A stretch of DNA of 54,126 bases, from assembly GCA_018266795.1 (NCBI GenBank), contig JAFDZV010000011.1, positions 1 to 54,126 on the forward strand. Reading direction: 5' to 3'. The notes beneath the pieces were generated by a model. It did not search any database. It was not told the DNA's origin and saw only the letters and a list, made by a program, of their open reading frames with translations. Positions within the stretch are counted from its first letter, which is position 1, and each line of letters opens with the position of its first letter. Shown here piece by piece: positions 1-54,126 of the stretch. Source of the DNA: Bacteroidota bacterium. Lineage in GTDB: Bacteria > Bacteroidota > Ignavibacteria > OLB7. Position numbers and translations under genes: made by a program.

Positions 1-1544
1 CACCATAACAGGGCAAGATCAGTCCCTTCCTCCACCATCGGATCGGGCATGGCCTCGCCCGCCTCCCCATCGGCTCCGGCCGGTTTCACGATCGCTCCGT
101 GGCGCATCAGCAGCTCCCAGTCCGCGGGAAGCAGGTCCGCCGGTTCCAACGGGTTGCGCGCGGGATTCACACCCGGCTCGCACGCGTCCGGACACTCCGC
201 CATCGCCTCCGTATCCGCCTGATTCCCCACCCACTGGGGTTCCAATGCCCATTGGTGCCAGGTAACGGCGGGGTAGTTCCGCGGCAGCACCGCCGAGCGA
301 CACTCCGCCAGAGCCTTGCCGGCAATGCCATCGGCCGGCAGAACAGCCTGCGCTCCATCCACGCCCTCAGCCTGCGGTTCATCCGCATTCGATCCACCCA
401 GGCCAGGGGCCGCATCCAGCCTTGCCAGCATCATCCCGAGCGCAAAGGGACCATCGGTCCGCTCCGTCACGCCGCCGTTGTTGAAGAGGAGCGTGGCGGC
501 ATCGTAGATGCCGTACGCCGCCCCAACCTCCGCGGAGCGTTCCATATCCACGGCAACCACCAGCAGGCTGCCGTTGTAATTCGCGGCGATATCCTCCAGC
601 AGCGCGGACCGCTGTTCCGGGGTGCCGCCACGCAGATCCAGCGGCGAGGAGAAATCGGCAAGCACCGGCACGCCGGAGCGCGCAAGCACCCGCTGCAGCC
701 AGATGAAGGACCGCACCGGCAGCACGCCCGATGGCGTCCCCTTCACATCGGCGAACGGGACGTTCCCTTCGCGTCCCGGAAGCCGGGGCCGGTTCATCCG
801 CGACCTCTCTCCGTAGGCACGGCCTGGAGACGCAGGCGTCTGCTCCGGGCGGCCGGCAGCATCAGCCACCGGCACGTCGCGTTGCGACATCTCATCCGCC
901 CGGGCAGACATCGCAGGCAACCCGGAACCAAAGCCGGGACTGAAGGAGTAGGCCGCAACCGGCGCACCGGCACTCCGGCGAATCGAATCCACGGCGGCCT
1001 TAACCGAAGGAAGCTCCAGCCACGCACCGAGATCCGGCTGCGCCACAAGGCTCTTGACGCTGACCAGCCCGCGGGGATCGGCAGGGCGCGTGGTAGTGGA
1101 GGCATCCAGGCCGAGCGGCCATGTGATCACCTCGTGCACAACGGTTCCTTCATCCAGGCGGATCGCCTTGCGCTCCACCAGATGCCCGGCCGTACCGGAA
1201 CTCCAGTTCAGCTTGTTGGTTGCGGCAAGGTGATAGAGCGCGGCCTCGTACTCGTCACGAAGAGCAAGCTGTGCCTCGATCCAGATACCGATATCGTCAA
1301 CACGGAGTGCACCGATGGCCAGGCGCCGCCCCTTGAGCACCGGGTCCAGCCCGTGATCGTGCAGCGTACGGCTCTTGAAGCCGCAGGCGTCCAATTCGAA
1401 CGCGGTGCGCGGGGTGAAGAAATCGCGATGGCGTGTCAGGTCGTACGCGCCCGGCGAGCCGAACACCACCAGATGCCCGGCGATGGCACCCTGCCTCGAT
1501 GCCTTGCACGCGCCGCCACAGGCGGCAATCTCCATTGCATCCAT
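1..1544 (-). CDS. HK97-type prohead protease fused to a thioredoxin-like domain (partial)
   Basis: The minus-strand frame is open from ATG at 1544 to the left edge (514 codons, no stop), with an in-frame TGA three codons before the ATG. Residues about 20-165 match the phage prohead (capsid maturation) protease fold: GHLVVFG strand, LHDHGLDP with His64, DDIGIWIEAQL, RDEYE, then WSSGTAGHL with Ser115/116 and a closing TTRPADPRG segment. His and Ser fall where HK97 gp4 has its catalytic pair. Residues about 281-370 look like a thioredoxin fold (VPVLADFSSP, then AAYGIYDAATLLFNNGG), but the CxxC pair is missing. The linker and tail are acidic and low in complexity. Known: this protease trims the capsid scaffold. 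Inferred: prophage remnant, gene transfer agent or domesticated capsid gene. No portal or terminase gene is visible upstream. No clear ribosome site; ATG 1535 is an alternative start. Confidence 0.8.
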   Translation of the reverse strand, partial: MDAMEIAACGGACKASRQGAIAGHLVVFGSPGAYDLTRHRDFFTPRTAFELDACGFKSRTLHDHGLDPVLKGRRLAIGALRVDDIGIWIEAQLALRDEYEAALYHLAATNKLNWSSGTAGHLVERKAIRLDEGTVVHEVITWPLGLDASTTTRPADPRGLVSVKSLVAQPDLGAWLELPSVKAAVDSIRRSAGAPVAAYSFSPGFGSGLPAMSARADEMSQRDVPVADAAGRPEQTPASPGRAYGERSRMNRPRLPGREGNVPFADVKGTPSGVLPVRSFIWLQRVLARSGVPVLADFSSPLDLRGGTPEQRSALLEDIAANYNGSLLVVAVDMERSAEVGAAYGIYDAATLLFNNGGVTERTDGPFALGMMLARLDAAPGLGGSNADEPQAEGVDGAQAVLPADGIAGKALAECRSAVLPRNYPAVTWHQWALEPQWVGNQADTEAMAECPDACEPGVNPARNPLEPADLLPADWELLMRHGAIVKPAGADGEAGEAMPDPMVEEGTDLALLW

Positions 1545-2081
1545 GACTGTTCAGGAAATTCCAGTGACGGAACTTCGCATGCGTGAACGAACAACGGGAG
1601 AGTCAGTGTTGGTGGGAGAGTCTGTGCCGAAGCACGTAGCAAATCTATCGCAGGCCGATGCGGATGTCAAGGCAGGCGGAACAGAAACGGATTTTCATTG
1701 AATGAAAACCAACAGCAACAACACGGCGAAACATACGCGCAGCCGCGCTGCAACCCGCGGCATCCAGCATACGCGTTCGTTACCTCCGCTTCGCTCCGGC
1801 AACTCCGCATATGCCTCCTGCCCTCCGCACGGCGCCGCTGCGCTCCGGCACCATCCGCCCGCCGGGTCACCTCACAACGGCCGCACCGGCTCGCGTGCAG
1901 CAGCCTAGGCGGGTACGGCTGCTGCGCGCTCGCCCGTGCTTTCCACACCCACTCAACCTTCAACCTCATCAAATCGCGAGCAATGATCACAGTGTTATTC
2001 GGCTCGGGAAGCGAACATTGAAAGCCTCTGTACATAGGAAGCGGTAATGATTGTGGCATTGCCGGTGTCGAGTACGCATCG
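1545..2081. other. Intergenic region without a convincing gene
   Basis: Short open frames here have no recognisable domain, start signal or plausible composition. The only clear structure is a nine-base-pair inverted repeat at 1897-1925. Confidence 0.5.
1897..1925. terminator. Hairpin, possible terminator
   Basis: Perfect stem GCAGCAGCC / GGCTGCTGC with an 11-base loop. It lies about 155 bases beyond the stop of the minus-strand gene ending at 2082. There is no T-tract, so terminator function is uncertain. Confidence 0.3.
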
Positions 2082-2867
2082 TTATCGTGCGTGCCGTCGC
2101 AGCAACCCACGCGCAAATTTCTCAAAATCCATCTTTGCAATTCTCATGCAACCATCCTCCTGAAGCGCCAGTTCAGATAGATGTTGCGGAGGCCTATGGC
2201 TCCCAACAAAGTAATACCACCCGAAGCTTGCAATCATGAATCGGTAGAACCGGAACCCCATATATTTGCCTGTCCCAGGAAAGGCGATCAACCCAAGAGG
2301 GCGCTTGCCATCGAGGGCATCAACCAGAATGGTCGTAATGCAGGGGTATTGCTCACAGCTACCCGGATCACTGGAAAGCAGCATGCACCGCAATCGTTCC
2401 TCATGCCGTGCTCCCAATTGCACCGATGCGCATTCCTTCAGCGTGGATATGCCGGCACGCCACAGGATCGAAAGCTGAAGCAGCTTGTATTGCCGATAGT
2501 CGACCCCCTGTACTATAAAGCCCTCCGCATCGTTCCGAGTACGAATGCTGGCGGGATCATGGAGGTTACCATTGAACAGTCGTGCACCATAGTCCTCGAT
2601 TCGCGCAAAACGTCCTTCACACTCGCGGCAAAGCAGTCGGTCTGTGTATCCCTTCTGCACAATCTTTGGAGTTGCGAGCCAGTTGCAGGGATTTATTTGT
2701 GGTTTGTCGAACACAAGCATCCGGTGTTTGTCATCATATGTTTCGCGGTAGAAGAACTCCGGAATGATGTGCGAGCGACACAATGGACGATCTTTCCGGC
2801 ACAACTGACAGATGGACCGAGAAATAGGGAGTGCGATAGTTGACATTGGCGTTGCTTGAAAAGGCAT
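2082..2867 (-). CDS. HNH-like zinc-binding protein
   Basis: This 261-residue protein has a CQLC knuckle at residues 20-23, the motif SHIIPEFFYR at 32-41, and a second LLCREC knuckle at 79-83. C-x2-C, S-H-I-I-P and C-x2-C in this order is the signature of a widespread HNH-related zinc-ribbon family often annotated as HNH endonuclease or hypothetical. The C-terminal 150 residues have no recognised domain but carry aromatic-rich strands. Base composition is clearly lower in GC than the flanking barrel and TonB genes, as in the divergent neighbour at 3205, which suggests transfer of both. Met8 (ATG at 2846) is an alternative start; neither start has a good ribosome site. Nuclease activity is an inference from the fold signature. 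Confidence 0.7.
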   Translation of the reverse strand: MPFQATPMSTIALPISRSICQLCRKDRPLCRSHIIPEFFYRETYDDKHRMLVFDKPQINPCNWLATPKIVQKGYTDRLLCRECEGRFARIEDYGARLFNGNLHDPASIRTRNDAEGFIVQGVDYRQYKLLQLSILWRAGISTLKECASVQLGARHEERLRCMLLSSDPGSCEQYPCITTILVDALDGKRPLGLIAFPGTGKYMGFRFYRFMIASFGWYYFVGSHRPPQHLSELALQEDGCMRIAKMDFEKFARGLLRRHAR

Positions 2868-3204
2868 GGCAACACTGACTGTGAATCGGGAAACTACGGC
2901 GTCGCGCTGTCCCCTTCAAAATAACGGGTCACATCACACCAGGAGATCGGCCCAATTCTACAGCTGGGCCTTCTTTCATCTGGAGAACTGTTTGCCAGCT
3001 ACGCCCAAACGCTGCGCACTGATAGAAATCATAAAGCCAACAAAAGCTTGGATGCTTCGTCGCCATGCGATACATTCGGATCATCGTAGTCGCGAACATA
3101 GGCAGGTACATTGTGTGGGAGATGCCGCGCATATTATTAATAGGATAGAGATCGCACGTATTGCGCCGTACTGACATAAAAATGCAAGCTTGATTGATAG
3201 CCAT
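2868..3204. other. Divergent intergenic region of the low-GC island
   Basis: It separates the divergent genes at 2867 (-) and 3205 (+) and presumably holds both promoters; none could be assigned firmly. A hairpin at 2949-2970 is followed by TTCTTTC on the plus strand. Confidence 0.4.
2949..2977 (+). terminator. Possible orphan terminator hairpin
   Basis: GGCCCA / TGGGCC with a ten-base loop, followed by TTCTTTC. No plus-strand gene is recognised just upstream, so it may be a relic or chance. Confidence 0.25.
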
Positions 3205-4062
3205 ATGCCTAATCCTCCAAACTTTCGTTTCTCGATCGACCTCGATACTTCCAAGAGTGTCGCTAAACAATCCGAGGCCGACCTTGTACAATTCCTGTGC
3301 AAGGAGGGTGACGTCTTTAAGGGTTTTGCTCGAGACTACCTCGGCCTTGATGAAAGAACGTACCTTCTTGCTACCAACGTTGTTCAGCCATTGCGTGACG
3401 GCCGGCGGCAAAAACCGGGCGATATCGATGTGCTGTTTGTCCCTGGCGCTGCTGCAGAGCAGGCTATTGCGATCGAATGCAAGGTAGTGCCGATCGTTGC
3501 CGCCGACTACGTTCGCGCTCCAGGCAATGGTGGTACGAAGGTGCCGGCCGGAGAGTTTACAGGCGAGGAGGGAGAGTATGTCTTGAGCAGCGCGAAGGCG
3601 CGCAATAGATTTCAGGCGCTACGGCGTAGCATTGAACAGGTAACGGCACTGTGCGAGCTTGGATTTCACCAGACCTATCTCTGTGTAATCGTGGCGGCGG
3701 ACATGCAGGCGCGTCAGGGATACAATTGGTTCTATCGAGTGCCCTCGGATCAGGAACATCGTGAAATCATAGATCAGTGTGTGGGTCTCGGGCTGCCGGA
3801 AGAGTGCGGCATTGTGTTCGTGCAGATCACGCAACCCTCGGAAATGTCTGTGTTATACTCAGGTGGGTTGATGTTGCGGCTCTATCGTGCCGCAACATCG
3901 CTGCGGCAGACCGCCCAGATCACTTCACGCGTTGAGCAGTTGGTAGCGGCGCCGTCCGAGTACCTTGAAAACGAGCGGATTGTGGATTCATACACAGCTC
4001 CACATTGTACCCCCACACTTCACTGTGTTCCCGGCAGGCGGCAACTTCGGTGGGATGATTGA
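3205..4062 (+). CDS. PD-(D/E)XK-like putative nuclease
   Basis: This 285-residue protein has no firm family match by eye. Residues about 73-95 read GDIDVLFVPG, a short gap, then AIAIECKVV. This is the layout of a PD-(D/E)XK nuclease core, with Asp75 and the Glu91-x-Lys93 pair on adjacent strands. A helix with E and Q residues (SEADLVQFLCKEGDVFK) precedes it, as in many such folds. Base composition is lower in GC than in the surrounding genes, like the divergent HNH-like gene. The frame is open back to a TTG at 3190, but ATG 3205 is the first ordinary start. The last 30 residues are Cys- and Arg-rich and may be loosely constrained. Together with its neighbour it could be a small defence or mobile module; that is an inference. 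Confidence 0.6.
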   Translation: MPNPPNFRFSIDLDTSKSVAKQSEADLVQFLCKEGDVFKGFARDYLGLDERTYLLATNVVQPLRDGRRQKPGDIDVLFVPGAAAEQAIAIECKVVPIVAADYVRAPGNGGTKVPAGEFTGEEGEYVLSSAKARNRFQALRRSIEQVTALCELGFHQTYLCVIVAADMQARQGYNWFYRVPSDQEHREIIDQCVGLGLPEECGIVFVQITQPSEMSVLYSGGLMLRLYRAATSLRQTAQITSRVEQLVAAPSEYLENERIVDSYTAPHCTPTLHCVPGRRQLRWDD

Positions 4063-4086
4063 GCGCTCGCAAACTCCGCACCTCCC

Positions 4087-5610
4087 CTACAACCGGAAGT
4101 GCGTCCCCAGCGTGAAGGCACCGTCAACGCGGCGGCGGTCCGCGAAGAAGAGGCTGGTTACCTCGGAGGTGGCGACGTCCAGGGAAAGCCAGCTGAACGG
4201 CCGCAGCCCAACTCCCAGCGCCATCGCCGCGCCAAGGCGGCCGCCAAGCTGCATCCCGCTCCGGAGCACGAAGAAGCTGGTGGGTCGCCATTCCGCCCCC
4301 AGCGAACAGCGCGTTGCGCGCTCGCCGCCAATCTGATGGTTCATGTCGAACGCCGTCTCGAAGCTTGCAATCAGGTCACCGGGGATTCCCGGAACGAAGG
4401 CGGTCACGTCCGCTCCCAGGCCAACGCGAAGCGTCATCGGGAGCACCGTGGTGAAGGCGCCGATGGTATCCAGCTTCGCCGTGTAGCGGTAGATCACGTC
4501 GTTGGAGATGCCGCCGTTCTGGTCCGTGAGGGTGTCGCGGATGTCCGGGTAGGAGCGGAGCCGGTTGGCGCCGTTCCAGTTGATGGTCCCCACGCCATCC
4601 AGCGCCACCCCGAACACCAGGGCGTCGCGCTTGCTTCTATCCTCGTGCGATATCTGCTGCGGGTTCAGCGGATCGCCGGTGATGGAGACGGTGGCCGCGG
4701 ACATCTTGCGCAGGATCACGATGGACATCCCCAGCCCCCCCTCCCATCCGATCGATGTCACCGTCTTGGAGCCGAAGAGCCCGGAGTTGAGGATCGCGTC
4801 GGAGGCCTTGAATTGCGAGTCCGCCGGCGTGGAGGAGCGGAACGTATACGCGCCGCGCACTTCGATGCTCCGGTAGGTTTCCCCCAGCGGCGACTGAATC
4901 ACGTGGGCGGAGGCCCAGCTGGACTGGTCCACGTCGAAGTGCACGATCCCCTCCAGGTAGGAGAGGCTGTAGCCCACGCCGAAGGCGGGGAACCAGGCGG
5001 AGGTTTCCTCCGGGTCGACCGGCCGCTCCCAGGCACTCGCCATGGTCACGGTAAGGTTGCGGGTCCAGTCGCCGCCGATCTCCGGGCTGTCGAACCGCTG
5101 GTCCTTGGCGAACACATCGCCGCTGCCAAGCACGCCGGTCCGGAAGTTCTCCGGGAAGTTCATCTGCGCGCGCACGCGGTGGCCGTAGCGGATGCCGATG
5201 GCGCCGATTCCCGGCGCCCGCAGGCGGAGTGCGAAGGCGTCCACCTCCGCATCGGCGGAAAGCCGCCCCTCCTCGATCAGCGAGGCGAGCCGAAGGCGGT
5301 CATCATCGGTGAAGATGCCGCGATCCTTCTTGTCGAAGACGAAGTTGAGCGATGATGGGTCCAGATACGTGGAACCGGCCACCGCCCCCATCGGTAGGAG
5401 CGCCAGATCAACCTCCACCTGCTGCACGCTGTCATACAGCCCCATATGTTCAAGCCCCAGCGCTCCGGGATTGGCGTAGAGCGCGGAGAGCCCGCGCGCG
5501 GTTGCCACGGAGGCCTTCCCCATGCCGATCGATTCCGCGTCGCCGCGCTGCTGCGCGCGCACCGCGGGGCAGAACGCGGGGAGCAGCAACGCCGCGAGAA
5601 GCAGCGCCAT
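4087..5610 (-). CDS. Outer-membrane barrel protein, DUF5723-like (paralogue of 23476-24915)
   Basis: The start at 5610 is chosen because GGGAGG lies about seven bases upstream and the protein then opens with a good signal peptide (MALLLAALLLPAF to VRAQQ). The frame is open further upstream, to 6186, but that extension is low-complexity. The mature 507-residue protein begins with the pattern IGMGKASVATARG, then ALYANPGALGLEH, then AGSTYLDPSSLNF. The same order (MGKARASVASVRG, NPGALDL, GSTYLSSSDF) occurs in the protein at 23476-24915, so the two are paralogues. Alternating hydrophobic strands and a C-terminal phenylalanine-leucine region fit an outer-membrane beta barrel of the FadL/DUF5723 type; substrate unknown. 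It is convergent with the nuclease-like gene at 3205-4062 and divergent from the TonB receptor. Confidence 0.75.
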   Translation of the reverse strand: MALLLAALLLPAFCPAVRAQQRGDAESIGMGKASVATARGLSALYANPGALGLEHMGLYDSVQQVEVDLALLPMGAVAGSTYLDPSSLNFVFDKKDRGIFTDDDRLRLASLIEEGRLSADAEVDAFALRLRAPGIGAIGIRYGHRVRAQMNFPENFRTGVLGSGDVFAKDQRFDSPEIGGDWTRNLTVTMASAWERPVDPEETSAWFPAFGVGYSLSYLEGIVHFDVDQSSWASAHVIQSPLGETYRSIEVRGAYTFRSSTPADSQFKASDAILNSGLFGSKTVTSIGWEGGLGMSIVILRKMSAATVSITGDPLNPQQISHEDRSKRDALVFGVALDGVGTINWNGANRLRSYPDIRDTLTDQNGGISNDVIYRYTAKLDTIGAFTTVLPMTLRVGLGADVTAFVPGIPGDLIASFETAFDMNHQIGGERATRCSLGAEWRPTSFFVLRSGMQLGGRLGAAMALGVGLRPFSWLSLDVATSEVTSLFFADRRRVDGAFTLGTHFRL

Positions 5611-6091
5611 CCATGGCCTCCCGCTTCGGCATGCGGCGCCCCGTTGCGCGAACGCTCGCGTCACGACGCCGTGAAGCATGCTGCCGCTGCACACGGCGCT
5701 TCTTGTTGCCGGGTTCGCCCACCCACGGCTGCGAAACGTAGTCGCACGATGCGGCCGGGACGGTACCTGCGGATTGGTATGGCATGCAGCGGGAAATGGG
5801 AATAGATTGGCCGGATTGTGCGCGTGCCGGTCCCGCAGGCGCCGGCCTGCAGCGGCCCGGTTTGCCGCGGACCGGTTTGCCGCGGACCGGTTTGCCGTTG
5901 GGTGCGCCGCGCGGGAAGGCAGTGTGGCTGCGGGGACGTTCATGGTTGTATACTCCGTTTCGTGGACTCGATACGGATTCCCGTACGGCCGATACAACAG
6001 GGGGCGGCGGTTGTCATCGGTATCGAAGCGGCTGCGCGCACCGGCACGCGGCACATCATCTTCATGAACGCCCATAAGCGGAGATAACGGG
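5611..6091. other. Divergent intergenic region with a triplicated 15-mer
   Basis: It lies between the barrel gene (start 5610, minus) and the TonB receptor (start 6092, plus). It holds the tandem repeat at 5857-5901. No promoter could be assigned with confidence. Confidence 0.45.
5857..5901. repeat. Three tandem 15-base repeats
   Basis: Two identical copies of CCGGTTTGCCGCGGA (5857-5871, 5872-5886) and a third diverged at its end (5887-5901). Each unit has palindromic parts (CCGG, CCGCGG). Confidence 0.9.
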
Positions 6092-8557
6092 TTGGAACCT
6101 CGAGGCGCATCGCACTGGACACGACAAGTTAGGAAATCTGCTCTGCTTCTTTTCATCATGATCCTTCTCGGGGGGCGTTCGGTCACGCGCGCCCAGGATG
6201 GCGCTGCACAATCGCTCTCCGGTATTATCTATGAAAAAGTCTCGGGGGAATACGTCACAGGGGCAACCGTAATCCTCCGTACGGACAGCGTCCAGGCCAA
6301 CGGTGCGGGGACCGGAAGCGGGGCAGGAAGCGAGACGGGAAGCGGCACCGGCAGCGGCGCGGCCGGCAGCGGAGTTCGCGGGGCGGTCAGCAATCGATAC
6401 GGGTTCTTCTCCATTGCCAACGTCCCCCCCGGCAGCTACCACCTGATGGTGCGAACGGTGGGCTTCGCCGTCTACAACCAGCCGCTCGTGATCGCCCCCG
6501 GCGAACGGGCGCCGCAGTTGAAGATCGAGCTGGAGGAGAAGCACGTGAGCGGCGACTCCGTTGTGGTAACGGCGGATCGCGATCCGGCGCCAACCGCCTC
6601 GCTCAGCCGCGTGGACCTGCGTCCGGAGATGATGCAGAAGCTTCCGGCACTGGGCGGGGAGACCGATATCTTCCGCGTGCTGCAGCTTCTTCCGGGGGTG
6701 AAGGCCGCAAGCGAGATCTCCAGCGGCCTCTACGTTCGCGGCGGTTCGCCCGATCAGAACCTGACCCTTCTGGACGGCGTGATCGTCTACAACCCCTCCC
6801 ATCTGGGCGGATTCCTGAGCACGTTCAACTCCGATGCCATCCGCGATATCCGGCTGATCAAGGGAGCCTTCCCCGCCGAGTACGGAGGCCGTCTCTCCAG
6901 CGTGCTGGACCTCACGATGCGCGAGGGAACCAAGGAGAAGATCACCGGCACCGGCGGCATCAGCCTGATCAATTCGCGCCTCACCATCCAGGGGCCCATC
7001 GCCGAAGGCTCCACCTTCATGCTCTCCGGCCGCCGGATGTATCTGGACCTCCTGTTGCTGGCGCTGAACGCCACCGACCGCGACCAGACCCCGCAGTACT
7101 ACTTCTACGATCTGAACGGCAAGGTGAACTACAAGATATCGGACAGGGATCATCTCTTCCTGAGCGGCTACTTCGGGCGCGACGTGCTGAACAGTCCGCC
7201 GGCCACCGATCTGGACTTCGGCATCAACTGGGGGAACTCTACCGCCAACCTCCGCTGGGCGCACGTGGTCTCCCCGCAGCTCTTCACCAACTTCTCCGCG
7301 GTCTACTCGGACTACGGCTTCTCCACGCTCCTCGTGGACAGGCAGAACATGCAGGACCGTACCTCCAACTTCAAATCGGTCTCAGGCATTCGCGACTACA
7401 TGCTCCGCGGCGAGGCGCAGTACTATCCGGATGACGATCACGTGGTGAAGGCCGGCATCGAGGCAACGGAGCATCGGTTCCGCGCGGATGCGAGCGTGGA
7501 GGTGAACGATTTCGGCCGTATCGATCAGCAGCCAACCATCCTCACCTCGCTGGATGCATCGGTCTACGCCCAGGACGAGTGGCAGATCACGCCGCGGCTC
7601 TCCAGCAACATCGGCGCGCGGCTCTACTACTTCCAGAGCGGGAACTATCTCCGGTTCGAGCCGCGGATATCGCTGGCATATGCGCTCGCCGAGGATCTGA
7701 TGCTGAAGGGATCGTTCGCGGTGGACAACCAGTTCCTGCACCTGATCACGCGCAACGATATCACGCTTCCAACGGACGTCTGGTTCCCCTCCACCGCAAC
7801 CGTGAAGCCATCGGAGGCATGGCAGGCCGTGATGGGAGTGGAGACGCATCTGTTCAATCACGAATACCTGCTCACGGTGGAGGGGTATTACAAGAAGATG
7901 AGCAACCTCCTGGAGTACAAGGACACGGCACAGCTTTCCATTCTGGTGCCGCTGGAAAACTCCTTCACCTCCGGCAGCGGCGATGCGTACGGCGTGGAGG
8001 TGTTCCTGAACAAGCAGGTGGGCTCCTTCACCGGATGGATCGGCTACACGCTTGCCTGGACCAGCCGCACGTTCGGGGAGTTGAACAGGGGGATGCCCTT
8101 CCCGCCCCGCTACGATCGCCGCCACGATATCTCCGTTGTGCTCACCTATCGCCTGGGGGAATCGTGGGAGCTGGGCGCAACCTGGGTGTACGGTACCGGG
8201 CAGGCCTACACCATGCCCAGCGGGCGCTATAGCGTCTCCACCGCGGCAAACGACATCCCGGTACCGGGTATCGACGACACGCAGGAGTACTACGGGCGTA
8301 ATGACTACACGGACCGCAACGGCTATCGCATCCCCGCCTTCCACAAGCTGGATCTGAACTTCACCCATTCGTTCTCGTGGTTCTCGTTGCCGTGGCAGCT
8401 TTCCCTCGATGTTTACAACGCCTACAATCACAAGAACGTCTTCGCACAGTTCGTGGAGAACCGGTACGATCCGGCCACCGGTTCCTATGGCCCGAAGCTT
8501 GTCCGGATCACGCTCTTCCCCATCATCCCGACACTCGGTATCAACTTCAAGTTCTGA
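6092..8557 (+). CDS. TonB-dependent receptor with carboxypeptidase-regulatory N-domain
   Basis: This 821-residue outer-membrane transporter starts at TTG 6092, with GGAG eight bases upstream; residues 17-35 form a signal peptide ending VTRAQ. Residues about 40-145 are a carboxypeptidase-regulatory-like domain (SGEYVTGATV, then VSNRYGFFSIANVPPGSYHL). A Gly/Ser-rich insertion of about 24 residues (71-94) interrupts it. The plug follows at about 155-270 (LLPGVKAASEISSGLYVRGG, TLLDGVIVYNPSHLGG, IKGAFPAEYGGRLSSVLDL), then a beta barrel ending in LGINFKF with the expected terminal Phe. Known: such receptors import substrates across the outer membrane using TonB energy, often with a surface lipoprotein. 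The lipoprotein gene that follows, possibly overlapping by TGATG, supports co-translation. The substrate cannot be told from sequence. Confidence 0.93.
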   Translation: MEPRGASHWTRQVRKSALLLFIMILLGGRSVTRAQDGAAQSLSGIIYEKVSGEYVTGATVILRTDSVQANGAGTGSGAGSETGSGTGSGAAGSGVRGAVSNRYGFFSIANVPPGSYHLMVRTVGFAVYNQPLVIAPGERAPQLKIELEEKHVSGDSVVVTADRDPAPTASLSRVDLRPEMMQKLPALGGETDIFRVLQLLPGVKAASEISSGLYVRGGSPDQNLTLLDGVIVYNPSHLGGFLSTFNSDAIRDIRLIKGAFPAEYGGRLSSVLDLTMREGTKEKITGTGGISLINSRLTIQGPIAEGSTFMLSGRRMYLDLLLLALNATDRDQTPQYYFYDLNGKVNYKISDRDHLFLSGYFGRDVLNSPPATDLDFGINWGNSTANLRWAHVVSPQLFTNFSAVYSDYGFSTLLVDRQNMQDRTSNFKSVSGIRDYMLRGEAQYYPDDDHVVKAGIEATEHRFRADASVEVNDFGRIDQQPTILTSLDASVYAQDEWQITPRLSSNIGARLYYFQSGNYLRFEPRISLAYALAEDLMLKGSFAVDNQFLHLITRNDITLPTDVWFPSTATVKPSEAWQAVMGVETHLFNHEYLLTVEGYYKKMSNLLEYKDTAQLSILVPLENSFTSGSGDAYGVEVFLNKQVGSFTGWIGYTLAWTSRTFGELNRGMPFPPRYDRRHDISVVLTYRLGESWELGATWVYGTGQAYTMPSGRYSVSTAANDIPVPGIDDTQEYYGRNDYTDRNGYRIPAFHKLDLNFTHSFSWFSLPWQLSLDVYNAYNHKNVFAQFVENRYDPATGSYGPKLVRITLFPIIPTLGINFKF

Positions 8558-8688
8558 TGTATACCCAACCCCGCCCCGATATCACATCCCCCGCCGCGGC
8601 GCACAGCGCCCCGTACAATGCCGCCGGCAACGCCGCGATCGGCGGCACGCTGCTCCGTGCAGCACTCCGCATCATCGCGGGCTGCCCG

Positions 8689-9507
8689 ATGAGGTGGCTG
8701 CCGCATGCGCTCCTGGCGGGGCTTGCCTGCGCGGCGCTTGCCGGCTGCGAGACCGTAACCGATGCCGGCGATATTCCCTATGTGGAGAAAATTGTGGTGG
8801 ATGGCTCCGTAACGGCAGACAGTGCAATCACCGGCATCCGGTTCAAGCACACGCTTCCGGTGAACGTGGACTATCAGGCGGACAGCGCCGCGCTTACGGA
8901 CGTCACCGGCACGGTGCGCACCCCGGCGGGAACGTTCCCGCTTGTGCACACGGGCAACGGCTACTACGCGGCCCCCGGCGCGGTTGCGCACCAGGGCGAT
9001 TCCTGCATCCTGACGGCGGAGTGGCACGGCAAGCATGTGGTGGGGGCAACGCGCGTACCGGCCGCTCCGGTTCCCTACCGGATGGACCGGCACGTGATAC
9101 CGGAATCGGACCCGCAGTATCCAACGTACGACTCGATCCACATCCAGATCCGGCCGAACGATTCCCATGCAGCGTACAGTTGCAGTGTGGTCAGCCCGTA
9201 CAACGCCCGCCAGTACTATCGCGTCCTGGAGCCGATGAGCGGCGCGCTGGTGAAACGTCCGATGGATACTGCCGCCAACGGCACGCTGGAACTGGCGCGC
9301 CAGGATATCAGCGCCGCAATGGAGGTAGACAGCACGCAGATTCATCTGCTGGCCTACGACGCTCCCTATCTGGACTATCTCGCCAGCCGGCAGCACAGCA
9401 ACGATACGGAGCTCCTGGATAATCCCGCCCCGGTGCACTGGACGGTTACCGGCGACGCCATCGGCGTATTCATCGGCCGCTCGGTTACCATTGCGTACTT
9501 CCCGTAA
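8689..9507 (+). CDS. DUF4249-type surface lipoprotein, partner of the TonB receptor
   Basis: This 272-residue protein opens with a lipoprotein signal peptide: MRWLPHALLAG, then the lipobox LAGC with Cys at residue 20. It continues with VEKIVVDGSVTAD and TDVTGTVRTPAGTFPL, typical of the beta-sandwich DUF4249 family encoded next to carboxypeptidase-domain TonB receptors in Bacteroidetes. The frame is also open from ATG 8557, which overlaps the receptor stop as TGATG; that start would give a 44-residue extension before the signal peptide, so 8689 is preferred although no ribosome site is visible there. Probable role: substrate capture on the outer face for the receptor upstream. A hairpin at 9564-9584 follows the gene and probably ends the two-gene operon. 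Confidence 0.75.
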   Translation: MRWLPHALLAGLACAALAGCETVTDAGDIPYVEKIVVDGSVTADSAITGIRFKHTLPVNVDYQADSAALTDVTGTVRTPAGTFPLVHTGNGYYAAPGAVAHQGDSCILTAEWHGKHVVGATRVPAAPVPYRMDRHVIPESDPQYPTYDSIHIQIRPNDSHAAYSCSVVSPYNARQYYRVLEPMSGALVKRPMDTAANGTLELARQDISAAMEVDSTQIHLLAYDAPYLDYLASRQHSNDTELLDNPAPVHWTVTGDAIGVFIGRSVTIAYFP

Positions 9508-9526
9508 AAACGGTTATGGGTGATGA

Positions 9527-9570
9527 ATGCCGGCGGCTGTGAGATAGGAAATATGAACGATGAGATATGA
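9527..9570 (+). repeat. Dispersed intergenic repeat, copy 1
   Basis: ATGCCGGCGGCTGTGAGATA, then ATATGAACGATG after a six-base insertion, matches 23354-23382 in the same order. The preceding GGGTGATGAATGC also resembles the 16-mers at 23434-23472 read on the other strand. Confidence 0.6.
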
Positions 9571-9584
9571 GGGCATGTCATATC
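9564..9584 (+). terminator. Hairpin terminator after the TonB/DUF4249 operon
   Basis: Stem GATATGA / TCATATC with a seven-base loop, followed by TTTC, 57 bases after the stop at 9507. Confidence 0.5.
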
Positions 9585-9825
9585 TTTCAATCCAAATTAC
9601 CCTGCAGCCCGCATGGTTATGCGGTTCAGCTCCACGCGAGCAACAAGTGCGCAACAACAATCAAGCAGCCACCGACAATCTACACCCAAGGTGCACGGAT
9701 TGGAAGCAAAGGGACGATTAGGAGAGATTCGATTATAACAGGCTGGACGGCGTCTACGTTGCCTTCGGTTGCGAGCGACTTTCACTCTCACAGGGCATCG
9801 TTCGATCGTAATGCACCCGCCTGAT

Positions 9826-10140
9826 TCATCCCCGACGTTGCGAGCCACGCTTCGCCGAAGTCATGTGCGCACGCAACGCCGCATCGACCTGGGTAACGAT
9901 CTCCATCGGTGTTGTTGAGAGCGCTTGAGCAAGAAGAAACACTGTGGCAAGTGATGGACGGCGAAGGCCACGTTCAAGAAGCGATATGTAAGTCCGGCCA
10001 AGACCGCTCTCAGTCGCAAGCGCCTGCTGCGAGACGTCTCGTTTGGCCCGCATTGTGCGAAGCACTTCCGCAAAGGCGATCTCCAGCCCCGGAACCTCCT
10101 CGTCGAACTCGACCGGTTGTGCAATTCGCCCAAGTGCCAT
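9826..10140 (-). CDS. XRE-family helix-turn-helix repressor
   Basis: This 104-residue protein carries a Cro/C1-type helix-turn-helix at about residues 24-80: FAEVLRTMRAKRDVSQQALA (helices 1-2), then SGLGRTYISLLERG, then RRPSLATVFLLAQAL. S-Q-Q-A-L-A followed by Y-I-S-x-L-E-R-G is diagnostic of the family. The short basic tail has no further domain. A perfect 16-base palindrome sits 21 bases upstream of the start (10161-10176), between this gene and a divergent plus-strand promoter; autorepression and control of the divergent transcript are therefore likely. No Shine-Dalgarno site is visible. Confidence 0.88.
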   Translation of the reverse strand: MALGRIAQPVEFDEEVPGLEIAFAEVLRTMRAKRDVSQQALATESGLGRTYISLLERGLRRPSLATVFLLAQALSTTPMEIVTQVDAALRAHMTSAKRGSQRRG

Positions 10141-10160
10141 CGCAGAAAGCTATCGGCCCG

Positions 10161-10176
10161 GCGATTCGCGAATCGC
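10161..10176. promoter_or_regulatory. Palindromic operator, probably bound by the XRE repressor
   Basis: GCGATTCGCGAATCGC is a perfect 16-base palindrome. It lies 21 bases upstream of the XRE start and seven bases before the TTG of the divergent promoter. Confidence 0.6.
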
Positions 10177-10182
10177 ATACTA

Positions 10183-10212
10183 TTGTGTTCAATCGAAGTT
10201 GTACTATCTTTG
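10183..10212 (+). promoter_or_regulatory. Bacteroidetes-type promoter
   Basis: TTG at 10183-10185, a 19-base spacer, then TATCTTTG at 10205-10212, matching TTTG-N19-21-TAnnTTTG. Expected transcription start is near 10219, on the plus strand, away from the XRE gene. Confidence 0.5.
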
Positions 10213-10739
10213 GCGCGCAGGATGCGGGCAGCGGCAATACCATACGTTCGCTTGGTGAGTGCCGGAATGTGGCAACCTGCTGGACAAATGTGTATCCCTC
10301 ATAGCGGGTCCAACGTGCTGGGGCACGGGCCGGGCGTACTGCGGATTTGTGAACGTTGAAGATGCCAGCACGGCGCGACGCTCCCGCGTCCGGCTCCCCA
10401 GTGCCCGCGATGACCGTTGATGCGATACCAATACGGTTCACGGCAATCCGATCGTGTGTCTGAATCCATCGGCGGTTGCTGCAAGCGTAGGTAATTCGCG
10501 TTCCTATTGCTAACATTGGCCCAATCTTCGTGTTATTCGGATAGTCATTACTCCTTGATTGCGGTTGCTCTGACAGTCTGGCCTCCACGCACATCGCGTC
10601 CCCTCCACACGATGAACGTTCGCGCCCGGTGCATTCGCTGGCAATGTCGTAGTGGCCTCCGATCTCGGCTTCCGGTTTTCGATCGGGTGTTCGGCCGGCC
10701 GTTGCAGAGCCGCCGCAACCCACCGCACCCGCTCCATGG

Positions 10740-11687
10740 TTGCCTTGCACGGGTTCAGGAACCTTCAGCACTACGAACGTGAGAACACCGGCCCCCGCTC
10801 CAACCCGGCTTATCGTAGCATCGACGATTACGGCGTCTCTGCCCACTCCACCGGAACAGCATCCTCCACGTGCCCCGCGGCGTTCTGCAAAGACACGCAC
10901 GTCAACGAAGGCGAGGGCCGTGACCCCCTCACCTCCGAAGTGGAGCGCCGAAGAAGATGCCGTCCTCCGGAAATACTATCCCGGCGAGGGAGCACAGTAT
11001 TGCGCCACGAAGCTTGGGCGTCCGAAGAGCGGCGTCAACGCGCGGGCCGAGAAGCTTGGCATTCGCAGCCTGGACACGAGGCCATGGACGAACAAGGAAG
11101 ATGCTCTTCTGCGGTTGCGCTACGGTAAGCTGACCGCTCCGCGTCTGGCGGCGATGCTGAGGCGTTCGGAGATGGGTGTACGCCATCGGATACGCAAGCT
11201 CGGACTGAACGGAACAGGGTCTGCACCCTGGACTTCCGATGACTGCGCGTTTCTGTGTGCTCACTATGACACGATGACGAAGGCGGAGATTGCATCGGAG
11301 CTTGGGCGGACCGTGGATGCAGTGGAGTTGAAAGCTGCCCGTATGGGGCTCTCACAGCGTCTCGTGCGCCTGACACCGGAGCAGGAACGGTATGTTGCCG
11401 AACACATGGAGATGCGGACCTGCACGGACATTGCGAGAGACCTGGGTATAGGAGTGAACACGGTCATCCGTGCAGTTCGGAAGAACGGCTATCGTGCGCG
11501 CCCGACGTCGCGCGCGTGGACTGCGGATGAAGATGAACGGCTTCGCGAACTGTTTCCGGTGATGCGGAACCGTGAGATCGCCGAACAGCTGGAGCGAACG
11601 GAACTTGCTGTGAAGCTGCGCTGCAGGTCGCTTGGTTTGTTCAGGAAGTTGAAGCGACGCAGCGCTGAAGCCTCCGGCGGCGAATGA
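10740..11687 (+). CDS. Protein with five Myb/SANT-like helix-turn-helix repeats
   Basis: From about nucleotide 10940 the protein has five tandem units of about 45 residues. Each opens with a W or equivalent plus acidic residues (KWSAEEDAVL; PWTNKEDALL; PWTSDDCAFL; RLTPEQERYV; AWTADEDERL). Each then has an I/L-A-x-x-L-x-R segment and closes with a recognition-helix-like pattern ending in LGI, LGLN, MGLS, NGYR or SLGL. This is the layout of Myb/SANT-like or GcrA-like DNA-binding repeats; the fourth lacks the tryptophan. Known: single or double copies occur in bacterial and phage DNA-binding proteins. The listed start, TTG 10740, gives a Pro/Ala/Thr/Arg-rich N-tail and is the longest option. GTG 10920, preceded by GAAGGCGAGG, is equally possible and would start just before the first repeat. 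Target DNA unknown; the XRE gene and operator lie upstream. Confidence 0.7.
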   Translation: MPCTGSGTFSTTNVRTPAPAPTRLIVASTITASLPTPPEQHPPRAPRRSAKTRTSTKARAVTPSPPKWSAEEDAVLRKYYPGEGAQYCATKLGRPKSGVNARAEKLGIRSLDTRPWTNKEDALLRLRYGKLTAPRLAAMLRRSEMGVRHRIRKLGLNGTGSAPWTSDDCAFLCAHYDTMTKAEIASELGRTVDAVELKAARMGLSQRLVRLTPEQERYVAEHMEMRTCTDIARDLGIGVNTVIRAVRKNGYRARPTSRAWTADEDERLRELFPVMRNREIAEQLERTELAVKLRCRSLGLFRKLKRRSAEASGGE

Positions 11688-11762
11688 CGATTGCGGACGA
11701 TGCCCTCCGGCGTACATATGCGTTCGGAAAGCCGTCAGATTGTGCGAATGATATCTGAGAGA

Positions 11763-13367
11763 ATGAACATGCTGTTTACTTCACGCTTCGTTTTTTGGAT
11801 TGCGATTGCCGTCGTTGTTGCAGGTGCGTGCGACCTGCATGCCCAGCCTCGTCCCGCGATCGCGGACTGCAACGAAGGCCGCGTTGAACCATTCTCACGT
11901 GAGCCCCGCAACGCCAACATGCATTGCTTCGAGCCGTGGGGAGTGATGCAGGGATGGCTGAATCCAACGGCCTGCGCTCCGAACACTGGCGGTGAAGCAT
12001 TCGGTGATGCAGTCGTTGCCCTTGGAGATATCAACCACGATAATCTTGCTGACTTCGCCGTGCAGCGTGCGCAGTGCGATACGACGTTCAACGGTGCAAC
12101 GCCGATTGAATGGTATGTCTATCACGGTGTGCGCAGTGGTTTACCTGACTCTCGTAGTGGTCAGCGCATCGGCCCGCGTGAGTTGAATTCACAGGCGTTG
12201 GTACTATGTGCCGGAGATTGGAATGGTGACGGGAACCAAGATCTGCTCATGCAGTTCCATGTAATTGACGACACTGTAGAGCAGAATGGTCATGGATACA
12301 ATACGGTCCGCGTCGTGGTTTTCTGGGGCAATCATGATGGCGTCTTCTCAATTGACGATACCACACGATTGGTTGCAGTGACCGACCTATGGATGAAAGC
12401 ATTTCGAGCTGTGAGCGCTGACCTTGACGGCGATTCCGTCGCCGATCTAGTTGTGTGGGGTGGCGAAGCATTGCGGTCCGGCCAGATCCTGCCGTCTGCA
12501 AAGATTCAGTTCTATCGCGGACACAAGGAACAGCGCTGGGGACATGATGGAATTTCGAGGGCTCCCGATTTCGGATGGTGGGCTCCGCCTCCGTTCAACT
12601 ACCTGCAGGTCACAGATCAGGATTGCGATGGGCATTCAGACATCGCTCTTGTCAACCAGATCCGATCCAACGTCGCCGGCAACGTGGGTGTGCTCTATGG
12701 TCGTGCAGGACAGTTGCCCGATACGAATGAGGTCGAGGCTGTGAACCTGACCAATGCCGATGGCCACTATTCCCTGTTCATTGATGTGACAGGGGACCAT
12801 GTTCCGGAGCTTGTCTCAAATTCGGACTCTGAGGTTATCCGTGTGTTTGCAGGACATCCCGGACAGCGGTTGAAGGCTCAGTATGGTACGGGCAATGAGC
12901 CTGGTCGACCGTGGCTAAACGTCGCACTTCCGAAAAAGGTAAACCCTGATGACTGGTTCCCTTCCGGGGAGGAACCCTTGTATGATCTCGGCGATGGCGA
13001 TCTGGATGGCATCCCCGACGTCTGGACCTACAGCTTCCCGTTCTTTGTGATGTACCGGACGGGAACGGCGTTTGACTACAAGATTGATGCTGGAATGAAA
13101 TGGAGCGTTGTCACGAGCGCCACGCGGCTCGGTGACATTGATGGTTCGCGCCGCTCAAGTTTTGCAATCGGATCAGGCGGCACACCAGGCGCACTGTCAT
13201 TCTTTCATGCAACGGATTCTGTGCCACGTGACGGGAACGCCGCCTACGTGCCGCCACCTCACCCCGCGGACTTCAGGTGTACTCAGGCCGCGGATGTTCC
13301 GATAATATCGCCCGATACCGTGAACCACGATGCCCGGCCGGCGCTCTCGCTTGTGCGGGAGAAATGA
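11763..13367 (+). CDS. Exported FG-GAP repeat protein lacking a sorting domain
   Basis: This 534-residue protein has a signal peptide (MNMLFTSRFVFWIAIAVVVAG, ending DLHAQ) and several FG-GAP/VCBS-type blades with calcium-binding D-x-(N/D)-x-D-x-x-D loops: GDINHDNLADFAV, GDWNGDGNQDLL, ADLDGDSVADLVV, TDQDCDGHSDIAL and DGDLDGIPDVW. These build a beta-propeller, commonly in surface or adhesion proteins. It is the tandem paralogue of 13444-15261; the first 120 bases of the mature region and the last 400 bases are nearly identical between the copies. This copy ends just after RCTQAADV with an unrelated 22-residue tail, where the paralogue goes on into a T9SS domain. ATG 11763 is used; ATG 11769 has better spacing from GAGAG, and ATG 11748 is also possible. 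Confidence 0.82.
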   Translation: MNMLFTSRFVFWIAIAVVVAGACDLHAQPRPAIADCNEGRVEPFSREPRNANMHCFEPWGVMQGWLNPTACAPNTGGEAFGDAVVALGDINHDNLADFAVQRAQCDTTFNGATPIEWYVYHGVRSGLPDSRSGQRIGPRELNSQALVLCAGDWNGDGNQDLLMQFHVIDDTVEQNGHGYNTVRVVVFWGNHDGVFSIDDTTRLVAVTDLWMKAFRAVSADLDGDSVADLVVWGGEALRSGQILPSAKIQFYRGHKEQRWGHDGISRAPDFGWWAPPPFNYLQVTDQDCDGHSDIALVNQIRSNVAGNVGVLYGRAGQLPDTNEVEAVNLTNADGHYSLFIDVTGDHVPELVSNSDSEVIRVFAGHPGQRLKAQYGTGNEPGRPWLNVALPKKVNPDDWFPSGEEPLYDLGDGDLDGIPDVWTYSFPFFVMYRTGTAFDYKIDAGMKWSVVTSATRLGDIDGSRRSSFAIGSGGTPGALSFFHATDSVPRDGNAAYVPPPHPADFRCTQAADVPIISPDTVNHDARPALSLVREK

Positions 13368-13443
13368 GCGCAATCATTTTGATGAGGAAGATACTTTCAC
13401 GAACCCGTTGTGAACACCGGGAGATAATGACAGGGAAGAAACC

Positions 13444-15261
13444 ATGCCGATTATAGTCCGAACAATTGTATGCGCTCTCGCCGTTGCCCTCCTCTCCGCA
13501 GCGGCACGCGATCTCGTTGCCCAGCCTCGTCCCGCGATCGCGGACTGCAACGAAGGCCGCGTTGAACCATTCTCGCGCGAGCCCCGAAACACCAACATGC
13601 ATTGCTTCGAGCCGTGGGGAGTGATGCAGGGATGGCTGACAACGGCGACATGTGCGCCGAATGCCAGAGGCGAAGGCTTTGGTGGGGCAGTCGTTGCGCT
13701 GGGCGATATCAACCACGATAATCTTGCCGATTTCGCCGTGCAACGCGCACGCTGCGATACAACCTTCGATGGCACAACGCCCTTGGAATGGTATGTCTAT
13801 CATGGCATGCGTGGCGGACTCCCCGACTCGCGTAGTGGTCAACGTATCGGGCCACGTGAGATATTCTCACAGACATATCTCTTATGCGCTGGCGATTGGG
13901 ACCATGACGGGAATCAGGATCTTTGCGCCAGCTACTATATCATCGGAGACACCACTGGTGGAAGCAATCAGTATACCACTCAACATGTATGTGTCTTTTG
14001 GGGATCTTCGAGCGGAACATACTCTATCGATGACACGACTCGATTGGTCGCGTACAGCGATTTGTGGCTTGGCGCATTATATGCTGTTAGTGCGGACTTC
14101 GACGGCGATGGTGTAGATGAACTCGTGGTGTTCGGTGGCGGCGGGCTCGTAAATGGCAGGCAGATAGTTACAGCCAATCTTCACTTCTATCGGGGCCACA
14201 ATGGTATTAGATGGGGGCGAGGTGGAATTCCTCGCACACCTGAACTTGCCTGGTGGACACCTCCGCGATTCAACTACATGAAGGCAATCGATCAGGATTG
14301 TGATGGGCACCCAGACATTGTTCTCATCAATCAGCGACAGTCAAACGTCGCGAGCGACGTTGCTGTTCTTTATGGGCGCACCGGGCAAATGCCTGATACC
14401 AACGAAGTCGAGGCCGTGAACTTGACAAACACTGACGGCCATTATACGCTCTTCATCGACGTGACTGGGGATAACGTTCCGGAGCTTGTCTCAAATTCGG
14501 ACTCCGAGATGATTCGGGTATTCGCCGGACATCCCGGGCAGCGGTTGAAGGCTCAGTATGGTACCGGCAATGAACCCGGACGTCCGTGGCTGAATGTCGC
14601 ACTTCCGAAGACAGTGAACCCGGATGACTGGTTCGCCTCCGGAGAGGAACCATTGTACGATCTGGGCGATGGTGATCTGGACGGCATTCCTGACGTCTGG
14701 ACCTACAGCTTCCCCTTCTTTGTGATGTACCGGACGGGAACGGCGTTTGACTACAAGATCGATGCGGGAATGAAGTGGAGTCATGTTGGGGCTGCAACTC
14801 GTCTGGGTGATGTGGATGGGTCGCATCGTTCCAGCTTCGCACTTGCAACAGGAGGAACACCGGGAACGCTCTCCTTCTTCCATGCAACGGACTCGGTGCC
14901 ACGTGACGGTAACGCAGCCTATGTGCCGCCACCTCACCCTGCGGACTTCAGGTGTACCCAGGCCGCGGATGTAGTGGAATCGGTAGAGCGCACAAGGGCG
15001 TTGACTGGAGAAGCCATCACGCTCGATGTGCGTCCCAATCCCTCGCGTGGCGAGATCACCGTGCGCTGGAACGTTGCCGGCTCACCTGCGGATGTGCTTC
15101 TTACGTTGTCGGACATCTCCGGCCGTGAGATCCTGAGCCGTTTTGTTCCGCGTTCCCGGAATGAGATTGCCGTCGCAACGACCGGGATCGCACGTGGCGT
15201 CTATCTGCTCAGTGTACGTGCCGGCGCGCGTGCAACTGCAATGAAGGTGGTACTTGAATGA
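13444..15261 (+). CDS. T9SS-exported FG-GAP repeat protein
   Basis: This 605-residue protein starts at ATG 13444, behind GGGAAG. It has a signal peptide (ending DLVAQ), then FG-GAP/VCBS blades (GDINHDNLADFAV, GDWDHDGNQDLC, ADFDGDGVDELVV, IDQDCDGHPDIVL, DGDLDGIPDVW). The last 85 residues are a type A T9SS sorting domain: LDVRPNPSRGEITVRW, then LLTLSDISGREI, then GIARGVYLLSVRAG and a closing KVVLE. Known: this domain directs export through the outer membrane and anchoring. It lies 76 bases after its shortened paralogue. The middle third of the two copies differs far more than the ends, which suggests tandem duplication with later gene conversion. Ligand unknown. Confidence 0.88.
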   Translation: MPIIVRTIVCALAVALLSAAARDLVAQPRPAIADCNEGRVEPFSREPRNTNMHCFEPWGVMQGWLTTATCAPNARGEGFGGAVVALGDINHDNLADFAVQRARCDTTFDGTTPLEWYVYHGMRGGLPDSRSGQRIGPREIFSQTYLLCAGDWDHDGNQDLCASYYIIGDTTGGSNQYTTQHVCVFWGSSSGTYSIDDTTRLVAYSDLWLGALYAVSADFDGDGVDELVVFGGGGLVNGRQIVTANLHFYRGHNGIRWGRGGIPRTPELAWWTPPRFNYMKAIDQDCDGHPDIVLINQRQSNVASDVAVLYGRTGQMPDTNEVEAVNLTNTDGHYTLFIDVTGDNVPELVSNSDSEMIRVFAGHPGQRLKAQYGTGNEPGRPWLNVALPKTVNPDDWFASGEEPLYDLGDGDLDGIPDVWTYSFPFFVMYRTGTAFDYKIDAGMKWSHVGAATRLGDVDGSHRSSFALATGGTPGTLSFFHATDSVPRDGNAAYVPPPHPADFRCTQAADVVESVERTRALTGEAITLDVRPNPSRGEITVRWNVAGSPADVLLTLSDISGREILSRFVPRSRNEIAVATTGIARGVYLLSVRAGARATAMKVVLE

Positions 15262-15519
15262 TACTCTTCTGCAAACCGTCGGAGACATTCATACCGGTTA
15301 TCCGCACACGGACAGAAGCGCTCATGTAATCACTGCCGGACGGACCGGCTCCATCATCATACACACAACAGACACGGCGCTGTTGGCGCGGCCGCCGCTC
15401 ACAATTCACCCAGTTCAGGAGATTGTCGCACAGAGAGTATTGCTACCCACCACACATGGCCTGCTTCCTCCACACGATCCCGGCACCATGTAATCATCAA
15501 CATTCGCAGGAGTGTTTTC

Positions 15520-18500
15520 ATGCACAGACCTACGCGGGCATCGCGGGCAACCGTCGTGCCGTTTCTTCTCTTTCTCTGCCTGCACGCCCACTCGGTGCTG
15601 GCGCAGACACCTCCGCCCGCCAGCGGCAGCTATCGGTACTACTACCCGCTTGACTCCACGTTCAAGCTCACCGGCACCAACATCTCAGACTGGGACGTGG
15701 TGCAGGAGTTCCACCTGGACTTCATCCGTCAGTACATCGCCTATCCGGCCGATCATTTCTCCGGGCTCATTGCGAGCACCACTCCGGCCGATCCCTTCAC
15801 GACCGCACAGCGGAACTTCTACCGCGCGATGCTCGCTCACAATGCTCCGGGCTCGCCGAAGGTGATAACGCCGGTTGAGGGTGTTGGCGTGAACCTGAAG
15901 ACCGCGCGATGCGTGGAGAACTACGCGCGAGTTGATCCGGTGCTCTTCCACAACCTTGAACTTGCCGTCGTCGGGGACTGGGGAGATAACCCCAAAGCCA
16001 TGCACAACATTGCCTTCGGCGTGACCGCTCCCGGCGGCGCAAGCACGCCGCAGCACACTCTGCTTGCGTCCGGCCCGCGCTATCTCTCGCAGTTCGCGAT
16101 GTTCGAGGGAGATTCGACTCTTTACGCCCGGCACCCAGGCCTCTCCGGCAGTTACACATCCTTCCGCGTGAGCTGCGCGTTCAAGGCAGATACAGCGGAG
16201 CTTCATCGCCTGACGGACCAGATCGGGCTCGACGAAACCATCGCTTACTTTGTAGTCTACCGGCGCGTACGTGACAACCAGCCGCACGATCCTGGGGACG
16301 ACACCATGCGCTGCTCCTGCTCCGCGTTCGCTCCCATCGATACCATCACCATCACGCGAAGAGCTTATGATAATAACCTCCAGTTTGCCGATAAGGACCT
16401 TGGTTACAAGGAGTTCGGCAAGACCTATGAACTGGCGGTGCCCGGTGGTGATGTCCTGTGGAAGTACGATTCCACCGTCTTCGCGAAGGGGCCGTCCGGT
16501 GCGTATGACCAGCAGGTCAGCCGCACCCAGTTCTTCGAGAAGGACACCGTGACCGGAACCTTCTACGCCACCGATACCACGCGCAACGAGATCGTCGGCG
16601 ACCGCCGCATCATGGTCCGTAACGAGCATATCCGGCTTACCCTCATTGCGCTGCGGATACACGATGAACTGGACTGGTTGCATGGCGATGGCTGGGAGTC
16701 CTTCGGGCCTGCAACCTGCATCCATCACGACACATGCGTCAACCGGCTGAATCGCGGTGTCTTCGGCGCGAACGCCCTGCTGGATGATGACATCTTCAAC
16801 TCCGACATCGACATCAAGTTCTTCACCACGCAGCGCGTGCCGGTCACCTTTCTGCGCACCCGCGTGAACCAGGATCTCTATGACCACCTTCGTGCGGGGC
16901 AGCTTGACTCCCTGGAGATCGCCCCGGCCACCACGAAGATGTACGCCAACGATACGCTGATGAAGCTCCTTGGCCGCCTCGCCTACAGCGATGAGGCATT
17001 CATGCACAAGTATCGCGGCGACGGCGCGGTTGCACGCACGCTGCAGGATGAGATGCATTCGCACGGCGACACGACACACCAGCTCTGGTGTGATCCGGTC
17101 GGCAACTTCGATGCCTTCCGTGTGCTGACCGAGGACCTGGACTCCTCGCGTCTGCGCACGATCCACCTGATTGCACGGCAGGACTACAATCAGATCGGCA
17201 ACTTCCGTGACGGCATTCCGATCTTCTATGCCAACCCGGACCTGATGTGTGACTTCTCGAACAGGGTAACGTTTCCGAAGTCACAGGTTCCCTACCCGTT
17301 CCACGACCCGGCGCATCACGACAGCGTGACCCGCATCGACACGGCCTATTTCGACTGCATCACGCCGCAGTCCGGTTACAACGCCTACACGCTCCGGCGG
17401 CAGTTCGGGGCGAGCGTTCCCGGAACAGGCGAGCACTATTGCTCCGGATGGGGATCGTTCCGCGAGTCCCAGACTCTGGAGGGAACGGAACAGGGCGCAA
17501 CGGTTACGACGCTCGCCCGTGCGGTGACCGCCGCGAAGTTCCGTTACCGGCAGTTCGGCCCCTCCACACAGGTCTGGAATTCCGTTCAGGGGATGGGATG
17601 GCGCGTCATCTACGACCCGGCGTCCGTTGGAGCCGATACCGCAGCGATCTACCCGAAGTGGGGAAGCCGCCCGCCGACACCGGAGGAGATTACCTGCCAG
17701 GCATGGCTTTCGCTCAACTGCGGCGTCAACGGCCTTGTGTTCACCGACGCGCAGATCGACGCGGCCAACTGGGGATACGTGCAGCAGGTAACGGGCAAGC
17801 CAATGAGTAATTATGGCTCGTGGGTTCCGGAGACGTGGGTAGGCCCGTCGCACGGGGACACGCTGAAGGTGCTGCAGCCGCTGATGTGGACCGGCTTCCT
17901 CGACCGCTACAACGCTGTCAAGCGCATCAACGACGAGATCCGGCGGATCGATCCGATCATCCATATCAGCGAGATGGCATCGAAGCAGGAACAGATGTCG
18001 GTGCATGATACCGTGCAGACGTTCCGCGACATGCCATGGATCGACACCCTGATCGCCGAGCGTTCCACGCCGCACGACACCAATGGTCTCGGCGTCGCCA
18101 TCTTCAATCCCACCGGCTCGTTCGATCCGCGCAACCAGACCTACATCGAGCTTTCGCACTTCGGGCCAGGTGCGCGCGACACCGCGAAGGGAGTGGAATA
18201 CTTCGTGATCACCAACCGCCGCACGTGGCCGATCGACAATCTCCGCTACAATGCCCGCGCGCAGGCACGCGGAGCGGACAACGTCGGCCTCGGCGCGATC
18301 GATGTGCGCCGTCCGTGGGTGCGGTTCAAAAATCTCACCAACGCGCTCGTTGATTCGGTGCTGATCGACAAGGTTGGCCACGAATCGGAATGGCCGTCGC
18401 GGCGTGTGGCGGTTGGTGACCTTGTCGCACTGGACTGGATCACCCCGGGCTGGGGTACATACTACCGGGTACGGCCAATCGTTGCCGCCGTCTCCACGTA

Positions 18501-20904
18501 CGGTACCGCCTACAACAATGCCGTGCACGGCGTCAACCCGTCAACGAACGCGGCCTCACTCGACCGGATCTTCGTGCTGGAGCGCGATTCAGCGATCTTC
18601 ATCCGGACGATGGATTCAGCGGGCAGGTGGTCCGGTGAACGGCTCGTCTCGGATGCCGCCGATACAGTGACCACCACCATCGCGGGAGTTCGGAGGAACA
18701 CGGCCGACAACTCACATCCGGCGATCGGCATCTGCCGGACCTCGGGTTCATGCGCGGTGGTCTGGGAACGCCACGACAACGCAACGAACAAGGGCACCGT
18801 TGAACTGCTCTGGTTGCCATCGCTTCCGTCACGCACGTCATTCCCGGTAACCGGCACCGTGCGGACACGGCTGTCCCCTCCGCGATCGTTCGCGCAGAAC
18901 TGGATGATGTACACGCCGGCGGTCACGGGTGTGGATTCCGGGTACGTCGTGGCGTGGGCGGCTCCGAACTACACGACGGAGATCATGGCCGTACGTGACC
19001 AGCCATCGAACAAGAGAACCGATACATCGCGGACACTCCGCGTGAAGATGAAGTCCCTGCCGACGCTTCCGCGTGACTCCGCGACAGGCTATCCGTCGCT
19101 TGCCTACGCGCGTAACTGGAAGGTAGCCGCACTCAACGGCGGCATGATATCGGGACGCAACGACACGATCCCGTTCACGACCGTTCCGGACCACATCGAC
19201 GGCGTTCCGGACACGACCGGCAGTTACCATATCCTGCACCTCGCCTATCAGCAGGGCGTGCGGACGAACGCAAGCTGGGAAATCATGTACAACCGGCTTG
19301 GCGTGCGCTTCCCGGTTGCTGGCAAGGGGATTCCGGAACTGTGGTCGTCGCCAACCGAGATCGTGAGCTACAACCTTCAGGCGTGCAACTTCCGGTGGCC
19401 ATGCGTGGCAACCGACTCCGCACGCACGGGTGTGACCTGGACCACGACGAGCGGCGGGCATGATCATGTTGCGCTCCGCTTCCGGAACGACGATTCGCTG
19501 ACGCCGCAGCAGTGGCGCTGGAATACGGTACTCTACCGCTGGGGTGGCGCGGACTTCCGCATCGCGGCCGGACAGTTGCCCCGCTACACCTTCCGCGACT
19601 ACAACCGTTCATCCCTGATTCAGTTCCCCTCGCGCGATACCGCCAGCCTGAACCTCACCTACGAGGGTGCGCTTACCTGGCAGTGGACGAACACGGGGGA
19701 TGCACAGCGGCACTACGGCGAGAAGCTCTATCGCTTCGGCATGGTGGGAGTCGATACGGTTCCCGACGGACAGCACCCCACCATGGTCATGGTGCCCTCG
19801 ATCGGCAACAGCGCACAGCACGCAATCACCTCGGCAAGCATTCTGCACCGTGGAACTGATGCGGCGTCGTTCAGCGCCCGTCGCTGGCATGGCGACACGG
19901 CACTGTACTACCCGGCGTTCGTCGAGAACACACCGTCGGTGCCGTTGGCGGCCTTCACGCAGGCGGCTACCGGAGCAACCGTTCTATCGAGCTACAACAT
20001 CATGTCGGATGTGATCGCCGATCAGGCGGGAGCCGGATGCAATCCACCGGTTGGGGGGCTTACCGCCGGGCTGTACAGGAAATACAACATCTTCGCTCCA
20101 GGCACGACACCGCCATGGGAATGGGGCCTTCCCCCGACGACGTTCTTCCCGCCGGGCAAGGGAAGCCCGGGAACGTTGCCGGGGCTCGCGGAGGCTGCGG
20201 AGATCGCACGGACCGGCGTGTTTGCCGCCGACACGGTTCCGGTCTCGGTAACACGCGTGCTCTGCGGAACGCCGGGCCTCGTGGACTGGCTCAACACGCA
20301 GCCATACGACACCGGAGCGCATGCGCCGGCAAACATCTACGTCGTACTCCAGTTGCGCCGCGCAAGTGATCGCGCGGTGCTCTGGATGGGCTCGGCCGTC
20401 ACGGCGCGTGATGTCGGGTCCGATACGCTGGTGGAGGATGTTCCGGTGCCGGTCGCATCAATGGCGGCGCCGGGAACTCAGGTGTTCATCCAGCTCACGG
20501 CGGTTGCCTCGCCCGGCGTAGCCTACACACTGGCAGGCGGGTTTCATTTCCTTGAAGCCGACCCGGCACCGGCCGAGATGCTGAAGCGGGGCGATGAGGG
20601 CGCGAACCGGGCCGCCAGCGCCGCGCCGTCCGTTCCGGGCAGCATCGAAGTAGTGATGGTGCCGAACCCGGTGCGTTCCGGCTCGGGGGACCTGCATGTA
20701 TTCCTGCAATCACCCGCGACGGCGTCAATCACAGTGTATGACCTGCTCGGCAATGTGGTGGCGACCGTGCCCGGCCTGGTGGCCGCTGGTGCGGGGGAAT
20801 ACGTTGTACCGGTGGATATCAGCGCGCTTCACGACGGCCTCTATGTCGTGGAGGTGCGGAGTGGTACCGTCCGTGGCGTGGCACGCTTCACGGTGATGCA
20901 GTAG
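15520..20904 (+). CDS. Giant T9SS cargo protein with a possible glycoside-hydrolase-like region
   Basis: This 1,794-residue protein starts at ATG 15520 with AGGAG eight bases upstream. The signal peptide ends HSVLAQ. The last 85 residues are a type A sorting domain (VVMVPNPVRSGSGDLHVFL, ITVYDLLGNVVATV, LHDGLYVVEVRSG), so it should be exported by the type IX system. The centre, about residues 690-760, has the segment PKWGSRPPTPEEITCQAWL followed by LNCGVNGLVFTD. That resembles the strand-helix-strand of TIM-barrel glycoside hydrolases in which a visible-to-surface strand follows P-T-P-E-E-I; this is an inference. Residues about 990-1400 contain repeated W/Y-rich strands that may form a propeller. 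Enzymatic activity is unproven. A strong hairpin at 20931-20967 follows the gene. Confidence 0.82.
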   Translation: MHRPTRASRATVVPFLLFLCLHAHSVLAQTPPPASGSYRYYYPLDSTFKLTGTNISDWDVVQEFHLDFIRQYIAYPADHFSGLIASTTPADPFTTAQRNFYRAMLAHNAPGSPKVITPVEGVGVNLKTARCVENYARVDPVLFHNLELAVVGDWGDNPKAMHNIAFGVTAPGGASTPQHTLLASGPRYLSQFAMFEGDSTLYARHPGLSGSYTSFRVSCAFKADTAELHRLTDQIGLDETIAYFVVYRRVRDNQPHDPGDDTMRCSCSAFAPIDTITITRRAYDNNLQFADKDLGYKEFGKTYELAVPGGDVLWKYDSTVFAKGPSGAYDQQVSRTQFFEKDTVTGTFYATDTTRNEIVGDRRIMVRNEHIRLTLIALRIHDELDWLHGDGWESFGPATCIHHDTCVNRLNRGVFGANALLDDDIFNSDIDIKFFTTQRVPVTFLRTRVNQDLYDHLRAGQLDSLEIAPATTKMYANDTLMKLLGRLAYSDEAFMHKYRGDGAVARTLQDEMHSHGDTTHQLWCDPVGNFDAFRVLTEDLDSSRLRTIHLIARQDYNQIGNFRDGIPIFYANPDLMCDFSNRVTFPKSQVPYPFHDPAHHDSVTRIDTAYFDCITPQSGYNAYTLRRQFGASVPGTGEHYCSGWGSFRESQTLEGTEQGATVTTLARAVTAAKFRYRQFGPSTQVWNSVQGMGWRVIYDPASVGADTAAIYPKWGSRPPTPEEITCQAWLSLNCGVNGLVFTDAQIDAANWGYVQQVTGKPMSNYGSWVPETWVGPSHGDTLKVLQPLMWTGFLDRYNAVKRINDEIRRIDPIIHISEMASKQEQMSVHDTVQTFRDMPWIDTLIAERSTPHDTNGLGVAIFNPTGSFDPRNQTYIELSHFGPGARDTAKGVEYFVITNRRTWPIDNLRYNARAQARGADNVGLGAIDVRRPWVRFKNLTNALVDSVLIDKVGHESEWPSRRVAVGDLVALDWITPGWGTYYRVRPIVAAVSTYGTAYNNAVHGVNPSTNAASLDRIFVLERDSAIFIRTMDSAGRWSGERLVSDAADTVTTTIAGVRRNTADNSHPAIGICRTSGSCAVVWERHDNATNKGTVELLWLPSLPSRTSFPVTGTVRTRLSPPRSFAQNWMMYTPAVTGVDSGYVVAWAAPNYTTEIMAVRDQPSNKRTDTSRTLRVKMKSLPTLPRDSATGYPSLAYARNWKVAALNGGMISGRNDTIPFTTVPDHIDGVPDTTGSYHILHLAYQQGVRTNASWEIMYNRLGVRFPVAGKGIPELWSSPTEIVSYNLQACNFRWPCVATDSARTGVTWTTTSGGHDHVALRFRNDDSLTPQQWRWNTVLYRWGGADFRIAAGQLPRYTFRDYNRSSLIQFPSRDTASLNLTYEGALTWQWTNTGDAQRHYGEKLYRFGMVGVDTVPDGQHPTMVMVPSIGNSAQHAITSASILHRGTDAASFSARRWHGDTALYYPAFVENTPSVPLAAFTQAATGATVLSSYNIMSDVIADQAGAGCNPPVGGLTAGLYRKYNIFAPGTTPPWEWGLPPTTFFPPGKGSPGTLPGLAEAAEIARTGVFAADTVPVSVTRVLCGTPGLVDWLNTQPYDTGAHAPANIYVVLQLRRASDRAVLWMGSAVTARDVGSDTLVEDVPVPVASMAAPGTQVFIQLTAVASPGVAYTLAGGFHFLEADPAPAEMLKRGDEGANRAASAAPSVPGSIEVVMVPNPVRSGSGDLHVFLQSPATASITVYDLLGNVVATVPGLVAAGAGEYVVPVDISALHDGLYVVEVRSGTVRGVARFTVMQ

Positions 20905-20930
20905 CGCGGCCGGGGCGGCAGCGTTGGATG

Positions 20931-20967
20931 ACGGGTGCCGGTTTCCGCTCCGGGGACCGGCACCCGT
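20931..20967 (+). terminator. Strong hairpin, probable terminator
   Basis: Perfect 11-base-pair stem ACGGGTGCCGG / CCGGCACCCGT with a 15-base loop, 27 bases after the stop at 20904. The sequence downstream is only moderately T-rich. Confidence 0.55.
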
Positions 20968-21012
20968 GGTATCGGTTTCGTTGTTGAACATCGTAATCAT
21001 GGAGTGAGAATC

Positions 21013-21441
21013 ATGAATCCACATGCAGCATTCAGGGCAATTGCGATTGCCGCCCTGTTCATCGTGACGCCATGGGCATATGACTGGCTCACGTTCACCA
21101 ACGCTCATACGGCGGAGGCTCGCGCCATCCATGAGAGTGTCACGATGCAGGTCGATCCGCGCTCACCCGTCCGCAGCAGTCGCATCATACGGGTGCTCGA
21201 TGCGGACGGAACGGTTGTGAAGGAACTGCGAACTGAGGATGCGGGCATCGCTGCACGCAGTGTTGCCGCCGACATCTCGGATCTTCCGCGCGGCGTCTAC
21301 CGGATTGAAGTGACCGATGAGCGGTGTCTCTTCAGCGAGGAGATCACGAAGAACATCGATCCGGTGCCAGGCATGCCAGGATGCGCAGAAACGCCGCGAG
21401 GTGCGGGCACGCATGAAGTCGCACCCGCCTGCACGCCGTGA
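21013..21441 (+). CDS. Small exported protein resembling a free-standing T9SS sorting domain
   Basis: This 142-residue protein starts at ATG 21013, with GGAG seven bases upstream. The hydrophobic segment AIAIAALFIVTPWAYDWL at residues 9-26 is a signal peptide or anchor. Residues 58-115 read IIRVLDADGTVVKEL, then VAADISDLPRGVYRIEV, then CLFSEEITKN. This is the strand pattern of a type A sorting domain, whose usual hallmarks are a V-D-x-x-G-x-x-V strand, D-I-S-x-L-P-x-G-V-Y and a final F-S-x-x-I-x-K. Nothing else precedes it but the signal region and 25 residues. The C-terminal 25 residues are Pro- and Cys-containing (three Cys overall). It stands between two T9SS cargo genes. It could be a minimal cargo, a remnant of a larger one, or a decoy or chaperone-like partner. 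Confidence 0.7.
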   Translation: MNPHAAFRAIAIAALFIVTPWAYDWLTFTNAHTAEARAIHESVTMQVDPRSPVRSSRIIRVLDADGTVVKELRTEDAGIAARSVAADISDLPRGVYRIEVTDERCLFSEEITKNIDPVPGMPGCAETPRGAGTHEVAPACTP

Positions 21442-21582
21442 CGGCAGGCATCCCACAACCTGGAGGCGAACCGTGTCCCGAAGGGTGTCTTGTACCACAG
21501 GGAACACCCCTGTAAGTTCATCCGCGATGGTTGTTCGTGGCACGGTTTCTCTTCATATCCATCGTTTCATTGGTCTGTACGT

Positions 21583-23229
21583 ATGATCGCATCGCGTTCC
21601 ATATCGCAGGGTAGAAATTCATCTCCTCGCATTCGTGTGCTGACATTCCTCCTGCTTCCGGTGTTGGTTGCAGTGGTGAACGCACAACCATCCGATACCA
21701 TCATCACGAATCCGAAGGCGGAACTGCTGCGGAGTGTGTGGGCAGTGTACGGCAACGCGGCCGGCGGCGACTACGTTGGGCAGGGTATCGGTGCAATTCC
21801 CGATATCAACGGCGATGGGATCGCGGAGTTCGCCGTGTATTACGGCGCGGTGCACGAATGGCGCATCTACTACGGCAGTGCTGGCACGATCCCGACCACA
21901 CCATCGGTGACGTTGAGAGGATACGGATCAATGACATCACATGCAGTAGCCGGAGACTTCTGGGGGACCGGGCATCCCGCCGTTGTTCTTCCGCGCACCG
22001 TTCGCGATACGTTCAACGGAAAGCCGACGGATTTCTGGACCCTCGAATTCCTCCGCAGCGAGTCCGGCGGGCTCGACACTATTCCGTCACTTCGGCTCGA
22101 TCCGCGCATGATGAATCCGCGCACGCTGTGGACGGCAGAGCAGATCGAAGGAATCGATCTCGACGGCGATGGTGCCGATGAGCTGATCGTATATCTCCCC
22201 GGCCTGTTTCGCGGGACCGTTCCCAACTACAATCCGGAAGTCTGGATCTATAGGGGCGGGTCCAACTTCCAGGTGGATTCGCCTACCGTCATCCTTCGCG
22301 ATGATGAACCGGCAGGCGGCGGTGGATATCAACGGCTCTTCGTCGGGCACTGGGATGAGGACCGTTGGATGGACATCGCAACCACTTGCGATTACGACAA
22401 CGGCCTCAGCCAGAAGCTCAAGTTCTGGTTCGGTTCTTCAGGCTCACCGTGGAACTGGAGTGCTCCTCAACATGAGATTGCCATCGACAATCACTTCATG
22501 GCCGCTCTGGATTGTGATGGCGACGGCGTATTGGACGTAGCCCTGCCCCCAGCTGACTCCTTCCGCGTCAGGCTCTATCGGTCGAATGCCGGCAAGAGCA
22601 TTCACACCCGCTCTCTTGCTCCAGCCGATGCCGACGTGCTGTACTACCGCGATGAGTACGCCATGCCGGTACGGCTTGGCTACCTCAGCGATAGTGCAGG
22701 ACGCTACGAGATGCTAGGCATATTCGGGCACAGCCCGGTGCTTGGCCTCAGCGGCGGTCCTGGCGGTCCCGACCACACGGCAGACGTCTACAGCGACGCG
22801 GGCGTCTTCGGACTCATTCAGCCCCTCGGCGACGTCACGGGCGACGGACGGAACGATCTGATTGCAAGCTATTATCCGGACAATCGCAACGCTGGCATCG
22901 CCGTGGTTTTCGCGGGCGGGCCGTACATCCCGGGCGACCCGGCCGCGGTGTTGAAACTGTTGCAATTGCCGGCGTGCATGACGCTGCCAGTGTCTGGCCC
23001 AACCCCGCATGCGATGAAGTGCACGTCGCATGGCGGGGCGATCTTTCGCAGATGCCCGAACGGATTGCCATCTACGATCTTCAAGGCCGCGAGATTGCAC
23101 ATGGCGACGTGCAGGCAGGGCGTGGTGAAGCGCTGTGGCATTGCGCAGGCATCCCTCGGTGTCTATCTGCTCTGTCTCTACGACGCGCAGCACCGTCTTA
23201 TGACTACCACACGTATCGCGAAACAATAA
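21583..23229 (+). CDS. FG-GAP repeat protein with a frameshifted T9SS sorting domain
   Basis: The protein (548 residues as read) has a signal peptide (VLTFLLLPVLVAVVNAQ) and FG-GAP/VCBS blades: PDINGDGIAEFAVYYG, IDLDGDGADELIVYL, LDCDGDGVLDVAL and GDVTGDGRNDLIASYY. From about nucleotide 22945 the reading frame turns into low-plausibility Cys/His-rich sequence. The alternative frame there reads GVETVAIAGVHDA, then ASVWPNPACDEVHVAW and IAIYDLQGREIAHG, the start of a sorting domain. Near 23157 the sorting domain returns to the first frame (GVYLLCLYDAQHRL, ending RIAKQ at the natural stop). Two compensating shifts therefore lie at about residues 454 and 525. They are either real mutations or assembly errors. 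The start at ATG 21583 is chosen for the signal peptide; no ribosome site is visible. Confidence 0.8.
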   Translation: MIASRSISQGRNSSPRIRVLTFLLLPVLVAVVNAQPSDTIITNPKAELLRSVWAVYGNAAGGDYVGQGIGAIPDINGDGIAEFAVYYGAVHEWRIYYGSAGTIPTTPSVTLRGYGSMTSHAVAGDFWGTGHPAVVLPRTVRDTFNGKPTDFWTLEFLRSESGGLDTIPSLRLDPRMMNPRTLWTAEQIEGIDLDGDGADELIVYLPGLFRGTVPNYNPEVWIYRGGSNFQVDSPTVILRDDEPAGGGGYQRLFVGHWDEDRWMDIATTCDYDNGLSQKLKFWFGSSGSPWNWSAPQHEIAIDNHFMAALDCDGDGVLDVALPPADSFRVRLYRSNAGKSIHTRSLAPADADVLYYRDEYAMPVRLGYLSDSAGRYEMLGIFGHSPVLGLSGGPGGPDHTADVYSDAGVFGLIQPLGDVTGDGRNDLIASYYPDNRNAGIAVVFAGGPYIPGDPAAVLKLLQLPACMTLPVSGPTPHAMKCTSHGGAIFRRCPNGLPSTIFKAARLHMATCRQGVVKRCGIAQASLGVYLLCLYDAQHRLMTTTRIAKQ

Positions 23230-23327
23230 CCAGCACCCACTCTTCAACCCAGTCACAACGGCAACCTTCGTGCCGTTCGCTGCCGCATGGCATAGAACGG
23301 CCATATCTCTCATATCTCATATCTTCA

Positions 23328-23341
23328 TCAGAACCCTGCCG
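23328..23341 (-). repeat. Echo of a barrel-gene 3' end
   Basis: TCAGAACCCTGCCG here is identical to the 14 bases covering the stop and last codons of the gene at 23476 (23476-23489). Read on the minus strand it would encode SLTAGF and a stop, like the RLSAGF end of that gene. It may be the relic of a lost paralogue tail. Confidence 0.4.
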
Positions 23342-23353
23342 TAAGAGAGAGGG

Positions 23354-23382
23354 ATGCCGGCGGCGGTGAGATATGAACGATG
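23354..23382 (+). repeat. Dispersed intergenic repeat, copy 2
   Basis: ATGCCGGCGGCGGTGAGAT followed by ATGAACGATG matches 9527-9570. GAGATATG within it can pair with CATATCTC about 60 bases to the left, making a long-range hairpin. Confidence 0.6.
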
Positions 23383-23433
23383 GGCCTGCGAGGGAATGAT
23401 GATAGCACATGTGCGCCGTCGGGACACACAGAC

Positions 23434-23472
23434 ACATCACGCATAACTCATCACCCGCATACCCCATCACCC
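23434..23472. repeat. Two tandem 16-base repeats plus a partial copy
   Basis: GCATAACTCATCACCC (23441-23456) and GCATACCCCATCACCC (23457-23472) differ at two positions; CATCAC before them is a partial third. They lie directly after the stop of the minus-strand gene ending at 23476. Confidence 0.8.
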
Positions 23473-23475
23473 AAC

Positions 23476-24915
23476 TCAGAACCCTGCCGAAAGCCGGAAG
23501 GCGAGATCGGCACGGTTGCCGGTAAAGATGCTGTTCACCTCGCTGGAACCGATATCGATGGCCAGCCACGATGCCGGGCGATAGCCGATCCCCAGGCCGA
23601 TTCCGAAGCCGGCAACTCCTCCTCCGGAGAGGCCGGCGCGAAGCGCGAAGCTGTTGCTGATGGCCCAGTCGCCGCCGAGCGCGAGGCGAGGGTTGGGGGA
23701 GTTCCCCGGTTCGTCGTTCAACGGCAGTTCCCCTTCCAGATCGACGATCAACGTCCCCGCCAGATCGCGCGCGTACGCGCCTACATCCACCGCCAGCCCG
23801 GCGCGGAACACCATCGGCAGATTGGTGGAGTAGCCATCCGTGCGCCGCAGCGTTCCCTGGTAGGCGCGGAACTGATCGTTGCTCAAGGTTCCGTTGAGGA
23901 GCGTATCGCTGATGCCGGTCTGCGACCGCTCGTACGCCACATCCTTCCATCGGATGGAACCAACATCCTCCAACGCCATGCCGAAGTAGATCGCATTCTT
24001 TCCGGCGGGTGCGGTCCCCTCGCCATACATCCGGTAGAGCACGCCGCTGATCCCAACGTTCAATCCCAGCCCCGTCCCGGAGGTTGCGGGGAACAGCCCG
24101 GCCTCGAACTCACTGAACGCGTTTGCGGGGTCCAGCCCCTCCGGCTGTGCGGAGCGCACCACGTATCCGCCCTGGATGATATAGGCCCGCGTGCCCCCCA
24201 GCGTCTTCTGATCCACCGCAATGGAACTGTTCTCGTCCACCTCGAACTGCGCAACGCCGTTCAGCAGCCGTGCCGTAGCTCCCAGCCCCACCAGCGGGAA
24301 CCAGCCCGGCGTGGAGGTGCCGCCGAACGCCTTGCCGTAGGAAAGGCCCAGCTCCGTGAACCAGGTGCCGCCAACGCCGCGGTTGATGAAACGGTACTGG
24401 TCCAGCAGCAGCTCCCCCTTTGCAATCACGCGGGAGAAATCGTCCGGGAAGTTGAGGCGGGCGTAGGCGCGATGGCCGTAGTGGAGGCCGAACGTGCCGG
24501 CATCCGGCGTGTGGTAGCGAAGGGTCACCAGATTGTTGGCGCCGCTTGCGAACAACCGTTCATCCTGCAGCAGCACCCCGAGCCGTGCACGGGCGTCCTG
24601 ATCGGGCCAGCCTGCATTACTGCCGAATATCTGCTTGAAGTCCGATGAGGAGAGATAGGTGGAGCCGACAGTGCCGCCGATGTCGTAGATCGACAGGGTC
24701 AGCGGCTGGTCCAGCGTTGTGGCGTGGGTGGCGGGAAGATCCAGCGCTCCGGGATTGGAAGCGATTGCACCGATTCCCCGAACGCTTGCAACGGACGCCC
24801 GTGCCTTCCCCATGGCCACCGGGTCCAGCCGGTCCTGCGCGGCGCAGCGCGTTGTATCAACGATTGAACAGAGAGCCAGAAGGGAAGCGAACCAGGCAAT
24901 ACGAATCATGGTCAT
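23476..24915 (-). CDS. Outer-membrane barrel protein, DUF5723-like (paralogue of 4087-5610)
   Basis: This 479-residue protein has a signal peptide (MIRIAWFASLLALCSIVDT, ending CAAQD). The mature start carries MGKARASVASVRG, then IASNPGALDLPA and GSTYLSSSDF. It aligns over its whole length with the protein at 4087-5610, sharing an NFPxxF strand after a tract like GIRYGHR / GLHYGHR, and ends RLSAGF with the terminal Phe expected of an outer-membrane barrel. Known: DUF5723/FadL-like proteins are predicted outer-membrane channels or structural barrels of unknown substrate. ATG 24915 and ATG 24909 are both possible starts; neither has a clear ribosome site. It is convergent with the frameshifted FG-GAP gene. 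Sequence echoing its 3' end lies downstream at 23328-23341. Confidence 0.75.
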   Translation of the reverse strand: MTMIRIAWFASLLALCSIVDTTRCAAQDRLDPVAMGKARASVASVRGIGAIASNPGALDLPATHATTLDQPLTLSIYDIGGTVGSTYLSSSDFKQIFGSNAGWPDQDARARLGVLLQDERLFASGANNLVTLRYHTPDAGTFGLHYGHRAYARLNFPDDFSRVIAKGELLLDQYRFINRGVGGTWFTELGLSYGKAFGGTSTPGWFPLVGLGATARLLNGVAQFEVDENSSIAVDQKTLGGTRAYIIQGGYVVRSAQPEGLDPANAFSEFEAGLFPATSGTGLGLNVGISGVLYRMYGEGTAPAGKNAIYFGMALEDVGSIRWKDVAYERSQTGISDTLLNGTLSNDQFRAYQGTLRRTDGYSTNLPMVFRAGLAVDVGAYARDLAGTLIVDLEGELPLNDEPGNSPNPRLALGGDWAISNSFALRAGLSGGGVAGFGIGLGIGYRPASWLAIDIGSSEVNSIFTGNRADLAFRLSAGF

Positions 24916-25314
24916 ACCGGAAGAAGCATCGTTGAGTTCTGACCCGCCGCACGTACGCGACGGTACTCTGAAGGCTCCGGAGAAACACCCTTCACGACGG
25001 CGTGCAGCCGATGTACCTATCCGCCGTGCCCGGATGAATCACCGCCGGCCGACACGCCTCTGCGCTCGTGCATCCGGGTGACCCGCAGCGAGCGGACAAG
25101 CGAGTTGGCGGGCAGACACCGCAGGCACGTTGGAGCCGGATGTCCGGTACGGACTGTCCGGCACGGCCTGCTCACACATGGCCCAACGGGAGAATGCGCG
25201 CAATCCAGGATCCCGAAAGCACGCAAGGGCGGTTCTTCACCCGCCCTTGCACCAAGTCAGTCAGCACCGCGCGCCAGCAATACACCGCTGGTGATACATG
25301 CTGTCGCGACGCCG
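24916..25314. other. Intergenic region holding one terminator
   Basis: No gene is supported on either strand. The hairpin at 25223-25250 belongs to the gene starting at 25614; the rest shows no recognisable structure. Confidence 0.5.
25223..25250 (-). terminator. Hairpin terminator of the ABM-like gene
   Basis: Perfect ten-base-pair stem GCAAGGGCGG / CCGCCCTTGC with an eight-base loop, 65 bases beyond the stop at 25315 on the minus strand. A clean T-tract is missing. Confidence 0.55.
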
Positions 25315-25614
25315 TTAACCAATCTCCACAAGCGTGGTGTATTTCGGAGAACGCTTGGACATGGCAATGATGCGGGCGAAGAGATTGTTTGCCTCCTCAT
25401 CATCCGAATCATCGAACGCCTCGTAGGCCGTCATGTCATTGAACGTAAACATTTCGGTGAAGGAGTTCTCCTCCTTCCCATGATTCTCATACACCGCGTA
25501 CTGCACACCGTGCGTCTCCTGGAATCGAGCCCGAAGCAGATTGGTCGTTGCCAGATATTCTTCTCTTTTGCCCGGCTCCAGTTCGACGTTGACCAGCAGA
25601 ATGACTTTGGACAT
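25315..25614 (-). CDS. ABM-like dimeric alpha/beta-barrel protein
   Basis: This 99-residue protein begins MSKVILLVNVELEPGKREEYL, continues with RARFQETHGVQYAVYEN, then NSFTEMFTFNDMTAYEAFDD, and ends with a helix and TTLVEIG. The order strand, helix, strand, strand, helix, strand and the length fit the antibiotic-biosynthesis-monooxygenase/stress-barrel superfamily, whose members act as dimers. The catalytic residues that define monooxygenases in this superfamily cannot be assigned, so function is open. The gene stands alone, with a perfect palindrome 28 bases upstream and a hairpin downstream, so it is probably a separately regulated single-gene unit. Confidence 0.7.
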   Translation of the reverse strand: MSKVILLVNVELEPGKREEYLATTNLLRARFQETHGVQYAVYENHGKEENSFTEMFTFNDMTAYEAFDDSDDEEANNLFARIIAMSKRSPKYTTLVEIG

Positions 25615-25940
25615 AGAAGCTTTGGGATACTTGAGATAAGGTTCACGTCAGACGTGAAGAAGATCGCCAAAGCTACGGAAAAAGATGAATCGCGTGGGAG
25701 AAATGTTGCATCAGGTTGTCGTCATTTTCGCGGAAAACAAGCAGCCAGGGCCACTTCCCTCGCAAGCTTCGCAACATGCCCCGGGCGGGTACCGCGCGGC
25801 GATTGTCTGCGCATCATTCATCCGGACCATATGTCATCCCGAAGTGTGACAGCGGCCGTGCGATTTGCATGCCGCCTGCCGGCCCCGCGGCCTCCCCAAA
25901 TGGATCAGGCCCTCTCTGCCGGCAATCCCCGGCTTCGCAC
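25615..25940. other. Intergenic region with a palindromic site
   Basis: It holds the 17-base palindrome at 25642-25658. The rest, up to the stop of the CoA-binding gene at 25941, has no supported gene. Confidence 0.45.
25642..25658. promoter_or_regulatory. Perfect palindrome, likely operator of the ABM-like gene
   Basis: TTCACGTCAGACGTGAA has perfect eight-base arms around a central A. It is 28 bases upstream of the start at 25614, a position that fits a repressor site overlapping the promoter. Confidence 0.5.
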
Positions 25941-26429
25941 CTATGCATCGCTTCGCGCACCGCCGCCGTTGTGTCCCCCCTCCGGGCGATGATCGCCGGC
26001 CGGCTCCGCGGCCGCCTCACGTTCCGCCGGCCCGTGAACACGGAGCATCCGGAACGCAACGGCAATGCAGAGGTTGGCCACCACCTGGAGCCCGGCACCA
26101 GCCGCACGCATCTCCGCCTCCGCGTGGGTAATCCCCTGCTGCAGCCACACGGCGCCGGCGCCGGCGGCAATCGCGTCCTCCACCGCGGCCGGCACGTTCT
26201 CGATCCGCCGGAACACATCCACGATGTCCACATGCTCGGGCACGCTGGCCACGTCCGGATAGGCAGGTTCTCCGAAGACTTCCTGCAGGGTCGGGTTCAC
26301 CGCGTACACCCGATATCCCGCCCTCCTCAGAAACAGAGCGACCTGATAGCTGTCGCGCCAGGGCTTGTCCGAACATCCTACCACGGCGATCACCCGCGCC
26401 TCCTCCAACAACTCCTTCGGCGTCTTCAT
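25941..26429 (-). CDS. CoA-binding domain protein (YccU-like)
   Basis: The start at 26429 is preferred because GGAGG lies five bases upstream. The 162-residue protein has a Rossmann-type CoA-binding fold: VIAVVGCSDKPWRDSYQVAL with the glycine-containing phosphate loop, AGYRVYAVNPTLQEVFGEPAYPDVASV, then HVDIVDVFRRIENVP, AGAGAVWLQQGI and ANLCIAVAF. This order is typical of the small stand-alone CoA-binding proteins of the YccU family. Known: the fold resembles the CoA-binding domain of succinyl-CoA synthetase, but the biological role of stand-alone members is unclear. The C-terminal tail after residue 125 is Glu/Ala/Gly-rich and probably disordered. Confidence 0.85.
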   Translation of the reverse strand: MKTPKELLEEARVIAVVGCSDKPWRDSYQVALFLRRAGYRVYAVNPTLQEVFGEPAYPDVASVPEHVDIVDVFRRIENVPAAVEDAIAAGAGAVWLQQGITHAEAEMRAAGAGLQVVANLCIAVAFRMLRVHGPAEREAAAEPAGDHRPEGGHNGGGARSDA

Positions 26430-26545
26430 TGCTCCCTCCATGAATCGCATCCTGCATGAATCATATCCTGTTCGCCCCTCGCACTCCTCTTCTCCACTCA
26501 ATGATATCGCATTCCCCGGGAGGAACGCGGTTGGACGCTCCTTCG

Positions 26546-26582
26546 AAAAAAGGTGGGCGCCCCACTCACGGCGAGACGCCCA
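26546..26582 (-). terminator. Rho-independent terminator of the 26682-30485 gene
   Basis: Read on the minus strand, TGGGCG pairs with CGCCCA across a 17-base loop, closely followed by a run of six T (six A at 26546-26551 on the plus strand). It lies about 100 bases after the stop at 26682. Confidence 0.6.
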
Positions 26583-26681
26583 TACTCACGAACGATTGTC
26601 GTACGCAGTGCGTTGGTGCACGATCGCGAACAGCAACGCTTCCATCATCGCCGCTGCGCGGAGGCAGCCACGAGGCGATCC

Positions 26682-29600
26682 CTACTGCACTACCAGAACC
26701 TTCGCCTGGTCCATGCCGGACGAGGCCTGAACGCGCAGCACGTAGACACCGGAGGAGAGATCGGCCGGCAGGGGAATCGGCACCCGCACCACGCGCATGT
26801 CGGAGCCGGCAATCGACACGCGGGCAACAACAATGCCCGTGGCCGATACCAGCTCGGCAGACGCACCGTCGCGCGGCACGTCCCGCAGGTCCACGCTCAG
26901 CGCGGTCCCCGATCCCATGCTGTGCGGCTGCGGCAGCAGGTTCAGAATGGCCAAGCCATTCACCTTGCCGTTGCCGGTAACGCGTCCGCCAAGGATGCGA
27001 TCGCAGACACCGTTGATGTAGGTAACGGAGTCCGCCGTGATGCGCGCCAGCGGCGGGCTGAGGCGCAGGATGGAGGAAACCGCATCCCCCGGCTTGGTGA
27101 CGATGATATCCCGCGGGAGGTCATCGTTCACATGCAGCGTTGCCGGATCCACACTCATGAAAAGCTGGCGAACATCGTTGCCGCCGATGGAGGCGAACAC
27201 AAGCTCTCCAAGTACGTCACCCGCACTGTAGGCCCTGTTGGCCGGCGTGCAGGTAACCGCAAGGCTTCCCGAGGACGGCACCACCTGCAGCGCAGCCGCG
27301 GAATCCACGGACTTCGTAAACGTGGCATCACCGCTGAAGGCGGCGGAGAACGTAATCTTGCCCACGTCGGCGCCGGGGAAATCCGATGCGGCAATCAGCA
27401 GAACATGGATGTCGCCGTTGCGTTCCACGATCAGCGGCATCTTCAGCGCCAGCGCGACGGCTGGAACGGAGAACGGAATCCGCACCGCGTGCAGCGCGTC
27501 CGTTTCCGAGGTCTTATCCAGTTCGGCAACGAAGTCGCGCAGGAAGAACGTACCGGAGATCGGCTTGGACGGATCGGTAACGCGAACGGACACCGGCGTG
27601 GTTGGAAGGCCGTTCAGCCCCGCCTGCGTGATATCGGCAGGCTCCAGGTTGACCGCGTTCTCCACGGTGATGGAGCCGAGGCCGCGATCGTACGTGCGAT
27701 TGTCCGCCGCAGTCCCGGTGAATGCCGTATGAGCTGCGTCCAGCGTCAGAAGGAGAACCGGGCTCAGCGTATCGGCATGCAACGGATAGATATAGCAGGC
27801 GCTGCTTCTGTTGCCGTACAGATCCACCGCTTCCACGCAGAGCGTATCGTACTTCGTGAGCGAGAGCGTATCGATCACCTGGAAACGGAAGCCGGTCTGC
27901 ATATCTCCCGGCGTGAACGTCGGCGCCGTTACCAGTTTCAAGTTCGGCGTTATGGATGTCACGTTCACGCTCGCAAGGCCGCGATCGTACTTGTAGAGCG
28001 TGCCGCCCGGATAGTGGATATCGTTCACATCGACGTCCACAACGGAGCCGTTGGTTCCCGCCACGGGAGTGTACACGATATTGGGCGCAAGCGTATCGGG
28101 CACCTTCTTGTAGAGCAGTTGCAGAGTATCTGCATGCCCGGCCGGGATGGCTGCATAGTAGCGATCGCGAATCTCGATCGTTATCTCGGCATCCATGGAA
28201 TCCTTGATCACGGAGGCACCGAAGGTTGCAACCCCCTGCCCCGGCGTAAGCGCCGGGGGCTTGAAGAGCATGTTCGTATTGGAGAGAACGACGACGCTCT
28301 CCAGACCGCGATCCCATGGAAGCGTATCGGTGGCCGTAATGAACCACTCCACCGGGCCCTGCACCGGATCGGGATTCGGCGTGGGCGCCACCATGGCACG
28401 GGGCGCCGCCGTATCCGGGAGTGTGCAGTAATGCGCCTGCACCGTATCGGCGTTGCCGGCATAGTCCGCAACAATCACCGTGGCATTGGCATCAACCATG
28501 GAGTCGATCACCGAAAGCCGGAAGCTCACACGCGGATCGAAGACCTTGATCGGTGTATACCCCCGATCGAAGTTCACCTCCAGCGCCTTGAAATTGTCCA
28601 GCGGACCAAGAACCGTGATGGAGCCGAAGCCGACATCCCCCGCTGTTGGCGTCTGGTTCAGGCTGTCGAGGTAGGTGTACTCCAGGACGCGGGAGTTGCA
28701 CGACGGGCCTGTGGCACCATACGTATCGAGCTTCAGAAGCGTCGGCTTGAAGATGTCCGGCCGCGGGTTGTATACCAGCGAATCGCGCCGCACATTGTTG
28801 CGGCAGTCGTACACGGCAAACACCAGATAGGCCGCCTGCGTGCTGTCCTGCACGGTTGCCGTTATGGTCACCGTCTCGTTGGTATCGCAGCGGTTGAAAT
28901 TGACCGGCGCATACGTGAAGCTCACGTTCGCGTTGTCGTCGCGCTCAACAACGATCCTGTCCAGGCCGGTATCGATTTTGTAGTTCGGATGCCGGTCGAA
29001 TGTCTTGAACGTCCACGAGGGCTTCGGCACCCGGGTGTTCGCAAGGTGCACGATCTGCGGAGCGATCGTATCCACCGGCGGCGGCGGTTCGCGGATTCCC
29101 TTGATGGCGATCGAGGGGGTACACGGAAGCTTGAAGACACGCGGCGGCCCGGTTGTGCCGCTCACCTGGAACCGGAAATCGAGCGGAATATCCACCAGGG
29201 AGTCGCTCACATTCTGGGCAAGGTCCAACCGGTAGAGAAGCATGCGCGTTCCGCGAAGCGGAAGCACGGCCACCTGCACGTTGGAGGTGGAAGGGTCCAG
29301 AAACAACCGCCCGCTGAGCGTTGGATCGGCGCCGCCAATCGGCTGCTCCAGAGTGAGCGTGACGGTCTCCGGGACGTCGGAGGTGTTGGTAAGCCATACC
29401 TTCACGTCCACCTGCGAAGGAAGGTATGCGCCGTTCTTCACCTTCTGTTCGATCACCCTCGCGGATGACTGGATATCCACGAACACCTGCTTGTCACGGC
29501 AATGGAAGAGGTTGTTCCCATCCTTGTCGTCCATGCCGAACGCCGTGCGCAGCGTTCCGCTCCCGCGCAGCCCGCCCCAGCGCAGCGCCGTTGCGCAGTC

Positions 29601-30485
29601 GCCCACGTTGATGCCGCCGATATCCTGCGAGCCGATCGTCCAGGAAAGGTAGCGGAACCTGCGCCAGTTCCCGATGGCGAACAGGTCAGGCGTGGTAAGA
29701 TCCAGGCCCCCGTGCGACTTCCCCTGAAGGCGATGCACCGGCAGCACCGTATTGATCGGAGGCTGGGTAAGGAAATTGCCCACGTGATAGAACGTCGGGA
29801 TGGTATCGTAGGGGGGGATGAACAGCCGTCCCGGCTGATCGGTCGGGTAATACCCGTGGTCGGTAATGACGGATGATTGGTCGCCGCCGCCGCCGCCGCC
29901 CTCGGCCTGGCCGTTGTAGGTATCGAGCATCATGAAGATGCCCAGGTCCGACGCCGGCGCAAACGGCCGGGGTGAATAGCTGAACTCGATGATGATATCG
30001 GAGCCGCGGTCGAACTGCGTCACGGTCTTCTCCGCGAAGAGTCGCATCACGACATCGTAGCCGCCGATGTTCCTCCAGAACACCTGGATGGTATCGGTTC
30101 CCGTGGCAATGCTGTCGAACGGCGTATACGTCACCTCGGTGATGCCGTCATCCTGCAGCGGCTGCCCGCCGAATACGCTCTTCGCATTCGTATAGTAGTT
30201 GACGCCGTTCGGGCCGTTGGTACGGAAGACAACGTTGGAGGTGATATAGTACAGGAATCGATAGCCGCTGTAGTACGGGCCGGCATCGATGTAGAATCGC
30301 CCGCCACCAAAGTAGTCGGCGTTGCTGTTGATGACATGCGCCGTTACGTATTGATTGCCGACAACCGATTCATCCTGCGCGTGCAGCACGGGAGAGCGGA
30401 GGGCCGCAGACAACAGCACCAGGACGAGAAGGGACCAACCTGTGCGTATGCATTGCGCCAACGCAGGGGAGCAGTAGGTTCGCAT
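26682..30485 (-). CDS. Large T9SS cargo protein with five-fold internal repeat
   Basis: From ATG 30485 the protein has 1,267 residues, with a signal peptide (GWSLLVLVLLSAALRSPVLHA). An in-frame TTG at 30530 would add 15 residues. Five units of about 105 residues recur between about residues 490 and 1030. Each has the core (Y/W)DRGLxS(V/I)xV or a variant (DTGLDRIVV, VGFGSITV, WDRGLESVVV, YDRGLASVNV, YDRGLGSITV), usually following a segment like D-T-x-A-P or D-T-L-A-P; this resembles Ig-like adhesive repeats. The C-terminus, after a VNGLAILNLLPQ segment, is a sorting domain: VVARVSIAG, then PLPADLSSGVYVLRVQAS and KVLVVQ. It should be exported by T9SS and anchored or released at the surface. A poly-Gly stretch of six occurs near residue 190. 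Function unknown. Confidence 0.85.
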   Translation of the reverse strand: MRTYCSPALAQCIRTGWSLLVLVLLSAALRSPVLHAQDESVVGNQYVTAHVINSNADYFGGGRFYIDAGPYYSGYRFLYYITSNVVFRTNGPNGVNYYTNAKSVFGGQPLQDDGITEVTYTPFDSIATGTDTIQVFWRNIGGYDVVMRLFAEKTVTQFDRGSDIIIEFSYSPRPFAPASDLGIFMMLDTYNGQAEGGGGGGDQSSVITDHGYYPTDQPGRLFIPPYDTIPTFYHVGNFLTQPPINTVLPVHRLQGKSHGGLDLTTPDLFAIGNWRRFRYLSWTIGSQDIGGINVGDCATALRWGGLRGSGTLRTAFGMDDKDGNNLFHCRDKQVFVDIQSSARVIEQKVKNGAYLPSQVDVKVWLTNTSDVPETVTLTLEQPIGGADPTLSGRLFLDPSTSNVQVAVLPLRGTRMLLYRLDLAQNVSDSLVDIPLDFRFQVSGTTGPPRVFKLPCTPSIAIKGIREPPPPVDTIAPQIVHLANTRVPKPSWTFKTFDRHPNYKIDTGLDRIVVERDDNANVSFTYAPVNFNRCDTNETVTITATVQDSTQAAYLVFAVYDCRNNVRRDSLVYNPRPDIFKPTLLKLDTYGATGPSCNSRVLEYTYLDSLNQTPTAGDVGFGSITVLGPLDNFKALEVNFDRGYTPIKVFDPRVSFRLSVIDSMVDANATVIVADYAGNADTVQAHYCTLPDTAAPRAMVAPTPNPDPVQGPVEWFITATDTLPWDRGLESVVVLSNTNMLFKPPALTPGQGVATFGASVIKDSMDAEITIEIRDRYYAAIPAGHADTLQLLYKKVPDTLAPNIVYTPVAGTNGSVVDVDVNDIHYPGGTLYKYDRGLASVNVTSITPNLKLVTAPTFTPGDMQTGFRFQVIDTLSLTKYDTLCVEAVDLYGNRSSACYIYPLHADTLSPVLLLTLDAAHTAFTGTAADNRTYDRGLGSITVENAVNLEPADITQAGLNGLPTTPVSVRVTDPSKPISGTFFLRDFVAELDKTSETDALHAVRIPFSVPAVALALKMPLIVERNGDIHVLLIAASDFPGADVGKITFSAAFSGDATFTKSVDSAAALQVVPSSGSLAVTCTPANRAYSAGDVLGELVFASIGGNDVRQLFMSVDPATLHVNDDLPRDIIVTKPGDAVSSILRLSPPLARITADSVTYINGVCDRILGGRVTGNGKVNGLAILNLLPQPHSMGSGTALSVDLRDVPRDGASAELVSATGIVVARVSIAGSDMRVVRVPIPLPADLSSGVYVLRVQASSGMDQAKVLVVQ

Positions 30486-30660
30486 GGAGAGGCGAGTTAG
30501 TATCGAATTATCCTGATAAGCGTCCACCAACCATTGTTATGGTACCAGGGAAACCGGAATTGCTCGGCGGGGAATTTCCCCCTGCCACAGCGGGCACCGG
30601 CGGCTATTGGCTCCGTGAGAGTGCCGGAGCTTCATCCGTGCACGGCAGCGAAGAACCAGC

Positions 30661-31482
30661 CTAGTGAAGGTCCATCCGCAGCCCGATAAGGAACATGAAT
30701 GCGTTCAGCTTCAACTGCGGATCGCTCACCGCGGCGTTGAACGGCAGCTGGTACAGCAGCCGCGGCCCCGCCTTGATTCGGCGATTGATCGAGAACTCGG
30801 CGCCGACATAGGTTACGGCTCCGAACATCAAACCGGACTTGTTCGGGATGTCCTGAGCCGGGTACACCTTGGAGTAGGGGTCCGATGACTCGGTGTCCGG
30901 ATAGTATACCTCCGCAAGGCCGTAGTCCGGAATATCCACGGACTTCGAAAGGATGTTCTTGGTATACTGCGACTTCCCTCCCATCAGCAGCCCGGCGAAA
31001 AGGCCGCCGCCGGCATACAGCCACTTCGTGGGATAGATCTTGATGGACGGCATCGCGAAAAGCGACGAGAAGGATGCTGTTCCCTGGTTCTCGAAGTCCA
31101 CCGGCGCCCGCGCTATCTGCATTTCGCTGGAGCCGACCTTCTGAATGCTCACCGTCTGCAGTTCGTGCGAGTTGTACGAGCTGCTGACGCTCAACCCTTC
31201 GTAACCCACGAGCGCCTCGAAGCGGATGAACGATGTCAGCGGTGTATCGTAGGCAAGGGCGATGGTGGGATTGATGCGCGCGCCCTTGTCGAACACGCCG
31301 CAGTCCGCGGTGTAGATGCCGGACTGCCAAACGGACGATAGCCCGATCTCGCCGCCGATTCGGGCAAAATCCGTCTTGAACTGCAAAGGGTTATCCTCAC
31401 CCTGCGCAAGCGCGGGGAGTGCACCGGCGATCGATGCGATCGCCGCGATGATGATCACGAAACCGGACCGGACGTGCGTCAT
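30661..31482 (-). CDS. Outer-membrane beta-barrel protein
   Basis: From ATG 31482 the protein has 273 residues. It opens with a signal peptide (VIIIAAIASIAGALPALAQ), then alternating amphipathic strands: RIGGEIGLSSVWQSGIYT, FIRFEALVGYEGLSVS, WLYAGGGLFAGLLMGG, VTYVGAEFSINRRIKAGPRLLYQ and AFMFLIGLRMDLH. This is the layout of small PorT/OmpA-type outer-membrane barrels common in Bacteroidetes. There are two Cys-free halves and no OmpA peptidoglycan-binding domain. It is 175 bases upstream of the large T9SS cargo gene on the same strand, so the two may be co-transcribed; a link to secretion or surface anchoring is conjecture. Confidence 0.75.
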   Translation of the reverse strand: MTHVRSGFVIIIAAIASIAGALPALAQGEDNPLQFKTDFARIGGEIGLSSVWQSGIYTADCGVFDKGARINPTIALAYDTPLTSFIRFEALVGYEGLSVSSSYNSHELQTVSIQKVGSSEMQIARAPVDFENQGTASFSSLFAMPSIKIYPTKWLYAGGGLFAGLLMGGKSQYTKNILSKSVDIPDYGLAEVYYPDTESSDPYSKVYPAQDIPNKSGLMFGAVTYVGAEFSINRRIKAGPRLLYQLPFNAAVSDPQLKLNAFMFLIGLRMDLH

Positions 31483-31721
31483 ATAACAATGTCTATAGAT
31501 GCCGGAACAGACAGACAGCCCCCTCATGGAGGGTCCGCCCGTGCAGAACGTACTGCTGCGCAGCAATGCGCAGCGGCTGTGAAGAGTGGTTGGGGCCGAA
31601 GCAGTCACGAGAAATTACTCGATTCTTCCTTGTGCAACTACTGCTTTTCTCCCTTTTTCTCCTCGGACCAGGTTACCCGGGAACCGTGCCTGATTCTATA
31701 CATGACCGGTAGGATGCGATA

Positions 31722-33131
31722 ATGTTACAGTCCGACGATCAGTCCAACTCCCCGGCAACGGAGGGCCCGCTCTTTCACGGTGCCCGCGGCCTTGCCGTGA
31801 AAGTACTCACACGCATCGAGCAGAGCGACGCCTATCTGGACAAGCTGCTGGAGAACGAGCTGGCCTCCGGCGACCTGAACGATGCGGACAAACGCCTGCT
31901 GAACGAACTCGCCACCGGCGTCCTCCGCTGGCAGGCAAAACTGGACTGGGTACTGACCGGTTTCTACCACGGCGAGTTCTCCAAGTGCATCCCGGTTGTC
32001 CGGAACGCCCTCCGCGTGGCGCTCTATCAGATTCTCTACCTGGACCGGATCCCCCACTCCGCCGCGGTCAATGAGTCCGTGGAGATCGTGAAGCGGCTGA
32101 AGGGAGAACGTTCCGCACGCATTGTGAACGGCGTGCTGCGAAGCATCATTCGCAGGATCAACTCCATCACCTATCCGGAACGAACCGAGGATGTGGCACG
32201 CTATCTCTCGATCATGTATTCGCACCCGCTGTGGCTGTCGCGCCGGTGGGTTGCCCGGTTTGGAGAGGAGCAGACGCGGGCACTGATGGAGGCAAACAAC
32301 CGGCGGCCGCGCATCGCATTGCGCGTGAACCGGATGAAGACCACTACGGAGGAGTTGCTGGCCGCATTCAGAGAGCGCGGTATCAACGCCTCCGTGTCGA
32401 CATTCGCCGAGGGAGTGATCGTGGCGGATACGTTCCCGGGAATCGGGCGCGATCCGCTGTTCCAGGCCGGTATGTACACGGTTCAGGATGAGGGTGCCGT
32501 GCTTGCAACGCGTCTGGCTGCCGTACGGCCGGGGATGCGGGTGATCGATCTCTGCGCGGCCCCCGGCGGCAAGTCCACAGCGATGGCGGAGGAAATGAAC
32601 GGCATCGGCGAGATCATCGCGGTGGACAAGTACGAGGCAAAGCTGCGCGCCGTAGCTGCTGCCGCAGCCCGCCTTGGGCTCACCGATGCGATTCATCCCC
32701 TCCTTGGGGACGCTCGCTCGCTCTCGCTGGAACCGGCCGATGTGGTTCTGATCGACGCACCGTGTTCCGGGCTCGGCGTACTTGCCAAGAAGCCGGACAT
32801 CAAGTGGAAGCGGGAGCAGGAGGATATCGATGCAATGGTGCCGCTGCAGCGTGCGCTGCTGGAGAACGGCGCGCTGCTGGTGAAGCCCGGCGGCGCGTTG
32901 ATCTACTCCACCTGCACCATCGAGCGCTCGGAGAATCAGGAGATGGTGGAGAATTTTCTGAAGGATCACCCGGAGTTCCGGCTGGAGCCTGCGGAATTGC
33001 TCCTTCCCCCAGCGGTTACCGAAAGCGGCTACCTGGAGACCTTCCCCCATCGCCACGGCATGGACGGCATGTTTGCCGCGCGTCTTGTGCGCCGCGAGCA
33101 CGAACAGCGCACGCAGGAGCATGTGGGATAA
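31722..33131 (+). CDS. rsmB: 16S rRNA (cytosine-967-C5)-methyltransferase RsmB
   Basis: This 469-residue protein methylates cytosine 967 of 16S rRNA using S-adenosylmethionine. The N-terminal NusB-like helical domain spans about residues 20-150 (ADKRLLNELATGVLRW, PHSAAVNESVEIVKRL, RIVNGVLRSI). The methyltransferase domain follows, with the SAM loop DLCAAPGGKS ending at residue 285, IDAPCSGLG with Cys348, and YSTCT with catalytic Cys398. The NusB-like domain separates RsmB from the related RsmF/NOP2 proteins. Length and motif order are standard. The gene is followed at 200 bases by a lipoprotein gene with its own promoter-like site, so it may be monocistronic. Confidence 0.95.
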   Translation: MLQSDDQSNSPATEGPLFHGARGLAVKVLTRIEQSDAYLDKLLENELASGDLNDADKRLLNELATGVLRWQAKLDWVLTGFYHGEFSKCIPVVRNALRVALYQILYLDRIPHSAAVNESVEIVKRLKGERSARIVNGVLRSIIRRINSITYPERTEDVARYLSIMYSHPLWLSRRWVARFGEEQTRALMEANNRRPRIALRVNRMKTTTEELLAAFRERGINASVSTFAEGVIVADTFPGIGRDPLFQAGMYTVQDEGAVLATRLAAVRPGMRVIDLCAAPGGKSTAMAEEMNGIGEIIAVDKYEAKLRAVAAAAARLGLTDAIHPLLGDARSLSLEPADVVLIDAPCSGLGVLAKKPDIKWKREQEDIDAMVPLQRALLENGALLVKPGGALIYSTCTIERSENQEMVENFLKDHPEFRLEPAELLLPPAVTESGYLETFPHRHGMDGMFAARLVRREHEQRTQEHVG

Positions 33132-33267
33132 CCGGTTCCGCATTCGTTGCCGAAGGACGATTTCACCGTACCTGCCGGCGGCGATCCGGATGTGCCGCAC
33201 ATAGCGATGATGCACGCAATGCTCCCCTTCCAATCTCAAACCTGCAGTATGGTACTCTTCTTTATCC

Positions 33268-33296
33268 TTGTGATTGCCGGGCCGATTGTAGATTTA
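33268..33296 (+). promoter_or_regulatory. Bacteroidetes-type promoter of the DUF4397 lipoprotein
   Basis: TTG at 33268-33270, an 18-base spacer, then TAGATTTA at 33289-33296 (one mismatch to TAnnTTTG), 32 bases before the start at 33329. Confidence 0.45.
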
Positions 33297-33328
33297 TCGG
33301 CCCTGGCAACCTGGTCAACAACTCTTCG

Positions 33329-35269
33329 ATGAAAGCATACACGAATCTTCTGGCACTCCTGGCGGTGGCGATCGTTCTCCTTACCGGATGCGACACCAGC
33401 GAGGATCCGAATCTTCTCAACCCGCCCCCTCCGGACAGCACGATTGTTCGTGTCATCAACCTGATGACAACTGCCAATGTGGATGTGTCGTTCCCGCTGG
33501 TTGGCCTGACTAGCGGACTTGGGCCGTTGCAGGCCTCGGACTTTCGCAACGTGTGGATCCCGGAACAGACGGTTCTGCTTGCGCACCGCACGGACCGTCC
33601 GCGCGTTGATACGCTGTTCAACCAGACGCTGCCGAAGGGCTCCTATGTGGATTATCTGGTCTTCAACCGGAACGATACCGCCGTGCAGATGATCCGCCTG
33701 GGCCTCGGGAAGCAGGAACAGCTGGACCTCAAGGCAAACAAGCTGCGGCAGGTATCGTTCATCAACGCCGTTCAGGACTCCAACTACTTCGTGAAGATCG
33801 GCTGCATCAGCGGCGAGACGTTGTTCCCGCAGACATCGTTCGCGCAAAGCCCGCTGACAGTTCAGCTTACGCAGGATGAGATTTCAGTCTACCTCTTCAG
33901 CGCCAGCGATACGTCGCATAGTCTCGCCTCTGCACGCGTGGCGCTCACCAACGGGTCCACCCCCTTTCTCAGCACGTACATCATCGCGGCACGGCAGGGC
34001 TCCGGTGTGGGGCTGTTTCTTGCACGCGCGGCCAGCGGCACCGGTGCGCTTCAGCCTGCACCGCCCGAGACGCGCACCACTGCCGACGTGGAGATGCTGA
34101 ACGCGTTGAGCGGCAACACTCCCGTATCGGTCGCGCTCGACGGAACCGGCAGCACCATCGTGAACAATCTGGGCCCGCTCGTCGTCTCCACCGCCTCAAA
34201 GGTTGACGCATGCGTGAATCCGTTGGGCGATTCGCTGGTGATCACCCCGTCCGGCTCGGGCAGTTTCAAGACCCCTGTTCATCTTACGGTTGGCGGGCAA
34301 ACGCTGGTGGTTGTATACGGCGATTCGGCCGGCAAGTATGCCCTCACGCTGGACCGTTCCATTCCGGCGATCAGCGACGGCAAGGCGTACATTCGCGGCA
34401 TCAACGTCTCCTCGAAACTCCGGTTCGCCTCCATCTCCTTCGGCGCCGGCGCTCCGGAGATCATCCCGGCGGACTCGCGTCCGTTCGGGACGCTCGCGTT
34501 CGGCCAGACCACCGGCTATGTGGACGTACCAGCCGGCCTCTATCCGCTCATGCTGAGCGATGAACAGACGGGCGCCTACGTGATGGGCGGAATCGAGCGG
34601 TTGGACGCAGGCTACTACACGATCGTCGTGGCCGATGAAGGAGGCTCTCCGAGTCTGATGATTGTGCGGGACGACCAGACAGGTTCCACATTACGCGACG
34701 TTGCAACACCGGGCGCGCGGGGCACATTCTTCAATCTGATGCCGGATGCGGACGCAACGTTCACCATCGGCTCGCAGACGCCGCGCGCACTGGCGTACAG
34801 CTACGTCTATACCACGGTACTGCCGTTCACCGTTGGCAGCATTACCTCGAACGCCGGGAGTGTGACGATCGATCCCTCGGGGGGCGGATATCTGATCGGA
34901 ACAACCGGCTCCGGCGGGAGCCACTCCATCCTGGCAATTCGTTCCTCCAATACTCCGTTCTCTTCAGCCAGGGCGTCCATCCGCTTCCTGAACATCGTGC
35001 CGAACGGCGGGCAGCTTGCCGTTCGCCTGGACTCGGCAACCAGCACGCCGATCGACACGCTTGCCTACGGCATACCCGGCCCGGCGCGCGAGTACGACGA
35101 GCGCCAATACTCCGTGGTCTTCACCGCTCCGGGAGATACGTCCACGGTTCTCGCCCGCTCCGACGGTGTTCAGATCAGCCGTGGCCGGCGGTACGTTCTG
35201 GTGGTAGGTCCGCAGCGCACCGGATCGACGGCCACAATGCCGTATCAGACGCTCTGGATACAGGAGTAG
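33329..35269 (+). CDS. DUF4397-type lipoprotein
   Basis: This 646-residue protein starts at ATG 33329. MKAYTNLLALLAVAIVLLTGC gives a lipoprotein signal with the lipobox LLTGC (Cys21), followed by DTSEDPN. Domain units begin with a strand such as VRVINLM, RQVSFINAV, VEMLNAL, AYIRGINV, GTFFNLMPDAD or ASIRFLNIVP, each followed by a segment of the V-x-V-x-L/V-D-G type and a proline- or glycine-rich turn (LPKGSYVDYLVF, VPAGLYPLMLSD). This is the pattern of repeated DUF4397 beta-sandwich domains found in surface lipoproteins; about six units are visible. It is anchored in the inner or outer leaflet by its lipid; ligand unknown. It is separated from rsmB by a promoter-like site and followed by hairpins at 35360 and 35418. 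Confidence 0.8.
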   Translation: MKAYTNLLALLAVAIVLLTGCDTSEDPNLLNPPPPDSTIVRVINLMTTANVDVSFPLVGLTSGLGPLQASDFRNVWIPEQTVLLAHRTDRPRVDTLFNQTLPKGSYVDYLVFNRNDTAVQMIRLGLGKQEQLDLKANKLRQVSFINAVQDSNYFVKIGCISGETLFPQTSFAQSPLTVQLTQDEISVYLFSASDTSHSLASARVALTNGSTPFLSTYIIAARQGSGVGLFLARAASGTGALQPAPPETRTTADVEMLNALSGNTPVSVALDGTGSTIVNNLGPLVVSTASKVDACVNPLGDSLVITPSGSGSFKTPVHLTVGGQTLVVVYGDSAGKYALTLDRSIPAISDGKAYIRGINVSSKLRFASISFGAGAPEIIPADSRPFGTLAFGQTTGYVDVPAGLYPLMLSDEQTGAYVMGGIERLDAGYYTIVVADEGGSPSLMIVRDDQTGSTLRDVATPGARGTFFNLMPDADATFTIGSQTPRALAYSYVYTTVLPFTVGSITSNAGSVTIDPSGGGYLIGTTGSGGSHSILAIRSSNTPFSSARASIRFLNIVPNGGQLAVRLDSATSTPIDTLAYGIPGPAREYDERQYSVVFTAPGDTSTVLARSDGVQISRGRRYVLVVGPQRTGSTATMPYQTLWIQE

Positions 35270-35359
35270 TCCGCGCACCCAGGTTGAGTCTTGGCGGTGA
35301 GAGGCAGAACGTTTGCAACCTTGTTCGCCTGCATGGGCTCCTGCAAACATGCATGAATG

Positions 35360-35383
35360 GCCGCTGCGGAACCTCGCAGCGGC
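35360..35383. terminator. Hairpin, possible bidirectional terminator
   Basis: Perfect nine-base-pair stem GCCGCTGCG / CGCAGCGGC with a six-base loop. No T-tract on either side. Confidence 0.4.
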
Positions 35384-35417
35384 GAAAACGATAGTGTTGA
35401 ATAACACCCGACACTAG

Positions 35418-35435
35418 CGCGGAGTTTACTCCGCG
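35418..35435. terminator. Compact hairpin of the CGCGGAGT type
   Basis: CGCGGAGTTTACTCCGCG is a perfect eight-base-pair stem around TT. The same arms occur in the hairpin at 44803-44825, also after a minus-strand gene. Confidence 0.45.
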
Positions 35436-35581
35436 ATCTCCATCCGGAAGGAGGGGCTTGAGTACAACTCAGACCCAACACGCTGTTGAGCAGACGGCAG
35501 ATTACGTTCTCTGCAAGTACCGAGCTGCCGGCGGAGCGTTCTGCACGTGGGAACAATCCATGGGTGCCGCTCACCCTCCGT

Positions 35582-38500
35582 CTACGGCACCACCGCCACC
35601 TTCTGCGGCTCCGAGGTGAAGGAGCTCCCATCGGAGGCGGTTCCCTCAACGATGTAGAGATAGACTCCCGGCACAACCTTCTCTCCCGCATCGCCCATGC
35701 CGTCCCACGCCACGCCGCCGTTTCCCTCCGTCTCATCCAGCATGCGAATCAGCTTGCCGGACTGCGTGAAGATCCGCACGCGTGCAATCCGCGTCAGCCC
35801 CGCAAATGTGACACTTCCGTCCTTCAGCAGCGAATAGGGCTGCGGGTATGCCATAACGTGATCCAGGCTCGCGGCCGTGATGTTCAGCCCCACGATGCTT
35901 CCAGCGCCGTCGTTGATCAGTCGCCCGTCAATCGATCGCACGTTGGTGACCGTGATGGTGTACAGCCGCCCGAAGGCTCCCACCGGATAGTCGCCCCGCA
36001 GCGCCAGCAGAACCCGGTCCGGATGCGCCGGATCCGCCGCCGCGCTCGTGAACGTTCCGCCGGGCGCCATCACGTAGTTGCCAATGGTCCCGGCCGTGGC
36101 CGGATCCACCGGTGCATTGAAATCGATCGCGATCGTGTCCCGGCCAATCAGCAGCGCCCGCGTTGCAATGAAGCGTTCTCCCGGCAACTCGCTCTCCGGC
36201 ATCCGGACGCCCGAGGCCGTAAACGAGTCCGCAGGCGTATCGAACAGATCGCGCAGCATCCACGATGCATGCACGGCCAACGTGTCGCCGGAGGCCGGCC
36301 GGCCAAGCGTAACGATGAAGCTGTTCGCGTCGGCGGCAACCACCGTTGCGACATCACGTTCCGCTCCGTCCGGCACGGAGCGAACAACGAACGCCCCCGG
36401 CCTGTAGAGCATGCTCTTCATGGGAGCGCTCATCACAACGCGCAGGGCCGCATCGCTCATCGCCTCCACGTGCACCACATGCGGAGGTGCATGCGTGAAG
36501 ACGAGCACGGCGCTGCTCAGCAGGCTGTCGTTCGGATCCAGCGCGGTGTTCCGTGCAGTGACGATGTAGTAGTAGAACTTCTCCCGCTCCAGCCGCGCGC
36601 CGGAGAGCGCAACGAATCCGGTGTCGCGAATCGACGTACCGGACGTGCGCGCCACGGAATCGAAGTGGATTACGCCGGACGCACCGTCGCGCACTCCGCG
36701 ATAGAGCGTATAGAATTCCGTTCCGGCCGAGGCATTCCACTCCAGAAAAACGGTGGAATCGTTCTCCGCCCATCCCTGGAACCCGGCCGGTGCGGCCGGT
36801 CCGCGATAGGTGGAGTTGATCTGATAGAAGTGCGTCAGCGAACCGTCGCCGATGCCGAGCTCCGGAACGCCGTCACCGTCGATGTCCGCAATCAACGGGC
36901 GGTTCGCGATAACGCCCTCCGTGTACCAGAGCGGGCGCATCGTCCCAAGGGCGGCGTCCCACGTCAGCACATAGAGATTGGGATAGAAGGCCAGCACCAC
37001 CTCGTCACCCGGGCGGGTGTCCAGGTTGCCTGCCGCAACGCCGCTGAAGAGAAGGAACGGAAGCGTAGGCCGAACGTAGGCGATGCTGTCGCGCCAGATC
37101 ATCGTGGCGTTGCCGCTGTTGTCGAACCGGAAGGCCTTCACAGTCCAGAGCGGCGGAGCATAGGTGTGCGCGGCATCCAGCCCCGTGCGTGCGTGGTAGG
37201 CAACAATCGCCTCCGCCCTCCCGTCGCCATCCAGATCGGCGGCGGCAACGAACTCGCTCCCTCCTTCGCCGTCGTTCACATCGGTCCACATCGTTCGATA
37301 CGAACCATCGCCGTTGCGCTTGTAGATCGTGAAGTCCGCATCGTCATCGCCGATCAGAATGTCCGGCACGCCGTCGCCATCGAAGTCCGCAACCGCCGCC
37401 TCCGGCGGACCATACTTGTTCCGGGAATCGCCGGCTGCCGGCGGCGTGTTGTTGGTGAGTGTGGCGGTCCGCACAAGGGTGTCGCCCCGAACGCGGGCAA
37501 CGTAGTAGTACGCCGGATCTGCATCGCCGTTGTCCGTCCGCGCAAGCACCTCGTCGCGTCCGTCTCCGTCCAGGTCATGCAGGCAATCGGCCCAGAAGTC
37601 ACCAGATGTGGTATCCACCAGCATCGGATGCCCCAGCAGGTTGGAACCCGGCGCCGTCTGCGAGTAGAGCGCACCGGCCCCGCCAGCCTGCAGAAGGAGT
37701 TGATGCAGACCGTTTCCGTCAACGTCGCCGAACGACCGGGGAATCCACTGCGCCGCCAGCGAATCGCGCTGCACGAACGCCTTGCCGTTGAAGGAGTAGA
37801 TCACCACGGGGCCGTAGGAGCCATCCACAAATCTGTTCATCGCAACACATGGCCTGCCATCGCCGAACAGTTGCGGCGCCCGGTTCACCATGAATCCGTA
37901 CGGAAGCGTGTAGTCGCGCGCGGCAAGGGTGGTCAGCGGGAAGGCGTCCGCTTCTCGCAGAATGGAAAGCGGCCCGGCAGGCGATCCTATCAGCGTGGTA
38001 TCGCCAGCGCGGGAGCTCAACTCGATGTAGGCGTCGTACGGCCGGCCGCGCTCCATCTCCTCGTTCGTTAGGAACAGCACATGATTCTCCTCCCATCCGG
38101 AGAGTTCGGCCTCGTTGGCCACCGGCAGGTACTGCGCCCCTGCAACACCTGCCGGACGGAGCCAGGCACGCAACAGCGAGGGCTGCTCCGTTGTAACCGT
38201 GATCGCAATCGCGCGCTGCTCGAAGCGCCACACATTCCGAACGGCGTAGGAGGCAATCACCGGCCGCGCCGCGTTCAGCATCATGCGCACCCGCCGCTCC
38301 GTGGCGTGCCCGTCGGCCTGCCGCACGGCCAGCCGGAGCGTATAGACGCCGCTCGCATAGCCGGCGGCGCTAAACCGGGCCAGCGTATCCCTCACAACCC
38401 CCTGCGTCGCCGGGGGGGCGAGTGCCGTCCAGTTCTTCGGGTCGTCCCCGGCACCGATAAAGACCTGCCACGATTCCAGGATCGGTGAGAACGCGGAGCC

Positions 38501-39991
38501 GATTACGGCCACCATGTCCGTTCCGTTGATGCCGGCATCTCCTCCCGGCGATTGAATCGCCACCTCCGGAGGACCGGGGAACTCCACTGCACGGCGCACG
38601 TTCAAACGCCCGGCGCCGAACTCGATATCCCATCCGCTTCGTCCACGATCGTCCGCACTCAGTTCCAGCGCCGCGCGAATCTCGTCCGGCCGCCATCCCG
38701 GATGCCTGGAAAGAAGAAGTGCGGCCGCAGCCGCGACATAGGGCGTTGAAAACGACGTGCCGCTCACGCTCCTGTAGGCACCGTTGCGCGCCGTGGTGAT
38801 GATATCGTTCCCCGGTGCGGTCAGCGAGAGCTGCGAGCCGTAGCTGGTGAACGGCGCCAGATAGTCGTTGCGGTCCGAGGCTCCAACGGCGATCACTTCG
38901 GGAAAGCTTGCGGGGTAGTGCGGATCGATTCCCCCTTCGTTGCCGCTGGCAGCCACTACCACCACACCACGCTGATAGGCATAGCGGATGGCATCGTGCA
39001 GAAGCGGCGACGCATAGTAGTCGCCGAAACTCAGATTCAGCACGCGAACGCCCCGCTCGACGCCGTACACGATGGCGGCGGCAATGTCATCATCCTCCGC
39101 ATCGCCGCCGGCATCGAACGCCCGGAGGGGCAGCAGACGGCAGCCCGGAGCAAGGCCGGCGATGCCGATACGATTGTTCCGCCGGGCGGCGATCACGCCG
39201 GCCACATTGGTCCCGTGCCCAAGCTCGTCATCGGGCACCGGATCGCGCTCGCTCCAGTCGCCGGCATTGCGCACCGTCTGGTCCACGAAGTCGTAGCCGG
39301 CAACATCGTCCACGAACCCGTTGCCATCCTGATCGATGCCGTCCAGGTCGCCGCTCACGCCGTTGCGGCGCTCCGTGGAGGGCCAGGGATCGAACCGCCC
39401 GTTGCCGTTGATATCCTCTGCGCGATTGATCGCCACGGCACCCTGAAGATCCGGCTGGTCCTGGTCGATGCCGGTGTCCACAACGCCGATGATGATCGTG
39501 CTGTCTCCGGTGGTGAGGTTCCACGCCCCCTCCGCCTCCACCTTCGCAAGCGCCCACTGCTCCGCGTAGAGCGAATCGTTCGGAGCGGCATCGATATGGT
39601 AGCGATGATTCTCGAACGCGGACTCCACCAGCGGCGACCCGCGCAGCGCCGCAAGCCATGCCGTTGTGGAGGCCCCAGACGTCTGAAGGACCACATACCG
39701 GTCCAACCCGGCCGCGGCCAGCGGCGCGCGCGTGTTGGAAGCGGGAACTACTGTCCGCACCGAAGGAATGCTCCCCCCTGGAACGACCGTCGCAAGCGCC
39801 TCGCGCGCCGACTTCGGCGTAATACCGGGCGCCAGACGAACGATGATGGAATGTGATGGGTTGCCTTGTGCCGAAAGCGGCCGGCCGGGAACCAGTGCGC
39901 CGAGAAGCGCGGCAACGAGCCCGATTGCCAGGGCCGGAATGCGCAACGGACGCCGATGGATTGGGTTGGAGGGAACGAAGCTAGGGTTCAC
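35582..39991 (-). CDS. Subtilisin-like (S8) exported protease with FG-GAP and FlgD-like regions
   Basis: From GTG 39991 the protein has 1,469 residues; ATG 40165 would add 58 residues of low plausibility. The signal peptide ends near GRPLSAQG. A protease inhibitor-like prodomain follows (SIIVRLAPGITPKSA). The S8 domain has Asp172 in IGVVDTGID, His259 in LGHGTNVAG, Asn351 in AASGNEG and Ser413 in VSGTSFSTPYVAAAAAL. Then come Ig-like segments, FG-GAP/VCBS repeats (ADFDGDGVPDILIG, ADLDGDGRAEAIV, ADIDGDGVPELGIG), a fibronectin III-like part, and a C-terminal FlgD-like domain (VRIFTQSGKLIRML, GEKVVPGVYLYIVEG) of the kind used for T9SS export. All catalytic residues are present, so it should be active outside the cell. 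It is last in a same-strand run from the sigma factor at 44371. Confidence 0.9.
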   Translation of the reverse strand: MNPSFVPSNPIHRRPLRIPALAIGLVAALLGALVPGRPLSAQGNPSHSIIVRLAPGITPKSAREALATVVPGGSIPSVRTVVPASNTRAPLAAAGLDRYVVLQTSGASTTAWLAALRGSPLVESAFENHRYHIDAAPNDSLYAEQWALAKVEAEGAWNLTTGDSTIIIGVVDTGIDQDQPDLQGAVAINRAEDINGNGRFDPWPSTERRNGVSGDLDGIDQDGNGFVDDVAGYDFVDQTVRNAGDWSERDPVPDDELGHGTNVAGVIAARRNNRIGIAGLAPGCRLLPLRAFDAGGDAEDDDIAAAIVYGVERGVRVLNLSFGDYYASPLLHDAIRYAYQRGVVVVAASGNEGGIDPHYPASFPEVIAVGASDRNDYLAPFTSYGSQLSLTAPGNDIITTARNGAYRSVSGTSFSTPYVAAAAALLLSRHPGWRPDEIRAALELSADDRGRSGWDIEFGAGRLNVRRAVEFPGPPEVAIQSPGGDAGINGTDMVAVIGSAFSPILESWQVFIGAGDDPKNWTALAPPATQGVVRDTLARFSAAGYASGVYTLRLAVRQADGHATERRVRMMLNAARPVIASYAVRNVWRFEQRAIAITVTTEQPSLLRAWLRPAGVAGAQYLPVANEAELSGWEENHVLFLTNEEMERGRPYDAYIELSSRAGDTTLIGSPAGPLSILREADAFPLTTLAARDYTLPYGFMVNRAPQLFGDGRPCVAMNRFVDGSYGPVVIYSFNGKAFVQRDSLAAQWIPRSFGDVDGNGLHQLLLQAGGAGALYSQTAPGSNLLGHPMLVDTTSGDFWADCLHDLDGDGRDEVLARTDNGDADPAYYYVARVRGDTLVRTATLTNNTPPAAGDSRNKYGPPEAAVADFDGDGVPDILIGDDDADFTIYKRNGDGSYRTMWTDVNDGEGGSEFVAAADLDGDGRAEAIVAYHARTGLDAAHTYAPPLWTVKAFRFDNSGNATMIWRDSIAYVRPTLPFLLFSGVAAGNLDTRPGDEVVLAFYPNLYVLTWDAALGTMRPLWYTEGVIANRPLIADIDGDGVPELGIGDGSLTHFYQINSTYRGPAAPAGFQGWAENDSTVFLEWNASAGTEFYTLYRGVRDGASGVIHFDSVARTSGTSIRDTGFVALSGARLEREKFYYYIVTARNTALDPNDSLLSSAVLVFTHAPPHVVHVEAMSDAALRVVMSAPMKSMLYRPGAFVVRSVPDGAERDVATVVAADANSFIVTLGRPASGDTLAVHASWMLRDLFDTPADSFTASGVRMPESELPGERFIATRALLIGRDTIAIDFNAPVDPATAGTIGNYVMAPGGTFTSAAADPAHPDRVLLALRGDYPVGAFGRLYTITVTNVRSIDGRLINDGAGSIVGLNITAASLDHVMAYPQPYSLLKDGSVTFAGLTRIARVRIFTQSGKLIRMLDETEGNGGVAWDGMGDAGEKVVPGVYLYIVEGTASDGSSFTSEPQKVAVVP

Positions 39992-40204
39992 GCAGCAAAG
40001 TAACACTGCGAAGGCGGTGCCGCGCAAGGGGACGCTCGTTGCCAGACAGGGTCTCCCCCGGCAATGGTGCCGCCCGGCCCTGCACCGGAGATCAACGGCC
40101 CCATGCGCGCCGGATGGCATGGGACCGTTGAAATTCTCCGGGGCAACGTTAGCTGCCGCATCCAACGCGGCGCGTCAAACGGCGCGCATCAGAGACATCA
40201 CGCG

Positions 40205-41359
40205 CTAGTCGCGCGGCCTGGCGGCAAGCTGTTGTTTCCTCAGCATCAGCTTGCGAAGCGAATCGTTCTTCATCAACTCGGTACCGGATACCCATTCCGG
40301 CGGCTTGCCGAAATGTGATGCTGTAAGCGCGGAGAAGAATTGCGACAGAGACAGGTTCTGCCGGCGCAGTGTATCCACGAACTCGAGCTCCGAGACATTG
40401 AAGTAGTTCGTGTACGGCGTCACCGACTCACGGCGGTCATTGCGCCCGGTCATATTGCCGAATTGATCCATCTTGGATTCCGGCACACCCAGATAGGAAG
40501 CGAGGTACTTCCGGAGCTGAACCTGCCCCGTCCGCACATAGTTATCCGGCATCTGATCGAACGGGCCGTCGAACCAGTTGTTTGCCGCAGTGTTGAATGC
40601 GTTTACGCCGAACAGAAGCTTGCGGTTGGTAACGGTGTCCACATAGAATACGAACTCCGTCCGGTCGCCCACAACAATGTTCTGCGCCAGGGCCGTGAAC
40701 GATTCCGGCACAAATCCCTCCTCGTTCAGAACCCAGTATAGCTTGTTGCTCGTCTTGTTGAAGATCAGCGCAAAGCGCAGGCCGGACTCATCGAAGCACG
40801 GCCCCACATACTGCTCGTCCGGCAACAGCGTGAAGTTCTTCGGGAGGCGTACGTCCTCTTTGAAGAAGTTGAAGACAACGCGCTTCTCGTGGTAGGTCAC
40901 GGCGTATTTGAAGTCATCGATCTTCTCCACCTTGACGCCGTCCATCGAGCCGAATGTGTGCGCGATGATCAGCGGATCGTGACCGCGCCCGGAGAGGCGA
41001 TCTTCGTGCACCGGCGAGTAACTGATGCCAATCAGGCCGCTGTCCAGCTTGTCGGCAGCGAGCTGAAGAGCGCCGGCAAAAGTCTTGCCGCGTACCGCCG
41101 TCCGGAAATAGTAGTAGTTCTCCGATGGATATACCGTCACCTGATCGTTGAGCGATTCGAATACCATTCTGAACGCATCGCGGACGCTGAGAAGGTTTTC
41201 GTTCTGGTACAGACCATTGATAAAGCTCTCGTTGGTAATAAGACGCTGGCGAGGCATCTGCGGCTCCGGTTGCCGCCCCGCCCGTACAAGCAGAACACCG
41301 GCCAGAATACCAACGCCGATAACGACCGTACCGAGGATCATTGTTTGTTTACCGCGCAT
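40205..41359 (-). CDS. Membrane-anchored protein of unknown family, paralogue B
   Basis: From ATG 41359, with AGGGGG about seven bases upstream, the protein has 384 residues. A single hydrophobic segment (MILGTVVIGVGILAGVLLV) is a transmembrane anchor or uncleaved signal. The exported part shares a chain of motifs with the neighbour at 41467-42570: VTVYPSENYYYF, then DDFKYAVTYHEKRVVFNFF, FDESGLRF, LYWVLNEEGFVPESF, VVGDRTEFVFY and NNWFDGPFDQMPDNYV. I do not recognise the family. Both copies end with a variable basic or Lys-rich tail (here LRKLMLRKQQLAARPRD). The order of genes in the run (sigma factor, lipoprotein, A, B, protease) suggests shared expression. Confidence 0.7.
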   Translation of the reverse strand: MRGKQTMILGTVVIGVGILAGVLLVRAGRQPEPQMPRQRLITNESFINGLYQNENLLSVRDAFRMVFESLNDQVTVYPSENYYYFRTAVRGKTFAGALQLAADKLDSGLIGISYSPVHEDRLSGRGHDPLIIAHTFGSMDGVKVEKIDDFKYAVTYHEKRVVFNFFKEDVRLPKNFTLLPDEQYVGPCFDESGLRFALIFNKTSNKLYWVLNEEGFVPESFTALAQNIVVGDRTEFVFYVDTVTNRKLLFGVNAFNTAANNWFDGPFDQMPDNYVRTGQVQLRKYLASYLGVPESKMDQFGNMTGRNDRRESVTPYTNYFNVSELEFVDTLRRQNLSLSQFFSALTASHFGKPPEWVSGTELMKNDSLRKLMLRKQQLAARPRD

Positions 41360-41466
41360 GATGTGCCCCCTTCGATGTACTTGAGCCAGTCGGCTGTGAG
41401 ATAGTTGTCGCCGTATCGCAGCCATGGACGAGGGCGCGACCGGCAGGATTCTCCGCATCGTCCGTC

Positions 41467-42570
41467 CTACTTCGCGTGCACGCCCTTGTAGTAGTCCTTC
41501 GGCACGTGATACTCCTGCGTGGTAATACGCTTGTAGAAGTCGTTCGGCGGCATGTTGGCGGCCTTGCAACTGTCCACGAAGTGGAGCTCATCCTTGTTGA
41601 AGTAGACGATATATGGAGCAACGGGAACGCGCGCGTTGTCGTTGTTGAGGAAGTGGCCGTACTTGTCGATCTGTGTTCCCTGGAAACCGTAATGTTCGTT
41701 GAGATAATCCTCAACCTTTACCAATCCCTCCTTCACATAGTTGTCCGGCATGTGATCGAACGGGCCGTCGTACCAGTTGTTGGTGAGAACGTTTTCGCCC
41801 CGGACACCAACGAGAATTTTCCGGTTGTTGACGGAATCCTGATAGAATGCCATTTCGGTTCGGTCGCCGACTACCACGCTCGAGTTCGGATATGCCGGTG
41901 CAAAGGTCTCCGGAACGAAGCTGTCTTCGTTCAGCACCCAGAACAGGTGGCGCTTCGGCTTGTTGAAGCAGAGGAAGAAACGGAGCCCGGACTCGTCGAA
42001 CGTAGGCCCAACAAACTCCTCGTCCGGCGTCAGCTTCGCCTTCACGGGAGCGGTAACGGAATCGCGATAGAAGTTGAAGATCACGCGCTTGTCGTGGTAG
42101 GTTACCTCGTAGCGGAAGTTGTTGATCTTCTTCACCCAGAGACTGTCGTTCTGCGACATCGTGCAGGAGCTTCCGTGCATGTGGAAATATTTCTGACGCG
42201 AGCGCTCCTCCGGCTTCTCGGCATACCCGAACTGGAGGATGCCGTCATCGATCTTGTGCGCAAGAAGGCCGATGGAACCGGCCAGAACCTTTCCGCATGC
42301 CGTGAACTGGAAGTAGTAGTAATTCTCCGACGGATATACCGTTACTTCGGGATCGAGGCAGTCGTAGACGTATGCGAACACCGTCTTTGGGTTGTTCAAG
42401 TCCAGGGCGTTGTACAGGCCGTCAACGTAATCGTTGTTCGTGTAGAACGAGCGCAACGCCCGATGGTTCATGGTGGCGGCCGGCGAGGGCTTCAGTACGA
42501 CATAGGCCCCCATCGTTATGATCACGACTGCCACGATGCTGGTGATTGCCAGACCCGATATGTGCTTCAT
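41467..42570 (-). CDS. Membrane-anchored protein of unknown family, paralogue A
   Basis: From ATG 42570, with GGAG seven bases upstream, the protein has 367 residues. A hydrophobic segment (GLAITSIVAVVIITMGAYVVL) at residues 5-25 anchors it. The exported part has VTVYPSENYYYFQF, then NNFRYEVTYHDKRVIFNFY, FDESGLRFFLCF, LFWVLNEDSFVPETF, VVGDRTEMAFY and NNWYDGPFDHMPDNYV, matching paralogue B at 40205-41359 in the same order. Outside these blocks the two differ widely, so the duplication is old. Unlike B it carries several cysteines (C92/C115-type pairs in the first third), which might form a disulfide. The family is not recognised. 107 bases separate it from paralogue B. Confidence 0.7.
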   Translation of the reverse strand: MKHISGLAITSIVAVVIITMGAYVVLKPSPAATMNHRALRSFYTNNDYVDGLYNALDLNNPKTVFAYVYDCLDPEVTVYPSENYYYFQFTACGKVLAGSIGLLAHKIDDGILQFGYAEKPEERSRQKYFHMHGSSCTMSQNDSLWVKKINNFRYEVTYHDKRVIFNFYRDSVTAPVKAKLTPDEEFVGPTFDESGLRFFLCFNKPKRHLFWVLNEDSFVPETFAPAYPNSSVVVGDRTEMAFYQDSVNNRKILVGVRGENVLTNNWYDGPFDHMPDNYVKEGLVKVEDYLNEHYGFQGTQIDKYGHFLNNDNARVPVAPYIVYFNKDELHFVDSCKAANMPPNDFYKRITTQEYHVPKDYYKGVHAK

Positions 42571-42789
42571 GGTCATTCTCCAAATGAGTTGATGAATCCG
42601 ATGGCAACGATGCGCGCGACACACTGCACACTCGTGGAGCGGGCCCAATCACCAGCCACGGCATCATACGTCGGAAAGGAATCGGGAGGAATGCCGGGCA
42701 CTCCCCCCGACTTCGTCATCATGAAACAGAAACCCGACCGTGCGTCTGCGATCGCGACAACGCAGCGGTAACGAATCTGAAATTCATTC

Positions 42790-43476
42790 TCAGCGGAACT
42801 GATTCTTCAGATCAGCCGGAATTGCAGCCGTATCGATCGGTGCAGCCTCGTAGAACGTAGCGCTGGGCCCGGTCTCGATATGCTTGCCGCCCACAGGAAT
42901 GTAGGTGGTGGTGATACCGTCGTGCTTCCATACCGAGCCGGTATCGGTCGGATCGAAGTACATGGTCTGGTACGGTCCGTTCGTGATGTGCCACATCGGA
43001 ACCCAGCTCGTTGCATTCGGTCCGGCTTCCTCGTGAAATTGTTCGCCGGGTCCGATCTGCGTTGGATCCGGTGAATAATACGTGGCCCACGAGCCGGAAC
43101 CGATATGCCACCACTGCGTACCGTTGCCATCGGTGTAATACGTGAAGACACCATCATGAGCCATATTGAAATGGCGTGAGTAGGTAGGAATCTTCTCATG
43201 GAAGGCAACCGAATCCACCTTCTTTACGGTATCAACGCCAATGCCCGGCGCCTGGCCGTCCAGCAACTCACGAATGGGAATTGCTGCGTCGCTCATCTTG
43301 CGCGGCGAGAGCAGTCCCTTGAACGATGTCATCACCGTCTTTGCACGGCCTGGGTTGGTGAGCAGGTTGTTATCGACCGGACTCGCCACAGAGTCGTTGC
43401 AGGCCATAATGGCCGAGCCCATGCCCGCAACAACCGCTGCCGCGGTCACCCACGCAAAAATGCCATTGATCTTCAT
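42790..43476 (-). CDS. Tryptophan-rich putative lipoprotein with WHI repeats
   Basis: From ATG 43476, with AGAGG six bases upstream, the protein has 228 residues. The N-terminus (WVTAAAVVAGMGSAIMAC) ends in a plausible lipobox IMAC, followed by NDSVASPVDNN. Residues about 120-215 contain two imperfect units: WWHIGSGSWATYYSPDPT, then EEAGPNATSW; and MWHITNGPYQTMYFDPT, then ETGPSATFYE. The repeat core is W-H-I-x-x-G-x-x-x-T-x-Y-x-x-D-P-T, followed by a G-P-x-A-T loop. No known family is recognised. It stands between the sigma factor and the paired paralogues A and B, on the same strand. Surface location is inferred from the lipobox. Confidence 0.65.
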   Translation of the reverse strand: MKINGIFAWVTAAAVVAGMGSAIMACNDSVASPVDNNLLTNPGRAKTVMTSFKGLLSPRKMSDAAIPIRELLDGQAPGIGVDTVKKVDSVAFHEKIPTYSRHFNMAHDGVFTYYTDGNGTQWWHIGSGSWATYYSPDPTQIGPGEQFHEEAGPNATSWVPMWHITNGPYQTMYFDPTDTGSVWKHDGITTTYIPVGGKHIETGPSATFYEAAPIDTAAIPADLKNQFR

Positions 43477-43774
43477 GGCGTACCTCTTGGTGTTTGTGAG
43501 AGCGCGAATTGCGCCCAAGTGGGTTAGTTACCAACACTGTCGACAAGTGTCGGAGTCTTCTGATGTCGGGAATGGATATATCGATCCCTCCCGATGCAAT
43601 TCTCCGGCTGGTACGTGTGTTTAATAGTTCCAAACATCGGGTCCTGCCATGCCTGCAGACGAAGCAGCACCCTCGAATTCCGATAGGGACTGTTATGAAG
43701 GGGGAAAGCGGTGAGGTTGGCAGAACTACGAAAGCCCGCCATTGCGTGATCGAGAAATTGTCCTTCGAGTATTG

Positions 43775-44371
43775 TTACTGGCTCAGTGTGGCAACGCGCC
43801 ACTCCTCCTGCTGCCACAATTCACGCATCTCAACGCAACCACGTTGAACGCGCTTATATGCTGCGGCCCTGGAACAGCCCAGTTGTATAGCAATCTCGTC
43901 CGCCGTATATCCTTCGAAGTGAAGTTGAACGGCCTCGGCCAGATTATTCGACAGATAGCTCAGCAGCGCATTGTAGGTAAGGAGATCGTTCAGTTCTTCG
44001 GCAGGTTCCGCGCCAACGTCGCCATACCGAAGTCCTGTCTGCGAGGATGTGAGCGAGGTGCCTTCCTGATCGTGCGCTTCGACGGTTTCACGAACCCGTA
44101 CCAATCGCTTCAATGCGTGCGCCAACTCGCGCGAAGCGGTTGTGTAGATCCAGGAGTAGATGGTGCGCGGATTGATTTCGCTGCGCATCGGCCGGTGCTC
44201 ATACAGCCTGCACACGGCTTCCTGCACGGCATCCCGAATTGAATCGAGGGAGACGCCGCGAAAACGGTGAACAAGCGAACGGCGTGCAACAGCGCATATG
44301 ATCTCGAACGACGTAGTGTCCAGCAAGACCGTTTGCGGAACCTGGTAGTCCGCCTCGACAGAGTACTGCAT
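43775..44371 (-). CDS. ECF-like sigma-70 family RNA polymerase sigma factor
   Basis: This 198-residue protein starts at ATG 44371 behind a strong GAGGAGAGG site. Region 2 is at about residues 20-95: FEIICAVARRSLVHRF, SLDSIRDAVQEAVCRLYEHRP, then TIYSWIYTTASRELAHALKR, the last resembling the W-I-Y-x-I-A motif of ECF factors. Region 4 follows at 130-190 (LTYNALLSYLSNNLAEAVQL, EGYTADEIAIQLGCSRAAAYKRV), the helix-turn-helix that reads the -35 element. The linker is acidic and glycine-poor. No anti-sigma gene is adjacent. The next genes on the same strand encode exported proteins, so the factor may control surface functions; direct evidence is absent. Confidence 0.85.
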   Translation of the reverse strand: MQYSVEADYQVPQTVLLDTTSFEIICAVARRSLVHRFRGVSLDSIRDAVQEAVCRLYEHRPMRSEINPRTIYSWIYTTASRELAHALKRLVRVRETVEAHDQEGTSLTSSQTGLRYGDVGAEPAEELNDLLTYNALLSYLSNNLAEAVQLHFEGYTADEIAIQLGCSRAAAYKRVQRGCVEMRELWQQEEWRVATLSQ

Positions 44372-44503
44372 GACCTCTCCTCACGGATACGAGCGCGCAT
44401 GGCAATCCCTTCGCGGTTCACGCCGATAGCGCGTCCGAGCTCCTGAACTCCGTTTGTTGTTGTTCGAGCGGGGGCTCTCTGCTAGGAAGTGTTACTACGG
44501 TGG

Positions 44504-44511
44504 CAAACTTA
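44504..44511 (-). promoter_or_regulatory. TAnnTTTG element of the sigma-factor gene
   Basis: TAAGTTTG on the minus strand matches the Bacteroidetes -7 consensus, about 130 bases upstream of the start at 44371. A matching TTTG about 20 bases further upstream is not evident, so this is tentative. Confidence 0.35.
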
Positions 44512-44735
44512 TTTCTTCGGAATCGCCCACTACAGTACATCTTTGTGTACCCGCCCGGCGCCAGTAATTCTTCTCGCGGTTGGTGGATGGTGTTGCGCGA
44601 TGGTAATCCTGTACAAACGTGACACCTCACGCTCTGACAGCGAAAATCCGGTCGCGATGAACTCAGCGGAGCCCGGGGTGCGCGATTTATTCCGGCAGCC
44701 ATCGGCAAGCGGGGGGCACGAACCGCATACTCCTC

Positions 44736-44779
44736 AAAAAAAAGAGATCGGGCGCCCCTTGCTGCATGGGCGCCCGATC
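44736..44779 (-). terminator. Rho-independent terminator of the SPOR gene
   Basis: Perfect 12-base-pair stem GATCGGGCGCCC / GGGCGCCCGATC with a ten-base loop. On the minus strand it is followed by a T-tract (eight A at 44736-44743 on the plus strand). Confidence 0.85.
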
Positions 44780-44802
44780 AATGATGCCGCGTATGTCCGG
44801 AA

Positions 44803-44825
44803 ATCGCGGAGTCGAACTCCGCGAT
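44803..44825 (-). terminator. Compact hairpin of the CGCGGAGT type
   Basis: Perfect ten-base-pair stem ATCGCGGAGT / ACTCCGCGAT with a three-base loop, 40 bases after the stop at 44865. It shares arms with 35418-35435 and precedes the stronger terminator. Confidence 0.5.
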
Positions 44826-44864
44826 AACTGAGAAGAAGGTATCGAGGATCAATCCCCTCCGTCC

Positions 44865-46007
44865 CTAACGGATCTCAACCGCAAATGGCTGGCAATCGCA
44901 CTTGGGCTTCAACGCTCCCCTGCCGTTGTTCGCATCCTCCAACGTGGAATAATGTCCCACAACAAGCGCATAGCTCTTCTTGCCGGATGCATTCAGCTTC
45001 GGCAGCGGAGTGGCGTTCACCTTCTTCTTTTTCAACTCGGCGGCTCGGGCAATCGCCTGCGGCTTCGTTGGGAATGCAGCCACCTGCAATGCAAACCACT
45101 TGTCGCTCCTTGCTACCGCGGCCGGCTTTGCCGGCGCCGTTGTTGCCGGCGCCGTTGTTGCCGCGGCGGCCGGCGCGGTGGAGGCGGGCACAGTAGCGGC
45201 AGGCGTTGAGCCATCGGACTTCACCGTATCGGCAACAACAGGCGACGGCACGGGCTTCGAGCCGCTTGCAGCCGCGGCGGCCGTACCCGGCTTCGTTCCC
45301 TGCTTCGTTGCAGTCGCCGCGGTGCTCTTTGCACCCGGCTTGGTGACGGCCGTGCCTGCGGGCTTCGTGGCGGTCTTCGTTGCAGCAGGCGCGGTTGTCT
45401 TCGCAGCCATAGTTGCTGGCCTGGCCGAGGGCTTCCCGTCTGCGGAGGTCGCAGACTTGGAAGCCGCCCTGGCTCCCGAGGCAGGCGTCCCCTTCAATCC
45501 CGTGTGCGTGGTTCCGCTCCCCGGCTTTGCCTTCGATCCAACCTCCGCAACGTCATCCATGGAATGCCATGACTTCACTCCGGCCAGAAGCTCGTCCGCG
45601 GTTCCCACAAACTGCGAGCCGGAATAATTCTTCTTCAGCACCCCATCCCACAGGTAGGCTGCAAGCGAGTCACGCTTCTCGGCATATCGCACCACGAGCT
45701 GATACGATGCCTTCTCCGCCCATGGGCTGGCCGGCTCCATCGCGATAAGCTCCTTGTACAGCCCAAGCGCGCGATCGTCAGGCGTCATCTCCGCACGCGC
45801 GTACATCACGGCCGGAACGAACCGGGCGCTCTTCTTCAACGGCTCCAGAAGCGCGTAGGCGCTATCCTTCTGCCCGGCTTCGAAGAGCTGAAGAATTGTC
45901 CTGGCCTGCTCCTCAGGATTGGTTTGCGCGTTGGCGGCGGCATAGGTCATGAGCAGCCCCGTGCAGAATGCACCGAGGATCGAAAGGAGGAAGTTGTTGG
46001 GTTTCAT
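44865..46007 (-). CDS. Exported SPOR-domain protein with TPR-like N-part
   Basis: This 380-residue protein has a signal peptide (NFLLSILGAFCTGLLMTYAA, ending NAQ). Residues about 30-115 look like tetratricopeptide-type helices (EEQARTILQLFEAGQKDSAY, ALGLYKELIAMEPASPWAEK). A long Ala/Thr/Lys/Pro-rich linker, residues about 155-300, contains repeated APATTAP and KPAGTAVTKPGAK-type stretches and is surely disordered. The last 75 residues form a SPOR domain: FALQVAAFPTKPQAIARAAE, then SYALVVGHYSTLEDANNGR. Known: SPOR domains bind denuded peptidoglycan and mark sites of cell division or remodelling. A role in cell-wall binding is therefore likely. Two hairpins follow the gene. Confidence 0.85.
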   Translation of the reverse strand: MKPNNFLLSILGAFCTGLLMTYAAANAQTNPEEQARTILQLFEAGQKDSAYALLEPLKKSARFVPAVMYARAEMTPDDRALGLYKELIAMEPASPWAEKASYQLVVRYAEKRDSLAAYLWDGVLKKNYSGSQFVGTADELLAGVKSWHSMDDVAEVGSKAKPGSGTTHTGLKGTPASGARAASKSATSADGKPSARPATMAAKTTAPAATKTATKPAGTAVTKPGAKSTAATATKQGTKPGTAAAAASGSKPVPSPVVADTVKSDGSTPAATVPASTAPAAAATTAPATTAPAKPAAVARSDKWFALQVAAFPTKPQAIARAAELKKKKVNATPLPKLNASGKKSYALVVGHYSTLEDANNGRGALKPKCDCQPFAVEIR

Positions 46008-46147
46008 CGGAAGCGTCGTGAGTTCAGATGAGTTCGTGTTCGTAGATATCGTATCCGCGGGGTTACCGAAGGATGATCAGCGCACTGCGGCATCGGTATG
46101 GCAACACCGGCGCGACGGTACAGTCGTGCCCGGCGTTTCGGGCCGCG

Positions 46148-47581
<1,434 letters not shown>

Positions 47582-47818
47582 CTCGCGATCGTTCTCGTTG
47601 TCATCATTGCTGCTGGATCAGCCGCAGCCGGCCGAGCGCGGATTAGGGACCGCGCCGCACCTGTCACTGCTGCCCGCGGGCAACTCTCTTCCTTCCAATC
47701 ATTCGCAGGAGCACCGGCCTTCGGCACACCCGGCATTCAACTTATCACGGCAGCCATTCGGACGCAATCGCCGCAGGCACCGATGCCACAGGCGCGGAAC
47801 TGCAGGGCCGCGGCGCGG

Positions 47819-48385
47819 TCACTCCAACGCAAGGGCAAATCGGTCATACACATTGCCGCCGCGCTCGGCACGTCCTGCCGGACGGAATCCCGCGCGATCC
47901 AGAACGCCGCGTGAGCGATCGTTCCCCGGGCGCACGAGTGCATGCAATCCCCTGTAGCCGGCGTGCCCGGCAATCGTGGCCAGGATGCGGACGGCGTTGG
48001 TCATAACACCGGAGTGATCGGCGCTCAGCCAGTATCCGATCTCGGCTGTGGGACGCTCCGCGGACTTGATATCCATGGCGCCCACAATCGTTCCGCCGGC
48101 ATCGCACAACAGGAACGGGAAGTGCGTCCCCTCGCGCCACCCCGCCCGGCACCAATCCAGGAAGCCGGCCGCGTCGCTCCCGGAGTAGGGAACGCCTGCA
48201 CAACGCTCGGCAAAGAGGAGATCATAGATGAGCGGCTGATTGCAGCACTCCACGATCGCTTCAATCGCGGCGGCACCGCCGGTGAAGTCCTCATCCACCG
48301 GCACGATGCGATAGACGCCGCCGGTTCGATGATTGATCGGCGGCGGCATTCGTTCCAATACCTCACGAAGCAATCTGCCGGGCAC
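47819..48385 (-). CDS. GNAT-family N-acetyltransferase
   Basis: The protein has 188 residues. GTG 48385 is used because AGGGG lies six bases upstream; ATG 48349 is an alternative just before the domain. It shows the GNAT fold: FLLCDAGGTIVGAMDIKS (strands beta 2-3), AEIGYWLSADHSGVMTNAVR with the helix after beta 4, ATIAGHAGYRGLHALV and the closing PGNDRSRGVLDRAGFRPAGR, as in RimJ/RimL-type acetyltransferases where N-x-x-S-x-x-V-x-x-x-x-G-F binds near CoA. The canonical Q/R-x-x-G-x-G/A phosphate loop is poorly matched (HSGVMTNA), so activity is uncertain. Substrate cannot be told. It lies between coaE and miaB on the same strand. Confidence 0.8.
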   Translation of the reverse strand: MPGRLLREVLERMPPPINHRTGGVYRIVPVDEDFTGGAAAIEAIVECCNQPLIYDLLFAERCAGVPYSGSDAAGFLDWCRAGWREGTHFPFLLCDAGGTIVGAMDIKSAERPTAEIGYWLSADHSGVMTNAVRILATIAGHAGYRGLHALVRPGNDRSRGVLDRAGFRPAGRAERGGNVYDRFALALE

Positions 48386-48448
48386 GGCGTCCCCTGCTTA
48401 TGTGAATCGATGCTTCCAGCCCTCATTCACGTGCATGCGGGCAAAACG

Positions 48449-49123
48449 TTATTCATCTCCCCGGCCGTCAAGCTCCTCCTCAGCCTCCGACGTCTCGATC
48501 CGTTCCCGTGGCGGAAGCGATTTCAGGATGGTGGCAATGAACCGAGCGTTCCGCCGCAGATCGTCCATCGACCCGTTGTTCTGAATCACGAAGTCCGCCA
48601 TTTCCACCTTCCGCTCCGCGGGGATCTGTGCGGCATCACGGCGAGCCACCTCCTCCGCCGTTGCGGAATCGCGTTCGGCGGCGCGGCTCATGCGGAGGGC
48701 GGGATCGGCATCGACAACCACGATGTAATCGAAACGGCTTTCACCGCCGCTCTCGAAGATCAGGGCGGCCTCGCACGCAACAACGCGCTCCCCGCCGTCA
48801 ACCAGCCGCCGCGCCCGAACGCCCTGCTCTGCTATCGTTCGCGGGTGCACCAGGCCGTTCATAGTCTCGAGCTTCGCGGGATCGCCGAAGATCGCGTCGG
48901 CCAGGAACCGCCGGCTCAAGTGTCCGTCGGCATCGTACGCGGCATCACCGAATGCTGCGCGAATCTCCTCTCGCAGTTCCGGATCGTTCTCCATCAGCTC
49001 CTTTGCGATGGAATCGGCGCGCAGCACGGGGATTCCGCACTCCTCGAACACTCCGGCCACGGCGGATTTCCCGGACCCGATCGATCCGGTCAGCCCCACG
49101 AGAATGTAGGAATCGTTACCCAT
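48449..49123 (-). CDS. coaE: Dephospho-CoA kinase
   Basis: This 224-residue enzyme performs the last step of coenzyme A synthesis, phosphorylating the 3'-hydroxyl of dephospho-CoA with ATP. The Walker A loop is GLTGSIGSGKS at residues 10-20. It is followed by FEECGIPVLRADSIAKEL with the family's aspartate, then MNGLVHPRTIAEQG with the substrate-binding H-P, CEAALIFESGG, and the lid DYIVVVDADPALRMSRAAERD. AGGAG five bases before ATG 49123 supports the start. It is the first gene of the same-strand group coaE, GNAT, miaB, SPOR; it is divergent from the Isc operon, sharing a 268-base control region. Confidence 0.94.
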   Translation of the reverse strand: MGNDSYILVGLTGSIGSGKSAVAGVFEECGIPVLRADSIAKELMENDPELREEIRAAFGDAAYDADGHLSRRFLADAIFGDPAKLETMNGLVHPRTIAEQGVRARRLVDGGERVVACEAALIFESGGESRFDYIVVVDADPALRMSRAAERDSATAEEVARRDAAQIPAERKVEMADFVIQNNGSMDDLRRNARFIATILKSLPPRERIETSEAEEELDGRGDE

Positions 49124-49289
49124 GGTTCTCCTGCTCCAATGAAAGCGGCATCGCTGCATACAGCCGGGTGCGGCGGCACCGGGCATACCAATCAACCAAA
49201 ATAGCTCCGCGAACCCCCTTCATCGTTGTTTGAAGCCCTCGGCTTCTCCCGTATCCTACAAATTTTTTCATCTGCCGACCTTCATCACC

Positions 49290-49320
49290 TTGCCATGCTG
49301 GATGTCGGCATGTATGTTTG
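49290..49320 (+). promoter_or_regulatory. Promoter of the Isc operon
   Basis: TTGCCA (49290-49295), a 17-base spacer, then TATGTT (49313-49318) read as a sigma-70 promoter. The same stretch ends TATGTTTG, a perfect TAnnTTTG match. Expected transcription start is near 49326. Confidence 0.6.
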
Positions 49321-49328
49321 TAGGAACT

Positions 49329-49345
49329 CGGACCAAATAGGTCGC
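49329..49345. promoter_or_regulatory. Probable IscR operator
   Basis: An inverted repeat with arms GACC / GGTC around AAATA (49331-49343), within CGGACC-AAATA-GGTCGC. It sits just after the predicted transcription start, a place suited to autorepression. The GAC/GTC arms resemble E. coli IscR type 1 sites. Confidence 0.5.
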
Positions 49346-49391
49346 AGTTTAAGCCAGCCATCCAATTCCTGATGGCGTTCCCCGCAGTGTG

Positions 49392-49823
49392 ATGCTACGG
49401 CTCTCCAAGAAGATCGAGTACGGGTTGATTGCACTTCGCCATCTGGCGCTGCTGCCGGATGGGGAATCGGCAACGGCCCGTGAGATCGCGGAGGAATACT
49501 GCATCCCGGCAGATCTCTGCGCCAAGATCCTTTCGCTTCTTTCGAAGTCCGGCCTGGCGCGTGCCACGGAGGGAATGCGCGGCGGCTATTCGATTGCCCG
49601 CGCGGCGGCCGAGATCTCGGTACATACGGTGATTCTGGCCATCGAGGGGGAACAGCACCTTACCGAGTGCATGGAGCACGGCAGTTGCGCACTCCACGAT
49701 CTGTGTACGATCAAGGACCCGCTTCGCCTGCTTCAGGAAAAAATTACCCGCACGTTGACGCAAACAACGATTGCGGAGATGATCGAGCCGATACCGAACG
49801 TTCCCGGCCTCCCAGCACTGTGA
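49392..49823 (+). CDS. iscR: Rrf2-family Fe-S regulator IscR
   Basis: This 143-residue protein starts at ATG 49392; a GTG directly before it is in frame. The winged helix-turn-helix is at the N-terminus: [40 protein letters not shown] and MRGGYSIAR. Cys93, Cys99 and Cys105 in [14 protein letters not shown] have the C-x5-C-x5-C spacing of the [2Fe-2S] site of E. coli IscR. Known: with its cluster bound, IscR represses its own isc operon. Here it is first in the operon, and a GACC/GGTC inverted repeat lies in the promoter region, so the same feedback is likely. No ribosome site is visible. Confidence 0.92.
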
Positions 49824-49888
49824 TCCTCTCGGAGGATGCTCCCGGAGGATGGTTGAAGCTCCAAGTCATTTTTTATGGACACGCACCA

Positions 49889-51118
49889 ATGAAGTTCCCG
49901 ATCTATCTCGATAACAACGCAACCACGTGCATGGACCCGCGGGTGCTGGATGCCATGCTCCCGTATTTCACGGAGATCTACGGCAACGCAGCCAGCCGCA
50001 ATCACGACTTCGGCTGGCAGGCCGAGGCCGCTGTTGAATCGGCTCGCGAGACCATCGCCGCATCCATCGGTGCCGATCCGAAGGAGATCGTCTTCACCTC
50101 CGGTGCAACAGAGTCCGACAACCTTGCGCTGAAGGGCGTTGCGGAGATGTATCGGTCCAAGGGGGACCATATCATCACGGTCACCACGGAGCACAAGGCG
50201 GTGATCGATACGTGCAAGGCATTGGAGCGCAGCGGCTTCCGTGCCACATATCTCCCGGTGGACAGCGAGGGCTTCATCGATCTGGACCGGCTGCGCGAGG
50301 CGATCACCGATCAAACGATTCTCGTCTCGGTAATGCACGGCAACAACGAGATCGGGACCATTCAGGATATCGCCGCCATCGGCGCGCTCTGCCGCGAGAA
50401 GGGGGTGCTCTTCCATACCGATGCAACGCAGACTGTGGGCAAGATCCCCTTCAATGTGGACGATCTGAATGTGGACCTGGCTTCGTTCACGGCACACAAG
50501 ATCTACGGCCCGAAGGGAGTGGGTGCGCTCTACGTTCGCAAAAGGAAGCCGCGCGTTCGCCTGGTCGCTCAGATGGATGGCGGCGGCCACGAGCGGAACA
50601 TGCGTTCCGGCACGCTCAACGTTCCCGGCATCGTCGGGTTCGGCAAGGCACTCGAGCTTGCTGTTGCCGAGATGGCACAGGATGATGCACACTGCCGCTC
50701 GCTGCGCGACCAGTTGTGGAAGAGCCTGCAGGGCCCGCTGGACGAGCTGTACATCAACGGCCCGGATCCGCTCCAGCATCCGGGCAAGCGGCTGCCGGGG
50801 AACCTGAACGTGAGCTTCGCCTTCGTTGAAGGTGAGGCGATGATGATGGGGATCAAGAACATTGCCGTCTCCTCCGGTTCGGCCTGCACCTCGGCTTCGT
50901 TGGAGCCGAGCTACGTGCTGAAGGCGCTCGGTGTGGGGGAGGATCTGGCTCACACCTCGATCCGCTTCGGCCTGGGCCGCTTTACCACGCAGGAGGAGAT
51001 CGACTACACGCTGGACGATGTCACCAAGGCCGTGGTGAAGCTGCGGGAGATGTCGCCGCTGTACGAGATGGCCAAGATGGGGATCGACCTCAAGTCCGTG
51101 GAGTGGGCACATCACTGA
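49889..51118 (+). CDS. iscS: Cysteine desulfurase IscS
   Basis: This 409-residue pyridoxal-phosphate enzyme takes sulfur from cysteine for cluster assembly. Start ATG 49889 gives [13 protein letters not shown], the usual N-terminus. Key residues are His102 in TTEHKAV, the PLP lysine Lys204 in [11 protein letters not shown], and the catalytic Cys333 in [14 protein letters not shown], which lies in the mobile loop of group I (IscS-type) desulfurases. The segment [12 protein letters not shown] and [13 protein letters not shown] are also standard. It starts 65 bases after the iscR stop. The C-terminal region ends [18 protein letters not shown], as in IscS proteins that bind IscU there. Confidence 0.96.
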
Positions 51119-51240
51119 GAACCGTCAACGGCCTGCCGAACTCCCGGATTCGTTCCTCTCTCCTCTCGTGACAGGAACACGCAATGGCGCTGCAATGCGG
51201 GCGCCGGCCGGAGACGGGCTCATGACAGACCGTGAGCGCG

Positions 51241-51261
51241 TGCAGGAAGATCGATCCTGCA
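51241..51261 (+). other. Hairpin between iscS and iscU
   Basis: Stem TGCAGGA / TCCTGCA with a seven-base loop in the 219-base gap. It could be an attenuator or RNA-processing site; no T-tract follows. Confidence 0.35.
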
Positions 51262-51337
51262 TCGTCACCTGTATCGGATTAACGACAATCGAAATAGTTC
51301 GAGAGTATCACTCTGGATCATAGCCGAGGAAACAGCC

Positions 51338-51751
51338 ATGGCATATTCTGAAAAGGTCATAGACCACTATAACAACCCGCGGAATGTCGGCACGCTCGAC
51401 ATCAGCGATGAGACTGTCGGGACGGGCCTCGTTGGCGCGCCGGAGTGCGGCGACGTGATGCGGCTGCAGCTGAAGATCAACCCGGAGACCGGAGTGATCG
51501 AGGATGCCAAGTTCAAGACATTCGGTTGCGGATCGGCGATCGCCTCCTCCAGCTACGCAACGGAGCTGATCAAGGGGAAGACGATCGAGGATGCACAGAA
51601 CATCAAGAACACGCAGATCGTGTCCGAACTCAATCTGCCGCCGGTGAAGATTCACTGCTCGGTTCTCGCCGAGGATGCCATCAAGGCAGCGATTGACGAC
51701 TTCAGAAAGAAGCAGGCGCAGAAGAACGCGAGCGAAGAGGTATCGGCATAA
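51338..51751 (+). CDS. iscU: Iron-sulfur cluster scaffold IscU
   Basis: This 137-residue protein is the scaffold on which clusters are built. It has the three conserved cysteines: Cys37 with Asp39 in APECGDV, Cys64 in FGCGSAIASSS and Cys107 in VKIHCSVLAEDAI, plus the hscA-binding motif LPPVK at residues 100-104. The first residues (AYSEKVIDHYNNPRNVGTL) are typical. It has the normal length for IscU and lacks the extra insertion of SufU. It lies 219 bases after iscS, a gap with a hairpin at 51241-51261, so it may be partly independently expressed. Confidence 0.96.
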   Translation: MAYSEKVIDHYNNPRNVGTLDISDETVGTGLVGAPECGDVMRLQLKINPETGVIEDAKFKTFGCGSAIASSSYATELIKGKTIEDAQNIKNTQIVSELNLPPVKIHCSVLAEDAIKAAIDDFRKKQAQKNASEEVSA

Positions 51752-51864
51752 CTGTTCCTATCGAAACCTGGATGCGCTTCAGAGCCTACAGGCCATGCGG
51801 TGCGGAATGGTAGGAACTCCAGGGTGCCGAGGAATCAATTTTTGTGGATCAGGAGAACAGAATC

Positions 51865-52242
51865 ATGCAGGATGTCATGGTCACCGATGCGGCGCCGACC
51901 GCCGCTCCCAGCAGCCCTATCGTTCTGACGGAGAAGGCCGTTGACGAGGTGAAGAAGATCATGGAAGCGAACAGCATCCCGGAGACCTACGGCCTGCGGG
52001 TCGGCGTCAAGGGAGGAGGCTGTTCGGGTCTGAGCTATACACTGGGCTTCGATGCTGAAAAGCGCGACGCGGACAAGGTGATCGAGCAGGACGGCATTAC
52101 CCTCTTCATCGATGCCAAGAGTCTCTTCTATCTGATGGGCACGCAGCTGGACTTTACCGACGGCCTGAACGGGCGGGGCTTCGTCTTCAACAACCCGCAG
52201 GCCACGAAAACCTGCGGCTGCGGTTCCAGTTTCGGCGTGTAG
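51865..52242 (+). CDS. iscA: A-type Fe-S carrier IscA
   Basis: From ATG 51865, with AGGAG nine bases upstream, the protein has 125 residues. The A-type signature cysteines are Cys53 in KGGGCSGLSY and Cys117/Cys119 in TCGCGSSF, with the usual spacing. The core reads IVLTEKAVDEVKKI, GLRVGVKGGGCSG, then LFIDAKSLFYLMG and GFVFNNPQAT. The first 18 residues (TDAAPTAAPSSP) are a low-complexity extension. Known: A-type carriers deliver clusters to apo-proteins. An in-frame GTG at 51844 would add seven residues. Confidence 0.93.
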   Translation: MQDVMVTDAAPTAAPSSPIVLTEKAVDEVKKIMEANSIPETYGLRVGVKGGGCSGLSYTLGFDAEKRDADKVIEQDGITLFIDAKSLFYLMGTQLDFTDGLNGRGFVFNNPQATKTCGCGSSFGV

Positions 52243-52359
52243 CACGGTGCCGGCATTCCCGTGAATTGCAGCACTCGATTCATGCCGACTATAGCCGCCG
52301 TCGAGCACTGCAAGGCGCGTTGGCACGCGGCCCTATCCGTTTTCGATAGATGCTGTAAC

Positions 52360-52395
52360 GGCAAGGCGGAGTGATCGACACATTCCGCCTTTGCC
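52360..52395 (+). terminator. Hairpin after iscA
   Basis: GGCAAGGCGGA pairs with TCCGCCTTTGCC apart from one bulged base, around a 13-base loop. It has no T-tract; it may reduce or process the transcript before the next gene. Confidence 0.4.
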
Positions 52396-52440
52396 ATATG
52401 GTGCCGGCACGGACCGGCCTATCCCTCACCCTCGAATGCA

Positions 52441-52848
52441 ATGCCCGGGGTGCAACCGATGGACGATCTGCACAGACCCAAACTCAACAACGATCCCAGC
52501 TTCGACGCCGATCCGAACTACGATGTGCTCGTGGACAAACTCCACGCCCGCACCGTGGAACGGAAGGTGATCTGGGAACTCGGCGACGAACCGGATGAGT
52601 ACGTGGCGACGCTTCGCGGCAAGGCGACGTTCACGCTGCGCCGCATCAAGGAGAACTACAAATATGTTCTCACCATGCGCAACGAGACCGGCGAGGTTGT
52701 TTTCCGGATCTCGCACGACAACCTGGAGGCCTCCTCCAGCGAGGCGCTTCTTCGGCTCTACAAACTCGCCGAACGAATCGCGAAGCAGATCGATGACGAG
52801 GTAAACAAGGCGATCGATCTGCTGGACGATCTCGGCGACGACGAGTGA
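52441..52848 (+). CDS. Small conserved-looking protein of unknown function in the isc operon
   Basis: This 135-residue protein stands between iscA and hscB. The first 30 residues are polar. The rest reads DVLVDKLHARTVERKVIWEL, YVATLRGKATFTLRR, YKYVLTMRNETGEVVFRISHD, then a long helix LLRLYKLAERIAKQIDDEVN with an acidic end. The pattern W-E, aromatic strand, Y-x-L-x-(M/I)-x-N/D-x-x-G-x-x-V-F-x-I, then L-x-x-L-Y-x-x-A-x-R resembles widespread small uncharacterised bacterial proteins; I cannot name the family. There is no signal peptide and no cysteine, so cluster binding is unlikely. ATG 52459 is an alternative start. Its place in the operon suggests a role linked to cluster assembly or its chaperones. 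Confidence 0.7.
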   Translation: MPGVQPMDDLHRPKLNNDPSFDADPNYDVLVDKLHARTVERKVIWELGDEPDEYVATLRGKATFTLRRIKENYKYVLTMRNETGEVVFRISHDNLEASSSEALLRLYKLAERIAKQIDDEVNKAIDLLDDLGDDE

Positions 52849-52951
52849 ACAGAGCAACGATGCCTCGCCGCCGCACCGCAGGCCCGGACAACCTTCGCCG
52901 CGCACTATGCACGTCGGGAGGCGCCGCCGCTTTCAATCGGAAGGGTGAATC

Positions 52952-53566
52952 ATGGAGACTGAAATGAGCGCCGGAACGCCGGACGATTACTTTGCGTTCA
53001 TGGGTATCGACCGCGAGCTGCTGATCGATACCAGAATGCTGGAGCAGCGCTACTTCCAACTCAGCCGCGACTACCATCCGGACTTCCATACGGACGCAAG
53101 CGAGGAGGCACGGCAGACCAGCCTGGACAACTCCAGCATGCTCAACCGTGCCTACCATACGCTGAAGGATCCGTACGATCGTGCCCGCCATCTCCTCGCG
53201 CTGGAGAGCCCGGATGTTGCCGAAGCCCAGCGCAAGCAGATCCCGACCTCCCTGCTGATGGAGGTGATGGAGATACAGGAGACGATCGCCGAGGCCCGCC
53301 AGCACGCCGGGCTCGATGCCGATCCGGAACGCGCGGAGGCGCTTCGCGGAATCCACGAACGGCTCCAGACAAAGTTGAACAACCTGCGCGGCGATCTGGA
53401 CCTGCTGGCGCACGAATGGAACGCCGTTGCCCAACAGAGCGAGCGTTCGCACAAGGAGCCGATTCTGAAGCGGCTGAACGAGCTCCTCGACACCAGGAAT
53501 TATCTGCGCACGCTGCTGCAGACGGTTGAGGCGGCGATGCACGGAACGCCTGCGCCGCGCCACTGA
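52952..53566 (+). CDS. hscB: Fe-S co-chaperone HscB (J-domain protein)
   Basis: This 204-residue protein starts at ATG 52952 with GGAAGGG upstream. The J-domain at residues 11-85 contains the HPD motif (residues 42-44, YHPDFH), with DDYFAFMGI before it and LNRAYHTLKDPYDRARHLLAL after it. The C-terminal three-helix region (SLLMEVMEIQETIAEARQ, ILKRLNELLDTRNYLRTLL) is the HscB substrate-binding domain that holds IscU. Known: HscB delivers IscU to HscA and stimulates its ATPase. No CxxC zinc site precedes the J-domain, as in the bacterial type. It is followed by hscA at 83 bases. Confidence 0.93.
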   Translation: METEMSAGTPDDYFAFMGIDRELLIDTRMLEQRYFQLSRDYHPDFHTDASEEARQTSLDNSSMLNRAYHTLKDPYDRARHLLALESPDVAEAQRKQIPTSLLMEVMEIQETIAEARQHAGLDADPERAEALRGIHERLQTKLNNLRGDLDLLAHEWNAVAQQSERSHKEPILKRLNELLDTRNYLRTLLQTVEAAMHGTPAPRH

Positions 53567-53649
53567 AATGCGGGTGCGCCGGCCGTTGTGCCCCATGGCA
53601 GGCGGCGTACGCCGACCAAACGTTGAATCGAACAGGACTACACGGGAAC

Positions 53650-54126
53650 ATGGCCTCTCTTCTACAAATAGATCTCGGACCGGGACACCGGCGGCACGTG
53701 GTAGGCATCGACCTTGGAACCACGAACTCCCTTGTTGCCTGCATCGGCGCCGATGGCCAGCCGCACGTGATCGATGTGGATGGTGACGGCATCGTGCCGT
53801 CGGTGGTTGCGGTGCTGGGTGAGGGAAACGTGGTGGTTGGGCGCCAGGCCAAGGAGCATCTGTTCACAGATACGGACAAGACGGTCTACTCCGTGAAGCG
53901 CCTGATGGGGAAGTCCTATCAGGATGTGGAGGATGACGCCCACCTTCTCTCCTATCGGCTGGCCCCGAAGCGCGAGGGGCTGGTGCGTGTGGAGATTGCC
54001 GGCCGCGAGTATACGCCGATCGAACTCTCGGCGATGATTCTTCGCGATCTGAAGGCGCGTGCGGAGGAGCACTTCGGCGAGCCGGTCTCCTCCGCCGTGA
54101 TTACCGTCCCGGCCTACTTCAACGAC
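53650..54126 (+). CDS. hscA: Hsp70-type Fe-S chaperone HscA (partial)
   Basis: Only the first 159 codons are in the window. After a short extension the Hsp70 nucleotide-binding domain begins with VVGIDLGTTNSLVA (phosphate-1 loop). Next come GIVPSVVAVLGEGNVVVG, DTDKTVYSVKRLMGKSYQDV, PIELSAMILRDLKARAEEHF and VSSAVITVPAYFND, all Hsp70 signatures. The position directly after hscB, rather than next to grpE and dnaJ, identifies it as HscA. Known: HscA uses ATP to release clusters from IscU by binding its LPPVK motif, present in the IscU of this window. The last residue coincides with the window edge. Confidence 0.92.
   Translation, partial: MASLLQIDLGPGHRRHVVGIDLGTTNSLVACIGADGQPHVIDVDGDGIVPSVVAVLGEGNVVVGRQAKEHLFTDTDKTVYSVKRLMGKSYQDVEDDAHLLSYRLAPKREGLVRVEIAGREYTPIELSAMILRDLKARAEEHFGEPVSSAVITVPAYFND

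What the first reader, a model, noticed from the sequence alone, without database searches (positions are those of the whole stretch)
1..1544. Prohead protease fused to a thioredoxin-like domain, outside a visible prophage
The N-terminal half has the prohead protease pattern with His64 and Ser115/116, followed by a thioredoxin-like fold without CxxC. I know of no such fusion. The gene has no portal or terminase next to it inside the window. It may mature an encapsulin- or gene-transfer-agent-like shell, or be a prophage remnant.
Basis: partly seen in the sequence, partly recalled or inferred. Interest (0 to 1): 0.75.

Follow-up and report, generated by a model that had tools for sequence, protein, structure and literature searches.

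The report
Phage head protease carrying dead thioredoxin
A bacterial chromosome carries a broken viral remnant whose head-building protease is joined to a thioredoxin-shaped module that lacks the residues needed for redox chemistry, a combination absent from 80 related viral sequences checked here.

Summary
ORF 3-1544 (-) has a prohead protease domain (aa ~6-165) with an intact triad: His64 and Ser115 in 55 of 55 aligned sequences, Asp/Glu147 in all. Its model best matches T4 gp21 and herpesvirus proteases. After a linker comes a thioredoxin fold (aa ~275-379) without CxxC or the cis-proline, then an acidic tail.

'Outside a prophage' is only half right. The window starts at a contig edge. In a same-genus genome the neighbours DUF5723 and the ClpB C-terminal half lie side by side; here they lie on two contigs (C2, C67), separated by phage genes: the protease on C2; small terminase, large terminase and portal on C67. 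So this is one end of one inserted, incompletely assembled phage island. The gene runs into a 21-23 bp sequence shared by three contig ends, probably a mobile-element terminus, which truncates it near aa 506. No HK97-type capsid gene was found, so the element is probably defective.

The protease belongs to a common phage family: of 80 IMG/VR relatives, 44 have the capsid in the same ORF and most others directly downstream. None carries thioredoxin. The fusion is real but, so far, a single case; the thioredoxin fold's role is inferred.

The parts
3..1544 (-). Whole open frame, 514 aa, truncated at the contig edge
   Evidence: high GC at third codon positions throughout
1050..1529 (-). Prohead protease domain (S78-like), aa 6-165; triad His64 (1353-1355), Ser115 (1200-1202), Asp147 (1104-1106)
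   Evidence: (pLDDT above 90 for residues 21-150)
735..974 (-). Ala/Gly/Pro/Ser-rich linker, aa 191-270, low-confidence (probably disordered) in the model
795..797 (-). In-frame ATG (Met250) with GGAGAG upstream, a possible internal start for a separate thioredoxin-like product
   Evidence: sequence inspection only
408..722 (-). Thioredoxin-fold domain, aa ~275-379, without CxxC and without cis-Pro
27..389 (-). Acidic C-terminal tail, aa 386-506 (net charge -16), no relatives found
1..21 (-). TGATCTTGCCCTGTTATGGTG, shared with the ends of contigs C29 and C34; probable terminus of a multicopy mobile element that interrupts the gene
2082..2867 (-). Island gene at the left border, PHROG 19960-like (unknown function), HNH-like Cys/His pattern by eye
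   Evidence: E 1.6e-27
3190..4062 (+). Island gene of unknown function at the left border
   Evidence: no family match
4087..6186 (-). Host gene (DUF5723) that flanks the insertion; its homologue in same-genus G001 is next to the ClpB C-half

Best explanation
The gene is the head-maturation (prohead) serine protease of a tailed phage. It lies at one end of a phage-derived island inserted between the host genes DUF5723 and the ClpB C-terminal half; TerS, TerL and portal form the other end on contig C67. Shown: the domain, its triad, the shared insertion site, and a shared contig-end sequence that truncates the gene. Inferred: the protease entered the prohead and cleaved capsid and scaffold; the linker, thioredoxin fold and acidic tail occupy the place taken in relatives by a scaffold-like segment or the fused capsid, and act as a non-redox structural or targeting module, probably derived from a cellular thioredoxin and removed by self-cleavage or made separately from an internal start. 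The element is probably defective now, because no capsid gene is found in the assembly and the protease gene is interrupted.
For: Homology and triad, fold. The window side (to 4130) and the C67 side (from 6266) align to G001 sequence only ~115 bp apart. C67 carries TerS, TerL and portal ending just before ClpB-C. C67 TerL and portal match those upstream of the same protease type in viral contigs. GC is similar (0.669 protease, 0.657-0.663 C67 phage genes). Capsid is in the same ORF in 44 of 80 viral relatives and next to it in most others. No PF05065 in the genome at E<=1. Shared 21-23 bp at three contig ends. Thioredoxin fold without CxxC or cis-Pro.
Against: The sequence between C2:1 and C67:1 is not known, so a capsid gene could lie in unassembled DNA, and the mobile element itself was not identified. 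No flanking direct repeat of 11 bp or more was found at the island borders. Protease at one end and portal at the other means the head operon is split at the insertion borders, an order not explained. The scaffold/targeting role has no direct evidence. The thioredoxin model was built with viral thioredoxin rows, so its fold match is not fully independent of the sequence match.
Confidence: 0.75

Rival explanations
1. The fusion is a by-product of decay or of a chance in-frame capture: the protease is a remnant and the thioredoxin part is non-functional cargo.
For: One case only; none of 80 viral relatives has it. The capsid is missing and the gene is interrupted. Some otherwise conserved protease positions are changed (N113 where 52 of 55 have G, T152 where 49 of 55 have P, H62 where 49 of 55 have Y).
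Against: The frame is open over the whole length with a steady third-position GC, and the triad and thioredoxin core are kept, while the redox positions are lost.
Confidence: 0.35
2. One gene, two products: an in-frame internal start (Met250) makes a free thioredoxin-like scaffold, in the manner of the lambda C/Nu3 nested genes (from general knowledge).
For: In-frame ATG with GGAGAG upstream at 795-797; a low-confidence, probably disordered linker precedes it.
Against: A single motif match; no homologue to test conservation of the start.
Confidence: 0.2
3. The gene matures an encapsulin-like or gene-transfer-agent-like shell that the host has domesticated.
For: Protease, TerS, TerL and portal frames are all open.
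Against: No HK97-type capsid in the genome; the portal has no relative in the same-genus genome G001 and only 4 of 294 class genomes, this one included, have one; the insertion is absent at the same site in G001.
Confidence: 0.05

Closest known systems
HK97-type prohead protease (Peptidase_S78, PF04586; TIGR01543)
   Same: Domain size, His-Ser-Asp/Glu triad, position next to or fused to PF05065 capsid in relatives
   Different: Window sequence is below Pfam's cut-off and carries a thioredoxin-fold extension not seen in 80 relatives
Protease-capsid single-ORF fusions of related phages (e.g. L036, L041, L048)
   Same: About half-identical protease domain (49-50% for these three)
   Different: They continue into the capsid protein; the window gene continues into a thioredoxin fold and is then truncated
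T4 gp21 and herpesvirus assemblin proteases
   Same: Fold (Z 9.7 for gp21, about 5-7.4 for herpesvirus proteases)
   Different: Sequence identity 6-19%; no thioredoxin domain known to me in either
Thioredoxin (PF00085, TrxA)
   Same: 26-37% identity and fold over ~100 aa
   Different: No CxxC and no cis-proline, so no thioredoxin redox chemistry is expected; embedded in a phage protein

Membership tests
S78 prohead protease | His-Ser-Asp/Glu catalytic triad | tested here: met
   H64 55/55, S115 55/55, position 147 D 33 / E 22
S78 prohead protease | Herpesvirus-assemblin-like / T4 gp21-like fold | tested here: met
   T4 gp21 Z 9.7, 129 residues, 3.1 A
S78 prohead protease | Score above the Pfam gathering cut-off | tested here: not met
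   12 bits against 21; relatives in the same alignment reach E 5e-9. This is a model threshold, not a biological feature; the profile and triad evidence places the domain in the family
S78 prohead protease | Gene between portal and major capsid | tested here: inconclusive
   True for relatives; here portal is at the other end of the island and capsid is not found
S78 prohead protease | Proteolytic activity on capsid or scaffold | not testable with these tools
   needs expression
Thioredoxin | Thioredoxin fold | tested here: met
   Foldseek E 3e-8, TM to target 0.75-0.8; sequence E 1.7e-6
Thioredoxin | CxxC active site and cis-Pro | tested here: not met
   alignment A3
Complete prophage | Capsid, tail and integration genes present with head genes | tested here: inconclusive
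   TerS, TerL, portal and protease present; no PF05065 capsid in the assembly; tail and integrase genes not searched; the middle of the island is not assembled
Encapsulin / gene-transfer agent | HK97-fold shell protein in the genome | tested here: inconclusive
   PF05065 absent; PF04454 not searched

The most novel reading that the evidence does not exclude
A phage captured a cellular thioredoxin, stripped it of redox chemistry and used it as the scaffold or cargo-recruiting module of its head protease, a new kind of prohead scaffold.
Probability: 0.15. Interest if true: 0.6.

Novelty: new variant of a known kind. Interest (0 to 1): 0.38.

Why it matters
Thioredoxin is known as a phage helper in DNA replication (T7 polymerase processivity, general knowledge) but I found no report in the searched library of one built into a head-maturation protease. 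If the domain works in head assembly it would show how a scaffold can be recruited from a cellular fold. The case also shows how a contig break and a multicopy element can make a prophage gene look orphaned: comparison with a same-genus genome joined the two halves.

Tried and rejected
Close relatives of the whole protein: none in genome contigs or viral contigs by single-sequence query, none in plasmids. A second thioredoxin-fused protease: none in 80 viral relatives; the class-level relative in G022 is a 386 aa protein whose only significant match to the window is the protease domain. Viral thioredoxins found with the domain profile: 7 loci; all those aligned over the active site are ordinary CxxC type. 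Rearrangement as the reason for a portal next to half of ClpB: rejected, because the C-half stands alone in same-family genomes too. Identification of the repeat at the contig end: its 22-mer gives no hit in genome contigs, and no other copy at a contig end was found with up to 3 mismatches. Attachment-site repeat: none of 11 bp or more. Foldseek on the whole model was too weak and was followed by the VIA-align comparison. My first thioredoxin profile contained wrongly oriented sequences and was redone.

Full report
What is there. The window begins at the first base of contig C2 of its genome. The frame 3-1544 (-) codes for 514 aa and is open at the contig edge. Pfam gives two weak hits, Peptidase_S78 at aa 19-116 and thioredoxin at aa 314-366; PHROGs gives none.

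Protease domain. A prophage protein in a same-class genome (G022) shares 44% identity over 160 aa. It lies directly after a portal gene and directly before an HK97-type capsid gene. About 30% identity links the domain to Salinibacter phage proteins encoded just before a capsid-like gene (the capsid-like reading of that gene is mine). An alignment of three found 186 viral contigs with relatives, 80 of them kept. In 55 aligned sequences His64 and Ser115 never vary and position 147 is always Asp or Glu, as in the His-Ser-Asp/Glu triad known for this class. AlphaFold2 gives pLDDT above 90 for residues 21-150 and the model matches T4 gp21 (Z 9.7) and then herpesvirus proteases, the relation reported for prohead proteases (PMC5694885).

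Thioredoxin domain. Residues ~284-372 match thioredoxins by sequence (E 1.7e-6 in PDB sequences; 37 bits with a profile of thioredoxins from the genome's relatives). The domain folds as a thioredoxin when modelled with viral thioredoxins (pTM 0.73; Foldseek E 3e-8; the alignment itself favours this outcome). WCGPC is replaced by LDLRGGTPEQ and the cis-proline motif IPT by AAT, so redox activity is not expected. A linker rich in Ala, Gly, Pro and Ser precedes it and an acidic tail follows. GC is high at third codon positions throughout (0.70-0.84), so the frame looks coding to the end.

How unusual. Of the 80 viral relatives, 44 have protease and capsid in one ORF and 22 have the capsid in the next frame by a local profile; six more were shown by Pfam. 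No thioredoxin was found in any ORF of these loci. I found no report of such a fusion in the held literature.

Where it lies. The genome has one portal, on contig C67, with TerS and TerL before it. The portal is followed by the C-terminal half of ClpB. In the same-genus genome G001 the homologue of the window's DUF5723 gene lies next to that ClpB half: window sequence aligns up to 4130 and C67 from 6266, to positions only ~115 bp apart in G001. So C2:1-~4100 and C67:1-~6250 are the two ends of one insertion. C67 TerL and portal resemble those upstream of the same protease type in viral contigs. The window's contig ends in TGATCTTGCCCTGTTATGGTG, also found at the ends of contigs C29 and C34 in the same direction; with up to 3 mismatches only one further, internal match turned up. 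I read this as the terminus of a multicopy mobile element inside the protease gene. No PF05065 capsid is found in the genome, though all nine downstream genes tested in viral relatives, and the one in G022, carry it.

Interpretation. This is the protease end of a probably defective phage island. What the thioredoxin fold does is not known. By position it replaces the scaffold-like segment or capsid that follows the protease in relatives, so a structural or targeting role is the best guess. Chance capture during decay is the main rival, because only one case is known. Domestication as a GTA or encapsulin system is unlikely.

Limits.

Noticed in passing
G000 C67:6254-7591 (-) (L021) and G000 C10 (+) (L149 4645-5961): ClpB is split into two unlinked genes at model position 428 of 853 (N-half 438 aa, C-half 445 aa). 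The C-half stands alone in same-genus G001 and in G003 and G004; in G003 and G004 the N-half frame is also only 499-503 aa and on another contig. A naturally split disaggregase would be worth its own study.
   Followed up: partly
window 10740-11687 (+): A 315 aa protein with several helix-turn-helix-like stretches that matches a phage 'D5-like' regulator family (E 1e-42), next to ordinary host genes.
   Followed up: no
contig ends C2:1-21, C29:271612-271634, C34:39418-39441: Three contigs end in the same 21-23 bp sequence in the same direction; the open frames entering it all read ...DLALLW. Probably a collapsed multicopy element; not found in genome contigs.
   Followed up: partly
viral loci L031-L110: Protease and major capsid protein are one ORF in 44 of 80 relatives.
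   Followed up: yes
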